DNA of 64,000 bases, from the NCBI GenBank assembly GCA_037355855.1, contig CM074765.1, positions 1,488,001-1,552,000 of the forward strand, in the 5' to 3' direction. The notes under the pieces are model-generated. The model was given only the letters and a program-made list of their open reading frames with translations, was not told where the DNA came from and searched no databases. This document shows positions 1 through 64,000 of the stretch, piece by piece; within the stretch, counting starts at the first letter, position 1; each line of letters begins with the position of its first letter. The position numbers were made by a program, and so were the translations under genes. The stretch comes from Pseudo-nitzschia pungens (taxonomy: Eukaryota; Bacillariophyta; Bacillariophyceae; Bacillariales; Bacillariaceae).

Positions 1-293
1 CTACCACCAAGCAAACTTTTTTCCTTCGACGTACAACCAATCCATTTCGCTTTCCCACAGGCGATCTCCTATCCTCATTCCTTCCTGTAATTACGATATG
101 CTTCATTAATTTGATACAAATCGTGGATCTCGGATACGATCGACAAGAAACCCCGCCCAATCATTTGACTCTCTTGCTCCTCCGATTTCGTTTCCGATTT
201 CACTTCGGATTCCAACTCCGATAGCGCCCCAACACAATACAGTACTACGTATATAATATTATACTATAGCATCGCAGAAGACGACCAGACACC
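1..293 (+). promoter_or_regulatory. 5' flank of the DnaJ-type gene
   Basis: This stretch holds no ORF and lies directly upstream of the DnaJ-type start at 294. An AT-rich run at about 245-270 could contain core promoter elements, but no specific motif can be assigned. The tract is the presumed promoter and 5' UTR by position only. Confidence 0.4.
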
Positions 294-2052
294 ATGTTTT
301 TCGGGGGAGATCCATTCGCGGAACATTTCGCTCACGGCGGGAGACGACCGGGCGGTCGAGGCAGGCCCTCGGCGGATGTCGACACCACGAAACTGTACGA
401 AACGCTCGAGGTGGAAAAGGATGCCGATCAAAAGGCCATCAAGAAGGCGTACCGAAAAATGGCGATCAAACACCACCCCGACAAGGGAGGAGACGAGCAC
501 ACCTTCAAGGAAATCAATGCCGGTGAGTACCGTACCAGTATTGCAACTAACAAGCGTAGCGAAACTGTGGTGGTGATGGTAGTGGTGGTTTCGACGGGCA
601 CCGAATCCAATTCGTCATTATTCATTCGATTCAGCTTGGGGAATGGATTGGATTTGATTTGATTGGTTTGGATTTGACTCGATTCGATTCATTCTGACAC
701 TCCACAATTCATTCGATCTGTCCTACTCTCTTTTTGGTGCCGCCTTGTCTTGCTTGTACTACTATTCGATGTGAAATGGAATGCAACCGGATGGCTCATT
801 TTCACTTGTCCATCTTCTTGGCATCGCGATGAATTTGCGAAAACCAACCCACGGTGTACATACCTTTGGTTGCTGTCTTCGTCTCTGCCCACATTTCTTG
901 ATTCATTTCCTATCGGAACCAAACCGAACCGAATTCAACTTGTGCCCAACGAATCCATCCATCACTCTGTCCACCCATCTATGCATCCATTCATTCATGC
1001 ATTCATCCCCGCACGCCCAAACAGCCTACGAGATCCTGAGCGATCCGGAAAAACGCGCCAAATACGACAAATACGGCCTGGAGGGACTCGAAGACGGCGC
1101 CGGAGGCGGAGGCGGAGCCCACGAGGACCTCTTCAGCATGTTCTTTGGCGGCGGCCGGGGGGGTCGCAGCGCCGGTCCCCGCCGCGGAGACGACGTGAAC
1201 CACCCCCTCAAGGTCTCCCTCGAGGATTTGTACAACGGCAAGACCGTAAAACTCGCCATCACCCGCCAGGTCATCGTCGGGGATTCCAAAGTCTGCCACG
1301 AGTGCGACGGCCAGGGAGTCGTCCTGGAGCTCCGCCAGATCGCCCTGGGCATGGTCCAGCAGGTGCAGCGCCGCTGTACCGCGTGCGGGGGCGAGGGCTA
1401 CCTCTACAAGAAAAAGCGCGAGCGCGAGGTCCTGGAAGTCCTGGTGGAAAAGGGCATGAAGCACCAGCAGAAGATTGTCTTCCGCGGCAAGGCCGACGAA
1501 AAACCAAACATGGAAGCGGGGAACATCAATTTCATCGTCCAGGAGAAGGAGCACCCGGTCTTCAAGCGAAAGGGGGCCGATTTGTTGGTGACCAAGACCC
1601 TCTCCCTCAACGAGGCCCTGTGCGGATTCGAGTGGAAGATCGAGCACCTGGACGGCCGGGATCTCGTCGTCCGGTCCAAGCCGGGAGAGGTCATCCAGCC
1701 CGAGACGGCGGACCGAAGACCCTTTGTCAAGATCATCCCCAACGAGGGCATGCCCAGCCACGGAAACCCCTTCGTCCGGGGCAACCTGTACGTCTTGTTC
1801 ACGGTGGAATTCCCGTCGGACGGCGAGCTGGGCGAGGAGGTCGTGGAGGCCCTGCGAAAGATCCTTCCCAAGCCCTCGTCCAAGAGCGACACCGCCGACG
1901 TGGACATGGATGCCGAAACGACCGAGGTCGTCCACCTCGAGCACGGTGACGTGAAACACTTTGGAAAGGGCGGGGCCACGAGCCAGAGGTCGGCGTACGA
2001 CAGCGACGACGAGGGGGCCGGACCGCAACAGGTTCAGTGCCAGCAGTCGTAA
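294..2052 (+). CDS. Class A J-protein (DNAJA/Ydj1-like Hsp40 co-chaperone) with half a zinc finger
   Basis: Two exons, 294-522 and 1025-2052, encode 418 residues. The 502-bp intron starts GTGAGT, ends AAACAG, and joins EINA to [10 protein letters not shown] exactly as in J-domains. The product should stimulate Hsp70 ATPase and deliver clients in the cytosol. The J-domain covers about residues 32-98 with HPD at 61-63. A Gly-rich linker (about 98-130) is followed by two substrate-binding beta domains. Only two CxxCxGxG motifs are present (167-174, 194-201), while class A proteins have four. Their spacing, with a RQ..LG.VQQ linker, matches canonical motifs 2 and 3; motif 1 is absent and motif 4 is replaced by a KKKRERE segment. 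The C-terminus CQQS is a farnesylation (CaaX) box like those of Ydj1/DNAJA1. The family call is firm; the effect of the reduced finger is inferred. Confidence 0.93.
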
Positions 2053-2916
2053 CTCGGTCCGTCGCGATGGTTCTCGGGACGACCGCAGAGAAGCGCGCGC
2101 CCGCAGACAACCGATGCCTCGACAACGATATGTTATTCTATATATATATACACACAGACACCCCACACAGTAAAGTACAATACAGTACAGTACAGTACAT
2201 TACATAGAGACAACCGAATGAAGAGTGAGTTATTCAACGAACAACCAACAACACGGAAGAAACAGATGCTGCGCGATGGGAGTACGCGCATCTCGGATTC
2301 CAAACCACCATTCGATACCGATGATTGATTGATTGATTGATTGATTCATTCCGTTCGTACCCATTGCATTCCTTCCTTCATTCCACCCGAAATGATGATA
2401 CCGATAGATTGGCTCGTCGGTTGCGTTGGCGATGCCATTTTGAAACAAACAGAACGATCTACCCACCAACAACACAATTTTCTTTTTCGACACTTGAAAC
2501 AATTTACGACGGATTACTTCGTACTAATTAAAACTACTTATTCTAATACAATTTTCTATTGTTTTTGATCCAGCAATTTCGAGTCAGTCTCTTTGTATTG
2601 TATGACACAACTCACTCGTTATGCAAGTCATACACGTATGAACTAAAAAATAATAGAAGTAATAGTCATTCCAAACAGAATCGGAGCTTGGTGAGTAAGG
2701 TTACCTGCCAGATTGAAATTCATCTTGCGCACCACCACTCACATCACGGTTGTTGCCTTTCCACTTGTCGAAAATCTCTCTCTCTCTCTCTCTCTATTAT
2801 AATATGTATCTTTCGGGTTCGGCATGGGTCCAACTAGCCGTCGTCACCGGTAAACAGCAAAAAAAAAGAATGCTAGCACTCTCTTTTTTCCGTTTGACTA
2901 ATTTTGTATTGTAATA
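2053..2916. other. Intergenic spacer between the DnaJ-type gene and the retrotransposon
   Basis: No gene is visible. The spacer holds the DnaJ 3' UTR, a (GATT)n tract at about 2324-2345 and a (TC)n tract at about 2775-2795. It ends at the target-site duplication of the copia element. Confidence 0.6.
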
Positions 2917-2921
2917 CTAGT

Positions 2922-3178
2922 TGTTGAATTCAGCAGGAAATCTACGAAAACCTTAAAGAGCACAATTAACTCTGTTGGTTAGATACAAGTAATTAAACTA
3001 TGAGTATGCCGAATGGTTGTGGTGCCTGGATTTTATGGTCAGAACATGGTTGGTTGGTATGAGCTGGTCCCTGATCTGAGTCATTATCCATCGATGTTCT
3101 GTCATTGTTATCATACCATCCATACCTATACATATGCCTACGTGACTACTAATGTCCATTTCGGGCACATCTCCAACA
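2922..3178 (-). repeat. 3' LTR of the copia element
   Basis: This 257-bp direct repeat appears identical base for base to 8743-8999. On the element strand it begins TGTTGGAGATG and ends GAATTCAACA, with 5-bp inverted ends TGTTG/CAACA. Because the element reads leftward, this copy is the 3' LTR. CTAGT abuts it on the left. Confidence 0.95.
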
Positions 3179-3224
3179 CACTCCTGCTGCTCGTGGGCAT
3201 ATATCATATACCCGCGAACTGTAT

Positions 3225-6218
3225 TCATTGATTTGCCTTTCTTTTGGCATATTCCTCTTGGTATGAGATATATTCTGCCTCGCTAATTCCCATGATTGTG
3301 TTCCTAAATCTTCTGAACAGGGATCCCTGTAAGGGTTTGGTAAAGTAATCCGCCAACATCTCCCCTGTCGGGCAGTACTGGATTGATATCTCCCCTTTCT
3401 TAACCCGGTCGGTTATCAAGAAGTAACGTATGTTGATGTGGCGTGTTCGTTTGGTACTGGATGATTTGCCATTCATCTCCAGTTTCATGGCACTTGTGTT
3501 ATCCTGATTAAGGATGTTCTGTTTGCCTAAATATTGCCTGCCAGTGCCACCATGGTCGGGTGTGTTCTCCTCCGTCTGCGCCGCGTATCCCTGCCACTCA
3601 AGATAGTAACGGCACCACAGGTTGTATGGTAGTGTGTCATCGACACCAACGAGCTCTGCCTCGGTTGAACTCTTGGTGTTTAACTTTTGTTTTGTGGACA
3701 CGGCGAGCACTGCCCCCTGTCCAAACGTGAGCATACCCCCTGTGTGACTCTTCATGTCTGAGTGCACTGCAAAAGACGCATCAACGTACCAATAGGCATT
3801 GCCAGTGCTGTCCCACCCCAACACTAACGGTAGGAAGATTGTATCACGCACATACCCCATCACACGCCGGAGTTTCTTCCAATCGTCCTTGTCTGGGCTA
3901 GCCACACGGGTGCAGAGAAACGCAATTGCTGTTTGGATATCAGGGCGTGCTCTCTTGCTGGCAAAAAGTAGTTGAGCAACGTGCTTGTGGAAAGTCTCGG
4001 CGCTGTCGCGTTCAAGTTTCTCTCCATCTGGATTCGTCTTGAACAGGTGGTCTGACGCCGGTGTAGGGATAACTCTCTTCTCACATAACTCGGGCGGTAG
4101 CTCGCTCATAATCCCTTCAAGATAGTCAAACATGCTGAACTTTACCCTGCCTTCTTCACTGTAGTCAATGGTCATGCCGACATAATCGTGTATCTTTCCA
4201 CGTGTTACTGTCAGGGGTGACTCGATGCCGAACACCTTGTTGAGATCATCCAAAACTGCTGTTACCACTTCGGGGTCCTTGTGGGAGATCTTCAGGTCAT
4301 CCACATGCCAGACAATGGTGCACTGCTTCCCATTGATCATCTTGTTGGCAGTACATGTGTCGTACGGGTTCAGTTCGAATCCCCACTCCATTAGCTGTCC
4401 TGAGAGACGCTCCCAGAACAGAAGGGCTGCTCTGAGGGTTCCATATATGGCCTTGTCGGCTTGTGTGTAGAGCACTTTGTGTCCCTTCCGGTTCAGCATG
4501 TGCTTCCTGTACACCTCGGGGTCAATTCTGGCCAATAGTTCAGCCATCGGCCCATCAAAGCGTATATGGACCACCTCTCCCTCTGGCATTGGTGTTTGTA
4601 GAAAAGCTCCTGGGATGTCTGCTGTGGCTACGTCTCTCCCTTCTATTGCGTCGATTAGGCAGGTCAACATCAGGCCGTGCAGGGACACTGTTGGAGAGTA
4701 AGTGTCCTCCCGGGAAATAAAATCTCGTTGTGTCCGCCCGTCGGCGCATCCTCTAGCTTTGATCTTCCCACACCTTTTGCGCTTTAAGAACATGAGATAT
4801 GGGAGAGCACGCTTGATCTCCTCCCGTGTCAGGTCCCTGATGTTGACCGGGTGGACAACCTTGCGCTCATGTAGTTGCTTCAGTTCTGTCAGCACTGCCT
4901 CCACGCCAGCAGTGCCAAATAACTTCAGCCCAGCCTTCACTCCGTACTGTTTAGTGACGAGTGAGGCGTCGATGTTGTTGTAGGATGCAATCGCGTTCGA
5001 GATGAAGACATAATGCGCGTGCTGGTCCTCCAGGCGCTTTACGGCACAGCCCAGCCCTCCGGTGAATATGTTCGAGTGGTGCGACACGTGTACACGGTGG
5101 TGTATGTTTGACTCGAAGCCATCGTCGGAACCAAACTTGTTGTGTCCACGTGTTACTCTGGGTCTGAGAGTCATGCCTGTGACAACACTGCTGTCGTCCC
5201 TGTCGTTGCTAGCCATGGAGTCTGTTGTTGTATTACTGCTGTTGTATTCCGAAACATCCGGGTGATCGGGGCTGTCGGCCGCCTCGTCGCTCTGTTCACC
5301 GCGAGCTCGTCCAGTATGCATGTCACATGCATTGGTGTCATTTTCCTTCTCATTGTCATATTCGGCACGAGTATGCCCGCTCCCTTCGTCCACGCTGGAC
5401 GGCTCAACGGACGAGTCCTCGTCATCTATCGTGCTAGCGTCTTCGGTGCTTGGCTCATTTTCTGGATTGCTGACCTCATGCAACTCCCCCACAGCAGCTT
5501 CACCATGATCGTTGTCATCCTCCTCTGCGTGTGCCTCCTCGAGTTGTTCGTCACCTCCCGAGTCCTCCATGATGTCGGCCAGTTCTTCCTGGTCGATGGT
5601 CCCGGTAAGTTCAGTGGCAACGGTGGAGTCATCGTTATCGGGTGCGAATGAATGGTCTGAGGCGCCATCGTCAGAGCCAACGGTCTCTGTGTCCAGGTCC
5701 AGAATAGTTGTTATGCCATCCTTGTTCCCGAATGTAATACCTATAGGGCAGTTCTGTTCTGCTGCAATTTGTTCCACTCTGGAAATAACTGTGTCGGTCA
5801 TGTGTGCACCGGTTGCGGTCTGACGCCGGATACGCCGTCCGGTCTTCAGATCAAAGAGATACATTGCCCCGCTTCGGTCCCCAGTCGGGCGTAAGTATAT
5901 GGCGTCCCGGGCCCGTGGGGTCATCGTGTTGTCACTGGCGTCTTCATGTCCGAGTACGTAGTCCCCGAACTGAAACTTACAATGTTTGGCGGCGTCTAGG
6001 CGCACCCCGGTCATAAGCTGGCGTGGTGTTATTGTATCTGACACTCCTACTCTGTTGCACCAATTATTTAACCAAAAGATGGCGGCCGCCACCATATCGA
6101 TGACTACACGCCGGGGTAGGCGCTTGAAAGGCCACAGAGGCAAACAGGCATCGGATTCGTTCCTTGCAGGTTCGATTATCCCGTTCCACATATGGCTCGT
6201 GTTGGTTCCGGGCAACAC
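3225..6218 (-). CDS. copia integrase C-terminus, reverse transcriptase and RNase H
   Basis: This open frame runs 997 codons and continues the polyprotein in the +1 frame relative to the upstream ORF. Its nominal start is TTG, so it is not a separate gene; homologous reading begins near 6126 with KRLPRRVV. It carries the end of the integrase core (FWLNNW...SDTITPRQLMTG), an acidic linker of about 220 residues, a reverse transcriptase with DIPGAFLQT and VWHVDDLKIS (catalytic Asp, then VDD), and a copia RNase H (SHTGGMLTF, KSSTEAELVG). It stops 46 bp before the 3' LTR. Expression needs a +1 shift or repair, so this copy is probably not autonomous. Confidence 0.85.
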   Translation of the reverse strand: MLPGTNTSHMWNGIIEPARNESDACLPLWPFKRLPRRVVIDMVAAAIFWLNNWCNRVGVSDTITPRQLMTGVRLDAAKHCKFQFGDYVLGHEDASDNTMTPRARDAIYLRPTGDRSGAMYLFDLKTGRRIRRQTATGAHMTDTVISRVEQIAAEQNCPIGITFGNKDGITTILDLDTETVGSDDGASDHSFAPDNDDSTVATELTGTIDQEELADIMEDSGGDEQLEEAHAEEDDNDHGEAAVGELHEVSNPENEPSTEDASTIDDEDSSVEPSSVDEGSGHTRAEYDNEKENDTNACDMHTGRARGEQSDEAADSPDHPDVSEYNSSNTTTDSMASNDRDDSSVVTGMTLRPRVTRGHNKFGSDDGFESNIHHRVHVSHHSNIFTGGLGCAVKRLEDQHAHYVFISNAIASYNNIDASLVTKQYGVKAGLKLFGTAGVEAVLTELKQLHERKVVHPVNIRDLTREEIKRALPYLMFLKRKRCGKIKARGCADGRTQRDFISREDTYSPTVSLHGLMLTCLIDAIEGRDVATADIPGAFLQTPMPEGEVVHIRFDGPMAELLARIDPEVYRKHMLNRKGHKVLYTQADKAIYGTLRAALLFWERLSGQLMEWGFELNPYDTCTANKMINGKQCTIVWHVDDLKISHKDPEVVTAVLDDLNKVFGIESPLTVTRGKIHDYVGMTIDYSEEGRVKFSMFDYLEGIMSELPPELCEKRVIPTPASDHLFKTNPDGEKLERDSAETFHKHVAQLLFASKRARPDIQTAIAFLCTRVASPDKDDWKKLRRVMGYVRDTIFLPLVLGWDSTGNAYWYVDASFAVHSDMKSHTGGMLTFGQGAVLAVSTKQKLNTKSSTEAELVGVDDTLPYNLWCRYYLEWQGYAAQTEENTPDHGGTGRQYLGKQNILNQDNTSAMKLEMNGKSSSTKRTRHINIRYFLITDRVKKGEISIQYCPTGEMLADYFTKPLQGSLFRRFRNTIMGISEAEYISYQEEYAKRKANQ

Positions 6219-8625
6219 CCTCGAATCGCACCGGTGGGTTTCGGTTAAGTAAGTTGTCCGTTAGACAGTTGAACTCATTGTCGCCGGAAATGCAGGTGAT
6301 AGTAAATCCTCGCCCCGCGTATAGCCCGATGATTGCTCCGATACTCCTCTCCAATGTTGGTTGGGATGCGTCCTCGATCGCCGACACTGTACGGAAATAG
6401 AGGTGTCGGGATACGCTGCGGAAGAACTTGATTCCATTCACAGTAAAAATATCAATGCTAATCGTCACTTCCTTGTAGCGCTGCAGAATTTCCATTGGTA
6501 CTGGGGTGGTGTCCTCGCGCACGTGCCCAGGTTGTTGCCTGACGGACTTTCCTTTGATAATGTTGGTGTTGGCGCCAAAAATGTCTTCGGCGATGAGCAC
6601 ATCCCGTCTGGTGACTGGGCAGTTGTGCAGCACGTTGTTGTCCACAAGCTTCAGGAACTCCCCCCGGCTTGGGAACCCGAGGATCTCTTGTAGCTTTCGC
6701 GCCTTGGTTGCGCGGCGCACGTCAAGGTCGGAATACAACTTCTTTTGTCCTTCAACGGACGTGATGGCAAGCATTGTCCCATCGGTTTCCCTCAAGTCGC
6801 AATAGTATAATCCACTGTCTGCCCGGGTGAATCTCCGTGTGCTGCCATCCGGCTTGTGGACAAAGAATGACTGGGTGATTGCAGTGTCCAATGTGACCCG
6901 ATAGATGTCGGATACAAGACTGAGGGATAGGATGTTTGCCATTCCCCCTTCCTGGTACCACACGGTCCCGAATCCTGGCAAGTGCCCGACCTGGTCTACA
7001 ACGACCACTCCTGCGTTGCAGTGGATCCGAATCTTGTTACCTTTTGGGTGTTGGCGAATGTCCCGCAAGAGTCGTGGGTTGCTCACACAATTACAGGTGG
7101 CTTGGCTATCCAACAGCAACCAGTATGGGTCAATGTTGTTTGACCGGCCTTGTGAGAACATGTATTCCGAAGCCTCCCCAAGGTGGTGCACACCAGCGCG
7201 CGAGTCCGCACTCCTGGGCTTTTCGGTGGAAACATCAGGTAGGTTCTCCACACTCCTGGGCTTTTCGGTGGAAACATCAGGTAGGTTCTCTTCGTTGTGA
7301 TACTGGAGAAAACATAACTCGTCGTCGGTGTCTTCATCATCAATTGCTGCCATGAGGACTTGGGTGGCCTCCCGGATGGTTGGCCCGCCGCTTGTCTCGG
7401 TTGGTTCGTTCGGTTCGTCTGTCGAATCATCCGGTTCGTTGCCCGGGTCGTCAGAATCTACGTTGGGTCCGGTTTCGATGGCGTTGGATACAAGAGTGGT
7501 TCCTTCTGTAGTCTCACCCTGACCTTGTTTATCTCCCTTACCATTCTTGCCTTGTCCCTGGTTATCCTTGGATCTGGTCGACTTGTACTGATTTAGCAAT
7601 TCCAGTGCCTTGGGTTGAGTTGTAGGATATACATCGGCGCCAAGACTGTAATTGTCCTTGAGCACTCCTGAAAGATTCCGGTGCAACTTATTGTTGCTCC
7701 CATTGACGATGACTACCGATAACAACATTTCATTCATGATTAGGTGAACCTTGGATTTGTCCGCCTCCTCCATTGTTTGGTATTCTTCATATGTCTTTCC
7801 ATGAAATGACTTGTTCAGTGCAAGCTTGATCATCGCCTTGCTTCGAATGGTGATGCCGGCCGAGGTAAGTACATCAAAGCGTGCTTTGGTCTCCTCGGCG
7901 TACGTTGCTGCATCCTTGTTGCCATCCTGTTTGCAAGAAAAGAACTTGTAAATTTTATTTATGGCATCCACCATGGGGTGGACCTTTGTTGCGCTGTCTC
8001 GATAACAGTATTCACGGAGAATTGTGAGTAGTTGGAGAGTATCTTGGGCAGTTTCTATTTCATTCCATTGTTCACATGTCTTGAGGTGCTGTTTAACTCC
8101 AGGGCTGAGTTGTCCCTCGATGGTTGAGAACATGCTCTTAAGATCCTCGCAGTATGTTTCGAATTTTTTGGCTGACCGCTCCCCTTTTTTCACCCACAAT
8201 TCCTCGAGTAGGCGCTTCTTTGTTTCATCCACTGTTGTTGATCCATCTCCGGAGGTGATGGTGTATTGGCCGGCGTCAGGCATTGGTGGAAGAAAGTCTT
8301 CCTCTTTCAGCTTGGTGGCGTTTATGAGAGTTGTCTTGACCCTTGAGTTCTTTTTGCCGGCAACAATCTTCAGTCCCTCAAAGAGTTTGTCATATTGCGT
8401 TGACTTTGATCCATCAATGACGATCCCTTTTAGCTCATCTTGGTCCAATCCGGTGAATTTGCGGTCAGTGGTTGACCCGCTTCCTGTTATGTTGTTATTG
8501 CCTCGTCGGTTGCGGTTTCTTGGTCTCGTGTTGCTTGTGCTCTTCGTGTTGTCCGTGTTTTGAGAGTTCGCACCGGGGCTCTTTGTTTGTGTGTTTAGTT
8601 GTTCCATGCTGGAGGATGCCTTCAT
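6064..8625 (-). CDS. copia gag-protease-integrase (N-terminal part of the polyprotein)
   Basis: This 853-residue frame starts at ATG 8625, or at the in-frame ATG 8607. It opens with a low-complexity gag head and a gag-like helical region, and no clear CCHC knuckle is seen. A retropepsin-like site LLDSQATC follows near residue 500. Integrase follows with acidic residues in SIDIFTVNG, ISGDNEFN and EPYVERDNRT, matching D,D,E. A 42-bp tandem duplication at about 7209-7290 repeats the 14-residue block ENLPDVSTEKPRSV. After ASVAF the frame leaves the family pattern and stops at 6064, while the expected continuation KRLPRRVV lies in the +1 frame. The polyprotein is therefore broken by a 1-nt shift near 6126. 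Confidence 0.85.
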   Translation of the reverse strand: MKASSSMEQLNTQTKSPGANSQNTDNTKSTSNTRPRNRNRRGNNNITGSGSTTDRKFTGLDQDELKGIVIDGSKSTQYDKLFEGLKIVAGKKNSRVKTTLINATKLKEEDFLPPMPDAGQYTITSGDGSTTVDETKKRLLEELWVKKGERSAKKFETYCEDLKSMFSTIEGQLSPGVKQHLKTCEQWNEIETAQDTLQLLTILREYCYRDSATKVHPMVDAINKIYKFFSCKQDGNKDAATYAEETKARFDVLTSAGITIRSKAMIKLALNKSFHGKTYEEYQTMEEADKSKVHLIMNEMLLSVVIVNGSNNKLHRNLSGVLKDNYSLGADVYPTTQPKALELLNQYKSTRSKDNQGQGKNGKGDKQGQGETTEGTTLVSNAIETGPNVDSDDPGNEPDDSTDEPNEPTETSGGPTIREATQVLMAAIDDEDTDDELCFLQYHNEENLPDVSTEKPRSVENLPDVSTEKPRSADSRAGVHHLGEASEYMFSQGRSNNIDPYWLLLDSQATCNCVSNPRLLRDIRQHPKGNKIRIHCNAGVVVVDQVGHLPGFGTVWYQEGGMANILSLSLVSDIYRVTLDTAITQSFFVHKPDGSTRRFTRADSGLYYCDLRETDGTMLAITSVEGQKKLYSDLDVRRATKARKLQEILGFPSRGEFLKLVDNNVLHNCPVTRRDVLIAEDIFGANTNIIKGKSVRQQPGHVREDTTPVPMEILQRYKEVTISIDIFTVNGIKFFRSVSRHLYFRTVSAIEDASQPTLERSIGAIIGLYAGRGFTITCISGDNEFNCLTDNLLNRNPPVRFEGVARNQHEPYVERDNRTCKERIRCLFASVAFQAPTPACSHRYGGGRHLLVK

Positions 8626-8725
8626 CTACTGCTACAGCTGTATTACCGCTCGGAGGATCTCGATCGACTCGGCGTGCGATGGATCGAAACGCTATGGTGG
8701 TTCCGGTTGGAAATTATTCCACCGC

Positions 8726-8742
8726 TAGTTTAATTACTTGTA
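8726..8742 (-). promoter_or_regulatory. Putative self-complementary primer-binding site
   Basis: The 17 nt directly abutting the 5' LTR read TACAAGTAATTAAACTA on the element strand. They do not begin TGG, so they do not match a tRNA CCA end. They pair perfectly with LTR positions 8805-8821, where the transcript's 5' end is predicted. Pairing of the RNA 5' end here would put a primer 3' end flush with the LTR boundary, the geometry known for self-priming Tf1. The complementarity is seen directly; its function is inferred. Confidence 0.7.
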
Positions 8743-8999
8743 TGTTGAATTCAGCAGGAAATCTACGAAAACCTTAAAGAGCACAATTAACTCTGTTGGT
8801 TAGATACAAGTAATTAAACTATGAGTATGCCGAATGGTTGTGGTGCCTGGATTTTATGGTCAGAACATGGTTGGTTGGTATGAGCTGGTCCCTGATCTGA
8901 GTCATTATCCATCGATGTTCTGTCATTGTTATCATACCATCCATACCTATACATATGCCTACGTGACTACTAATGTCCATTTCGGGCACATCTCCAACA
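8743..8999 (-). repeat. 5' LTR of the copia element
   Basis: This is the upstream LTR in the element's reading direction. On the minus strand an ATAAAA box lies at 8857-8852. About 31 nt downstream, at 8821-8805, is TAGTTTAATTACTTGTA, the exact complement of the 17 nt immediately after the LTR. The box would place transcription start at or next to 8821. Confidence 0.93.
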
Positions 9000-9004
9000 C
9001 TAGT

Positions 9005-9456
9005 AACCTTAATATTCAGTAGTTATGTAAATTTATCATCATGGTCTTTTCCAAAAAAATATCCATCACGAAATTTCGCAAGAACTCGATCTCAACGAGG
9101 AACAATGGAACGTCAAACCCCGATGAACGACGCACTTTCAATAACTGTCGTAACAGCCCAATCCTTAAGTGAGGATTCGTAACTACCGTCCCGCCAAATT
9201 AGTTTGTGAGAGGAACCAACGAACGTTCGCGGAAGAAACATCTATCAGGATCACAACGAAAGAAATTGTTGCTCGCCACATTCTCGTCACATGTTCAATT
9301 ACGGGGCCCAATACTGTAACGATGATATCCGAATGCTGCGAATACGTGTAGCATCGGTATCAACATCAACATTTCTTCGAGGATAACAATAATCTCAAAG
9401 AACGAGAACGTTTCTGTGTTCCCTCGGCTGGAGCAAACTGGAAGAAGCACAAGTCC
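9005..9456 (+). promoter_or_regulatory. 5' flank of the double-SET gene, truncated by the retrotransposon
   Basis: No ORF of note occurs in these 452 bp between the retrotransposon duplication and the SET gene ATG. It is the presumed promoter and leader. The element inserted only about 0.45 kb upstream of the start codon, so it could affect expression. Confidence 0.45.
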
Positions 9457-12205
9457 ATGAATGGTCGTTTGTGGCTGGTGGCGGGAACAGTTGCCTTTGG
9501 ATCTTTCCAAGGATTCCTGGTTTTGGTTGCGACCGCATCGTCAATCTCTGCGACAACGACAACGACAACGACAACGACGAAGACCATGACACACATCGAA
9601 TGCGGGGTATATTTGGCTCCATCGTCCATCCCGGGCGCAGGCCTCGGCATGTACAATGGGAACAGGACCCTTGCGAAGGATGCAATGGTGACGGACGAAG
9701 ACATTCTGATCCCCATTGTCGAACGACCGTGGCATTCCCAAATGCGTTTGAAGGACAAGAAATTTTTGTGGGACGAGTACATTTGGAATTCCGACACCTT
9801 TCCCTTCACGGCCGCGGAAATCGGCGAGGATTTGATGGGGGACATGACGATTGCTTCCCCCGGGGTCGGATCCGCCGCCAATTCCTACATCAGCATGGTC
9901 AACGTCGCGGACGATCCCATTCGAATCGGTCGGGAATCTTTGCCCAGGGACTCTCCCGGTCATGGTGCCTTTACGATCTATCACGGTCGTTCGTTTCGCG
10001 CCGCGGACGCCATCGAACCGGGCCAGGAACTGTTTGTCAAGTGAGTCGAGTTTTGTTGTTGTTGCACGAGATCCGTTGCGATCCGATTGCAATCCGTCGG
10101 GCGGGCGGTCGAAAACCGCCCTAAGATTTTGGGACGGTCCTGTTTTTGTTTTTCTAACTTCTGGCGTTGCTTGTTCGTCATTGCATCGTTTTCAGTTACG
10201 GGGAAGAGTACTTTACGAGTCGTGAGCACATCGTAAGTCGCGACGAGCTTTCCCGATAACTAGGCTCTCATCTTTTTCCTTGGCTCTCACTTTCCGTCTA
10301 TTATTGCACACCACAAATCGCTTTCGAACCCCTCTGTTGCTCCCGAATGCAATTCCCCCCACCCCCGTGGATAAATATAAAATGCGGGCTTTCAATCATC
10401 GATTCGGATTCCTGTCATCACAATGCTTGGCGATGGTACAGTATGGATTCCTGCCCATGCCAGACGATTTCGAAATAACAGATCGAATGCTAAGAACAGC
10501 GCGGAACCTTTCGCTTTACAACAGCGGTATCTCGGCTGCAGAAGGGGAACTTACCACAGACGAGGATGACCGGGCAGCACGGAATGAGGTATGGGAGGAT
10601 TTGATCGCCCTGATGACGGACATTTCCGACAATGTTTATGAGAAAAGCTCTCGCATTTTGAATGCTATTCCTCCCGAACCATCCAGTGTCCAAGCCGTTC
10701 TGAAAGATGGCGGAACAGCCTGGCAGGATTACAATCGGTCCATTCGAGATTTGGAGTGGTTGGAAGAACGGGGGCAGTGTGCAGACAACATTGGCCCGGG
10801 GAAATCCACGATTCCGGATGCGGCCCGGGGGGCCTTTGCAACCCGATTCATTCCCGAGGGTGGGCTGGTGTCGCCCGCTCCGCTGGTGCACATCGGTGAC
10901 CTCGACACGATGGCAATGTTTATGGAACACGTTTACAACAAGTGGGACGTGCTGGTGCCCAATCGACACGGAATCTACACCTGGCAGCTCATGATCAATT
11001 ACTGCTTTGCCCACGAGCAGTCGACATTGTTGCTTTGTCCCTACGGCCTGTTGTCGTCTCTCATAAATCATTCGTCGGGAGAAGGGGCAAACACTCGGAT
11101 CCAATGGAGCGAGGGACGCCACATGCGGCATCCGGAGTGGCGACAATATCCGGTCGACCAATGGTCCGATGAAAATCATGCGGGGTTGCAATTCGACTTT
11201 GTTGCCACACGGGATATTGCAGAGGGGGAAGAAATATTCATCGATTATGGTTCCCGATGGCAAGACGCCTGGGACAAACACGTCGACACGTTCCGATTCG
11301 AAGAGCATCGATCCGACCGGTATCGACCCGCGTACGAACTCAATGAACTGCTCCTTCGAGACGAAAATGGTGTATCTTTTGAACTGCGAAGCGAGGACGA
11401 TCGGGATTATCGTCTGGATGGAGTTCAGTTGTACTGCCGGGGCTGGTACATTGCAGAATTCCGGGGGGCAAGGAGGAAGCGATGGAAAGAGAAAAACCCA
11501 ATGTGCGGCATCGTTCGAAAACTCGCGGAGGATTCCTACCTGGTCCGAATCATCGATTGGAAGGACCGCGCAAAACGGCGCTTTACGAAATACCACGAGG
11601 AAGAAGACCTGGTCTGGGGGCTTCCCCGAGCGGCTTTCTTTTTCGACGACTTGCCCTATTTCCGTGACATTCACCAGGAATGGGCCTTTCGCCATCCCAT
11701 GATGATCCCCGACGATGTGTTTCCGGAAATCTGGAAAAATGCGAATTACGAAGGCGGCCGTGCCTTTTTGGAATTCGTCGCGGATTCCACGGAGGGCCAG
11801 GAGAAGAATGAAAAAATGGAGAGCAGATGGATCGAGATGGAGGAAACACAGGACGAAGAAGATGACGAAGAAGAAAATGACGAAGAATATTACGACGAAG
11901 AATACGAGGAGGACGGGGACGATGACGAAGAAGATAATGACGATTATTATTACGACGAAGAATACGAGGAGGACGGGGACGAGGACGATGATGAAGAACA
12001 CGATGACGAAGACGGGAACTTTGACAACAATTATCGGGAGGTAGGGGAAGATGAAGAGATCGATCACAATTATGATGACGATGACGATGACAATGATGAT
12101 GATGAGGAGGAGGAGGAGGAGGAGGAGGAACCGGAGGATGAGTATGAGTATGATGATAATGATGATGATGACAACGAGGAAGACGAAGACAATGATGGCG
12201 ATTGA
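9457..12205 (+). CDS. Signal-peptide protein with two SET-like domains and an acidic tail
   Basis: Three exons, 9457-10040, 10196-10232 and 10442-12205, give 794 residues. The junctions are GTGAGT...TTTTCAG and GTAAGT...GGTACAG, both in frame. A hydrophobic N-terminus (residues about 5-28) looks like a signal peptide, followed by a poly-Thr run. Residues about 48-207 form a SET-like domain (AFTIYHGRSF...GQELFVNYG) without an NHS motif. Residues about 327-480 form a second one, with LINHS and GEEIFIDYG, the AdoMet and catalytic motifs of SET methyltransferases. From about residue 670 the protein is almost pure Asp/Glu with Tyr and Asn. A methyltransferase entering the secretory pathway is unusual; substrate is unknown. 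The second domain looks competent and the first degenerate. Confidence 0.8.
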
Positions 12206-13024
12206 GACGGGGAAAAAATTGGGAACAGCAAGGGAAAACACTGTGAGGGATGCCGCCAAAAATTGCAATGATCGACTTCGTGTTTCTATTCGTTCTTCAA
12301 TCTGTGGTGTTGTGACCGTGTCGAGTGCTAGTATTTCGATTGGGGCAGCAGCAGTTGGATATGGATATGGATACCGTACCGTACCGCAAATATTCTCGAG
12401 TCAAAATGAATTCAATGATGGATTATAATCATTCCGCAAGTCATGCTATAATATTATTTTTAATAAATACTATTTATTATATTATACAATAACAAAAGAC
12501 ATCATCCTATCTATCTATTGCTTTCTGTCGCAGTGTTGTTGATCGCCAAACATTTGCGTCATGCGAATGGGACTGCCGAATGAATCATCCCGGCCTTTCT
12601 TTTATTAAAACATGTCCTCCATCGAGAAGCCATGCATCGCGTGCAAGCGCCGGGTCGATGCCGATGGCAGTGCGTCGAACCACGGTTGTGTTTGGCGGAA
12701 CCAATCGTCTCCTTTCTTTTTTTTCCTTTTTTTAATAAAAAAAAATTCCGCTCACCAACGCGTGCCGTGCCAATATCCACCCACGCAAACCACCATAGCG
12801 TCCACTCGCTCACCCAAGCAATTTGCAGTATTCTTTCACCGGGACGCAACGATTGCGACACACGCAGCGCGGGAAAGCGATTCGCGGTTGGATTTGATCG
12901 AGTCCGTCCGTTTGTTTGGGTCGACTCGACGAACACGGACCGCCGCAGCCTCGATCGGTCCGTCGACGCGAGTCTCTCTCTCACGCGCTCTCTCACGCGC
13001 TCTCTCACGCGCTCTCTCTAACTC
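12206..13024. other. Tail-to-tail spacer between the SET and CSN1 genes
   Basis: No gene is seen. The spacer holds the two 3' UTRs, an AT-rich stretch near 12450-12490 suited to poly(A) sites, and a CTCTCTCACGCG minisatellite at about 12975-13020 against the CSN1 stop. Confidence 0.6.
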
Positions 13025-15231
13025 TCAATACATGTCCTCGGGGTTCATGGCGGAATTCGGTTGCGACGTGTCCGCGTCGATCATGTGGGTATCACTCATG
13101 TCTCCGCCGGCACCGGCACCGGTTCCCCCTCCCTCGGCACGTTTTTCGTGCGAGAAATCGAACACGTCGTCGTCTTCGCTCTCGCTGCTGTCGGCCATCC
13201 CCCGGGATTGCGATTGCGATTGCGACTGGTGGTGCTGCTGCCCTCGGTGGTGGTGGTTGTTCCCCCTCCGGGGGTATCGGCGTCCTCCCTTTTGCCCCTT
13301 CTTTCCCCGCTTGCCACCGTAGGAGGTTCCGTCCGAATTGTTGGAGCCCAGATCGTGTTCCAGACACGCCAGGCGCACCAGCATGGCGTGGGTGTCGTCC
13401 AGGATCTTTTCCTCCATCGCTTGCAGGTTGGGCGTCGGATCGGTGGGAGCTTCTGTCCGGAACAGAACCCACTCACGACAATCCAATCGGGTGGTGGGGG
13501 GCAGCAACTCCCGATCCATCAGATCCGCCACGAAATCGACGAGAGCGTCCATGGCCGTCTCGCTGCCACTACCGCCGCCATCCAATGGCGACGACGGAAA
13601 GAGCAAGTCCCTCAAGCCATCCAGCTTGACCCTCTCGTACGGTCGGAGATATTCGACGAGGCAGGTTTCCCTCAGGGTTCGAACCATCGAGTTCCACCGA
13701 GAAGGTGTCAGGTAGGCATCCACGGGCATTCCCATCGGCAAGAGGGGCCGCAACAACGACGATCGTGACCGATCCGTCGTGCCAACATCCATCGAGAGCG
13801 CCCGCATGCACGGCGCATAATTGGCCCTGCACCAATGGACCAGGAGTTCCCTGACGGAAGGAACCAGCTCCAGTGCTTCGGGATGGTCGGCCAGAGTCAT
13901 CATCCTGGGTCGGTTTCTGGTGACCAGGCACATGAGACCGGCGTACAAGGCCACGTCCTCGGGGGCCGTGACACCGGGCCAGTGAAGCTTGTGGTATTCG
14001 TTGCTCCCCTGCGAATGAGAATGCGGATTGGTTTCGTTGTTGGTGTTGTTGTTGCTGCTGCTGCCACCTTCACCGGACCCCATCATGACGACCGCAAACA
14101 AAGCATTGGCGGCTTTGTGATAGTCTCCCGAAATCATCCGTTCGATGCCCCTCGCGATCTGGACCTTGATGCCAATCTGCGACAGGATGGAGTCCTGGTT
14201 TGGGTCTTTGTTGTCTCGGAGGAGCGTCGATTCCAGGCGCTCCGTGTATTCCTTTGCGACGGCGTAGTCACCGGCATTGAGAGCGGATTCTATAATGAGC
14301 AATCCGATCTCTGCCGTTTGGATGCGGGACGTGCAACACTCCATCGCAGAGTACAGCGCCTTGCGTGCATTGATGGCGTTCTTGTTGTTGTTGTCGTTGT
14401 AGTGGTGGGCCGTGCTTTCCGATGCGTTTGGTTGGCTCGTGCTGGTGCTGGTGCTCGCGCTCGTTCCCACCGGGTTGGCGAGGCTCTTGTGGTTGTCCCG
14501 GCTGGTCCGGACGTCGTGTTCCGCCAGCGCCAGATAGGCAGTGCGGATCGCCTCCTTGTGCAAGCGAGATTTGGCCGTCGAGAGGCGTCCCTCCAAGACG
14601 CGCCGGGTTTCACGATTGGAATGCTCGGTTGCGTTTGCCCAGTCGGCATCGTAGGGGCGGATTCCTGTCCGAGAGAGAGAGGGAGAGCAGGTTCGTGCAT
14701 TGCATTGGTTTCGTCGGTAGTATTGTTATTATTGTTATTGTTATTATTGTTTCGTGTGGTATGGTTCGCAACGACACGTTAGATGTTCGGTGAGGCAAAA
14801 AGAACGGCAAGAACGGCAAGAACAAAACAACATGAGCACGGAATAGAGTATCAGTCATCGCATTCCATTTCAATCGCAACACAACACAACGAAAGAACCT
14901 TTGCCCGCGAGACACATCGCTGCGCTCGGCTTTTCTTTCGTTTTCATTTCTGTTCCTCACCCTCAAAGAGCTCCGGATCGACGATTCGTCTCGAGTCCAT
15001 GCCTCCCCCAAAGATGTCTCGGTACAGCAGGGCGTTCCCGTCCCGCAACAATTGCTGCTCCACGAGTTTCAGCGCTTGCTTTCGGAGTTCGCGATGGCCA
15101 TTGCCATTGCCATTGCCATTGCCATCCCCCCCGGTGGTGGTTTCTCCACCGGCTCCGCCGAGGGCGACGGACAGGAGTCTCCGCAATCGGGTCTCCCCCG
15201 TGTACCGGCCAATGTAGGATTCCAAATCCAT
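13025..15231 (-). CDS. CSN1: COP9 signalosome subunit 1 (CSN1/GPS1-like, PCI domain)
   Basis: On the minus strand, exons 15231-14961 and 14664-13025 encode 636 residues. The 296-bp intron reads GTGAGG...GGACAG and joins LFE to GIRPYDADWAN in frame. The COP9 signalosome removes NEDD8 from cullins; CSN1 is a scaffold subunit. N-terminal DLESYIGRYTG..RLRRLL matches the DLEAY..NY.G..R signature of CSN1. The repeat region (AIRTAYLALAEHD...ALYSAMECC) resembles the Rpn7/CSN1 helical repeats. The PCI-like region (about residues 280-480) includes YAGLMCLVT and LRPYERVKLDGL. The C-terminus is low complexity: Gly/Lys-rich, a His/Gln stretch, then SSESEDDDVFDF. Asn, Ser and Gly insertions make it longer than animal CSN1. 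The TTG at 14596 is internal, not a start. Confidence 0.8.
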
Positions 15232-16077
15232 GGTGTTTCGTGTTCGGTCGTGCCGTGCGAGGAGGGGCGCTCGTCGTTGGTGCGTTGCGGTCGCGGTGGA
15301 AGTTGCGGTTGTAGATAGTTGTACTAGTTGCGGTTGCAGTTGCAGTTATACCGGTAATCGCAGCTCTCGAGACCGATCGGTTCCCGTTTCTGATTTTCTG
15401 CCGTCCCGCAAAACAGGAAGGTACCTTAGTAGTAGTGCCGTTGGAAAAGCGAATCGATCTTCCGCGTCGATGTTGGTGATGGCTTTTCTTGCTGCGTCCA
15501 AATAATAATAATGAATGCATCCAAAAATTGACAACAACAATCGAGTCTTGATGATCTACGGTAATCCTTACGAGTACCGGTAATTACAAGTAACTTACCT
15601 TACTCGTACCATGTAATTACCATCTACCGTAAACCTCACCTGGTACCAGTAGACATAGCCTTACCGTAGACCGTGTCGAGATGCAAAGAGTTGGATCTCT
15701 TCCTCCTTCCCGCTCGGCTTCGTTCTTTTGACCGAGAGCTTTTTCATTCCAGTATTTTTTTTTCTTTTTTCCGCTGTTGTAGAAATCCGCGCGTTTTACC
15801 AAGAAAACGTGATGAAGGAGGGGTGCGAACTACCTAGTGGGTCGTGGGGTGTCAGAGATGAGAGGGCAGGGGTCATTATTATTATTTTAATTTTTTAGAA
15901 GTAAGGTTTACCGTAGACCCCTGTCCACTGTAACCAAGCATCCGAATCCTCGTACGTTACTTATGCTCAACTCGTATGGTACGTAGTCTCATCCTTTCCG
16001 GAACACCACTGTTTTTCGTTGTACTGGTAAGGTTAACCTTACGTAACCTTACTTGTACGTACATGCGTTCGTACGTG
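15232..16077. other. Intergenic region, CSN1 5' side
   Basis: No convincing gene is present. The region is AT-rich and carries repeated short motifs of the GTAAGGTTAC/GTAACCTTAC and TACCGTA types (for example 15560-15670 and 16025-16055). Confidence 0.55.
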
Positions 16078-16451
16078 TATCGTCTAGTCGCGGCGGTGAC
16101 ACAAATCGGCGCTATCGCTGATGCATACCGTATTACTAGAGTAATCTTAATCCTAGTAACTTCTAAAGGATTTTAATCCAATTCCAACAAGTTATGGCTT
16201 GTTAGAAAGGTCTTACTCTCCTCTTTCTATAGGTATATGGTTCTATAGACTTTAGAGCTGGTCTTGTTATTGCAAATTCTCAAAATTTCAAGCAAACATA
16301 TTTTAATTTTCGAGATGCCGCATTGCTTCTCATCTAGGAATCAAACTAATGAATTTTTAATCGAATGAGTCTCACGTAGAAATTAGTACTAGGAAAGGAT
16401 GTCACAAATCGGCGGTTTTACAGTAGATTTTTCCGCCGCGACTAGACGATA
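16078..16451. mobile_element. MITE-like element with 19-bp terminal inverted repeats
   Basis: Perfect inverted repeats TATCGTCTAGTCGCGGCGG lie at 16078-16096 and, reversed, at 16433-16451, bounding 374 bp without an ORF. A second motif, CACAAATCGGCG, occurs near both ends in direct orientation. No convincing target duplication was found, so the superfamily is unassigned. Confidence 0.5.
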
Positions 16452-16768
16452 ATTGGCTAAGTAACCTTAAAAGTTACCGCAATCTTACCGGTACGGTACG
16501 GTAGTATTGAGATTGTTGATTGATGATACCGGGTAAGCTTACCTTAGCACCGTCCGTACGTACGAGCACAGGATCCGGATCTTCACTCTGAATGAATCAT
16601 CATCAATCTCAGCAGTCAACTGCAGTAAGATTGACCTCGTAGCCTTATTCGTAAACTTACTTGTAACCTTACTCGACGAACGACAACGAAACAATCCCGA
16701 AAGAAAAAGACGCAGCACCAATTTGGATCCATTCCACAATCCAACAAAAACAAAAACAAAAACAAAAA

Positions 16769-16809
<41 letters not shown>

Positions 16810-16833
16810 ACGACATCAAAATTATCAACACCC

Positions 16834-17982
16834 ATGGAACCCCTCGCCGCAACCAACGCCCCCGCAGCAGCCGCATCTGCCGCTGCTACCGCTTCCGCCG
16901 AGCCGCCCCCGCCCCCCGAGACCCCGACCCCGCGGGACTTGCTGGATCCCATTCCCATCGGCCATCCGGACTCGATGATGTCCGCGGAATCGGTCCGGAG
17001 GGCCGCCGAGGAATTCGAGACCCGACCCACCGACGTGATCGTCGCCACCTTTCCCAAGACGGGAACGACGATGGTCACCTACATCTGCCACCTGCTGCGG
17101 ACCGGTGCCCGCCCCGAAACGTCCCTGGCCGGGTTCGAAACGCTGTACGAGGTGGTCCCGTGGCCGACCCTCTCGTGGGACATTGGCTACGATCCCAACG
17201 TGCAGGGGAGCGACTTTTTTCCGCGGGTCTTCAAGAGCCACCTGCGCATGGCCAGCATCTATCCGGGATGCAAATACGTGGTCACCCTGAGGGATCCGGC
17301 CAAAACGGCGCTGTCCTTTTACAACTTTTTTCTGGCCAAGAAGGTGCCCTTTCTGGTGCCGCCGAGGGGCGAAACCGATGCGAGCGGCGAGACAAACGAA
17401 GAACCGCTCATGGACGTTTCGACCTTTTTGGTGGACACCCCCTTTTTGGCGGGAAATTCCACGCGGGCCAGCATCTGGGAGTACTACGCCGAGTACCACG
17501 CCCTGCTGGAATGCCCGTCCGTTCTCATGATCGTCTACGAGGATTTCGTCCGCGACAAGGCCCACCACATCGAGACCCTGGCCCGGTTTTTGGGCCTTCC
17601 CCTCGACGACGGCAACGACGACGCAGACGACGACGACGACGCGAACGCGAAAAAATCCCTCGACGAGCTGGTGGCCCGGACCGTCTCGATGAGCACCAAG
17701 GAGTACATGGCGGAGCACGTGTCGAAATTCGACGAGCCCTACGAGCGGGCCTTGTCCCTGAACCGGGCCGCGGACGTTTCGCAGCTGGCGCCGGGCGCCA
17801 AGGTCGCCCTGAAAGAGCATCGCCAAAAACTCGACGACCGGGCCCGGGACTTTCTGGAAGATCGGTGGAGGGCCACCATGGGACCCCTGGGATACGAGGA
17901 CTACGGGGCCTTTTGCTCCCGCGTGCGCGAGCGGAACGACCGATGGTTCGGAACGGTGTCGTCGCCGCAATCGTCGTCGTAA
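16834..17982 (+). CDS. PAPS-dependent sulfotransferase
   Basis: The single-exon gene encodes 382 residues from the ATG at 16834. The frame is open further upstream through a CAACAG repeat but only from a TTG. The family transfers sulfonate from PAPS to hydroxyl or amine acceptors. The 5'-phosphosulfate loop TFPKTGTTMV sits at residues about 73-82. The candidate catalytic His is in FKSHLRM at about 135, and the 3'-phosphate motif VVTLRDPAKTALSFYN at about 150-165. YEDFVRDKAHHIETLARFLGL is the usual helix before the C-terminal lobe. The terminal RxxKGxxGxW loop is reduced to RWRATMGPLGYEDY. No signal peptide is evident after the Ala/Pro-rich N-terminus, so a cytosolic enzyme is likely. The acceptor cannot be predicted. 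Confidence 0.88.
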   Translation: MEPLAATNAPAAAASAAATASAEPPPPPETPTPRDLLDPIPIGHPDSMMSAESVRRAAEEFETRPTDVIVATFPKTGTTMVTYICHLLRTGARPETSLAGFETLYEVVPWPTLSWDIGYDPNVQGSDFFPRVFKSHLRMASIYPGCKYVVTLRDPAKTALSFYNFFLAKKVPFLVPPRGETDASGETNEEPLMDVSTFLVDTPFLAGNSTRASIWEYYAEYHALLECPSVLMIVYEDFVRDKAHHIETLARFLGLPLDDGNDDADDDDDANAKKSLDELVARTVSMSTKEYMAEHVSKFDEPYERALSLNRAADVSQLAPGAKVALKEHRQKLDDRARDFLEDRWRATMGPLGYEDYGAFCSRVRERNDRWFGTVSSPQSSS

Positions 17983-20230
17983 TTGCGGTCGCAATCGCAA
18001 TCGCAATCGTAAACCGAGCGAGCCATTCCCAGACTGACGGCGACCGCGAGGGTTAACGAAGGAATCGGAACGGAACGTGTCGAGGATGGAAAATGGACAT
18101 CGTTGCAAGGCCAAAGTGTTCGGGACTGCGTGCGTCCGTTCGTCCGTGTGCCGATTTCGTACCAAAGGTTCGTTTTCGCAAGGAAGACAGATAGATGGAT
18201 AGATATGATGGAAAGAGAGTAACAGAGACGACGCGATCGGTGATTGATTCGAGTCGTTACTCGGCCACGGATGGTGCCCAAACCAAAAAAAAAAGCCATG
18301 GAACGGAACCCCAGTTGGGAGTTCGTGCCCACTAGCTGCGTATACTCCACGTCGTGGATTGGTTCTGCGCGCCATCCGTTCCATGTCGCGAATGACTTCG
18401 TCCTCGGGTAACTCGACCAAAGCAACAAAGCGACAAAGCAACAAAGCGACAAACAAACCGACAGAGACACTCCGCAATGGAATGCCTCGCTCCCCCCCCC
18501 CCCCCCCCTCCGCAAACGAGGGGAGTGTCGTCGGTTCCACGAAATCGGTGTTCCTCGGATTCGATCCCAAACGCAACCTCTGCTGAGTTCTATACGGTAT
18601 ACGGTATGCGGTTCTCTAGAAACGAATTGCTGCTGCTGCTACTACTACTACTATTCGTACTGCTTCAAAACCTATTCGTGCTCGATCGAGTGGTTGTCCC
18701 CCGAACCGCGTCATTCGTGCCCGAGTGGCGGTTGGTGCGGTACGGTACCGTACCGGAGTTGTTGGAGGATGGAATGCTTCGAGCCGATCCGATCGGATAT
18801 CCGATATCGGATCCGAGCCACCGCATCCTCCTACGGGTACTCGTACGTACTCGATGGTTTCGGAACTGTTTTGATTGATATTGATATTGATATTGATATT
18901 GATTGGTTGGTTGCTTCGGACCGCATGCTGTACGGTTCGGACTTGTGCCGGGGTACGCAGTTCGATGGATGATTTTGACCATTGTTGAACGATACTACCG
19001 GTAGTAGTACAGTAACCTTACTTCCCGTAACCCACGCAAGCGTACCCTACCATTCCGGAACGATACGTACCGTAGCATGTGGTTGCCGGAAGAATGGCGG
19101 ATCGCACGGTTCGGTGCGGTGCGGTGCGGTGCGGTACGGTATCCGGGACTGTACCGCATCGCAACAAACTACTAGAAGTAAATTAAGGTTACTGTATGAA
19201 ACTGTTGCGCACCGGTCCGATTGCGTTCTTCTCCTGCTGTGGCCGCATCGTTCCGTCGCCATCTGGTTTCCATTCCCGCATCGATGGTTGATCGAGAACT
19301 CGATCAAAACGTAATACCGGTTTCGTCAAAAAATGAATTGCGGCATGGAACGCTTGGTGTTACACGGGAATCATACCCTGGTGGTAGATACGGTATTTCG
19401 TATTTAGGGCAGATGACGTGTACCGTACGGCAGAATGGCTTCTACGGTATCCGTTTATTGATTTTGATTTCCCCGAGGCGGCTGCCGAAATCCCAAAACA
19501 GGGTGACGGCTGTACCGTAGTTTCAGTGGTCACAACAATAAGACCGCTGTGTAAAAATCTTAGTTTTGTGCGGTACGGTAACTTATGACCCTTGAGATAG
19601 ATTCGCATCAAGATGGCAATTACGTAAGTTACTGTACAGTAACCTTACGCAAAGACCGTTTGGCGCCAACAAACATGGTCCTAGGATGCGACACGGTGAT
19701 GGTTACGGTACGGTAGGTGGTTTGTAGGTAGTACCGTACCTACTAGGTGATGTTTTGCTTTGTCTTGGGTTTCGTTCCTTTCTCAGAAGAACGAAGCTCG
19801 ATAAGTAATGGTCTTTTGGGTGTCCTCCCTCCATCAATCCCTTTGGGGATGATGATTCATCATTCGGGATTGTTGATGGAGAGGAGACACACAACTACCG
19901 TATGGCTCGTACAATACCTACCGTACCGTACATTACGGTACGCTGAGAAGTGAGACGTGGATTCGTTCGTCGATTGATCGATTCATTCCTTCCGGTTCCA
20001 ATGCGCGATGCTTCGCAAGATGTCTCCCACGACTTACCTATGCCCCTTGATCTTCCACGGGCGTACAGCAGATGGTGAGAACGACGATCGGAACCATAAA
20101 CACGTTCCACGACCATCCGTGACAACTAATTTCGCCACGAACGTGCGACGACCGGGAGTTAAAAGTCAGTCGTCCAGACGTGCGAAGTGCTCTACGGCAC
20201 TGATATTTTTTGGGAAATTAAGTTAACTTA
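17983..20230. other. Long intergenic region rich in short palindromic motifs
   Basis: No ORF with protein-like composition was found on either strand. Notable are a poly-C run of about 14 bases at 18491-18504, a TGATAT repeat at about 18876-18903, a GGTGC minisatellite near 19112-19140, and many TACCGTAC and GTAACCTTAC motifs between 18980 and 19950. Confidence 0.55.
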
Positions 20231-20326
20231 CTACAAAATTCCTGTCAGCTGTCCCCGGGTTCTACATCCTCAACTACCGTACTCATTTCTGCGGAAGCCG
20301 GGGGACAGCTGATAGGAATTCCGTAG
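20231..20326. mobile_element. 96-bp MITE with CTAC...GTAG inverted ends
   Basis: The left end CTACAAAATTCCTGTCAGCT and the reversed right end CTACGGAATTCCTATCAGCT form imperfect inverted repeats that continue into GTCCCC. A TA precedes it and TG follows, so a TA duplication may have decayed. The same end family appears at 27589-30636, near 31019 and at 63259-63364. Confidence 0.6.
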
Positions 20327-21620
20327 TGCCGTAAGTTGATTTGCGGTGAGGCCATAGTGTCGGAAGGCGTCTTCCATCCGAAGAACTCGTTCCGTAAGCG
20401 CTGGAAAACCGAATCTGTGACAGTGACACCCGGTCGAATTACGAGTACAATAACCTTTAACTTACTTAGACGGCGGAGAGATGACGCAATTCGGTAACTT
20501 AACTTACCCGGTACGAGTAATCACCGGTACTTAAGCTGCTTTTGATGATTGATCGATGCATCCGGCGTCGAACGAAAGAAATAACGAACAAAACAGCCTG
20601 CCCACTCCGCGCATGTTAATCGTTGTATACTCCACACGGTTCGGATGGCTGTTGTTCCAAAAGACTCTTAGATTGTACCGATACCGGTGCTTTTATGTAC
20701 GACGGTACGTCGCGGTACACTTCCACGAAACTCACTCGCCGGCTTAATTAATTTGCAATCTTTGTATTACGACCTTTCCCCGCGGAACTTTTGTTAACGA
20801 AGTATTTTGTTTCGATGCCACTCCGATGGTGCTTGTACGAGGAATTACGGTAATCTACCTCTTAAAAAAGTTACCGTAACTTACCGTAATCACCAGACCA
20901 AAATCGGTTTTTCATCGAGTTCAACTCCGCTCAAAATACCAAAAAAATAATACAAAAATAGTATCAAAATAATATCAATATCAATTTCTGTCGCAACAAA
21001 TCTCTCTCAGAACGAAAAAGGAAATCTCATACTCGCATCTTTGTTAGGTTCGTGGGGCTTTCCGGAAGCAACAGTTCTCTTCACTCCCACATGACCTGGC
21101 TCGTACCACTACTACCGTACAACACCACCACCAACAACAACAAGAACCTCCAGAAACCCCTTTGAATCACACTTGGCCTCGGGTGCTCTCGTAAGTGTAC
21201 TATTGTACGACCTGCTACCGATACGGAAAAAATACAACGAACACGGAACTGCTCCAAAGTACTTCGTACTCCGTACTCGCAACCGTACTTCTAACCACCA
21301 TTGCTGGGAGTCGGGATCGATTTCGAACCCATCCGATCCGACCACATCACTCACACAGAAACACACTCGCATTCACACTCACACACACAAAACGCTCGTA
21401 TCGTATCGCATCGTATCGTATCGAATCAAATCAAAAATTTTCCCCCACGGCAACACGGCTCTTGCTTGACTGGGTATGGTTGTCGACGTCCAAGCAGAAT
21501 AGCAACAACTCCAACAAGTCCAACTACAAGTCCATCATCAACAATAACACTACCAATACTCAATACTACTACTACTACTACTACTTCGCACTAATATTTA
21601 CTTGTATTTCTTGGGGAATC
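20327..21620. other. Intergenic region upstream of the low-complexity gene
   Basis: No gene is evident. The region contains more GTAACTTACCGTAA-type motifs (20440-20530, 20845-20900), an AT-rich stretch at 20930-21000 and CA-rich tracts from 21120. The frame of the next gene stays open leftward to 21195, but only from a TTG and through repeat-like codons. Confidence 0.5.
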
Positions 21621-23042
21621 ATGATTTCTCGACCGGAACAAATCGATCCGGATGCAGAGTGTTGCAACAGGGACGCCAGCATTGAAGCACTCTCTGCTGG
21701 CAACCACAACACCAAGATTCCAACTACTACTACTACTACTGCTCCTACTACAAAACATTCGTCTCACACCACGGAGCAACAAGAACAACAACAACAACAA
21801 CACGAACACGAAGGATCGATCGAACCAACCATAATCCGGGCGTCATCGTCGAAGCAAGAACAACAAGAAGAACAAGAACAGCAGCAACAGCAACAGCGAA
21901 GGGATCTCCAAGCCCCCTTCTTTCTCCAACACAATAGCACCTACAATAGCACCTACAATAGCACCTACAATAGCACCTACAATAGCACCTCCTGCAACAC
22001 CCTCCCACCCATGCCCACCGAAGCTTTCTCACCCTCATCATCATCCACCACGCCTTCCATCGGAGTGGTGCCGGCCTCGCCCACGGTTTCCTATGCATCC
22101 TGCTCGGACCGTTCCGGCTCCGGCTTTGGTGGGGACATCCACAGCAACAGCAACATCACCGCCTCGGCGTCCTCCTTTTCGACCCTGGATTTCGGAACGG
22201 CATCGCAATTCCCGTCTCCATCGCAATCTCCATCGCAATCTCCATCGCAATTCCAATTCCAATTCCCATCCCCATCGGCGGCGCGAGGACCCGGACCCTG
22301 GCCGCCGCGTTCCCCTTCCGGGCCGATTCTTCGGAAGAGCGGTTCGTGGCGAACGCGAACGCGAATTCGAACCGGAACGGGAACGGGAACGCCGACGCGG
22401 ACGCCGCCGTCGCAGCGGAGGAGATTGTCCCTGATCCACAACGAGCCGAGCCAGGGGGAACAAACCCACATCTCCGCCAAGCGAAAAAACGGGTCTCCCT
22501 TGTTTCTGGTTCCGGCAACAACCGCGATATTGTCTCCCAAGCGGCGGTGCGGGGGGATCGTCGAGACCGTTGGTGCCGGCGACGAAAGCAGCAGCAATCC
22601 CGGCGGCAGCAGCAGCGACAAACCGCCCCGAGCCATGCTGCTTTCCTTCTTTGCCAGAGCTGCCGCCAGCGCTACCGCTCGCCACGACTTTGACCTCGAC
22701 CAAAGCGCGATGCAAGGACACCGATTTCTGCGACCGCTGGACAGCGATGACGACGATGACAATGACAATCGCATTCGCAATCGCAATCGCAATGACACCG
22801 AAAATGAAAACGACGACGACGATGCCTGCTGTCTGCCTCCCCCCATGCTGTCTCCGTCGCCATCGCTCTCCCTCGTGTTGCCCGGTGCGGAGGAAGACGG
22901 ATGCGGATGCGGATGCGGACACACAGACGGTGACGTGTTTGGCGCCGCTTCCAAGCCACCGTCCTTTCGTCGGCGATCGACCATTCGGGACTGCTTCGAT
23001 CTCGCCGATTCCATGGAAGAATTCGCCCAGAGCCTGGCCTAG
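21621..23042 (+). CDS. Low-complexity Ser/Pro-rich protein of unknown function
   Basis: The gene encodes 473 residues from ATG 21621. No family is recognised. Visible features are poly-Thr and poly-Gln stretches, five copies of a 12-bp repeat encoding NSTY (about 21942-21990), a Ser/Pro block built of PSPSQ units, and short Arg-rich sites such as RRRLSL and RRRST that could be phosphorylated. An acidic Asp/Asn block follows, then a Cys-Gly run, and the end STIRDCFDLADSMEEFAQSL looks structured. It could be a regulatory or nuclear protein with one short conserved end, but no function is claimed. The long open frame and the ordered C-terminus support coding. The next gene converges from the right. 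Confidence 0.5.
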   Translation: MISRPEQIDPDAECCNRDASIEALSAGNHNTKIPTTTTTTAPTTKHSSHTTEQQEQQQQQHEHEGSIEPTIIRASSSKQEQQEEQEQQQQQQRRDLQAPFFLQHNSTYNSTYNSTYNSTYNSTSCNTLPPMPTEAFSPSSSSTTPSIGVVPASPTVSYASCSDRSGSGFGGDIHSNSNITASASSFSTLDFGTASQFPSPSQSPSQSPSQFQFQFPSPSAARGPGPWPPRSPSGPILRKSGSWRTRTRIRTGTGTGTPTRTPPSQRRRLSLIHNEPSQGEQTHISAKRKNGSPLFLVPATTAILSPKRRCGGIVETVGAGDESSSNPGGSSSDKPPRAMLLSFFARAAASATARHDFDLDQSAMQGHRFLRPLDSDDDDDNDNRIRNRNRNDTENENDDDDACCLPPPMLSPSPSLSLVLPGAEEDGCGCGCGHTDGDVFGAASKPPSFRRRSTIRDCFDLADSMEEFAQSLA

Positions 23043-23586
23043 ACCGGACTCGAGCGGTCTGCTGCTAGACCCGGCCAGCTATCATCATCACTAACAGCAA
23101 CATCACCAACAGCAACAGCAACATCACCAAAACCAACATCAACATCAATAACATCAACAACATCAACGATAGAGCTAACAACGCCTTCCAAGGCCTGTAC
23201 GTACCTAGCTATGCACGTAGTAAATAGTATTACACTGTAAGAGACAATTATTAGTATTATACTCTATTATTCATATTATTTGAACAAATAAACACACGTA
23301 GGTAGCATTCAAAATGAACCATCCTATTATTTGTTGTATTGAAATAAATATAATACCCTTCCGTTATCATATTTTTAATGATAGCAATAAAATCTTTGAA
23401 GTTCTTCCCGACGCCAATCCAGTACGGTACTCAGTCACTCACTCGGTTGCTCATGCAATCACTCACTCACTCGGTCGGTCGGTCGGTCAGTGACTCAGGC
23501 ACTCACCCACTCACTCGGTCGGTCAGTCGGTGACTCAGGCACTCACTTAGGCACTCACTCACTCAGGCACTCACTCACTCACTCAC
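23043..23586. other. Tail-to-tail spacer with ACTC/GGTC simple repeats
   Basis: No gene occurs. A CAACAT-type tract lies at 23095-23165, AT-rich sequence suited to poly(A) sites at 23220-23400, and CACTCACTC/GGTCGGTC repeats at 23440-23590 abut the stop of the RING-like gene. Confidence 0.6.
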
Positions 23587-26500
23587 TCAACCCCCACCCC
23601 CCCAACCGCTCGAGACCAGCACGTCCCACCCCGCGTACAACGCGAGGATTCCGGTGCCGATCGCGCGCTTGGCTTCCGAGCCGAGCGGGGTTTCCGGCTC
23701 GGCCCGAGCGGCCTCCCGCGGACCGATCCAGCTCCCCACAAAGTGGCACGCCGCCACAAAGATTCCCAGCTGCAGCGCGATCCGCAGCAGGGAAACCGCG
23801 ATTTTCAGCACCAGGATCCACAGCATCACTCCCAGGCCTTCCATCGCGTACCATCGCCACGGCCACGGCCACGGCCATCGCCGCCCACCGGTGTCGCGGT
23901 GGTTGCTCTCGTTGGTGGTTCCGTTTCCGTTGTTGCAGGGCCACGAGGACGGGGGATCCAATCCGAGCTGGGGAAAGGACAGCAACGCCAGGGAGCATCC
24001 CCAGGACAGCAGACGAAGACTCCGCGCCAACCGGAACTGGCAGGCCGCCATCACCGCCGACGACCAGCAGTTGCAGGCCACCAGGAGCGTCTGGCGTCGC
24101 TCGTTCGTATCGCAAAAGGACCGCAGCTCGTCGGGAACGGCGTTGGCATCTGCGTCGGCGTCCATCTGCCTCCGAACGATCGGGGACGGCGGGATCAGGA
24201 GGCGGAACACGTCGTGGGTGCCGGACTCGGAATCGTCGTCGAAGTCGTCGTCGTCGTCGTGATGGAAATTGAAATTGAAATTGCGATTGGGATTGGGATT
24301 GGGATTGCGATCGAAATTGGGATTGAAATTGCGATTGTCAAAGATATCGCGCTCTTCGTTGGGAGCGTGGGGTTCGTGCTGCTGGTGGTGCTGCCGCTGC
24401 CGATCCTCCGGGTCTTTCCATCGCAGGTGCCGGACCACCAGCTTTCGGAGGCTTTTTTGCATCTCTGGATCGATCGTGTAGACGGTGCCCGAGCGATTGA
24501 GGAGGCTCTTGCGGTGGTTCTCAAAGGCCCGAACCAATCTTGCGATGCGCGACTCGTGGACCGGATCGGGGGATTCGGACGACGGCGATATCGACGGCGA
24601 CGGCGACGACGCCGCGTGTTGCACGGGCCACTTTGGTCGGTTCAGCAATTGCTTCAGAACCGTCACCGGACGCGATCGCGCCACGGCCCCGGCGGCGGCG
24701 GCAAAGGGCATCGATAATGTCGCCGTCGCCGTCGCTATCGCTGTCGTTGTGCTTGTACCTATCGAGGGCCTCGTCCACGTCCTTCTCGTCTCCTTGGAGA
24801 TGAGCCCCCACTGGCACAAGAGACGGATGCGTTCGGGACTCCCCGGATCGTCCAGGAGCAACTCTTCCGGGATGAAGTGGGGATTGGGGCAGGTGGCCAG
24901 CGTCACCAGGTGGATGCGGAAATGGCTGGTGCCGGCCCCGCCGGCCCCGAGGCTCCCGCGGGCAACGTACCAAAAGATGGCCTCCGCCGAGGGACGGACG
25001 GCAACGATGCGCTCGTGGTAGGCGAGCGGCCCGGGACGACGGCGTGCGTTGGTGGTGGTGGCGGTTTTGTCGTTGTGGTTGCCGCGTGTCTCCCGGTGCG
25101 GGAGAACCTCGTCCAGGACCAAGAGCTTTTTGCAACGGGGGCATTCTCCCGCCAGCTGCGCCTCGACGTTGACGTTGCTCCGGTAGGCATCATTACCATT
25201 ACCATCACCATCACCATTTCCATTTGCATTATTTCCATCGCCATCGCCATCGCCACTGCCGTTCCTAGCGTCGTTGGTTGTGGTTGTGGTTGCGCGGAGG
25301 CTGCGGGGAACCCCGCAACCGTTCTTGGTCAGGTACGTTGCCAAGCATTTCAGGCAAAACCTCATCGAGCTCGTGTCGGTGACAACGAGCGGCACTCTTC
25401 CGTCCGGCGACGGCGAAGGCGATCCCCTCGATCCGGAACAGCACGGCAGGTGCGCAAACCGACGCGTGGCCGTCTCCGGCTCCATGCAAATGGCGCAGGG
25501 ACTCGCCGAGGGATCCAGTGGTGGCTCTCCAACGTCGTCGTCGTCGTCGTCGTCGTTGCCGTTGCCGTCGTAACCGTAACGGTACCGGCGCCGGTATTGG
25601 TACCGGTGCACTAATTCTTCGATGGGGTTCCCGTAGGTGTCGCTGCCGCTCGCTCCGAGGTAACGATTGCGGAAATTGGGGCCACCGTAGTCGTCGCAGC
25701 GCAGCGGACAGCGTCCCACGATCCGATCGACGATGCACTGGGGACAATTGCACGGACTCGATTCGCTAGCATCCGAGTCGTTGCCGTCGTTGTAGTTATC
25801 GTTGCCATGGACATTGCCAACGTCATTGCCAACGTCATCATCCACACCCTCCTCCCGCTCTTCGTCATTGCGGCCACCGGCGCCGGCACCGTGCTCTTGG
25901 TTGTCGTTCTCGTTGTCGTTCTCGTTCTCGCGCGGTTCCTCGTCGCTGTCGCGGTTTGGCAGATCTTGCATCAATCTCGGGAAATGGAACATCATCATGT
26001 CTTCCATCACTTCCCCGATCACGTCCTCCTCGCGGACGCCCGAGACGTAGTCCATCAACCACTCGTTCTCGATTTCTTCGTGCTCCTCGTAGTCGTAGAC
26101 ATCCTCGTCGTCGTAATCCTCGTCCTCGTCCTCGTGGATCTCGCTCAGACTGTGGAGGCTTCCCCCATCGTTGTCGCTGTCGCTGTCGCTGTCACTGTTG
26201 TCGATGTCGTGGACATCCTCCGGGCTGCCGTTGCTGTCACCGTCACTGTCACTGTTGCTGAATCCGGTCGCCTGGCGCCGTGGGATCAGCGTGGGCATCC
26301 TGACGCTGTCCGAGTCGCTGTCGCTGTCGCTGAATCCGGTCGCCTCGCGCCGTGGGATCAGCGTGGGCATCCTGACGCTGTCAACGTCACTGTCGCTGTC
26401 GCTGTCGCTGAATCCGGTCGCCTGGCGCCGTGGGATCAGCGTGGGCATCCTGACGCTGCCGTCCGAGTCGCTGTCGGAGTCCGACTCCGACTCGCTGTCC

Positions 26501-26637
26501 GACTTTGGGTTCGGGTTCGACATCGAGTCCGAATCCCTGTTGAGATTCGGGTTCGACTCCGACGGATCGCGATCCTCCGGTGGCTCCGCGACGGCAAAGG
26601 CCGCGCGCACCGATCGATCGGGCACAATGGACGACAT
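23587..26637 (-). CDS. RING-finger-like protein with C-terminal membrane segments, possible E3 ubiquitin ligase
   Basis: This 1,016-residue frame is uninterrupted from ATG 26637. The N-terminal 150 residues are Ser-Asp repeats around three copies of a module with core SVRMPTLIPRR.ATGFS. An acidic region with ENEWLMDYVSGV follows. A RING-like pattern is spread over about residues 405-530: CAICMEP...HLPCC, then FCLKCLATYL, then CPRCKK, split by low-complexity inserts. The C-terminal 150 residues hold hydrophobic segments, the clearest being GVMLWILVLKIAVSLLRIALQ. RING proteins recruit E2 enzymes to ubiquitinate targets, and a membrane anchor would place this at an endomembrane. Ligase activity is uncertain because the metal-ligand spacing is irregular. 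Confidence 0.6.
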   Translation of the reverse strand: MSSIVPDRSVRAAFAVAEPPEDRDPSESNPNLNRDSDSMSNPNPKSDSESESDSDSDSDGSVRMPTLIPRRQATGFSDSDSDSDVDSVRMPTLIPRREATGFSDSDSDSDSVRMPTLIPRRQATGFSNSDSDGDSNGSPEDVHDIDNSDSDSDSDNDGGSLHSLSEIHEDEDEDYDDEDVYDYEEHEEIENEWLMDYVSGVREEDVIGEVMEDMMMFHFPRLMQDLPNRDSDEEPRENENDNENDNQEHGAGAGGRNDEEREEGVDDDVGNDVGNVHGNDNYNDGNDSDASESSPCNCPQCIVDRIVGRCPLRCDDYGGPNFRNRYLGASGSDTYGNPIEELVHRYQYRRRYRYGYDGNGNDDDDDDDVGEPPLDPSASPCAICMEPETATRRFAHLPCCSGSRGSPSPSPDGRVPLVVTDTSSMRFCLKCLATYLTKNGCGVPRSLRATTTTTNDARNGSGDGDGDGNNANGNGDGDGNGNDAYRSNVNVEAQLAGECPRCKKLLVLDEVLPHRETRGNHNDKTATTTNARRRPGPLAYHERIVAVRPSAEAIFWYVARGSLGAGGAGTSHFRIHLVTLATCPNPHFIPEELLLDDPGSPERIRLLCQWGLISKETRRTWTRPSIGTSTTTAIATATATLSMPFAAAAGAVARSRPVTVLKQLLNRPKWPVQHAASSPSPSISPSSESPDPVHESRIARLVRAFENHRKSLLNRSGTVYTIDPEMQKSLRKLVVRHLRWKDPEDRQRQHHQQHEPHAPNEERDIFDNRNFNPNFDRNPNPNPNRNFNFNFHHDDDDDFDDDSESGTHDVFRLLIPPSPIVRRQMDADADANAVPDELRSFCDTNERRQTLLVACNCWSSAVMAACQFRLARSLRLLSWGCSLALLSFPQLGLDPPSSWPCNNGNGTTNESNHRDTGGRRWPWPWPWRWYAMEGLGVMLWILVLKIAVSLLRIALQLGIFVAACHFVGSWIGPREAARAEPETPLGSEAKRAIGTGILALYAGWDVLVSSGWGGGG

Positions 26638-27588
26638 GGACAGGGGTCGACCAATCGATCAGTCAATCAATGAATGGAATTGAATTGAATTGAATTGAAT
26701 TGAATTGAATCGGAAAGAAGAGAAGAGGGGCAATCGAGCGAGGGATTGGGTGTGGAACACGCTACTGCTGTTGCTAATTACGAACGGCGGTGAAGGTCCA
26801 GGCAGATGGATTGCGGATCGGTGGACGGAGTGAGTATCCAGGTGAATCAATGAATCAATCAATCAATCAATCGATCAACGGATGAGTCAATGTTTTCCAA
26901 GTCGTGATTGCCTTCGAAGGACTTGATTCTGATCTTTCTTCTTTGGATGACAGAATGAATGGACTGCGTGGCGACGAATACTAACGAATGGTTTCCTCTT
27001 CGATGTCCATCTCGGGTTGTATCTCTCAATCAACAATTTGCTGTTCCGTCCTTTTCGGTGTCCATGAATTTTTTCAATACCGCCATCATTGATTGAACCG
27101 AAACTGTAATACAGTAATCGAAACGGCTCCACGGCCTCTGGACTTCGACTTGCCGGAACAAAGAAGTAGTAACAACATGAGATGCCGGTACGAATAAGTA
27201 CGTAGTACAAAAGAAGAAAGCATATTTGTATTGCCCGCATTTTACTTAATCAACTCCTACCGTATGCACCACAAATGTACCCGCACTTGTACTTGATGAA
27301 AGTAATTACGATTACGAGTGCGTTGGAATCCGAAATTGTGGCGCGACGAAATGAATGTGTAACAAGGTACAAATAACCTTAATTACTCGTAACCTTACTC
27401 GTAATAATGTTACACTTCAAATTCAAACGAAGAGTCGAGGTCTTGTTCATATGGTAAACCTTACGGTAAGGTACCAATCTTAGGCAATGACACGTGTGAT
27501 TCGTGAGGAATGGAACGATGTACAATTACTAGTACCAGAGTTTAGTGGCTAAATACTAAATACAGTACTCTTTTTGGAATACGTAGTA
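26638..27588. other. Intergenic region upstream of the RING-like gene
   Basis: No gene is supported. A TTGAA/AATTG microsatellite lies at about 26679-26708 and an AATC repeat near 26847-26872, followed by AT-rich sequence with GTAACCTTAC motifs (27365-27480). The transposon-derived element begins at 27589. Confidence 0.5.
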
Positions 27589-28435
27589 CTACGAAGTTCC
27601 TATCAGCTGATCCCCTCCATTTTTAATCAGATTAACTCTGGGAGTTAATGTGGAATCGACGTAAACTCCGAAAAACTCTGTAGTACACATTTCTACGTAA
27701 TTTAGTGTAGGAACTAGTCTTCTTCTTTTTTGACACAAACACACCACTCCTTCTCATTTCGACCGGGACCATGGTGGTTGCCCAAATCCTGTTGCAACAG
27801 CTCCTTTGAACCAATTTTCTTGTCCAGAGAAATCCTTGCATCATTCTGAGGTCTAGGGCCTTTTTTCTCTGAGAAATTGACCTCGGAAAGTGATTTTTCG
27901 CACTGCTTCTGATTTCGACCGACAACGACGGGAATTCGACAATCCGACAATTCCAGCAAAGCCTATTGTTGCTACTGTTCATGCTTCGTCTCACTTTCTT
28001 GACGTGCGGTATTGACGCCGTTGAAAGCTCGTAGTTCGGAAGGTCTTGGTTCTCCTCGGTTCGTTTTCTTGCTCATGGGCACGGCAGCTTGGGGGGCGAC
28101 GACGACGGCGACGACGACAGCGTTGGCGACGTGGATTCGTACTTGTTGTTTGCGTTTGCATTCCCTTCCGGAGCGTTGTCCCCTTGTGCCAAAAGTGCGG
28201 CGGAAGCTTGCGCAACCAAGGCGGGTTGTTGGTGATCCAGCCTGGCCGCGACGTCCTCGAATTGTTCCAGGGGATCTGATCCCTGTCCAGTATGATACGG
28301 ATGGCTGTGCTGTGAGTGGTGAAAGGACGAAGGGAGTTGTTGCCTGGGGTTCTTCTGCAACTGTCTGGAAAGATTCAAGAGTTACATCACGATCGACAGG
28401 TACTGCTGGTGCTGCTAGTATTGCTCGTCAATTAT

Positions 28436-28880
28436 CCAGTGGATGGACCGATTGAGTATGTATTCAATACTATCAAAATGGCGTTGAGATGGAGCCGAGT
28501 CGTCATCATCTTCGAAGAGTTCGAAGTATCGGCAACGGTTGTAATAGAGCAGCGCTGAGCGCCATTGTCGATTGTCGCGTCTCTGCCAGAAGATTGTCGC
28601 GTCTCCACCAGCAGCAAGCAGCAAGCAGCAACGCGTCGATATAGTACAGGGGAGGGGAAGCAGCAAGCAGCAATACATCGATATAATACAGGGGAGGGGA
28701 AGCAGCAAGCAGAAACACGCCAATATAATACAGGGGGGACAGCAAGTAGCAAACAGCAGCGAATAACGTACATGGGTTTTGCTAGGTTCGACGCATTGTT
28801 TTTGTATGGTCCATTCGACGGGACGTTTGCTCACTGCGGATACAGCGAGGATGGTACCTACCCCGGGGTTGTAATCCCCT
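28436..28880 (+). pseudogene. Transposase 3'-end remnants
   Basis: Two fragments resemble the C-terminus of the transposase at 53029-54180. One (about 28440-28558) reads GPIEYVFNTIK...VVIEQR, matching the GPTEYI catalytic block and the terminal VVIEQR. The other (about 28805-28880) matches the GPFDGTFAHCGYSEDGTYPG end block. The catalytic core upstream is missing. Confidence 0.65.
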
Positions 28881-29877
28881 GAAACGCTGAGCGCCATTGT
28901 CGATTGTCGCGTCTCCACCACCATGGTCGATTGTCGATTTGGTTGTATTTCTTAGTGGTTGTTTAGTGGATTTGCTTTTGCAAGTTGCAAAAATAGAAAT
29001 AATGAATTAGTGTTTGCTCCAGTTTGCTCCAGTTTCTTATTTGTAATAGGTTTTCGATTGTATACCAATAGCGCCGGCAGTCGATCACTCCCGTGTCACT
29101 CCCACAGCTAAGTATCGAACACTTGTGGGATTCGATTATACTCATCTCCATTGGTGGATATCAAACATACGTACACTAGAAAACCTTGGACGTCCAGGTG
29201 GTGGGATTGAAGTCGACCGGCGCCGCAAAGTATAGAAGAACTCCTGGGATTCAGAGGTGTTGGACCTCTCTTTAGCTATTGCAGGTCTACAAGTCTGCAT
29301 ATCGAACATACCGGTACACGAAAGTCCGGAACCGAAAACACGATCGACCGATTGATCCACTCCAGCAAACAGCAGCAAACAGCAGAGCAAACAGCAGAGC
29401 AAAAAAAGGAGCAGCAAGCAGCAGCTCATAATTTTGCTGCTGGCAACATAAAAAAAGCCACACCATGTATCCAGCAAGCAATCTACAATGACGCGACAAT
29501 CTACAACTAATCATAGATAATTACTAATAATACAATTTATTTCTTCTCTGTTCCACCGGTGTCCTTTGCTGGAATCTTCTGGCGCTTGCACAACAACGCG
29601 AACCCCAAAAACGAGCGAAACCTACACAGCACCACACGCGAATCAATCGATCAATCGATCGGTCGCCATCGCGCACGACCAAGAATCGAACCATCGTTCA
29701 AAATCGAGACGAACGATTGATTGAACGGAACCGAACCGAACCCGTTTCGGCCAATCCATCCATCCAAATCCACCCATCTCCACTACTGCCTCCCACCCAC
29801 CCAACAGCGAGTAAGCAAGCGAGCGAAGAACGAACGAACGAACGAACGAACGAAAGACAAGCAAGAAAGCACTTCGA

Positions 29878-30258
29878 ATGACGACGAGCCACATCAGCAC
29901 CAGCAGCAGCGACCGAAGGTCTTTCGTGGAGGATGTGGAAACCGTCGATCCGTCGATCGCGGTGCAACTCTTGAATCTTGCCAGACAGCTGCCGAAGACC
30001 TCCAGGCAACAACTCCCTTCGTCCTTTCACCACTCACAGCACAGCCATCCGTATCATTCCGGACGGGGATCGGATCCCATTGAAACGTCCGCCGCGCACT
30101 ACTTTCACCAACCTCCGCATTCGAATTCAATTTCCACTAGCGTGGAATTGCCCATGCCCCACAACATGCTCAAAGAAGCGATCGCAAGAAGCAAAAGATG
30201 CTGTGTACGCAAAAGGTGGCGACCGAGGCGCAAATTGAGGACACCGCGGTCAGCGTGA
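29878..30258 (+). CDS. 126-residue ORF in the right arm of the 27589-30636 element, unknown
   Basis: The frame includes LLNLARQLPKTSRQQLPSSF and HHSQHSHPYH. The left arm carries a diverged copy on the opposite strand (28378-28073), with LSRQLQKNPRQQLPSSFHHSQ. Keeping a similar peptide in both arms could mean a captured coding fragment or simply young duplication. No family is recognised and expression is doubtful. Confidence 0.3.
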   Translation: MTTSHISTSSSDRRSFVEDVETVDPSIAVQLLNLARQLPKTSRQQLPSSFHHSQHSHPYHSGRGSDPIETSAAHYFHQPPHSNSISTSVELPMPHNMLKEAIARSKRCCVRKRWRPRRKLRTPRSA

Positions 30259-30638
30259 GCTCCGATTTGCGGAACCAAACTGCTGCATACCCCCGAGTAG
30301 TTCCACCACCTCCGGGGTGTGGATGTGACTTTCTGGAAAAAAGGGCTCAAACACACTCTCGATACAAGGGTTGCTCTGGACAAGAAGAATGGTTCAACAG
30401 GTGTGTTGCAACAGGATTTGGGCAACCACCATGGTCCGGGTCGAAACAAGAAGGTGTTGTCGAAAAGAATGAAAAAAATCAGTGCTCTGACAAGGTGTCA
30501 AAACAGAGCACGATTGATCCTACACTAAATTACGTAGAAATGTGTACTACAGAGTTTTTCGGAGTTTACGTCCACATTAACTCCTCGAGTTAATCTGATT
30601 AAAAATGGGGGGGATCAGCTGATAGGAACTTCGTAGTA

Positions 30639-31320
30639 AGTTACTTCGTAGGTTATAAGCCGACGTAGAAAATGGTACAAAATTGGGACCCCCACGAAAC
30701 AAGGAACCAGTCCGACCTCATTATCTCAGGAACTAACCATGTGTTTGAAACTGTGGACATAACCCCCACCATCCTTAAAGCGAGATCTAAAAGACTTCCA
30801 AGTTTGGGAACGATTGATCCAGTGGGTTCTGAGCTTCGAAGCCGTTAATTGCTACTTCGAGGTAAGGCTTATTTCAGTCCAAGAGGGAAAGAAAAAGCAC
30901 GAAAAATTATCACGAAAATTACGAGTCGAGTGTGTCATTTATAGGAGGTCAGACAGGTTCAGGATTTATGTGTTAAAATTACCGACTGTATTTTACAACT
31001 AAACTGGTACTACCGGTACGGAATTCCTATCAGCTGATCCCCCCCATTTTTAATCAGATTTACTACTTGTACAGTGTATACGTCCCACTACACGTAACCT
31101 TAACCCTACTGGCATCGATAATGTTATTACTGTTCTTGTATCTTCTTGCGGCATCGGTAACTTACAACTTACTCGTGAATTCCAACAGGTCTTTGTCTCA
31201 CTCTCTCAAAAAATCGAAAGCGTCGCTGCTACACTCTGTCCCCGCTCCCGCTGCGTTTTTCTTTTCCTTTTTATGACAGAGAGAGAGAGAGAGAGAGAGA
31301 CTTAGAGTTGTATCGAGAGC
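30639..31320. other. Spacer between the non-autonomous element and the glycosyltransferase gene
   Basis: No gene is seen. A single terminal-repeat fragment (GGAATTCCTATCAGCTGATC, followed by a C run and CCATTTTTAATCAG) lies at about 31020-31060, the same end family as the neighbouring element. An (AG)n tract at about 31277-31301 lies just upstream of the next start codon. Confidence 0.55.
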
Positions 31321-33093
31321 ATGGCGGGCCAAACCGTGGTATCTCGGAACAAAAAGCTTCCATCGCCGTCGGCCCCGGTGAAGAATCCCTTTCGGGGGAG
31401 GCATCGATTCCGCTGGAACGCCTCCTCCTCACCGCGTTCCGGTGCCATGTCCCTGTTGGCGTTCCTGGTGTGCGTTTGGACGGTGTGGACGTGGAAGGTA
31501 TCCATCTTTGGTTTGCCGGAAAGCAGCAGCAGCAACAACAACAACAACAACAACAACGGCCTCGAGATCGCTCGGGTGGTGCCCCCAGACTCGCAGCTCC
31601 ACCTCCGCCCGGCGTACCTGACCGACGACGGAATCGAGGACGAGGACGACTCCACCGACGATGGGGGTAGCGACGAAGAAGATGAAGCGACCGAGAAGGC
31701 AGATACCGCCACGGTTGCGGAGGAAGAGGGAGATGCCACGGAGGCGCCGAACGACAAGGACGAAAACGATAGCAAAAACGATAGCAAAAACGATAGCAAA
31801 AACGATCCGGCAAAGAAGGACGACGCGAACGATGCTGCCGCCAATGCCAAAGACAGGGATTCCAACAACAAACCCGAGAGCGTCGTAGAGGAGAAACAGG
31901 TACGTCGTCCTCATTCTCCGAAATCACGATCCCAATCCCAATCCACGGTGTTTCGAAACGTCAAGATTCCGAGGAATCTGATTTTCACGCACTACAAAAA
32001 CTTGCTGGACCTTTTGCCCCCTTCGGACGACAAAACTTCTGACGTCGCTGCCGCAAACCCTTCTAATGTCGCTGCTGCTTCGGACTTTCCAATCACGCCA
32101 GAAAAACTGGAGGAATTGACCCTGGCCGTCAACGTTCGGCACTCGATCGACGTGCACACAAACGCGAACACAAACGCAAACGCAAACACGAAGGCAAACA
32201 CGCACAACCGCACCCACCCTCCGCTCAGGGTCCTCTTTTGGAACGACCGGGACTGCATCGACTCGCTCGAGCGCACGCGGCCGGGACTCGTTCCGTATTT
32301 TCGAACCGAACCGGAGGGAATGTACAAGGCGGACGTTTGCCGCGGGACGGCCCTGCTGGAGCACGGCGGGTTTTACCTGGACGTCGACGTGGGGGTCCGG
32401 CACGATCTCTGGGAGGACCTGAGGGAGGACACGGAATTCGTGACGGCCCGGGTCCACTCGGCGTCCAACTGGGTCGGGAGGGGCTTTTTCCAGGCCGTTG
32501 TCGGGGCGGCGCCCCGAAGTCCCGTCCTGGAGCGCTATCTGGAACTCTTTGAGAAGCACTACAACGGGACGAGGCGCGTTGCCAAGGGACCCCTGGGGGT
32601 TCTCTTGCTCTACGAGGCCTGGGAGCAGGTCCTGGGCGAGGCCGAGGCGAATGAAAATGCCAACTCCAATACAAATGCCAATGCCAATCCGTCCGTTCCC
32701 ACGGAACTCTACCAGGAATTGCTCTACAGCGAGCACGGGCCTCTCAACACCGGCCCCAACAAGGGCGCGGTGGTGCCGGCGCCGACCTGGGGAAAGCGAC
32801 GGGCCTGCCACTTTTTGGTGGCCGCGATGGCGAACCATCCTTCGGAGCAACCCGCCGAAGTCGTGCTCGAACCGCCCCGGAGGTCCGGTGCGGCGAAGGC
32901 AGCGGCAGCCCGGCCCGTTATGGAGCTGCGGATTCCGGTCCTGAGCCGGATCCCGGGGAGCCGCATGTGCGTGGAACCATTCGAGGCGAACGCAAAAGCG
33001 GACGCCGGAGACAAAGCGAACGATAAGGCGCATTCCAGCAGCGATCAACGCCGTCGGATCGAGTCGATGAGGTGGTGGGAACGCACCACCTGA
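31321..33093 (+). CDS. Type II membrane glycosyltransferase with DXD sugar-binding motif (Och1/Gly_transf_sug type)
   Basis: The single-exon gene encodes 590 residues. A short cytosolic N-terminus precedes one hydrophobic segment (MSLLAFLVCVWTVWTW, residues about 43-58), the type II topology of Golgi enzymes. A long acidic stem with poly-Asn and KNDS repeats runs to about residue 250. The catalytic part begins at RVLFWNDRDCIDSL. It contains ADVCRGTALLEHGGFYLDVDVG, the hallmark of the sugar-binding DXD family, with the DXD at about 354-356. GRGFFQAVVGAAPRSPVLERYL and GPLGVLLLYEAW follow as in that family. It should transfer a hexose from a nucleotide sugar onto a glycan in the Golgi; donor and acceptor are unknown. 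An ANANANT insert interrupts the C-terminal half. Confidence 0.85.
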   Translation: MAGQTVVSRNKKLPSPSAPVKNPFRGRHRFRWNASSSPRSGAMSLLAFLVCVWTVWTWKVSIFGLPESSSSNNNNNNNNGLEIARVVPPDSQLHLRPAYLTDDGIEDEDDSTDDGGSDEEDEATEKADTATVAEEEGDATEAPNDKDENDSKNDSKNDSKNDPAKKDDANDAAANAKDRDSNNKPESVVEEKQVRRPHSPKSRSQSQSTVFRNVKIPRNLIFTHYKNLLDLLPPSDDKTSDVAAANPSNVAAASDFPITPEKLEELTLAVNVRHSIDVHTNANTNANANTKANTHNRTHPPLRVLFWNDRDCIDSLERTRPGLVPYFRTEPEGMYKADVCRGTALLEHGGFYLDVDVGVRHDLWEDLREDTEFVTARVHSASNWVGRGFFQAVVGAAPRSPVLERYLELFEKHYNGTRRVAKGPLGVLLLYEAWEQVLGEAEANENANSNTNANANPSVPTELYQELLYSEHGPLNTGPNKGAVVPAPTWGKRRACHFLVAAMANHPSEQPAEVVLEPPRRSGAAKAAAARPVMELRIPVLSRIPGSRMCVEPFEANAKADAGDKANDKAHSSSDQRRRIESMRWWERTT

Positions 33094-33689
33094 GAGAGCC
33101 AGAGCCTCGTGCTGGTTGGGTCGTGGATTGATTGATTGATCGGTTGGTTGGTTGGTTGGTGGGAGTGCGAATGGAAACGCCTTTCAAACCTGCGTGAATG
33201 AAGGAAGGAAGGAAAGAATCCATGACTGAAGGAATCAATGCATGCATGCATGTGTGTGTGTGTGGCCCGCAAGGCCGGTCGTTTGCAGCAAATCAGCGAG
33301 TCATTCTTTCGTTTCGTTTCGTTTCGTTTCGTTTCATCGTAGCCGGGTAGCAACCACGGTGCAAGAGCGCTGTGGATGCCGGGGGATGATCCGAAAGAGT
33401 TGCCCGCGGAGCAACGAAATGGGTGTGGTGGACACGGAGAACAATCCAATCCCCGGAACATTCCAAAGATCAAACCAAAAGACGAACACTTTGCTGCTGC
33501 GGATTCATTCTGCCGCACGGTAGAAGAAAAAAGGAGGATCGCCAAAACACATCAATCCGTCCATCAATTGTTCCGAAAAGAACCGCAAAAGAAGGTCGTT
33601 CGACGGACCGATGGAATGGCTTCGCTTTTGGTTCCTTCCGCAAAGGTGGATCCTTCGGAACGACCCCACCACAAGGCAACTCTAGTAGT
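33094..33689. other. Intergenic region 3' of the glycosyltransferase gene
   Basis: No supported gene occurs. Simple repeats are prominent: GATT/GGTT tracts at 33125-33162, a CATG-GT tract at 33240-33265 and TTTCG units at about 33308-33336. A 123-codon frame at 33376-33747 has no recognisable domain and runs into a dispersed repeat. Confidence 0.5.
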
Positions 33690-34180
33690 AATGAAAATTG
33701 AAGTACTACTACCAACAATCCTGTTAGCACCACTCCAAGCACGGTGAACTTCACATATCATGAACTAGAATTCAGTAACAGTGAAATGGAATGCAACGTT
33801 GTATCGATAGATGTATCCTGCTATGATAATAGCTACTACTAGTACTTTTTGAATGATCCATTCGGTGTGATGCCTGATTCAGTAACAGCAGCATCATGCA
33901 CAGTGTAAAACTATACCCTGTGCTACTATCAGTGCTGGAGCTAGGAGGGGGATCTTCGGTATGATGCTGCTAGGTCACTGAGTAGAGATCATTACCAGAG
34001 CTACATACCCTCTAGACTCTAGCAACGGGACCATGTGATATGATGACCACAGCATAGTAGGGTGCTGGTGGGCCCCACCAAACAGGTGGGATCTGCTGGT
34101 GCACACCACCAGGAGCCAGCACTACAAGAAACCCTAGCTGCTAGTCGTGGCACCCAAGCATCCAGCAACATTTTACAGTG
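33690..34180. repeat. Dispersed non-coding repeat, copy 1
   Basis: This stretch shares many blocks in the same order with about 39655-40150, such as CAATGATCCTGTTAG-like, TCACTGAGTA, TTACCAGAGCTAC, CATACCCT, CTAGCAAC.GGACCATATGA and GCACCCAAGCATCCAGCA. There is no ORF and no clear terminal repeat. It is probably an old transposon family of unknown class. Confidence 0.55.
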
Positions 34181-34816
34181 ACAAGGGAATGAATCAGCAG
34201 TGTGGCGCAGTTCTTCCGAACTCGCTGCTGTAACCAACCTTATACGGTACTGCAGTAGCGCTCTTGTTGCTGCTGCTGCTGCTGCTGCTGCAAGCAAGAA
34301 GCAGCAACGAGAAGGAGTGTTCCACGAAAATCCGAAGAGTCTCATGCTGGTGTTGGTGACTGACAGACATTCACAACGTACGATGCAAGGACCTCTGAAA
34401 CGTACAGGTACTATTCATCTCAAAAAAAACGTACAACGCACGGAGCAGGTAAGGACCTTACCCTACTCTTCTACGGTACGGTGAGGTACTCGTAATGATA
34501 TCGCATGTCCCCGCGTACGAGTAAGGTCTTACGGTACCTGTACTAACCTTACCAAAAGTCGATGTGGAAATTGGAGGAAATGTGTCTGATCGTTGATGTA
34601 CGGTAATCTTACATAATCTTGCTCCATGCGAATACAACGTGTTGAGCACAGATACCGTACAGGACTTGTTGTAGGTAATTGCATTTCGCACCTACAGTAG
34701 TTCCGTTGAGGCAATCACTCCACTGGCTCAATCACCGAAACCCTCTTTGACCCGTTCCTCCGTTTGCGGAAAAGCCAAAGAACACCGAAAGCACCGCGGG
34801 ACCGGAGCTCGACAGC
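34181..34816 (+). other. Intergenic region upstream of the eIF2B delta gene
   Basis: No gene is evident. A (CTG)n run lies at about 34267-34291 and GTAAGGTCTTACGGTACC-type motifs at 34440-34690. The last 100 bp are the presumed eIF2B delta leader. Confidence 0.5.
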
Positions 34817-35652
34817 ATGACGGTGGAGACAACTCCCCCTCCGACATCCGCGGAGGCCGGCGGCGCCGACGCCGACGCCCCGAAGAAGAAAAAGGACAAG
34901 AAACCGCCTCCGGGATTGGTCATCCCGCCCAAACGTCCCAAGCTGACGAAAGCCGAACGCCGGGCGCTCCAGGAACAACAACGAGCGGCCAAGGCGGCCG
35001 CCCAGGGTGGAAAGGGAGGAAAGCAACTCCAGCCGACCCCGAAGAAGCACGTCCTGGCGGCGCAGCAGCAGCAGCAGCAACAGAAACCGAAACAAGCCGA
35101 GAGCAAATCCGGATCCTCCGGCGACGGCGAAAAGCAGTCCGGGGGAAAAGCCAACAAGAGCGACGGCGGGAACGGCAGCCAAAACAAGCGAAACGATTCT
35201 CTGGATCTCTTTTCTCATTTGCCGCAATACAAAGGTGAGTCGGTCGGTGCCTTTCGACCCGGGCGTTCCGCGGGAACGCGTAGCGCGCGACGGTCGGATT
35301 TTACCGGTTTCGGTTTCGATCGCAACGCCGCGTGTTTTCCTTTTCGTTCGCGGTTCTGATGATTTTGTTGATTCCCGTACCCGTACCGCGCGTGGTGGAA
35401 CTCGTTATTATTATTTGTTCGCAAAGAAATGCCCGACCCGTACGCTCCGGAATACACCGAGACGCTGCATCCGGATGTCATCGAGCTCGGATTGAAGTAC
35501 GCCTCGGGAGAAATCCAGGGGGACAACGAGCGGTGTCGATCCATGATGCAAGTCTTTTTGCAGGTCTTGAAAGACTACGTTCCACCGACGACCGAGTCGG
35601 CCTCGTCCGATGCATCTTCCACATCCAACAAAAGCAACAACAACAACAACAA

Positions 35653-35688
<36 letters not shown>

Positions 35689-36583
35689 AAACGCAAACGA
35701 GGAAGATTTTCGCCATCACTTTGATCACCAGGTTCTGAAACCCAGTTTCCAGTTCTGGACGGTCGAGTGCCGGCCCCACAGCGTTTCGATGGGGAATGCC
35801 TTTACCTTTCTGAAAACGGCCGTGGCATCCCTGGACCGAGACGTTTCCCTGGAGGACGCCAAGAGCGAGCTGGAGGAGACCATCGAGCGCTACCTGCAGG
35901 AGCGACTGGAGTATGCCGATCGCGCCATTGCGCAGCACGCCCTGACCAAGATCCACGACGGGGACATCCTGCTGACCTTTGGCCACACCGAGGCCATCGA
36001 CGTCCTGCTGCGGACGGCGCACGAGGAGAGGATCGACTTTTACGTCTGGGTCGTCGACGCCCGGCCGGGTGCGGACGGCAAGAAACTCCTGCGGAGCCTG
36101 CGGGAGGTGGGCATCCCCTGCGGGTACATCCGGCTCAATGCGCTGACGTACGTCATGCAGCAGGTGACCAAGGTATTTGTGGGCGCGAGCGCCCTGCTGG
36201 TGAACGGAAGCATCTACGGAACGATCGGCACGGCCTGCGTCGCCCTGCTGGCCAAGAGCCACCACGTTCCCGTCCTGGTGTGCTGCGAAACCTACAAGAT
36301 TTCCAACAAGGTCCAGCTGGAATCGATCACCCAGAACGAGCTCGGAAATCCCAACGATCTGCTGCTGCCGGCCAACAACTCTTTCGACAAGGAAAACGGC
36401 GGCGGCGGCGGAAGCGGAAGCAATTCGTCGGGGCAACCCAATCTCAAGGCCGCCAATCTGCTGTACGACGTAACTCCCGATAAATTCGTGAGCGGAATCA
36501 TCACCGAACTGGGGATCATTCCGCCCACGAGCGTGGCGGTCCTGCTGCGGGAAATGAACATGTCCAACGATAGGGCGTACTAG
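34817..36583 (+). CDS. EIF2B4: Translation initiation factor eIF2B subunit delta
   Basis: Exons 34817-35234 and 35427-36583 encode 524 residues. The 192-bp intron (GTGAGT...GCAAAG) joins LFSHLPQYK to EMPDPYAPEYTETLHPDVI. eIF2B is the guanine-nucleotide exchange factor for eIF2; delta belongs to its regulatory alpha-beta-delta core. The N-terminus is Lys/Gln-rich with PPKRPKLTKAERRALQEQQRAAKAA, the usual charged extension. HPDVIELGLKYASGEIQGDNERC matches the delta signature after the LFSHLP block. The Rossmann-like domain has GDILLTFGHTEAI, VVDARPGADGKKLL and ALLVNGSIYGTIGTA...VCCETYKI. It ends with YDVTPDKFVSGIITELGIIPPTSVAVLLRE. An Asn/Ser insert (residues about 210-235) and a Gly/Ser insert near 470 are low complexity. 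Confidence 0.92.
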
Positions 36584-37291
36584 CTAGAACTTTTTGAAAC
36601 ACGAACAAACAACACAACGCAACACAACGTGCGCCACTCCGTACACACACTCTTTGTCTCGTTGCCGCCGTGAGTTGCGTCCTCGCTTGCTCGTCATCGA
36701 GAAGCGGGTTTCGCAACCCAATTGAGGGCGATCCGAATGCAATGGTGTCTTGCGTGCGTGAAGTATTCCCAAAAGGGGATGTACGGTGCCGCTCGAATGT
36801 GGATTGGGGGAGTTGAGAGGTATGCAGCCTCGGCTATTATGAACTTTAACTTTATCCTCTACTTTAACAACTTATTGATGATTAGACAGAAAAATGTTTA
36901 TGTAATACAATGCATACGTCTAACATGAAAGGTGACGTAGGTATGCACACTCGGCTACCGTGCGTCGTATGCATCTGCTAGCGTGGCGGTTCAATGAATG
37001 ATAAGACCTCGGCGCTGTAGATTGCCGATCGCTCACGGGGACGATCGACTAAGTGAAAACCCACTATGACCGACCATTCCCGGGATTCGCCGGAAGAGAG
37101 GCGAACGAAGGTCGTTGCATGTTCGTTGCAACATCTGTGACGGAGGGAACGGGGAAAAGCGAGGGAAAAGAATGCAATGCAATTGGGTTTTGTGAGGTCA
37201 CGTGCGATTGAAGGAATGAATGAATGAATGAATGAATCAGTGAACGAATGCATCGGAACGATTTCGCGTGGGAATGGAACATTCGCGTTTG
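36584..37291. other. Tail-to-tail spacer between eIF2B delta and the Pro-Thr gene
   Basis: No gene is seen. The spacer holds the 3' UTRs, AT-rich sequence at 36835-36900, and a GAAT repeat at about 37212-37238. Confidence 0.6.
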
Positions 37292-37294
37292 TTA

Positions 37295-37332
<38 letters not shown>

Positions 37333-38335
37333 TGAAGCACGTACATTCGAGGGCGGCTGGTGTCGGCAACGCTTTTCCTTCTTCCCTTGACACAGCGGGA
37401 ACGGGTCCGAGCACCAGGTACTGAATTCCGACCGGAGTTGGTTTGATGGTGGGACCCTGGGTGGGTGGAAGCGTTGGAACAACAATGTCGGCTCTCACGG
37501 GGGTGGGAGAGAGCGTTACCGGTAGGGTGGGAGCGGCGGTCCGCGGGACGGTAGGGGAAAGAGTGAGGGGAGGGACGGGTGGCCCGGTGAGGGGCGTCTC
37601 GGGTGACCTCGTGAGGGGGGGAATCGTTGGGGTGGGAACGGGAGCGGTCGGAAGCTGGGGGTCGAAACCCGGCGGAAACGTAGGCGGAGGAATGGTAGGA
37701 GGGAGAGTGAACAGAGGAGGGGTGGGTGTCGAAGTTGTGGAGGCCGCAGTAGGAAACGGGGTTGTCGGAGTCGCAGAAGGCAGCGGGGTTGTCGGAGTGG
37801 CAGAAGGTAATGGGGTGGTTGGGGCTTGTGTTGGTGCTTTGGTTGGCGGTGAGGTTGGGCCGACCGTGGGCTTCTTTGTGGGAGCCGCCGTTGGATTTTG
37901 CGTGGGGCTGACTGTCGGAACATTCGTCGGGGATTGTGAGGGAGATCCCGTTGGTGCCTTTGTTGGCAACTTTGTGGGTGCTTTGGTGGGAGCCAGAGTC
38001 GGCGACTTTGTCGGTCCTTGGGTAGGAGTCTTAGTCGGTGCTTTGGTGGGAGCCTTTGTGGGAGTCTTTGTTGGCGCTGCCGTAGGGGCCTTCGTGGGTG
38101 CCGCAGTAGGATTCTTAGTTGGAGAAACAGTTGGGACTCGAGTTGGGTTCTTAGTTGGAGAAACAGTTGGGACTCGAGTTGGGCTCCTAGTGGGAGTGGC
38201 AGTCGGGGCCCGTGTTGGCACCCGGGTTGGGTTCTGAGTTGGGTTCTTTGTTGGTTCAGGTGTTTGTGCACCGATGCCGTCAAGGACGGACAAGCCCACC
38301 AAAATGGCAGGGAAAGACCACGTAGCGATTTTCAT
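37292..38335 (-). CDS. Secreted Pro-Thr repeat protein with terminal poly-Gln
   Basis: The 347-residue frame begins with a clear signal peptide (MKIATWSFPAILVGLSVLDGIGAQ). The mature region is built of xPT units, mostly spaced four residues (KNPT, APTKAPT, SPTKNPT), over about 200 residues. It then passes to LPSATPTTP blocks and Pro-rich sequence. Such Pro-Thr repeats are common in secreted and cell-surface proteins of diatoms and are likely O-glycosylated, so a wall or extracellular matrix role is an inference. The non-repetitive end includes IQYLVLGPVPAVSREEGK and two Cys, then 11-12 Gln from a CAG run. The CAG tract at the stop is prone to slippage and may be variable. No enzyme domain is present. 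Confidence 0.7.
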
Positions 38336-39654
38336 TGTTGTTATTCCGTTACTAACCGTTGCTAATACGTCGAGACAAAGATTCTTTAACTATTCAACAC
38401 TCAAAGCTTTGAGTTCTCTTTGCTGCTTGCGTTGTTGAAACGATGACAACGGTTTTACGTTTGCGTCGGACCTGAGCTTTCTATGTTTTGTGAACTAAGA
38501 CGTGATCAAGAATTGGGTCGTTTCCGCACCTCTGTTGTATGTGGGACCGATGATGCTATTGATATAATATGATGGCGATGTAACAGTTACGATAACGTTG
38601 GCAGGATAAAGGGGAGATGCAGAGAATTTGGCAGAAACCTTAACCAAATTAGCTCCTTCCAAAAGACTGGAAAACAAAAATCCTTACTATCAACAAAAAT
38701 GTTCCCCCGCGCCGGCGTCACAAGAGATTTCTTAGCCAAATTCTATTCGAGCTGAACACGGAAGCTCCTATGCAGACCTTTAAATAATAATACTTCGGTA
38801 ATTCAGGATGTGTCAATCAATACCATAGAGATTTCGGTGATCGTCATCACGACAAGATTCTTGGCTATAATATTTCTGGCGAGGCAATTTTTTGAGTTGG
38901 TTTTGTTCGCCGAAAAAGTTTTTGGTCAAATTCCTCTTAAACACGGATTTTGGTAATAAAAGTACACGGATTGCGTCGTCGATATCTCTTGCAATTAAGA
39001 ACGTACACACTATTGCTCATTGACTTTGTGACCGCTATCAATAATCAATACAGAGTGTGCGCGCCCTGAGAATACGATTAGTTAGATTGACGATATGCTT
39101 CGTTTTCATACGTACGGTATTACGGTGTGTAAAGCGAGATTGCAGAAGACATTACACGACGAGAAGATCTTGTTGTTTCTTGTTTCGGTCCCAATTGCTG
39201 AATCACCACTTCTATTGGTGCTAATACTACTAGTAGTACTACTACCAGTACTACAAGTACGTAATTAGTAATCACCACCGAAGACTGCTCTCTTTCTTCC
39301 CTTAAAAAAAGGAAGATGGCATGCTAATAGTATGTTTACTGGCACGTTGCATTGAAATACTACTGTACCCTACTAGTAGTACTACTCTACAAACTACATG
39401 TCGACTGCAAACTTGCCGGTGTGCTGCTTGTGAAATAACAACAAGAAATTGTTGGCTTAAGCAGCGGTGAACAAGGAGAATCATATCCCCGCAGATGTAG
39501 TAGTACTACTACTACTTGAACAAATAATGGTGTTACCTCTCCACAAGAAGAAAGCATCACCACCACCACCAGCCAGCATCATGGTGCGGCTGGCATATCG
39601 GAACCATGGCATGCTGGAAGCACACCATTTTTTAATGCAAGGAACCTTTTATGA
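38336..39654. other. Gene-poor AT-rich region upstream of the Pro-Thr gene
   Basis: No protein-like ORF was found on either strand. The first 200 bp are the presumed promoter of the minus-strand gene. From 39200 short ACTACTAGTAGT-like palindromes are frequent. Confidence 0.5.
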
Positions 39655-40150
39655 AAAATAAAGTATCACACCATCATCAACAATGATCCTGTTAGAACCG
39701 CGCCACGCACAATGAACTAGTAGTGTACAGATTACTATGAACTAGAATTGAGTTCATCAAATACACCAGCTTTGCATCAACAGATGCATCCGAGTAGCAA
39801 GTAGCTTGTACAGTGGAAAGATATACACTTTGTTAGTAGTACTAGCTGTGGTGGTGCTACTACTAGTAGTAGGGGGGATGTTCAGCAGTAGTATGATGGG
39901 TCACTGAGTAAGGATCTTTACCAGAGCTACTAGTACATACCCTAGCCCCTAGCAACAGGACCATATGATGATGTCAGCATGACCATACTAGCATATTACG
40001 ACAGGATGCTATGGGTGTGGTGCAAAACAGGATAATGTGGAGGAGGGTGGTGCTTAGTAGCAAGGGCAATTGACCCCAAAATCGGATCTGTATCGGAGCT
40101 AGTACAAACCCCAGCTGCTAGCACCCAAGCATCCAGCAGTACTAACAAGA
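39655..40150. repeat. Dispersed non-coding repeat, copy 2
   Basis: This is the partner of 33690-34180, in the same orientation and block order, with small insertions of ACTAGTAGT-like sequence. It is non-coding and its origin is unknown. Confidence 0.55.
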
Positions 40151-40287
40151 ACATGCTACAGGAGGGTGAAGGATTTGCATCATGCTACTACGAGCTAACA
40201 CTATTGTCTACAAGCTGTGCTACACGTACAAGCTATGAGTCTACAGTAAGGGTTTAGCAGCCAACCTCACCGAGACATCATAGACCA

Positions 40288-42124
40288 CAGTACATTTGCT
40301 ACACGTGCGTCAGCCGGTGAAGTTTCCACTAAAACCCAAAAAACACCCACACTGTCTCTGCGTCTGTCTGCCCACCATAATTTTGATCGATAGAGGTTTG
40401 AAATACCGGTAGAGGTTCGTTCGAAATCTCCGAGACGAATTTCGATCACTTTTTTTTCCTTCAGTCTTCTATTTGCAACAATAATAAAGACAAGTTGCTC
40501 TGTAACAAATAGACCACTTTAAACTTTAAACCACTAACAGCATCAACTACAAGCGTCCTTCTTTTTATAATAGAGCATTAGGAAGTGATCTGGTTGGAAT
40601 CAATGGTTCGGGGACAGAGATATTAATTTTCGCCGTAGTTTGGACCGGGGTAGTTTTTCGATCAAAATTTGCTGCTGCTTTGCCAGTTCGTTTCTCCAAA
40701 CCACAACGCCCAATCAATCCGCAACTTGGAGAGCTTATTGCTGTAATAGTGAAGATTGAGCCGCTGCAGTATCAGAATTAAGCTGGGGTTGGTTATGGAG
40801 CTAGGAGGGGGAGACAGGTCCCTATTCCTGTGGTTGTCGTAATAGAGTTTTTTTTGAGTTTTTTTACCTTTTTTTGTGGCCCGGTGTAAGAAAAGGTCGG
40901 GCGTGCAGACCTTGCCATTTCAGTCATTGGGTATAAATTAGTGTCCAAAGTGATGTGTTAGAGTCATTACAGTTAGACGAAACAGTCGAGCCTTTGCTGT
41001 TTCTCTAGCTCATAACCTGTCCCTGGAAACCCGGTGAGGTTGGCCGCTAAACCCTTAAAAGGTTTACTAACAAGAAGTTATCACGCTACAGGTGCCGTAG
41101 TCCCATGGGGTACGAGTTTAGTAAGCAAAGTGACCGGGTTTTTGGTGTCAGGTTATGAGCCAGAGCAACAGCAACAGGTCGTCTGTTTTTGGTAACTGTA
41201 ACCATTCAAACAGCACACCTTGGACACTAATTTATACCCGATGAGAGAAATGGCAAGGTCACGAGCTTTCGAACGGTACCCAACATGACTTGTATTGCGC
41301 GCCAGGCCTTTTCGTACACCAGGCCACAAAATGAGGTCAAAAATTCGAAAAAAACTCCATTTCAACAACCACACCACTAAGAGCTGTCACCCCCCCCCCC
41401 TATCTCCATAACCAGCCCCGGCTTAATTCTGATATTACAGGGGCTCCATCTTTACGATAACAGCAACAAGCTCTCCAAGTTGCGGATTGATTGGGCGTTG
41501 TGGTTCGGAGAAACGAACTGGCAAAGCAGCAGCAAAAATCGCATCTTTTTTTGGTCCGAAAAACTACCCCGGTCCAAACTACGGCGAAAATTAATAACTC
41601 CTCCCCCGCTTGACAAATTCCAACCGGACCACTTCGGAGACCTCTATTATATCAAGATAGACAAGGCCTCCAATTTGCGGATCGATTGGACGAGTTGTTT
41701 TGGAGAAACGGACTGTACACTGAGCAACACCCCCCTAAAATACAGCAAGGGAATACAGGTGAAACTACGGTGAAAATTAATATATCCTCCCCCTCTTCAC
41801 TGATTCGAACCGGAACGCTTCGAACAGCTCTACTATATAAAGAAGGACAACCCCTCCAATTTGTGCATCGATCTAATGGTTTAAAGTGGTCTATTGTTAC
41901 AGAGAGACATGCCTTTGTTATTAGTGTTCTTGCAAATAAAATGCGATCGAAGCAAAAAAAAGTGATCGAAATTTCGTCTCGGAGATTTCGAACCTCTATT
42001 CGAACTTTCCAACCTCTATTTCGAACCTCTACGTGGAAGTCTTACAGAGACTGTGACAGGATCGAGGCATATAGAGTTTTTTGCGCTAAAACTACCGGCT
42101 GACGCACGTGTAGAAAATGTACTG
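40288..42124. repeat. Large foldback (palindromic) repeat
   Basis: The left end CAGTACATTTGCTACACGTG and the right end, reversed, CAGTACATTTTCTACACGTG are matched through long diverged arms. Examples are GCGTCAGCCGG at both ends, CCTCTA..TTCGAAATCTCCGAGACGAA, the GTTTGGACC.GGGTAGTTTTTCG block, AATCCGCAACTTGGAGAGC, and near the centre ATAAATTAGTGTCCAAAG and CTCATAACCTG. The centre is near 41085. The right arm is longer because a block near 41640-41880 appears duplicated. A further piece of the central sequence recurs at 42135-42200. No ORF with a known domain lies inside, so this looks like a foldback transposon or a head-to-head repeat pair. Confidence 0.7.
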
Positions 42125-42567
42125 GTTCTACTGGTGACACGGTCACTTTGCTTACTAAACTCGTAATTACCGCACGATCATGCTACTCCCATGGGGTAAC
42201 CTTACCCATATTCCCCGTTGTTTCAACAACAGCGAAATCCGAACCGTTTGAGGAATGAATCAATCATCATTATCACAGCCCCAATACTTATGCCCAAGTC
42301 CTTCGCCTGTGTCTGAATACTGAATACAGAATACAAAGCGCTACTTGGTACGCAACAAGATGAAAGATGTTGACCCATCAACCATGATGAGAAGTTAGAT
42401 TTACCATACGGTAACCTTACGGTAACGTTACCGGTAGCATCTCTCAAAACAATTTTGATACGAATGAATCATTCACTTCGGTGCTGTAGTTGCTACCAGA
42501 TACAAGCATCGATGCCCCAAACGCTTTTTTCTTCCATGCTGTCATTATTATTTTTTTGGTTCCAAAC
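42125..42567. other. 5' flank of the DUF2817 gene
   Basis: The left half carries a fragment of the neighbouring foldback (42135-42200). The rest is AT-rich with GGTAACCTTACGGTAACGTT motifs near 42409-42436. The hydrolase frame is open from a TTG at 42490, but the first in-frame ATG is 42568. Confidence 0.5.
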
Positions 42568-44508
42568 ATGATTCTTTACTATCTTTTGTTGTTCGCCGCC
42601 ATCCCCCTGGCCGTTTTCTACCGGTTCGAACGAAAATACTACGATTCGACACCCTGCAGCAAAGATCCCCCGATCGATATCGATTGGAAAGATGCCGGGG
42701 TCTCTAGTAGTATATTGAACGGCACGGAATACAGGTTTCACCACCCGTGCAAACTCTTTTCTTCGGACTACGAAGAAGCGAGAGAAAAGTTTCTGGATGC
42801 GGTGGAGTCCTTGGGGAAGAGAAGGTCCGCGAATGTCAGCACATTCTCGCTGCCGGTAGCCGCGGTGGGTGACGAAACGACTCCCCTGACGATGGACATT
42901 GCGGTCATTCCGGGGAATGCGAAAGATCTGGGCACTATCGTTCATTCGTCGGGTTTGCATGGCGTGGAAGGATACGCTGGGAGTGCCATCCAATTGGCTC
43001 TGCTGGAAATGTTGCGTTCGGAGTACGAGCACGATGAGAAGGGGAATGGGAATGGGAATGGCAACGCCGATTCAACTATTTTCGGGGAACGACCCACTAT
43101 CGTGCTGGTACACGCGTTGAATCCCGTCGGGATGAAGCAATACAGAAGATTCAACGAAAACAACGTGGATTTGAATCGGAACTGCATCGTGATTTCGGAC
43201 GAGGAAGCGAGGGGTTCCGACGACGCAAAGAGCAACGAGGCGTATCGTTCGTTCGACGAGTTTGTCGCCCAGCGGGGTCCGAACATTGCGGGATACGACG
43301 ATTTGCGCTATTTTTTCGTCCCCCCGGCGGACGGAGTCGGTGATGACGGGGAACCGAGTCTGTCGCTGTACACGCGAACGGTTGGATACTTCGCGGAAGT
43401 GATTCCCTTGATCCTAAAACACGGCACGACGAAATTGAAACGGGCATTGGTGTCCGGTAAGTGAGTGCGCCGCGTCGGCTTTGTTCCGCCGACAAGCGCC
43501 CGCTAAATCGTGTGCGATGTGCAGCATGTCATCGTGGACGATCGATCTTACGCATTTCGATATACTGTACTGTGCTGTACTTTGCTCTACCATACTGTAC
43601 TGTATTGGACTGCACTGCACCACGATACGCTGCGTCGCACTACAGGACAATACCACGATCCGGAGGGAATGAATTACGGTGGGCAGGAATGGCAGTCGTC
43701 CATCCAAAACGTCTTTGACTTTTTTGTGCGAGATCACCCGGAATTCTTTGCCGACTCTGCGTCGCTGGTGTGGATCGACGTCCACACCGGTCTGGGCCCG
43801 TTCGGCGAAGACTCGGTGCACTACAAGGCGACGGGCGGTAGCGGTGGCAGTGGCAGTGGCAGCGAAAGTAGCAGCGATGGAGCAACGCGCGGCGGACACG
43901 AACGCGTCGGATTCGGATTCCGAGACCGCGCCCTCGCCACAGCCTTTAGCGTGACGAGCGACGACCAGATGGCCTCGGCAGCGGCCTTTTCCGGTTACGA
44001 ATTGGCGTCGGGATTGCTCCTGAACTTTTTGGCGGATGCCTACGAACGATTGCTGCTCCGCCGCGGCGGATCGGCCAGCGACGACAACGATAAGGACAGC
44101 GACAACGACAACGACGGCGACGACCACCGTCGTCCCGTTCGAAACCACCCATCGGGTGTGTTTGCGCTGCAGGAATTCGGGACCCTGCCCGAGATTCTGG
44201 TGGGACGGGGGTTGATCCTCGACAACATTCTCTACCAAATGGTGGCGAGGAAGCGGCAAAAACGATCGAGATCCAAAGAAACGACCACACATGAACATAA
44301 CTATGAAGATAACCATGAACATACACAAAACGATCCGTATTCCTACCGATCACCGTTTTTGAAGCACGCCTTTTACCCCCAATCGACGGAGTGGAGAGCG
44401 ATGGTGGTTCGAAAAGGCCTGGGACTGATCCTCCAGTCCATGCAATACGAGTACGAGTACGAGTACGAGTACACGCAGCAAACCGGACACACCTCCGAGC
44501 GGAACTAG
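42568..44508 (+). CDS. Membrane-anchored DUF2817 (M14 carboxypeptidase-like) hydrolase
   Basis: Exons 42568-43456 and 43646-44508 encode 583 residues. The 189-bp intron (GTAAGT...CTACAG) joins ALVSG to GQYHDPEGMNYGG in frame. An N-terminal hydrophobic segment (MILYYLLLFAAIPLAVFY) is a signal peptide or anchor. DUF2817 proteins are relatives of zinc carboxypeptidases. Visible motifs are SSGLHGVEGYAGSAIQ (candidate zinc His and Glu), HALNPVGMKQYRRFNENNVDLNRN and LVWIDVHTGLGPFGED (second candidate metal His). A substrate pocket cannot be predicted. Gly-Asn, Ser-Gly and Asp-rich inserts interrupt the fold between motifs, and GluTyr repeats (GAGTAC units) end the protein. Enzyme class is well supported and activity probable. 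Confidence 0.82.
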
Positions 44509-45465
44509 CAGGGTCGATCCGTCGCATGGTAGTAGTGCTACCAGGACGGCGGTACTAGTATATGGATTCTTCTTGCAGTTGAAGACGACGTGTCGCAAAG
44601 CGCGCCAGCGGATTCGTAGCAAATTTCCTGTGGCATTGAATTATCGGAAGCAAAGAACGCCCACGATCACTCAGTCTCAGTCTCTGGACGCAACCCGGAC
44701 GCATACACCGTAAGAATAGTAGGATTTTCATTATTGCGAAGTAGTATTATTTTTGTCCACTAACTTCCTCGCCCTCGGTAATTACTGCAACTAGTAGTAG
44801 TGGTACCACTATTTCTTCTTGTTGCTGACACACCACCGCACTCCTCGCCGCCACCATTTGCGGGGGGGGGGGTGGCAATGCCCATCTTTGCATTCATGGT
44901 ACCCAGAGTGAGTCAGCAACCCCTTTCATGGTTGCATTTTGAAGGGACAGAGGGATTCTAGGAATGTATGATCATCGGATTCTGGTTCTGGCAGAAACGA
45001 ACCGACCCGTTCGGAGGAGAACTACTAAGGTTACCGAAGCTTTACGCAATACATGCGACTTCTAGTTCTTGACCAGGATTTTCGATGTTCAATTTTCAAA
45101 ACTAGTCTTGGATACAATTCGTGACTAATTTGACTCAAATCGAGTTTCATAATTTCATTCATACAACTAACCTTACGTAACCTTAGGTTAAACCTTACTT
45201 CGTACATCATAAGATTACCGTATCATCATAATAATGACGACCAGTTCCACCGTTCGTGTTGCTGTTCAAGCGAGAATTTATTTTTTTCGACAACGAGAAA
45301 CGAGTTTCCTCCCTCGGCAATGATCAATCAATAACCTCACACTTCACACTTCACACTTCACACTTCACGTTGCCGATGAAAAAGGTGCGGACAATCTTTG
45401 TCTAGCGCTCTGCAATCGAACCAAACCCACTGCGCAACCACCACTGCGCCACAAATCAGACAACA
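44509..45465 (+). other. Intergenic region upstream of the plastid-targeted gene
   Basis: No gene is supported. Features are a poly-G run at 44861-44870, AT-rich sequence with GTAACCTTAGGTTAAACC motifs (45172-45205) and an ACTTCACACTTCAC tandem repeat at about 45340-45368. The last 100 bp are the likely leader of the next gene. Confidence 0.5.
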
Positions 45466-46506
45466 ATGACGACAATTCCGAAAACGAGGAGGAGGAGGCA
45501 ATCCCTTCGGAGGCTGGCGGTTCTCTCCTCGTGGGTGTCCGTCCTTGCCGCCGCTTTTTGGCTGACGATGCTCGGCAGCGGCATCGGAAGGTCGAACGCC
45601 TTTGCGGTGACGCTTCCCACAAAGACCGGCACACTCGCAGCCGGTTTTCCAAACCACAACCGCTGCGAGACTATTGCCGGTACCGGCGTCTGTGTCGGCG
45701 TCGTTGCCAGAGCTTCACGGAAGATATTCGCCGCCGCCAGCACCCGGCTGCACAACGCTCGAAACGAAAACAACAGCAGCAGCAGCAACAACAATGACGA
45801 TCTCTTGGAGAAGGCCCGCAAACTCCGGGAAGAAGCGAGCCTGCTGGAAGACGATCTCCGAGCGAGACCGAAACGACCGGCATCTTCCGAATCGTCGTCG
45901 TCGTCGTCGTCACTCTCTCCCCCGGTCGTCGTCCGACAATTGGAGGGATCGACGTGGACCGTCTCGTACCGGTTTTCCAGCCAGCCCGCTCCCAAGAAGC
46001 AGGGCGACGGCAAGAACGATCCATCCCCGCAACAGCAACAGCAACCCAAAAAAACCTTTTATTCCGGAAAGCTCACGCTCCTGCTCAAGGCGGACGGGTA
46101 TTCCGAGCGAATCATCGCAGAAGACGACGACAACAACAATGACAACAATGACAACGACATTCGAATCACCAAGATTTGGGGATGGGACAAGGAAACCTCC
46201 AACGAGGACGATCTGGACTACCTGCTCTTCAGCATGGACGTGACCTTTCCGGACTCGGACCCCGAGACTCCCGGAGCCACGGAGCGGTACTATCTGCAGG
46301 CCCGCATCGAGGACGAGAACAACGGTGGCGTCGTCGGTGCGAGAGGAAGCATCGCCCTCAAGGAAGGAACCATCACGGTGAAAAAGGACGTGACGGAAAC
46401 GACGGGCGGCATGTGGGGATTCTTCAACGTGGCCGGGATTCTGACCGAGTTCCGGTATTGCGGGGATTTTGCCGCCCGGCCGGCGGCGCCGCCGCGGGAG
46501 GCGTAG
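45466..46506 (+). CDS. Plastid-targeted protein of unknown function
   Basis: The single exon encodes 346 residues. An Arg-rich start and a hydrophobic core (LAVLSSWVSVLAAAFWLTML) are followed by GRSNAFAVTLP. Phe after the predicted signal-peptide cleavage site is the rule for diatom bipartite plastid presequences. The mature part has a short predicted coiled coil (LLEKARKLREEASLLEDDL). A conserved-looking region begins at LEGSTWTVSYRF and continues KKTFYSGKLTLLLKADGY, ITKIWGWDKE, LDYLLFSMDVTF, YYLQARIED and EGTITVKKDV...GGMWGFFNVAGILTEFRYCG. Its beta-rich pattern resembles a lipocalin-like barrel only in general look. Function is unknown. The 3' end converges with the acidic minus-strand gene. 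Confidence 0.7.
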   Translation: MTTIPKTRRRRQSLRRLAVLSSWVSVLAAAFWLTMLGSGIGRSNAFAVTLPTKTGTLAAGFPNHNRCETIAGTGVCVGVVARASRKIFAAASTRLHNARNENNSSSSNNNDDLLEKARKLREEASLLEDDLRARPKRPASSESSSSSSSLSPPVVVRQLEGSTWTVSYRFSSQPAPKKQGDGKNDPSPQQQQQPKKTFYSGKLTLLLKADGYSERIIAEDDDNNNDNNDNDIRITKIWGWDKETSNEDDLDYLLFSMDVTFPDSDPETPGATERYYLQARIEDENNGGVVGARGSIALKEGTITVKKDVTETTGGMWGFFNVAGILTEFRYCGDFAARPAAPPREA

Positions 46507-46981
46507 ACCGCGCATCCCGCGTTTTGCAGCGTCGTCTCGCGTCGTGCCGTGTCGTGCCGTGTCGTGCCGTGTCGTGCCGTGCCGAAATCGTACCAACCCA
46601 CCCACCCACCCACCAATGCAGTCGAAACGTTGTGGCCGGAGGACCAATCGCATGGAACCCTTGAATCCGCACCATCAAACAGGCGGGAAAGGCAACGAGA
46701 AAGCAAGCAAACAAACAAACAGTCCTCTCTCCGGCACGGTACCGTACCTTTAAAATACAATACTCTTAATAAAACAAGATATGATCCCAGGCGTGGTTTC
46801 GGTTTCGTCGATGGATTGCAAAACTCATCATCATTAACCGCTCTTTTTTGTAAATGATTTTTTCGTGCGCACTTGGCCTCCCCCGACGCGCAACGGATCT
46901 CCGGTTCCAACAACAACAACAACAACAACAACAACACCCGTGTCGATCGCGCTGCGCTGCGCTGCGCAGCGCCGTACTGCC
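46507..46981. other. Tail-to-tail spacer with TCGTGCCG minisatellite
   Basis: No gene occurs. A TCGTGCCGTG minisatellite lies at about 46540-46582, then a CCAC run at 46596-46613. CAACAA repeats and GCGCTGC units occupy 46900-46970, next to the stop of the minus-strand gene. Confidence 0.6.
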
Positions 46982-47941
46982 CTACGACAGCTCGGTGATC
47001 CACGGTTTTGGCCCGTCGGATTTCGTCCCCCGGGACGCTTCCGCCGCGTCGCTCCCTCCCAACCGGATCGTGGGTTGCTCTTGCTGTTGCTCTCGCTCGT
47101 TCCGTTGCCGCCGGGCATCGGAGGTCTCCCGGAGCAGCTCCGAGACGGACCGCAGCCGTCCCGGCTCGTGCGGTTGGTCGCCGCGTTCCGAATCATTGTC
47201 GTCGTCGGCATCGTCGTCGTCGTCGTCGTCTCCCGCCAAGAGTTTCATCAGGGGATTGTCCGACAGGGCGCCCAGACCGAACTGCAGCTGGATGGTGGGA
47301 GCTGCCGCCACCGTCGCGGTGGCGGTGGCTGTCGCGGTCGCGGACTCGGACTCGGACGCGCATTCGTGCTCCGACAAAGAATGTTTGGTTGGTTTTGGGG
47401 CGTTTTCGGCGGCAGATTCGTCCCCGGGCTCCCGGTCGTCGGAACCGTTGACTTCTCGAATCAATGGGTTGGTTCGGGTGGTTCCGTCGGTTGCATCGTC
47501 ATTGTCGTCATTGTCGTCGTCGGTGTCGTCGCTATCGCTGTCGTCCAGCTGGAGGTTCGTGTCGAGTCGGATCGAGTGGTTCGCTTCCGGTGGTCGGTCT
47601 CGTCCGGTTGGCAGCGCGTCCGGCAACGATCCGAACGGCGGAGAGAGCAACGCCCGGTTCGCCGATTCCATTCGGGGGAGGAAATTCCGCAACCGGTTCA
47701 TCAGGTCCGAATTGTCGGGCGGCGGCTCGCCCGTTCCGGCGGCGGATCCCGGAAGCTTTGGTGGCGGTGACGGCGGCGTCGATGTCGATGTCGATGTCGA
47801 TGTCGACGTCAATGATGGGGGCCTTCCTCCTCTCGCGGAAACCGCACCGGCCGAAGCGGAATCGTTCGCATTCCCTCCGCTCTCGTCGTCGTCGTCGTCG
47901 TCGTCGTCGTTGGTGGTGGTTTCGTCGATCACCGTGATCAT
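46982..47941 (-). CDS. Acidic low-complexity protein, possibly NOPCHAP1-like snoRNP assembly factor
   Basis: I start at ATG 47941 (319 residues); a longer frame begins only at TTG 48028. Most of the protein is Asp/Ser/Thr low complexity. Two short blocks look conserved: LMNRLRNFLPRMESANRALL (residues about 77-96) and IQLQFGLGALSDNPLMKLL (about 215-233), followed by a run of Asp. A leucine-containing FLP..ANR helix followed by an acidic-flanked beta strand is reminiscent of NOPCHAP1/DUF4598 proteins, which assist box C/D snoRNP assembly. That match is from pattern memory and is tentative. The C-terminal third contains a charged helix (SVSELLRETSDARRQRNEREQQ). It is divergent from the Dph6-like gene. 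Confidence 0.45.
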   Translation of the reverse strand: MITVIDETTTNDDDDDDDDESGGNANDSASAGAVSARGGRPPSLTSTSTSTSTSTPPSPPPKLPGSAAGTGEPPPDNSDLMNRLRNFLPRMESANRALLSPPFGSLPDALPTGRDRPPEANHSIRLDTNLQLDDSDSDDTDDDNDDNDDATDGTTRTNPLIREVNGSDDREPGDESAAENAPKPTKHSLSEHECASESESATATATATATVAAAPTIQLQFGLGALSDNPLMKLLAGDDDDDDDADDDNDSERGDQPHEPGRLRSVSELLRETSDARRQRNEREQQQEQPTIRLGGSDAAEASRGTKSDGPKPWITELS

Positions 47942-48655
47942 GGTTCCTGTCTGTCTGTCTGTCTGCTGTCGCTCTATCGTTCTGGCCGCTCGGGCGTTGC
48001 GGTTGCGTGAGGTAGCAATGATTTGCAAAAAAACAAAAGTTGCTGGATTGATTCGGCTTGCTCTCTATCGTAATACCGATACTGATGTGGAACGGGAGTG
48101 AGTCGTTCCGGGACAATGGCGGGGCGTCGAGGAAGGTGTCGGATTGTTTCGTTCGGTGGCGGGTTTTCGATGACGGTTCGTTGCGTTCGTAAAAAAAATG
48201 ATTGAGATTGTTGATTGATTGATTGATTGATTGATTCACGGTGTCAAGTTGGTGCACCAGTATGTAAAATACGGTTGAATGACGAACGGTGAAGATACTA
48301 ATACTACGAGTAATGACACGTACCATAGGACCTATGTACACGTAGTTCGTACGTACGTACCTGGGGAGATGAGTAAAAGATTTTGCATCCCACCGTGTCA
48401 TCCAATCCATCCAAAATAACTGAGATCAAGAATCGAGATTGTCATCATTACTACCGGTAATATTGTTATTTGTGGCGTCGACTGTCACCTAACTGCCCGA
48501 TACGACGCCAGCACCAACGCCCGCACTCACAAAAGGAAACCACTGGTCAATCGTCCCGCTTGATTCCCATTTTTCATCCTTCCATACTTTCACACGAGCA
48601 AAAACAACAACAGCAAAAACATCATCTGCTTCTAACAAGAAAGCAAGCGACACCC
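47942..48655. promoter_or_regulatory. Divergent promoter region between the NOPCHAP1-like and Dph6-like genes
   Basis: About 0.7 kb separate the two start codons, which face outward. It includes a TGTCTGTC repeat (about 47946-47966), a GATT repeat (about 48211-48236) and GTACGTACGTAC near 48346. It could serve both genes; no specific element is identified. Confidence 0.45.
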
Positions 48656-49672
48656 ATGACGAGAAAGGACCAGCCCCTCGCGCTCGATCCCCCGCCGGAA
48701 AAATGCTGCATCTCGTGGACGGGTGGCAAGGACTGCAACCTCGCCCTGCTCACCTGCTGGGAGGACCCCTCCCTCGAGGTCACGGACCTGGTGGTCTTTC
48801 GGCCCGAGAACAGAAAAGATTTCGAGGCCCACCCGATCGCCCTCGTGAGGGCCCAGGCCGATTCCCTCGGCCTCGACCTGCGCGTCGCGGTCCTCCCGGC
48901 TTTTGTTCCCTACCGCGACGCCTACGTGGACGCCATCCGGAAGCTCCGGGACGACCTCGGCATCGAGGTCATCGCCACCGGCGACATGGACCTGGTGGAC
49001 ATCGAGGAGTCGACCGACAACTACATCCGGGAGTGCTGCGCGCTCCTCCCCGGCGGTGGCGTCCGCGCCTACCTCCCGCTCTGGAAGGCGGACCGGGGGG
49101 ACTGCCTCCGGAAACTCGTGTTTGACCACGGCTGCGAGATCGTCTTTTCCTGCGTCAAGTCTCCCTGGTTCGATGCCTCCTGGTGCGGGAGGAGGCTGGA
49201 GGGGACGGCCCTGGAAGAGCTGGGGGCGATTCGGGAGGGAAGGTCCGAAAGGGTCGGCTTTTCCGACGAGGAAATGGAGGGGTGGAGTCCCGGGGATCCG
49301 CGGCGGACGCCCCTCGATCTGGGAGGCGAGAACGGGGAATACCATTCCATGGTCCTGGACGGGCCGCTCTACCGATACCGGATCGGGCTGCGAGCGGTGT
49401 CGTCGTCGTCGGAAGGAGCATCCGCAGCCACTGCCACTGCGGCAGCAACGGGGGGGGAGGAGGACGATCCAGCAGCAGCAGCAGGAGGTGGCACCGACTC
49501 GAACAACGCCGGTGCCCGACCACCGATCCCCCTCCGGGCGGTGGTGACCGGACCGGCACCCGATGGAAACGACCGGTGGTGGACCTACACGGGGCAAACA
49601 CGGTGGTCACTGGGAGCCTTTGAGATCGAGCCAAAACCGAAACCGGAAGCGAGCGACCCAACGAAACCGTAA
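48656..49672 (+). CDS. Diphthine-ammonia ligase-like ATP pyrophosphatase (Dph6 type)
   Basis: Starting at ATG 48656 the protein has 338 residues. The family activates a carboxylate with ATP; eukaryotic Dph6 amidates diphthine on elongation factor 2. The PP-loop SWTGGKDCNLAL sits at residues about 20-31. VIATGDMDLVDIEE and the block GGENGEYHSMVLDGPLY (about 223-239) are the signature stretches of Dph6 and its MJ0570-like relatives. Fungal and plant Dph6 carry extra RidA-like domains at the C-terminus. Here the end is only an Ala/Gly-rich linker and about 60 further residues, so the protein is a minimal single-domain form. It could also be a paralogue with a different acceptor. Confidence 0.78.
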   Translation: MTRKDQPLALDPPPEKCCISWTGGKDCNLALLTCWEDPSLEVTDLVVFRPENRKDFEAHPIALVRAQADSLGLDLRVAVLPAFVPYRDAYVDAIRKLRDDLGIEVIATGDMDLVDIEESTDNYIRECCALLPGGGVRAYLPLWKADRGDCLRKLVFDHGCEIVFSCVKSPWFDASWCGRRLEGTALEELGAIREGRSERVGFSDEEMEGWSPGDPRRTPLDLGGENGEYHSMVLDGPLYRYRIGLRAVSSSSEGASAATATAAATGGEEDDPAAAAGGGTDSNNAGARPPIPLRAVVTGPAPDGNDRWWTYTGQTRWSLGAFEIEPKPKPEASDPTKP

Positions 49673-50912
49673 AGCACCACCGACCAGGAGTGCGCAAGCC
49701 AGCCAGTCAGTCAGTGAGCAAACAAACCAACAAACAAACAAATGGCACACGCAGGGTTCGTCTCGCAAATCTAGCGACGGAGCCGACCGTGCCCGGGCCA
49801 GCGAGCGCGACGAGACATTCACGATTTTACACGCTGCACGGGCCGGGCGCATCGAGGACGACACCGTCGGGGCACTGGAATGGAATGGAATGGAATGGAA
49901 TGGGACGGACCGAACCTTGTTTCTTGCGCGCCGCGACGAGAACAAAAGATTCCTTCCTAGTACCGTTTGTGGTGCCGCAAACAACATGATGTTGCGTGGA
50001 ATCGAGAATGGTTTCCGACAAACGAAACGAACGTCCTATAAATTGGCAAACACTCTCACGGGAAGCTTGCATTTTTGGAGACGGAATTCCAGAACATTTG
50101 TATTGGTGAGCTCAATGTATGCGACAAAAAAGAGACAATGCGTTCGGTGATATTTAATTTTCCTCGTGTGGTACGGTATGGAACTTTAGAACTCGCAGTC
50201 TCGTCTCGTCTCGTCTCGTTTCATTTTATATTATTTTATGTATTTTATTTTATTTCGTATTCCATTTTGACGAATTTGATGCGCATCTTTGTCTTCGATG
50301 ACGCATGTCAATCATGGTTTCATACTCGGCTCCTCTCGATGTCTTGTTGCGTAAAGCAATATATCCAACGCTAGCTCTAGCCGAAAAGAGCACCCACCGA
50401 GATATTTTGCTCGAAGTGGACTCGGGGCAAAGGATGTCTTCAGAAACTCTAGCACAGCGTGACATTGCATGGCATGCATGACGTCACGCGATGCGAAGCA
50501 GCAAAAGAAGTTGTGGTCAAACATCTTGACAAGCGACCAAAGCCCTTTGTGTGCTGACACTGCGGGTTGTTGATCCTGGAAATGAAACGGTTTCCGTTTG
50601 CGCACCTGCTGTTCATTGTTCGTAGGCACAGAAAGCACCTCCAATCACGCGTGGGAAACCTAACTTTGACCAAAAATTGCGTGACCGTAGACACCATACC
50701 GTACAACATCCCCATTGTAGAGTTCCACGGCCTCGCGCAATCTCTGATGAATTTGCATGCCGGCACACGACTGGATAAACACAATGGGGCAACTATTGTG
50801 TTGCGGCGCAAAAATCCGCTTCGGATCGCCCGCATCCTTCCAACGACTCACCAACCCGTTGGACATCTCTGGTTCCGACTCGTTCGGCTCTGGCCCGTGC
50901 CTTGTTTCCTCT
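49673..50912. other. Tail-to-tail spacer between the Dph6-like and oxygenase genes
   Basis: No gene is firmly supported. A GGAAT repeat lies at about 49876-49900 and a CTCGT repeat near 50200-50222. A 68-codon frame at 50660-50866 (minus), 46 bp beyond the oxygenase stop, has protein-like composition and is noted as a finding. Confidence 0.5.
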
Positions 50913-52355
50913 TCACGCGGGCTGCTCGATCATTTCGTGGAACCAACCCTGCACCCCAAAGCGTTCCCGGTTCGTCGTGAGGACCTCGTGGGGGAGGGAA
51001 ACGCTGTCGAAGAGAACCAGGGTTCCGGCCCTCGGAAGAATGTCGCGATAAAGTTCCCCACCGTCCTCCCCGTGAAGGGGCGCCTTGCTCTTGGCCAGCT
51101 CCGCCACGAGGCTCTTGGGGGCATCGATCAGGTGAAATCGCCGGCGGTCGACCGGATCGTCCACCATAAAGCCCCGGGCCAGCGCGTCGCCTCCTCCCAG
51201 ATAGAGTGCGGCGTTGGGAAAGGGTTTTCCCGAGAGTTCCCGCCGCTCCGCGTTCGTGCGTTCAAAGGTGTAGAGCAGACAGGATTCGTTCGGGTCCAAT
51301 CGTCCGTCGGGCTGTTTGCTAAAGGGATCCAGAAAGACGGGCTGTTCGCCCAGCCCCGCTTCGGGAATCGCCCGGAGCCATCCGACCTGCAGGTCGTTCC
51401 GGTTGCGGGCACCGACCGGAACGACCGACTCGTGGGCGCGCTCGTGGAGCCGCAGCTCGCCGCCGTCGGCGGCTTTCCAGTCCTCGTTCAGGTAGACCAA
51501 CCAGGTGATCGACCGCCGGGAGGCATTGGCCTTGAGGGGCAGCGACGATCCGTGCGGGCGCTTGAGTTCCAGGTGGTGCTCGTCGGTGTGGCGGTTCAGC
51601 AGCGCACCGGGACCGTAGCGGAGGTATTCCATTTCGTGGGTTTGGGCAATGTCGTTCGAGAGGGTGGACCGATCGGTCAGCCCGGTGGCCAGGGAGGCCT
51701 TGACGGCCGCCATTTTCCGCTTGAGGGATTCGCGCACGGGAAGGCTTCCGACGGCCGGATCCACAAAGGGGCCGTCCCTGACTCCCCGCGAGGAGGCAAA
51801 GGACGGCATGATCCATCGATCGTTGGCGAATTTGTCGGCCTTTTTGGGATTCCGGGACAAGATAAAATTGGTAAAGTGTCCCCTCCTGAAACAATCCCTG
51901 GCGTCGTCGCAGAGTGCCCTGGTTTCCTCGGGCGTCAGCCAGTTGTCAATGATTGCGGCCTTTCCAGCCTCGATGCTTTGCAATGTTCCGGGGGGAAGAA
52001 CGGATGTGGAAGCGCCAGTCGATGGTTCGGTGGTGGCAAGTGCAACCCAGGCGTCCCGGACGAAGGTTCTCCACATGACATCGGCGGTTGCCAATCCACC
52101 GGTAGCTGCCGATGCTGCGGTTGTGGTAGCAGCAATGGCATCTCGTCTCGAAACTCCTCCCTGCTGCTGTGGGCCGGGGCGTTCTGCATTCAAAGAGGTG
52201 GATTTTGGTGGGGATGCCGATGTTGAAGTTGCTTGTGTTACCAAGCTCCGGCCTTTGCGCAGCATGTGGCTCGATAGGATGTCATTGTTGTTGCCGAACG
52301 AAAAGGCACAAACCACTGCTGAGAAACACAGAAGAAGAGGAACTGCTCGAATCAT
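50913..52355 (-). CDS. 2-oxoglutarate/Fe(II) dioxygenase, prolyl-4-hydroxylase-like, plastid-type presequence
   Basis: I start at ATG 52355 (480 residues); the longer frame begins only at TTG 52391. The fold binds Fe(II) through HxD...H and 2-oxoglutarate through a basic residue. Here RHTDEHH (about residue 257) gives HxD, SLPHEVL (about 457) the distal His, and RERFGVQGWF the cosubstrate Arg. LRYGPGALLNRHTD...SITWLVYLNEDWKAADGGELRLH is typical of the prolyl-4-hydroxylase-like subgroup. The N-terminus has a signal peptide ending VVCAFSFGNN (Ala-Phe, plastid import type). It is followed by a Ser/Thr-rich stretch and SRRDAIAATTTAASAATGG, which resembles a twin-Arg thylakoid-transfer signal. Lumenal or stromal location is inferred; the substrate is unknown. 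Confidence 0.82.
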   Translation of the reverse strand: MIRAVPLLLCFSAVVCAFSFGNNNDILSSHMLRKGRSLVTQATSTSASPPKSTSLNAERPGPQQQGGVSRRDAIAATTTAASAATGGLATADVMWRTFVRDAWVALATTEPSTGASTSVLPPGTLQSIEAGKAAIIDNWLTPEETRALCDDARDCFRRGHFTNFILSRNPKKADKFANDRWIMPSFASSRGVRDGPFVDPAVGSLPVRESLKRKMAAVKASLATGLTDRSTLSNDIAQTHEMEYLRYGPGALLNRHTDEHHLELKRPHGSSLPLKANASRRSITWLVYLNEDWKAADGGELRLHERAHESVVPVGARNRNDLQVGWLRAIPEAGLGEQPVFLDPFSKQPDGRLDPNESCLLYTFERTNAERRELSGKPFPNAALYLGGGDALARGFMVDDPVDRRRFHLIDAPKSLVAELAKSKAPLHGEDGGELYRDILPRAGTLVLFDSVSLPHEVLTTNRERFGVQGWFHEMIEQPA

Positions 52356-52748
52356 TTCGAGAAGCGCGTTGCAGTTGGTGATTGTTGTCAACTTTTCTTT
52401 CCAAGACGCAGTTACTTGTATAATGCGGAGGGCAAGCGAGTGAGTTGGAAGATTATGTGCTGATTCATTCGTTCATTACGAAGTACTGTATTTTTTACTT
52501 TGAAGTAACTTACGAGTAAGGTTACGAGTAGTACAAGTCCGAGTAAGTCTTCGCGGTAAAAAACCTTAGAAAAGATTGTTTCCGGTTGCCACTCAGATGG
52601 GGCTCGCCTGTCGCCTGTCGCCTGTCGCATGTATCTCCTCTCATGTCGAACTCGTGTCTCATTTTTCATGATTGTAAACCTTACACGTACACGTACCGGT
52701 ATTCAAGAATCAAAGCCTGACACCTTACTTGTACCTTAATTACTTTGA
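52356..52748. promoter_or_regulatory. 5' flank of the oxygenase gene
   Basis: This 393-bp stretch lies between the oxygenase start and the TA that precedes the transposon. It holds no ORF of interest, a CGCCTGT triplication at about 52607-52629 and GTAAGGTTACGAGTA-type motifs. The transposon sits about 0.4 kb upstream of the start codon. Confidence 0.45.
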
Positions 52749-53028
52749 TACTACGAGTCCGACAACAATTGAGAATCACGAGTGGTGCACTGAAATTAGA
52801 ACCAATGGAACGCCAGTCAACCACCAATGGACCGGGTAGGAGAACATACCAATGACAAAAAATTATTTTGTAGGGGATAATTTCCTATAACCCTTTATCG
52901 TATGGTCTTTTGTTAGTGGAAACCCATTGTTCGAGTGCCTTACTAAACTCTTTATAAAAATCACTTTTTTTGACACCACAGTTCTTCGCATCAAAATAAC
53001 GAGAACACAAGACGAGAACACCTTGACC

Positions 53029-54180
53029 ATGGTGGATCCGGCAGATATTGAAGCGAAAGCCCGTCGAAAGCTCCAGCTCTCTAGAAAACTTAGAGAGAAG
53101 AGGAGGGAGGCATCCCATCCCAGCAATGGAGGGTGTAGGGGCTTTGAAGAATGGTACCGGAGACAACAGATCCAAAAATTCCAAGATGGGGAAGAAATAG
53201 AGGTGTCAGAAGCGTCAATTTACCGGTGGATGAGCAATGGTGTTCAGCGCTGTCGAATGAATGGAAACAAAGATAAAACAGCGCTTGTTGGCAGGGATCT
53301 TAGTCTGCTCGTGTTCTGTCTTATTGTTTGGCCTCAATCCACACTTGACGAGATGGCAATGTTTATTTACAACGAGGGGGGAGGAATCTACAGTCGACAG
53401 CTCCTCTCGCACCGGTTACAAGAGCTCAATGTAACACAGAAAAAGGCTAGTATCGAATCTTACCGGGCTTACACTGCAGCGAACAGGAGGAAGGAATGGT
53501 TGTTCTGGAACAGACCATTGCCATCTGGCATTGCTGGCATCCCCAGAAAGCGCCTCATCGATATAGACGAGTTTGCCATGGAAACACGAAGACTCAATCG
53601 CAGCAAGGCTTGGGCAGTTAGATTTCGAAGAGTTCGTAATATCGGCAATTACACTAAAGGGCACAAACTTACTGTTATTATTGCTGTGGAGGCTGGAGAT
53701 CCCACTGTACCCAACAATTTGACAGGGAGCATTGCTCATCCTCGTCGGTGGATTCGCGTCACTAGGGAAGCAGGAACAACAGCCGACAATTTTGCCTCTT
53801 TTGTAGACAGTATCTGCTCTTCTTTTGAAGGAGAGCGGCGAGTGCCACAAACAGACGACTGGAGAGTGTTTATGTGGGACAACTTGAGCAGCCACTCTGC
53901 GCCGGTTGTTTACAATACCATTTTGGACAGGGAAGGACCGACGCGATTCGACATTGTCCCCCGACCTCCCTATCAGCCCAAGTATGGACCGACAGAGTAT
54001 ATTATTTGTCAGCTAGTGAACTATCTGAAGATTAATACGAGAGGGGAGCTAGACCTCCCTGATTTAGAGCAGCAAATCCTACAAGCAGCAGCAGCAATCG
54101 GTCCATTCGACGGGACGTTTGCTCACTGTGGATACAGCGAGGATGGTACCTACCCCGGCGTTGTAATAGAGCAGCGCTGA
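53029..54180 (+). CDS. IS630/Tc1/mariner-superfamily DDE transposase
   Basis: From ATG 53029 the protein has 383 residues. The frame continues upstream only from a TTG inside the terminal repeat. The N-terminus is basic and helical (AKARRKLQLSRKLREKRREA), followed by a helix-turn-helix-like region (VSEASIYRWMSNGVQRC and LDEMAMFIYNEGGGIYSRQLLSHRLQEL). This fits DNA binding followed by a winged-helix in Tc1-like enzymes. The catalytic triad is likely the Asp in RLIDIDEFAM, the Asp in FMWDNLSSHSAPV and the Glu in YGPTEYIICQL. These match the order and spacing of the DD(D/E) family. It cuts and pastes its element at TA sites. The C-terminal block GPFDGTFAHCGYSEDGTYPG survives as a remnant at 28805-28880. 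Confidence 0.85.
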   Translation: MVDPADIEAKARRKLQLSRKLREKRREASHPSNGGCRGFEEWYRRQQIQKFQDGEEIEVSEASIYRWMSNGVQRCRMNGNKDKTALVGRDLSLLVFCLIVWPQSTLDEMAMFIYNEGGGIYSRQLLSHRLQELNVTQKKASIESYRAYTAANRRKEWLFWNRPLPSGIAGIPRKRLIDIDEFAMETRRLNRSKAWAVRFRRVRNIGNYTKGHKLTVIIAVEAGDPTVPNNLTGSIAHPRRWIRVTREAGTTADNFASFVDSICSSFEGERRVPQTDDWRVFMWDNLSSHSAPVVYNTILDREGPTRFDIVPRPPYQPKYGPTEYIICQLVNYLKINTRGELDLPDLEQQILQAAAAIGPFDGTFAHCGYSEDGTYPGVVIEQR

Positions 54181-54939
54181 GCGCCATTGTCGATTGTTGA
54201 TTGTCGCGTCTCCACCAGAAGATTGTCGATTGTCGAGTCTCCACCAGCGTCTCCACCATTGTCGATTGTCGATTTTGGTTGTATTTCTTAGAGGTGGTTT
54301 AGTGGATTGCTTTTGCAGAGTTGCAAAATTAGAAATAATGAATTAGTGTTGCTCCAGTTTGCTCCAGTTTATTTGTAATAGGTTTTCGATTGTACCCAAT
54401 AGCGCCGCCGGCAGTGTCACTCCCACAGCTAAGTATCGAACACTTGTGGGAATCGATTATATTCATCTCTATTGGTGGATATCGAACATAGGTACAATAG
54501 AAAACCTTGGACGTCCGGATGGTGGGATTGAAGTCGGCGGACGCCGCAAAGTATAGAAGAACTCCTGGGATTGAAGTCGGCGGACGCGTCCAAGTATAGA
54601 AGAACTGCTGGGACTCATAGGTGTTGGACCTCTCTTTAGCTATTCTAGGTCTACAAGTCTGGATATCAAACATACCAGTACACGAAAGTCCGGAACGCAA
54701 ACACGAATGGATCAATCGATCCACTCCAGCAAACAGCAGCAAACAGCAGAAAACAACAGCAAGCAGCAGCAAGCAGCAGCAAGCAACAGCTCATAATTTT
54801 GCTGCTGGCAACATCTAAAAACCACACCTTGTCCCCAGCAGGAACAGTCGACAATCTACATCTACAGCAATCTACAACCAACCGGCAATGGCGACACGAC
54901 AATTTACAGCTAATCATAGATAATTACTAATAATACGAT
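54181..54939. other. Convergent spacer of the Tc1/mariner element
   Basis: The spacer between the two stop codons contains repeated GATTGTCGATTGTCG units, a tandem TTGAAGTCGGCGGACGC.AAGTATAGAAGAACT block (about 54527-54604) and AGCAGCAAGCAGC repeats (54730-54790). Most of it is shared with 28890-29520 in the non-autonomous element. No gene is seen. Confidence 0.6.
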
Positions 54940-56793
54940 TTATTTTTTGTCTTTCGCCGGAATCTTCTGGCGCTTGCACCAGTCCACCATCTTGGGGAGG
55001 CACTCATCCGGATCTTTCCCACGCTTGGCAAGATCAGTTGCCTTGCGCTTGATCCGGGAAGCTTCTGCTGAATCATTTTCAGCAGTAAGAGTGTCTCCCA
55101 AGTGATCGAGGATCTCCAAGGTGGGCTGGGAGTTCTCCTGGAAGTCGGCTTTCTCATTGGCTGCTTCCCTCATGGACCGGAGGAAGGGAGGAGTATCACC
55201 CGACAATTCACTTGGTGGAGTACCACTCGACAATTCGGTTGGTGGAGTACCACTCGACAATTCGCGTTCACTCGACAATTTACGGCTTGGTTTGATTGGA
55301 GTACACAACAATTCAGCTCCATCGACGCTGATTGGTTGGACACGAGATCCGATCCCTTCGACAGCACCAGATGGCGTCTCTGAGAACCGGTTCGCCGTAT
55401 TGCTGTTACGGAGGAACCTGGTTGGATCCATTGGATGTTCCTGGAGTCTGTTCCGGTAGAACCTGGAGTCTCCAGTGGGATCCGGAGCGACACCACTCTT
55501 CTCTGCCCGGAGCTGATCGATAGTCTTCCCGTCCTTGGTGGTAGACTTGATAGGCCCGAGTTCATCCTGGAGACACTTCTTCACTTTGGCACTTCCAAGA
55601 ACCGGATCCGAAATCATGTCATGGAAGGTGGATGCATGAGTGTCACGGACAATCTGTTCCTTGGAAGCTGTTGGATTAGACAGATACTGCTCATTCGCGT
55701 TAGCAGCATATCTGTCTTCCCAATGCTGGAGGAACTTGGATGTGTTGATTTCTTCGTCGGAGTCATCGAACTCGCTCTTCGGATCCACTGAATCAGCAAT
55801 TGCCTTCCTCTCAGTTTCAGTGAATGTGACGTCACAGTTACAGTTGCATACATCGCAGCGACGGCAGTTTCCCTGATTGTTGAGGTATTTGTATCCAGAT
55901 TGGGTAGCAAATTGACACCCCCCACAATTGCCACCATCCGGGGAGTGCAAACAGTGGATCTTGAAACAGAAGCAACCAATCTCGCGTTCTTTCTTTCTTG
56001 GCTTCCGGGGCTTTTTGGTTGCTTGCTGAGCGCTTTTCGACTTGGCATTGTATTGTCGGAGCTTCTTCTGGTGTTCATTATCGATCTCCTGGTTAATTTC
56101 AACAATTTCTTGTCTACTCTGGAGATGCATGGTGTAGTAATGACCACAACTGGGGCATTCTTTGGAGTGCCTCTTCGCTTTATCAAACTCAATCTGCTCG
56201 TGTGGACGCGATGTGGCAGTTTTCCGGGCCCTGGCGCGTCTCCTGGCAGATTCGGCTGCAGCAGCTTCCTTCTTGGCAAGTACCTTGTCCAACTCAACAA
56301 TATACATCTCATCCAGTTTGTTAAGCAACAAAATCGCCTCAGGAGTCTTTCTGTTGGAAGGACGTGTCTTGGGAGCTTTGACAGACGCAGTCAACTCCTT
56401 GTAGATCCAGAGCTGCTTCATGGCTTCAGCAAGTTGCATAGCAACGTACTTCGTACCCCAATGGATCTTTTTACAGCGTTTGGAGGTCCCTTTGCTATCG
56501 ATACAGCGCTTTTGGAGGGTCAAAAGAGCAGTCTTGGCATCATTGTCGACAAGAGGGGACAAATCAGTCTTGGTGAAGTCATCAAGCTGTCCAATTTTGA
56601 CAGGTAAGGTGTATGGAAGTCGATTATCCAAGAGATTGTAAATCTCATGGTAATGGATTTGGGGATCCTTGGCTTTCTTCTCGTCCGAGCTGAAGAGACT
56701 ATCGTCGGATGAGTCGGACTCCAACAATTCACTCGGGACGTGTCCAAAAGTCTTGCTGAGAGCAGAAGGGGCCTTTTTGTCGAAGATTGGCAT
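54940..56793 (-). CDS. Second gene of the transposon: Cys-rich 617-residue protein, unknown function
   Basis: The intact frame starts at ATG 56793 and ends 759 bp from the transposase stop, tail-to-tail. An acidic Ser-rich head (LLESDSSDDSLFSSDEKKA) precedes a helical region. A basic, Ala-rich helix (AKKEAAAAESARRRARARKTA) follows. KECPSCGHYYTMH and a dense Cys cluster (GCFCFKIHCLHSP..GNCGGCQF, then NCRRCDVCNCNC) could bind zinc. The C-terminal third has three TPPxELS repeats and a basic end (DWCKRQKIPAKDKK). The final codons survive in the non-autonomous relative at about 29530-29590. It may be a DNA- or transposase-binding accessory protein, or a captured host gene. No family is recognised. 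Confidence 0.65.
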   Translation of the reverse strand: MPIFDKKAPSALSKTFGHVPSELLESDSSDDSLFSSDEKKAKDPQIHYHEIYNLLDNRLPYTLPVKIGQLDDFTKTDLSPLVDNDAKTALLTLQKRCIDSKGTSKRCKKIHWGTKYVAMQLAEAMKQLWIYKELTASVKAPKTRPSNRKTPEAILLLNKLDEMYIVELDKVLAKKEAAAAESARRRARARKTATSRPHEQIEFDKAKRHSKECPSCGHYYTMHLQSRQEIVEINQEIDNEHQKKLRQYNAKSKSAQQATKKPRKPRKKEREIGCFCFKIHCLHSPDGGNCGGCQFATQSGYKYLNNQGNCRRCDVCNCNCDVTFTETERKAIADSVDPKSEFDDSDEEINTSKFLQHWEDRYAANANEQYLSNPTASKEQIVRDTHASTFHDMISDPVLGSAKVKKCLQDELGPIKSTTKDGKTIDQLRAEKSGVAPDPTGDSRFYRNRLQEHPMDPTRFLRNSNTANRFSETPSGAVEGIGSRVQPISVDGAELLCTPIKPSRKLSSERELSSGTPPTELSSGTPPSELSGDTPPFLRSMREAANEKADFQENSQPTLEILDHLGDTLTAENDSAEASRIKRKATDLAKRGKDPDECLPKMVDWCKRQKIPAKDKK

Positions 56794-57361
56794 GGTTTCA
56801 GAGCTAATTTGGAGGAGATTTTAGTGCAGTTGCAGAGGATTCCAAGGTAGGTACTTTCAATCGATCAGACTGAATACTGTGGTGGATTGTCGAGTCTCGA
56901 TTGCCGTGTTATTTCGATCGCATCGATCGATCGATTTCCCCTCTGCTGAATTCCTCTCTGTTTCTCAGCTCCCCTCTGCTCTCCCTCCAATGACGCAAGA
57001 TCAACCTCCCCCATCCAAGACAGTGGCAATAATTGCAAGTGTGATACCATCTTGCTCTGGATTGCTGTTGTTGTGGATAGAGCCACATTTTGGAAGGCCG
57101 AAGCCCGGAAAAAGAACTTTCGTTGTAAGTTGCGAACACCAAAAATAGATGATTTTGAAGAGTTTAGTAAGGCACTCGAACAATGGGTTTCCACTAACAA
57201 AAGACCATACGATAAAGGGTTATAGGAATTTATCTATTACAGAGATAATTTTTATTTAAGGTATGTTCTCCTACCCGGTCCATTGGTGGTTGACTGGCGT
57301 TCCATTGGTTCTAATTTCAGTGCACCACTCGTGATTCTCAATTGTTGTCGGACTCGTAGTA

Positions 57362-57624
57362 CTGAATCTTTCTTCGGATACTGATGTAGTTACTAGGAGT
57401 ATACATGTCCAGCACGGTACGTATGGTAGCAAATTAAAGAAAAACTGAACGTCGTTTCTTTCAACCTTCTCAGAAAACTTGACCGAGACGAAATGGGAGA
57501 CAGAATGGAATGTCCACCGTGTGCTCAATTGTTTTACAGTTGCCATTTATTGTCGTTCCTTCTCGAGCCCTCCGTCCAATATTTGGAAAGGACAAGAAGG
57601 GCCGCCTTATTGAATTGATACAAA
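57362..57624 (+). promoter_or_regulatory. Leader region of the plastid-type unknown gene
   Basis: Only about 263 bp separate the transposon end from the next start codon, so the insertion probably sits in or near this gene's promoter. No specific element is seen. Confidence 0.4.
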
Positions 57625-58710
57625 ATGCCGAGTATTCTGCTGGGACTGCTGCTGCTCCTATTACCGAGAAACCCACTCTCGAGTTTTGGACCGGCACGAA
57701 AACATCGGCGCCACTCCCCGGCGCGGTGGATGACGATGATAATCGTTGCGGCGGCGGCAGCGGGGACAACCCTGATTGGACTCGGCGAAATGCAGAACAC
57801 AGCTCCCACGGCAGCGCTGGCGCTCTCGCTCTCCCCGCTCGGAAGCGGCGAGGCCTTTCTCTCCCGCCTCCAGACCGCCCAGTGCGCTCTGCAGGTGTCG
57901 GTGGGACGGATCCCCGGAACGGCCATGCCCCCCGAGTGGGCGGCCTCCGGGGCCAAGCTCGGGTTCCCACTGGAGGTGGAATTTTGCAACGAGTCCTGTG
58001 CCAGCTACGACATGACCAAGGAGCGCCTGCTCCGGGGATCGTCGTCGTCACCGGTACGGGCCGTCGAACCCCTCAATGATCCGACGTTTGTGTCGACCGA
58101 GGGACTGCAAACCATCAAGGTCACCGAGGGAGCCTACGGCTGCGAGGTCCAGAACCTCCAAGCCCAGCAGTACGGCCTGCGGTTCTTCCTGGACTTTCCC
58201 GAGGGGGCCAAACGGAACGACGTCGAGCTGCCGGCGGAACGCATCTATTTCATCACCTCCTGTTGGATCCGGGACGAGGTGGCCCTGGAACGGGCCCGGA
58301 AACGACACGAGCAGCTGGTCGGTCGCTGGAAAGAGCTCCGAAATGAGCTGGCGACACTCTCGTCGGAACCAAAGGGACTCTTGGGGAGGGTGGCAAGCCT
58401 GCGAAAAATGACGACGTGCGTCGAACAGAAAAAGATGGTGGAAGGCCAGCTCGCCGAGCTGGAACAGGCCTATCCTTTGGACGAGTCGGACCTAGTGGTG
58501 ACCGAAACGAGGCGGGGCCGGCAGTTTGTGGAAGGCCCCAAGGGTCTGGTCTTTGCGAGGGACGGCGTCATTGCGGTCAAGCGCTATCGTGGGGCGATGG
58601 AAACCCGGGAGCAATACCACTGGGTTGGAACCTTTTCGGTTGTCGAATTCTTTGAAGATCTGGAAGAGGAAGAGGACCGATCGGGACCGGACGACAACGA
58701 TCCTCGGTGA
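57625..58710 (+). CDS. Probable plastid (thylakoid-associated) protein of unknown function
   Basis: The gene encodes 361 residues from ATG 57625. A Leu-rich signal peptide (MPSILLGLLLLLLP) is followed by SSFGPARKHRR, a Ser-Phe-Gly-Pro site then basic residues, as in bipartite plastid presequences. A second hydrophobic stretch (MTMIIVAAAAAGTTLIG) could be a thylakoid transfer signal or an anchor. Conserved-looking blocks are KLGFPLEVEFCNESCASYDMTKERLL and TEGAYGCEVQNLQAQQYGLRFFLDFPEGAKRNDVELPAERIYFITSCW. A coiled-coil-like segment (RARKRHEQLVGRWKELRNELATL) and a final GLVFARDGVIAVKRYRG..MET..YHWVGTFSV block follow. No family is recognised. The end is acidic. The protein-like organisation makes coding very likely. 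Confidence 0.68.
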   Translation: MPSILLGLLLLLLPRNPLSSFGPARKHRRHSPARWMTMIIVAAAAAGTTLIGLGEMQNTAPTAALALSLSPLGSGEAFLSRLQTAQCALQVSVGRIPGTAMPPEWAASGAKLGFPLEVEFCNESCASYDMTKERLLRGSSSSPVRAVEPLNDPTFVSTEGLQTIKVTEGAYGCEVQNLQAQQYGLRFFLDFPEGAKRNDVELPAERIYFITSCWIRDEVALERARKRHEQLVGRWKELRNELATLSSEPKGLLGRVASLRKMTTCVEQKKMVEGQLAELEQAYPLDESDLVVTETRRGRQFVEGPKGLVFARDGVIAVKRYRGAMETREQYHWVGTFSVVEFFEDLEEEEDRSGPDDNDPR

Positions 58711-60246
58711 GGAGCTTGCTACGACCGAGGAACAGGGGGGAATATACCGACTGGTGCTCTATTTGCCAAGCTTCGTATTTTGCCAGCACAACGACAGCCG
58801 CCGGAAGTGAGAGAACAAGGAGTGCAATCGGAGAAAAGCGATCGGAGATACTGACTTAGGGTGCCCACCTGAAAGGTGCAGCACAGATCGGCAAAACGTT
58901 AGAGAAAATCTCAGCAGTGCAATCTTCTTTCGCGCTTTGCCAGTGACCTTGAAAAGGAGTTACTTTGCCCCGCACGGGCTGCGCAATAGGAGGCTCTAAC
59001 AAGAGAGTAGTGTTGGACTCTCCTATCATGCAAGAGATGAAAACATCTTTGAAGCTCAAACAACTATAACTCTTTGTTCTTCAAAGTAGAGGTTTTCATA
59101 AATGTTCTCTCAAGAGAACCACAGAATACTTAGCAGCATTATACCTTTCCATCTGTCCTTTTCTTGCTCCCAACATTTCAATTCTATTTTGGGTAAAGAA
59201 TGACACTCAGTTAATTCTTGGCTCCTTCGACGTCATTTGAGAACAAGAATATTACTACACGTAGTAGGAATATTGGTTTTTCTCAAGACACAATATACCA
59301 TCCAAAAAAATATGTTAATATTTAGGGAAGTAACTGGAAAATGACATGTTACAACCTGATCAGATCACACTCCTCAAAGCAAGAAGGGGGGATGGGAGCT
59401 CCTGAGTCCTCCTGAGTCCTCCTTCTAGCTAATTACAACTACATTATTTAGAGAAGACCAGTCAGCATTATCATCAATGCTTTATTTCAATACCATGCAA
59501 GACAAAAGGTAAATTTGGAAATCAACACATGCACCAACACTACTATTATGGTTTATCGTTGCAGTCCAGATCCGAGATTTTAACTTGGTGGCATATGAAA
59601 ATCCCACTTCTTCAAACCGAACGCACCACTTTTTTCAATTTTCAATCAATCCTTCAATCAATCATTTTTTCTGTTTTTTTGCTCTTTTGCATGAAGCGTG
59701 CCATACTAATTTGCAGTTACATCTACAGGCCATCCCGGCTCAAAGCTGTCACTCAAAAAAAAGACCCATTTTTTGCCCTTTTCCTCCATTCCGGAGCTAA
59801 CCAAGGGAAGAATAAGCAATGGTGTTAAAATTGAATGTAGAGCATTGTAGAGTAGAGTGTTAGCTAACAGATGATGTCTTTGCTTTGAACAGAGGTGGTG
59901 TATGTGCGGAGTTATCACTAAACGCAAAGATGCTGTCACTCAACGTGATCCATTTTGGTAAAAGTGATCCATTTAAAAAAAAATTGACGGGTGAGATCTT
60001 ACTCGTGCCGTAGGAAGATGTTGGTCTCATTATTCCAATCTTCAAACTCAGAGATTGTTCATGCCCGTTAAGAATATTATTTAAAGTAACCTTACTGTAA
60101 ATTCGAACTAACGCATCATAATTGTAGTTACGGTAAGATCGTGTGACAACAAGCTTCAGAATCTATTGGTTTGTCAGCCAATTCTTTATGTTCTTTCAAC
60201 CTGTGGCTCTCGTTTGTCCTCACTGGTAGTAGTATTAGTCAGCAGC
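58711..60246. other. AT-rich intergenic region
   Basis: No gene is supported. A 67-codon minus-strand frame at 58856-59059 (core GKVTPFQGHWQSAKEDC) looks like a fragment of coding or repeat DNA but has no recognisable partner. TCCTGAGTCC repeats lie near 59400-59425. Confidence 0.45.
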
Positions 60247-60777
60247 ATGGAAGCGTTTGAAACGTTCAATGAAAGTAGCGCCGAAATCGATGAACTCAGT
60301 TTCAAAAGACATAAAATACCATCGACAATAGCAATCAGCATCATGCCTGGAGTAGGAGGTGGTAGGAAGAATGGGTGTTCCAACTACTCAGACCCCAAGC
60401 TGAGGAACTTGTTCTGTGTGATGAAGGATATCCTACCAATCGGACCTTATGAGTGGCAGCAAGTTGCAAATGATCACTCTGAAGACTTCCCTGGAAGAGA
60501 CGTCGATTCGATTTGTAGGAAGTATGCTTCTTGCCACAAAAGATCTGTTCCAACTGGAGATCCAAGCTGTCCTTGGTATGTAAAGGAGGCAAAGAGTATC
60601 AAGTACTTGATTGGTAAAAAGGCTGAGCTTGGAGATGGTGAAGAGATCTTTGACCTTGAAGCCAGAACTTTTGGTCCGACAACTCGTGCTGATCCTCCAC
60701 TTGGTCAACCTTCTCACCAGTTTGATGAAGATCAACAACCACCTACCCCCCATGGAGGCCCTTCAAGCTTGTATTAA
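60247..60777 (+). CDS. Myb/SANT-like protein of a Harbinger-type transposon (frameshifted 3' end)
   Basis: Starting at ATG 60247 the frame gives 176 residues. The core (GGGRKNGCSNYSDPKLRNLFCVMKDILPIGPYEWQQVANDH...RDVDSICRKYASCHKR) is a Myb/SANT-like DNA-binding domain of the kind found beside PIF/Harbinger transposases. It stops early with PPTPHGGPSSLY. In the next frame the sequence continues MEALQACINGAVRSLSGSKKRKRRHH, a nuclear-localisation-like end, to 60868. A one-base change in the C6 run at 60746-60751 would explain the switch. The gene is probably inactivated at its 3' end or carries a recent slip. The decayed transposase lies beyond it on the opposite strand, convergent, as in Harbinger elements. 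Confidence 0.65.
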   Translation: MEAFETFNESSAEIDELSFKRHKIPSTIAISIMPGVGGGRKNGCSNYSDPKLRNLFCVMKDILPIGPYEWQQVANDHSEDFPGRDVDSICRKYASCHKRSVPTGDPSCPWYVKEAKSIKYLIGKKAELGDGEEIFDLEARTFGPTTRADPPLGQPSHQFDEDQQPPTPHGGPSSLY

Positions 60778-61118
60778 TGGTGCTGTTCGATCTCTTAGTG
60801 GTTCAAAAAAGAGAAAGCGTCGCCATCATAGTGACAGTAGTAGCGACTCTGATGATAGTATCCTCTAGCAATAACTCCTCTAGTAGTAGCAAGAAGAATA
60901 AGTTAAAACAGTAAATGGTAACAAAGAACAAAAATAAAGCAGTCTACAAGAGTGTCCAATAATTTTGCTCCAGAGCACCTCCACGGTCACAATTTACTGT
61001 TTTGGTGGGATTCGTCCATAGTATTTTCAAATCGCTGTAGTCCTATTCCTCTGTCAAGAGCATGTGTGAGTATTTTGTTGTTGCTGTTAAGGGTTTGTTA
61101 TAGATTTAAGAAATCGAT

Positions 61119-62700
61119 TTAAGAAATCAAGTCATTTGCAGTAGCACTTGGGACCAACCCATAAGAGAAGAACCCTTTCGTCTTGCTCAGAAAAGTGTTC
61201 AGAATGGTATTAGCCTGTACCTTGCTGGTTTGAAAGTTGTAGAGGAGAACCATAAGGTGAATGATGATCTTCCTCTCTCCAAGCTCTTCTAGAAAAAGTG
61301 GGTCCTTGAGCCGGGGGAAGCCTCCTTGGATCTGTCTCATCCCCCACTCAGAGAGTTGGCAAATGCTAGTTGCCGCTCGATTGAGTACAACTCCTTCTTG
61401 ACTTGGTGGGTCCGACTGACTGCTTTTGATTAGGAAGTCTTTTTTCTCTCAAATTAAAGGCAGAGTTCACAACAACCTTAGCCCCATAGAGGTCATACAT
61501 CTGTTCCATCTTGTTGTATATGCCGTAGTCAGCCTGAGTACTATCATGCCAACATCCTGGAGCATTCAAAAAACGCACGCCCGGATCCTTCCATCCGGAG
61601 CAAAAAGGAGAACAGAGTTGATGTAAGTGCGGAGAACAGAGTTGATGTAAGTGGCAGAAGTCCATCCATTGTAGGACTTGTTCTGTTTTGTCCAGTTTCC
61701 AGACTTCTGCAAATGGAGTTTAAGCCCATCACAAGCAGCCCAGACTTGGTGTTGACATAAGACAGGATACTTTGAAGCAAGAGCTGCAATGTAGGCAACT
61801 TTACAACAGCAACAGGAACATTATGGAAAAAAGACTTTTCTGGAAAATTTCCATTTTCATGGGCGCGACTACTCTCAAAAAAATCTTAGGGCAATAACGG
61901 CTCTTCTATATTTTTAATAATTAAAGAAGAGCGACGACCATAATTTAACGGTCTTCAACCGTCATCTTTGTCCTCAAAAAACGATTGTCCTCAAAACGTG
62001 TCCTCAACGATTTTGTCCTCAACAGACTGTCCTCAACCATTTTGTCCTCAACAATTATGTCCTCAACGTTTTGTCCTCAACCTCAATGTTGAAGTCATAG
62101 AGGTTGAGGACAAAACGTTGAGGACATAATTGTTGAGGACAAAATGGTTGAGGACAAAATGGTTGAGGACAGTCTGTTGAGGACAAAATCGTTGAGGACA
62201 CGTTTTGAGGACAGTTTTGAGGACAGTTTTGAGGACAGTTTTGAGGACACTCTAAATACTCGTACATCCAGCCGTTAAAGTGTATATTTAACAAAAAACA
62301 GCCGTTAAAAATTACATCGTTAAAAATTACATCAATTTTACGCGCATGAATATAGAAATTTTTCTCAAAAAAAACTTTTTTCCATAATGTTCCAGGATTA
62401 GTTTGCAGAGCACAAAGCAGGAGCCTACGAGAGAACTTGAGCCATTTGTACATGGGAGTTGATGTTAGTAATCCAAACGCCATTCTCAATCCCCTTGCCA
62501 TGGATCCACAAGTCCTGAACCCAAACAAGACAAGTCCGAGTGCTCCTACTGTATTGAAGTCTCTTTTTCTCCCACTGTTCTGTCTCTTAAACTTCTGAAT
62601 GGATCCTTCAGTAACATCATAGGTATACTGATCATAGAGGGGAGCAAAGACACCAGGCAACTCTCTGAATCCAAGGTGATTCACACCACAGCAGTTTAGA
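61119..62700 (-). pseudogene. PIF/Harbinger-type transposase, frameshifted and interrupted
   Basis: On the minus strand, pieces in order are: GVNHLGFRELPGVFAPLYD...FGFRTCGSMARGLRMAFGLL...LLLCALQTNP (62690-62394); a 579-bp insertion (61815-62393); then KVAYIAALASKYPVLC...WAACDGLKLHLQKSGNW...NGWTSATYINSVL. After a frame change come FLNAPGCWHDSTQADYG and AKVVVNSAFN, and finally RQIQGGFPRLKDPLFLEELGERKI. The ACDG, GCWHDS and later blocks match the DDE_4 nuclease layout. A 24-bp tandem duplication (61615-61660) doubles TYINSVL. Several frame breaks and an in-frame stop make this a pseudogene. Excising the insertion exactly restores frame at ALQTNP...KVAYIA. Confidence 0.75.
61815..62393. mobile_element. 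579-bp non-autonomous insertion with 19-bp ends and a central hairpin
   Basis: Perfect inverted ends GGAACATTATGGAAAAAAG lie at 61815-61833 and, reversed, at 62375-62393. It has no ORF. The centre is a near-perfect hairpin (arms 61986-62084 and 62100-62213, loop about 15 nt) built of repeated TTGAGGACA units every 11-15 bp; the right arm has one extra 15-bp unit. Flanks are GCAACA and AGGATT with no visible target duplication. It interrupts the Harbinger-like transposase, so it inserted later. Confidence 0.75.
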
Positions 62701-63258
62701 AGTGCTAGCTCGTTTCTGGATCAAAACATGTACATAAAAGGAGATGAAGCATATCTCCTAATGGCAACTTGTGGTGTTCGCCGGTCCCTTTTTGTTCAAT
62801 CCTTATCCGATAGCAATAAGTTTATTGTAGTCGACAGCTATGTGCTTGTCGTAGTAGTAGTAGAAGTACAGTATCTCTAGAGACATGGTGTATCCGGAGA
62901 ATATACTATGAGCGTTGCTCCTATTGGAGAGCAAACAATGCTCTCTTGTTGAGGATAGCAAGCTGTCAAAATTTTGGATTTTGGTCGAGAAGGGGAGGAA
63001 TGCAAATTTTTATATGTATTAAAAGTCATTCGGGGAAGAATCCTAATATGTGTGCACATTAACTATGATTTCGGGAATCACTCAATCAATAAGGAACAAA
63101 CAAGATACGAGGTACGAGTGCTTTCCGAGAGTTCCTTTCCCAACAAAAAAAATCGAACTTTTCATTCTACCGGTAAGTTACCGTACAGAAAAGAGTTTTA
63201 CACAGATGATACAATTACTACGCGTCCGTTAAATACTGTAATGGAATACGAAAAAATA
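62701..63258. other. AT-rich region right of the Harbinger-like remnant
   Basis: No gene is supported. It may hold the outer end of the Harbinger element, but no terminal repeat pairing with the left side (before 60247) could be found. Confidence 0.4.
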
Positions 63259-63364
63259 CTACAAAATTCGTAACAGCTGTCCGTTGGTTCTACGCATACG
63301 CACCTACCGGTAGGCACTTATTTCTACGTTGACTGGAGGACATTATTTGCTAGGAATTTCGTAG
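63259..63364. mobile_element. 106-bp MITE with CTAC...GTAG inverted ends
   Basis: The left end CTACAAAATTCGTAACAGCT and the reversed right end CTACGAAATTCCTAGCAAAT share the first 11 bases with one mismatch and are followed by weaker similarity. TA precedes it. The end family matches 20231-20326 and the ends of 27589-30636. Confidence 0.5.
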
Positions 63365-64000
63365 CAAGACAATTCAGAACGAGAAACGAGTCTCAACTGT
63401 TGTCGGACGTTTATTATTACTTCGTATTCGTTACGGTTGGAATAATACATAGCGCGCAAGTTCTTTTAGTGTGCCGAAACGTTCGCCCGACTATTCCGGG
63501 AATTAAAAAATGTTTTTCTCGGTATTGCTTACAAATTTACAATAAGTCCCATTCGTATTTAGTGACATGAACAATCTTTATGGAAAATGGGTGGTAGGGT
63601 GTTGTTTTTGAGCAAATCAAAGTGACGACTGGACAAAAACAAACGATCACATCTCAATGTAACTCTTTGCATACAATGACCTGTAGCTTGCACACTTTGA
63701 TCATTAATATTGTACGAGGTCGAACAAGCATCACCGATATACCCTTCTAGCGTGAAACGGGTGGCACGTACACGTACTTCGTAATGAGAATTATCTTTTT
63801 TGATCCATCAGTAGAAATCGAGATTACCTACCATTTCTCTCCCTCTGTTTACAACAAGCATAACCGAGAGCAGTTGTAGATATTTTAAAGTGGAGGCCAA
63901 ATTGGGTGTTGGTGTTGACGCAACAAAATCTTCGTGATGAAAATGACGTCGGCCGTTGATCACCTGCACTGTTTTCAGAACGGAAACGAACAACAACAAA
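63365..64000. other. AT-rich sequence at the window edge
   Basis: No gene is supported. A 63-codon minus-strand frame (63808-63999) runs to the window edge and could be the end of an exon lying outside; it has no recognisable domain. Confidence 0.35.

What the first reader, a model, noticed from the sequence alone, without database searches (positions are those of the whole stretch)
8726..8857. Copia element whose primer-binding site is complementary to its own LTR: candidate self-priming retrotransposon
Seen: the 17 nt flush with the 5' LTR (minus strand TACAAGTAATTAAACTA, 8742-8726) are a perfect complement of 8821-8805 inside the LTR; the last LTR base extends this to 18. They do not start TGG and are AT-rich, so they fit no tRNA end. 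An ATAAAA box at 8857-8852 lies about 31 nt upstream of 8821, placing the RNA 5' end at the complementary segment. Known: Tf1 and sushi-type Metaviridae (gypsy class) prime minus-strand synthesis with the cleaved 5' end of their own RNA; copia-class elements are described as using tRNA or half-tRNA primers. Inference: this Ty1/copia element self-primes, with RNase H cutting after about nt 17. A perfect 17-bp match exactly at the boundary is very unlikely by chance.
Basis: partly seen in the sequence, partly recalled or inferred. Interest (0 to 1): 0.88.

Follow-up and report, generated by a model that had tools for sequence, protein, structure and literature searches.

The report
Self-priming copia retrotransposon lineage in diatom
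A group of jumping genes in what appears to be a diatom genome seems to start copying itself with the front end of its own RNA instead of borrowing a cell tRNA, a trick known mainly from another class of such elements and only predicted before for one plant group of this class.

Summary
It is not private to this copy. In 26 copies (the window's included) the two segments change together: 22 match 17/17, 4 match 16/17, and six pairs carry compensatory changes (0 of 500 shuffles). Of 19 further copies picked by RT similarity (47-82%), 17 have their own 14-17 nt pair at the same place; 2 are rearranged there. Five of five testable copies of one other copia group lack it. All 19 exact genomic copies of the 17-mer lie in LTR/PBS places. 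A published diatom initiator puts the RNA start at 8821. Best reading: the RNA 5' end is cut after about nt 17 and primes minus-strand DNA, as in Tf1. No RNA data. New here: covariation evidence across a copia clade of a likely diatom.

The parts
8743..8999 (-). 5' LTR (257 nt, TGTTGG...CAACA)
   Evidence: 100% identical to 2922-3178; TSD ACTAG on both sides
8805..8821 (-). self-primer segment, predicted nt 1-17 of the element RNA
   Evidence: exact complement of the PBS; covaries with it
8726..8742 (-). primer-binding site, flush with the 5' LTR
8822..8825 (-). initiator-like CTCA just before the primer; published diatom Inr CAY+1A puts +1 at 8821
   Evidence: sequence; Inr from PMC4686930
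8743..8804 (-). rest of R-U5 (62 nt), strongly conserved among close copies; would be copied as minus-strand strong-stop DNA (inference)
8852..8857 (-).
6064..8625 (-). first part of the gag-pol frame (853 aa); no Pfam family over its cut-off
3225..6218 (-). second part of the pol frame with RT (RNase H seen by eye only); overlaps the first part, while several relatives have one open frame of about 1,790 aa
4074..4775 (-). reverse transcriptase domain RVT_2 (copia type)
   Evidence: PF07727, 46.9 bits, over the curated cut-off 31.6; coordinates converted by hand
3179..3190 (-). polypurine-tract-like GCAGCAGGAGTG before the 3' LTR
   Evidence: AGGAG precedes the 3' LTR in 7 of 7 self-priming LTR pairs printed; the role is inference
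2922..3178 (-). 3' LTR
9000..9004 (.). target-site duplication ACTAG (5' side)
2917..2921 (.). target-site duplication ACTAG (3' side)

Best explanation
The element belongs to a copia-class clade, apparently of a diatom, that primes its own reverse transcription. Transcription starts at or next to 8821. The first 17-18 nt of the RNA fold back and pair with the PBS flush with the LTR end, closing a hairpin over 62 nt of R-U5. RNase H (or another nuclease) cuts after about nt 17, and the free 3' end on A17 primes minus-strand synthesis into U5. Plus-strand DNA later copies the attached primer, so the new PBS is written from the RNA 5' end in each cycle; that would keep the two segments matched while the sequence drifts between families. 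Shown: geometry, complementarity, covariation, flush position, absence in one other copia group, initiator position. Inferred: the RNA start, the cut, priming itself, and the copy-back of the PBS.
For: Perfect 17-nt match, chance about 7e-8. In 26 copies (18 distinct rows) 99.7% of cells pair against 92.1% shuffled, 6 pairs change on both sides, covariation 0.212 against 0.065 (0 of 500 shuffles as high on each); partners slid by 1-3 columns pair in 31-42%. Of 19 copies chosen by RT similarity, 17 carry their own 14-17 nt pair, arms 60-82 nt apart, at the same site. LTR ends compared with 3' LTRs, TSDs by eye in 6 of 7 pairs. 19 of 19 exact genomic copies of the 17-mer lie in LTR/PBS places. 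Published diatom Inr coincides with the first complementary base in 35 of 43 copies; loose CAHW background 74 of 1352 positions. 5 of 5 testable copies of one other copia group lack the match. The self-priming rows group together, 100/99. RNA of 102 nt folds at -29.2 kcal/mol, z -4.4.
Against: No RNA or cDNA data. One of the five measures, further pair types, is not unusual (11 against 9.2; 66 of 500 shuffles as high). The copies are not independent, and the 26 close ones were found with a probe that holds both arms. In 7 of 43 copies complementarity runs 1-4 nt past the Inr-predicted start and 1 of 43 has no Inr match. In oomycetes, also stramenopiles, the start is put at the A of the initiator (PMC3599244, passages), which would be 8822, one base off. 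4 of 26 copies have one pair that is not Watson-Crick: three G-U, one U-U. The negative control is one copia group only. A stem with another role would covary too.
Confidence: 0.88

Rival explanations
1. The R-PBS stem is a conserved leader hairpin for packaging, dimerisation or translation, and minus-strand synthesis starts from something else.
For: Covariation shows pairing, not priming. In copia-class fungal GalEa a hairpin takes the place of the PBS and its role is unproved (PMC5445492).
Against: The pairing sits at the LTR/PBS border in family after family, including a subclade whose LTR ends in AAGA instead of CA, as a primer must. I saw no other candidate PBS, but did not search for one beyond this site.
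Confidence: 0.06
2. The primer is the same segment but from another molecule: a second RNA in the particle (in trans), or the copy in R at the RNA 3' end.
For: Both LTRs carry the segment, so either copy can pair with the PBS.
Against: Complementarity stops at the predicted RNA 5' end in 35 of 43 copies, which fits copying from a 5' end; a 3' copy has no reason to stop there. Trans priming by another RNA's 5' end is not excluded.
Confidence: 0.05
3. A tRNA, half-tRNA or other host RNA is the primer and the LTR match is secondary.
For: Usual rule for plant copia elements (PMC6317226). Organelle tRNAs may not be in the assembly; a shorter tRNA match was not searched.
Against: 19 of 19 exact copies of the 17-mer lie in LTR/PBS places. 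PBS sequences differ between families while matching their own LTR.
Confidence: 0.01

Closest known systems
Tf1/sushi group (Ty3/gypsy, Metaviridae)
   Same: PBS complementary to the first nt of the element's own RNA, no tRNA needed (said of Tf1 in PMC5445492, passages; cleavage of the RNA 5' end recalled)
   Different: RT here is copia type (RVT_2); primer 14-17 nt against 11 in Tf1 (recalled)
TAR clade of plant Ty1/copia (Houba, Osr-1)
   Same: copia class; self-priming predicted from a PBS complementary to the 5' LTR (PMC6317226, passages)
   Different: land plants; prediction by blastn of at least 10 bp, no covariation in the passages seen; kinship with the present clade untested, no TAR sequences at hand
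CoDi elements of diatoms (Maumus 2009)
   Same: copia elements of diatoms; 3 of 26 families lack TG/CA ends (PMC2806351 section 18), as one subclade here
   Different: term search found no tRNA or self-priming text in the main text; supplements not read; sequences not available for a test
Fungal GalEa conserved hairpin site
   Same: copia class without a tRNA PBS; a palindrome at the LTR border
   Different: its authors detected no complement of the site in U5; here the complement is in the LTR

Membership tests
Ty1/copia (Pseudoviridae-type) LTR retrotransposon | copia-type RT (RVT_2) | tested here: met
   PF07727, 46.9 bits over cut-off 31.6
Ty1/copia (Pseudoviridae-type) LTR retrotransposon | integrase before RT | tested here: inconclusive
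   282 aa follow the RT match in the frame and none matched an integrase model; but no integrase or gag model matched the first frame either
Ty1/copia (Pseudoviridae-type) LTR retrotransposon | direct LTRs TG..CA and a 5-bp TSD | tested here: met
Self-priming retrotransposon (works like Tf1) | PBS flush with the LTR and complementary to a segment of it | tested here: met
Self-priming retrotransposon (works like Tf1) | complement lies at the RNA 5' end | tested here: inconclusive
   initiator position only, no RNA
Self-priming retrotransposon (works like Tf1) | primer released by cleavage and joined to cDNA | not testable with these tools
   needs RNA/cDNA
Tf1/sushi (Metaviridae) as a clade | gypsy-type RT | tested here: not met
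   the only Pfam family found in the second frame at E 0.001 is copia-type RVT_2
TAR clade | RT groups with TAR elements | not tested
CoDi | RT groups with CoDi elements | not tested
   no CoDi sequences at hand

The most novel reading that the evidence does not exclude
A deep, diverse copia clade, seen here in one apparent diatom genome, has given up tRNA priming altogether, independently of plant TAR and of Tf1/sushi. Its PBS is rewritten every cycle from the RNA 5' end, so genomic PBS sequences are a record, at one-base resolution, of where past element RNAs started, and the primer sequence is free to drift.
Probability: 0.5. Interest if true: 0.72.

Novelty: new variant of a known kind. 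Interest (0 to 1): 0.62.

Why it matters
It moves self-priming in copia elements from a prediction for one plant clade to a case supported by natural compensatory changes across deeply split families, apparently in a diatom. It offers a natural series of primer/PBS pairs of 14-17 nt for studying how such priming evolves. It also bears on annotation: a diatom genome paper filtered LTR candidates with LTRdigest to keep those with a primer binding site (PMC7466962, passage). If that step looks for tRNA matches (recalled, not read), such elements would be dropped.

Tried and rejected
Led nowhere: the pattern-based scans of viral contigs found no relative of the RT and no copy of the U5 motif, so there is no cross-species check. 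The homologous-protein database was switched off. Two papers on Tf1 self-priming are not held. The inner U5 hairpin predicted by RNAalifold hardly varies and is untested; my count of it was one column out of register in one helix and is not used.

Rejected: chance match; ATAAA as general support for the RNA start (4 of 43); a tRNA primer.

Limits of the sampling: the 26 close copies are those of the 40 places listed whose match reaches the PBS; the list is a lower bound and its probe holds both arms, so it leans towards matches. The 19 distant copies were picked from the 70 places, favouring long open frames. Two of the 19, L129 (5' LTR replaced) and L131 (U5 and PBS deleted), are rearranged and gave no test; they are left out of the 43. 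For the 17, arms were found by searching for perfect inverted repeats, so single mismatches there were not counted. LTR ends were checked against a 3' LTR for 7 of the first 9; L081 has only a partial 3' match and L085 had no 3' stretch. Of 14 copies of other copia families, five have clear LTR ends and lack the complement, and these five belong to one group of the tree; one (L101) has an unsure LTR end and an 8-nt match; in eight the 5' LTR was not in the stretch fetched, so they say nothing. The tree carries the tool's warnings: long branches meeting, five rows under half filled.

Full report
What is there. The window holds a copia-type LTR retrotransposon on the minus strand, 2922-8999: LTRs of 257 nt, 100% identical, TSD ACTAG. 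The second frame (3225-6218) carries the copia-type RT, RVT_2, 46.9 bits. The pol frame is split in two overlapping frames (6064-8625, 3225-6218), while several close relatives have one open frame of about 1,790 aa. The 17 nt after the 5' LTR are the exact complement of 8821-8805 inside it.

Chance. By base composition a perfect 17-nt complement anywhere in this LTR is expected with probability about 6.6e-8. Among 5,546 internal 17-mers the longest match not overlapping the site is 10 nt.

Close relatives. A 110-nt probe for R-U5-PBS gives 40 scored places in the 66.9-Mb assembly (a lower bound). In the 26 of them that reach the PBS, the window's own copy included, 22 match 17 of 17 and 4 match 16 of 17; three of the four exceptions are G-U pairs and one is U-U. 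The sequences differ between copies, and the two arms differ together: both-sided changes occur at six pairs, transversions among them (18 distinct rows, 99.7% of cells paired against 92.1% in shuffles, covariation 0.212 against 0.065, 0 of 500 shuffles as high; partners slid by 1-3 columns pair in 31-42%). One measure, further pair types, is not unusual (66 of 500 shuffles as high). Caveat: the probe contains both arms.

Distant relatives. To avoid that bias I took copies by RT similarity (70 places). Of the first 9, at 48-82% identity over the matched query, 9 of 9 have a 14-17 nt PBS complementary to a segment of their own LTR, arms 61-82 nt apart. The primer differs from the window's by one base in the 82% family (L075) and is quite different in the others, for example CACTTTTTATTTTAATA or ATACTTTTCTCTTTTA. 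Of 10 more short stretches (47-76%), 8 show it; L129 and L131 are rearranged at the site. LTR ends were set by comparing 5' and 3' LTRs; TSDs are seen by eye in 6 of the 7 pairs printed. One subclade has LTRs ending in AAGA, yet the PBS is still flush with that end.

Another group. Of 14 copies from other copia families, 5 had clear LTR ends, and 5 of these 5 lack a complement of 8 nt or more at the site; they carry the palindrome TTCTTCGAAGAA there instead. The five are two subfamilies of one group, so this is a control from one lineage. One further copy has an unsure LTR end and an 8-nt match; 8 could not be tested. In an RT tree of 24 rows the 9 self-priming rows group together with 100/99 support, with the tool's warnings on long branches and half-empty rows. 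In the fragments compared their RTs are 44-85% identical to the window's; the other copia RTs compared are 22-26%.

Is it a tRNA? The exact 17-mer occurs 19 times in the assembly, and 19 of 19 places fall in the LTR/PBS matches. Organelle tRNAs may be missing from the assembly, and shorter tRNA matches were not searched. But a set of families with different PBSs, each matching its own LTR, leaves little room for a common host RNA.

Where does the RNA start? There are no RNA data. A study of diatom promoters gives the initiator CAY+1A, or TCAH+1W (PMC4686930, passages). In the window this reads CTCA then T(+1)A with +1 at 8821. Over 43 copies, tested with the looser CAHW, +1 falls exactly on the first complementary base in 35 (these 35 fit one of the two published forms), 1-4 nt inside the match in 7, and there is no match in 1; the CAHW rate in the U3 upstream is 74 of 1352 positions. 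In oomycetes the initiator YCAYTYY starts at its A (PMC3599244, passages), which would mean 8822.

Mechanism. The simplest account is Tf1-like: the RNA 5' end pairs with the PBS, is cut after nt 17, and primes minus-strand DNA. Copying of the attached primer into plus-strand DNA would renew the PBS from the RNA 5' end. Pairing and position are shown; start, cut, priming and renewal are inferred. The 102-nt RNA folds with an 18-bp closing stem, -29.2 kcal/mol, z -4.4.

Host. There are 72 matches to the chlorophyll-binding family in the genome, some of them pieces of one gene, and the one tested, L124, matches best a fucoxanthin chlorophyll protein, FCPI-7 of 6ly5, E 1.8e-90. That these PDB entries are from a diatom is recalled, so 'diatom' is likely, not proved.

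What is known. PMC6317226 (passages; [quoted passage not shown] PMC5445492 (passages, section) describes fungal GalEa copia elements with a hairpin site and no U5 complement. PMC3601003 (passages) speaks of a self-priming ancestor as a hypothesis. In the main text of PMC2806351 on diatom CoDi elements (term searches; section 18) the words tRNA and self-prim do not occur and PBS occurs only as a buffer; its supplements were not read. Searches for copia self-priming, in diatoms or algae among others, listed no paper that by title and start of abstract reports it for diatoms; only some of the listed papers were opened, so this is not proof of absence in print.

Noticed in passing
L095, L096, L097, L099, L100 (LTR/PBS border): Two subfamilies of another copia group carry the palindrome TTCTTCGAAGAA directly after LTR end ACA, with no complement of 8 nt or more in the LTR; it recalls the fungal GalEa hairpin site. 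Its priming mode is open.
   Followed up: partly
L086, L088, L090 (LTR 3' ends): One self-priming subclade has LTRs starting TGTTG but ending in AAGA, supported by TSDs GTTAG, ATCCC and AAGAT.
   Followed up: partly
L009-L074, base after the PBS: The PBS is followed by CGGT, CCGGT or GCGGT; the extra base varies. Possibly an untemplated base added at the RNA 5' end or a shift of the start (speculation).
   Followed up: no
7205-7288: Tandem duplication of a 42-nt unit inside the first frame of the element.
   Followed up: no
61986-62213: Nearly perfect inverted repeat built of TGTCCTCAAC / GTTGAGGACA units (arms of 82 nt, 98% complementary).
   Followed up: no
11838-12224: Run of acidic codon repeats at the end of a 641-aa frame.
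   Followed up: no
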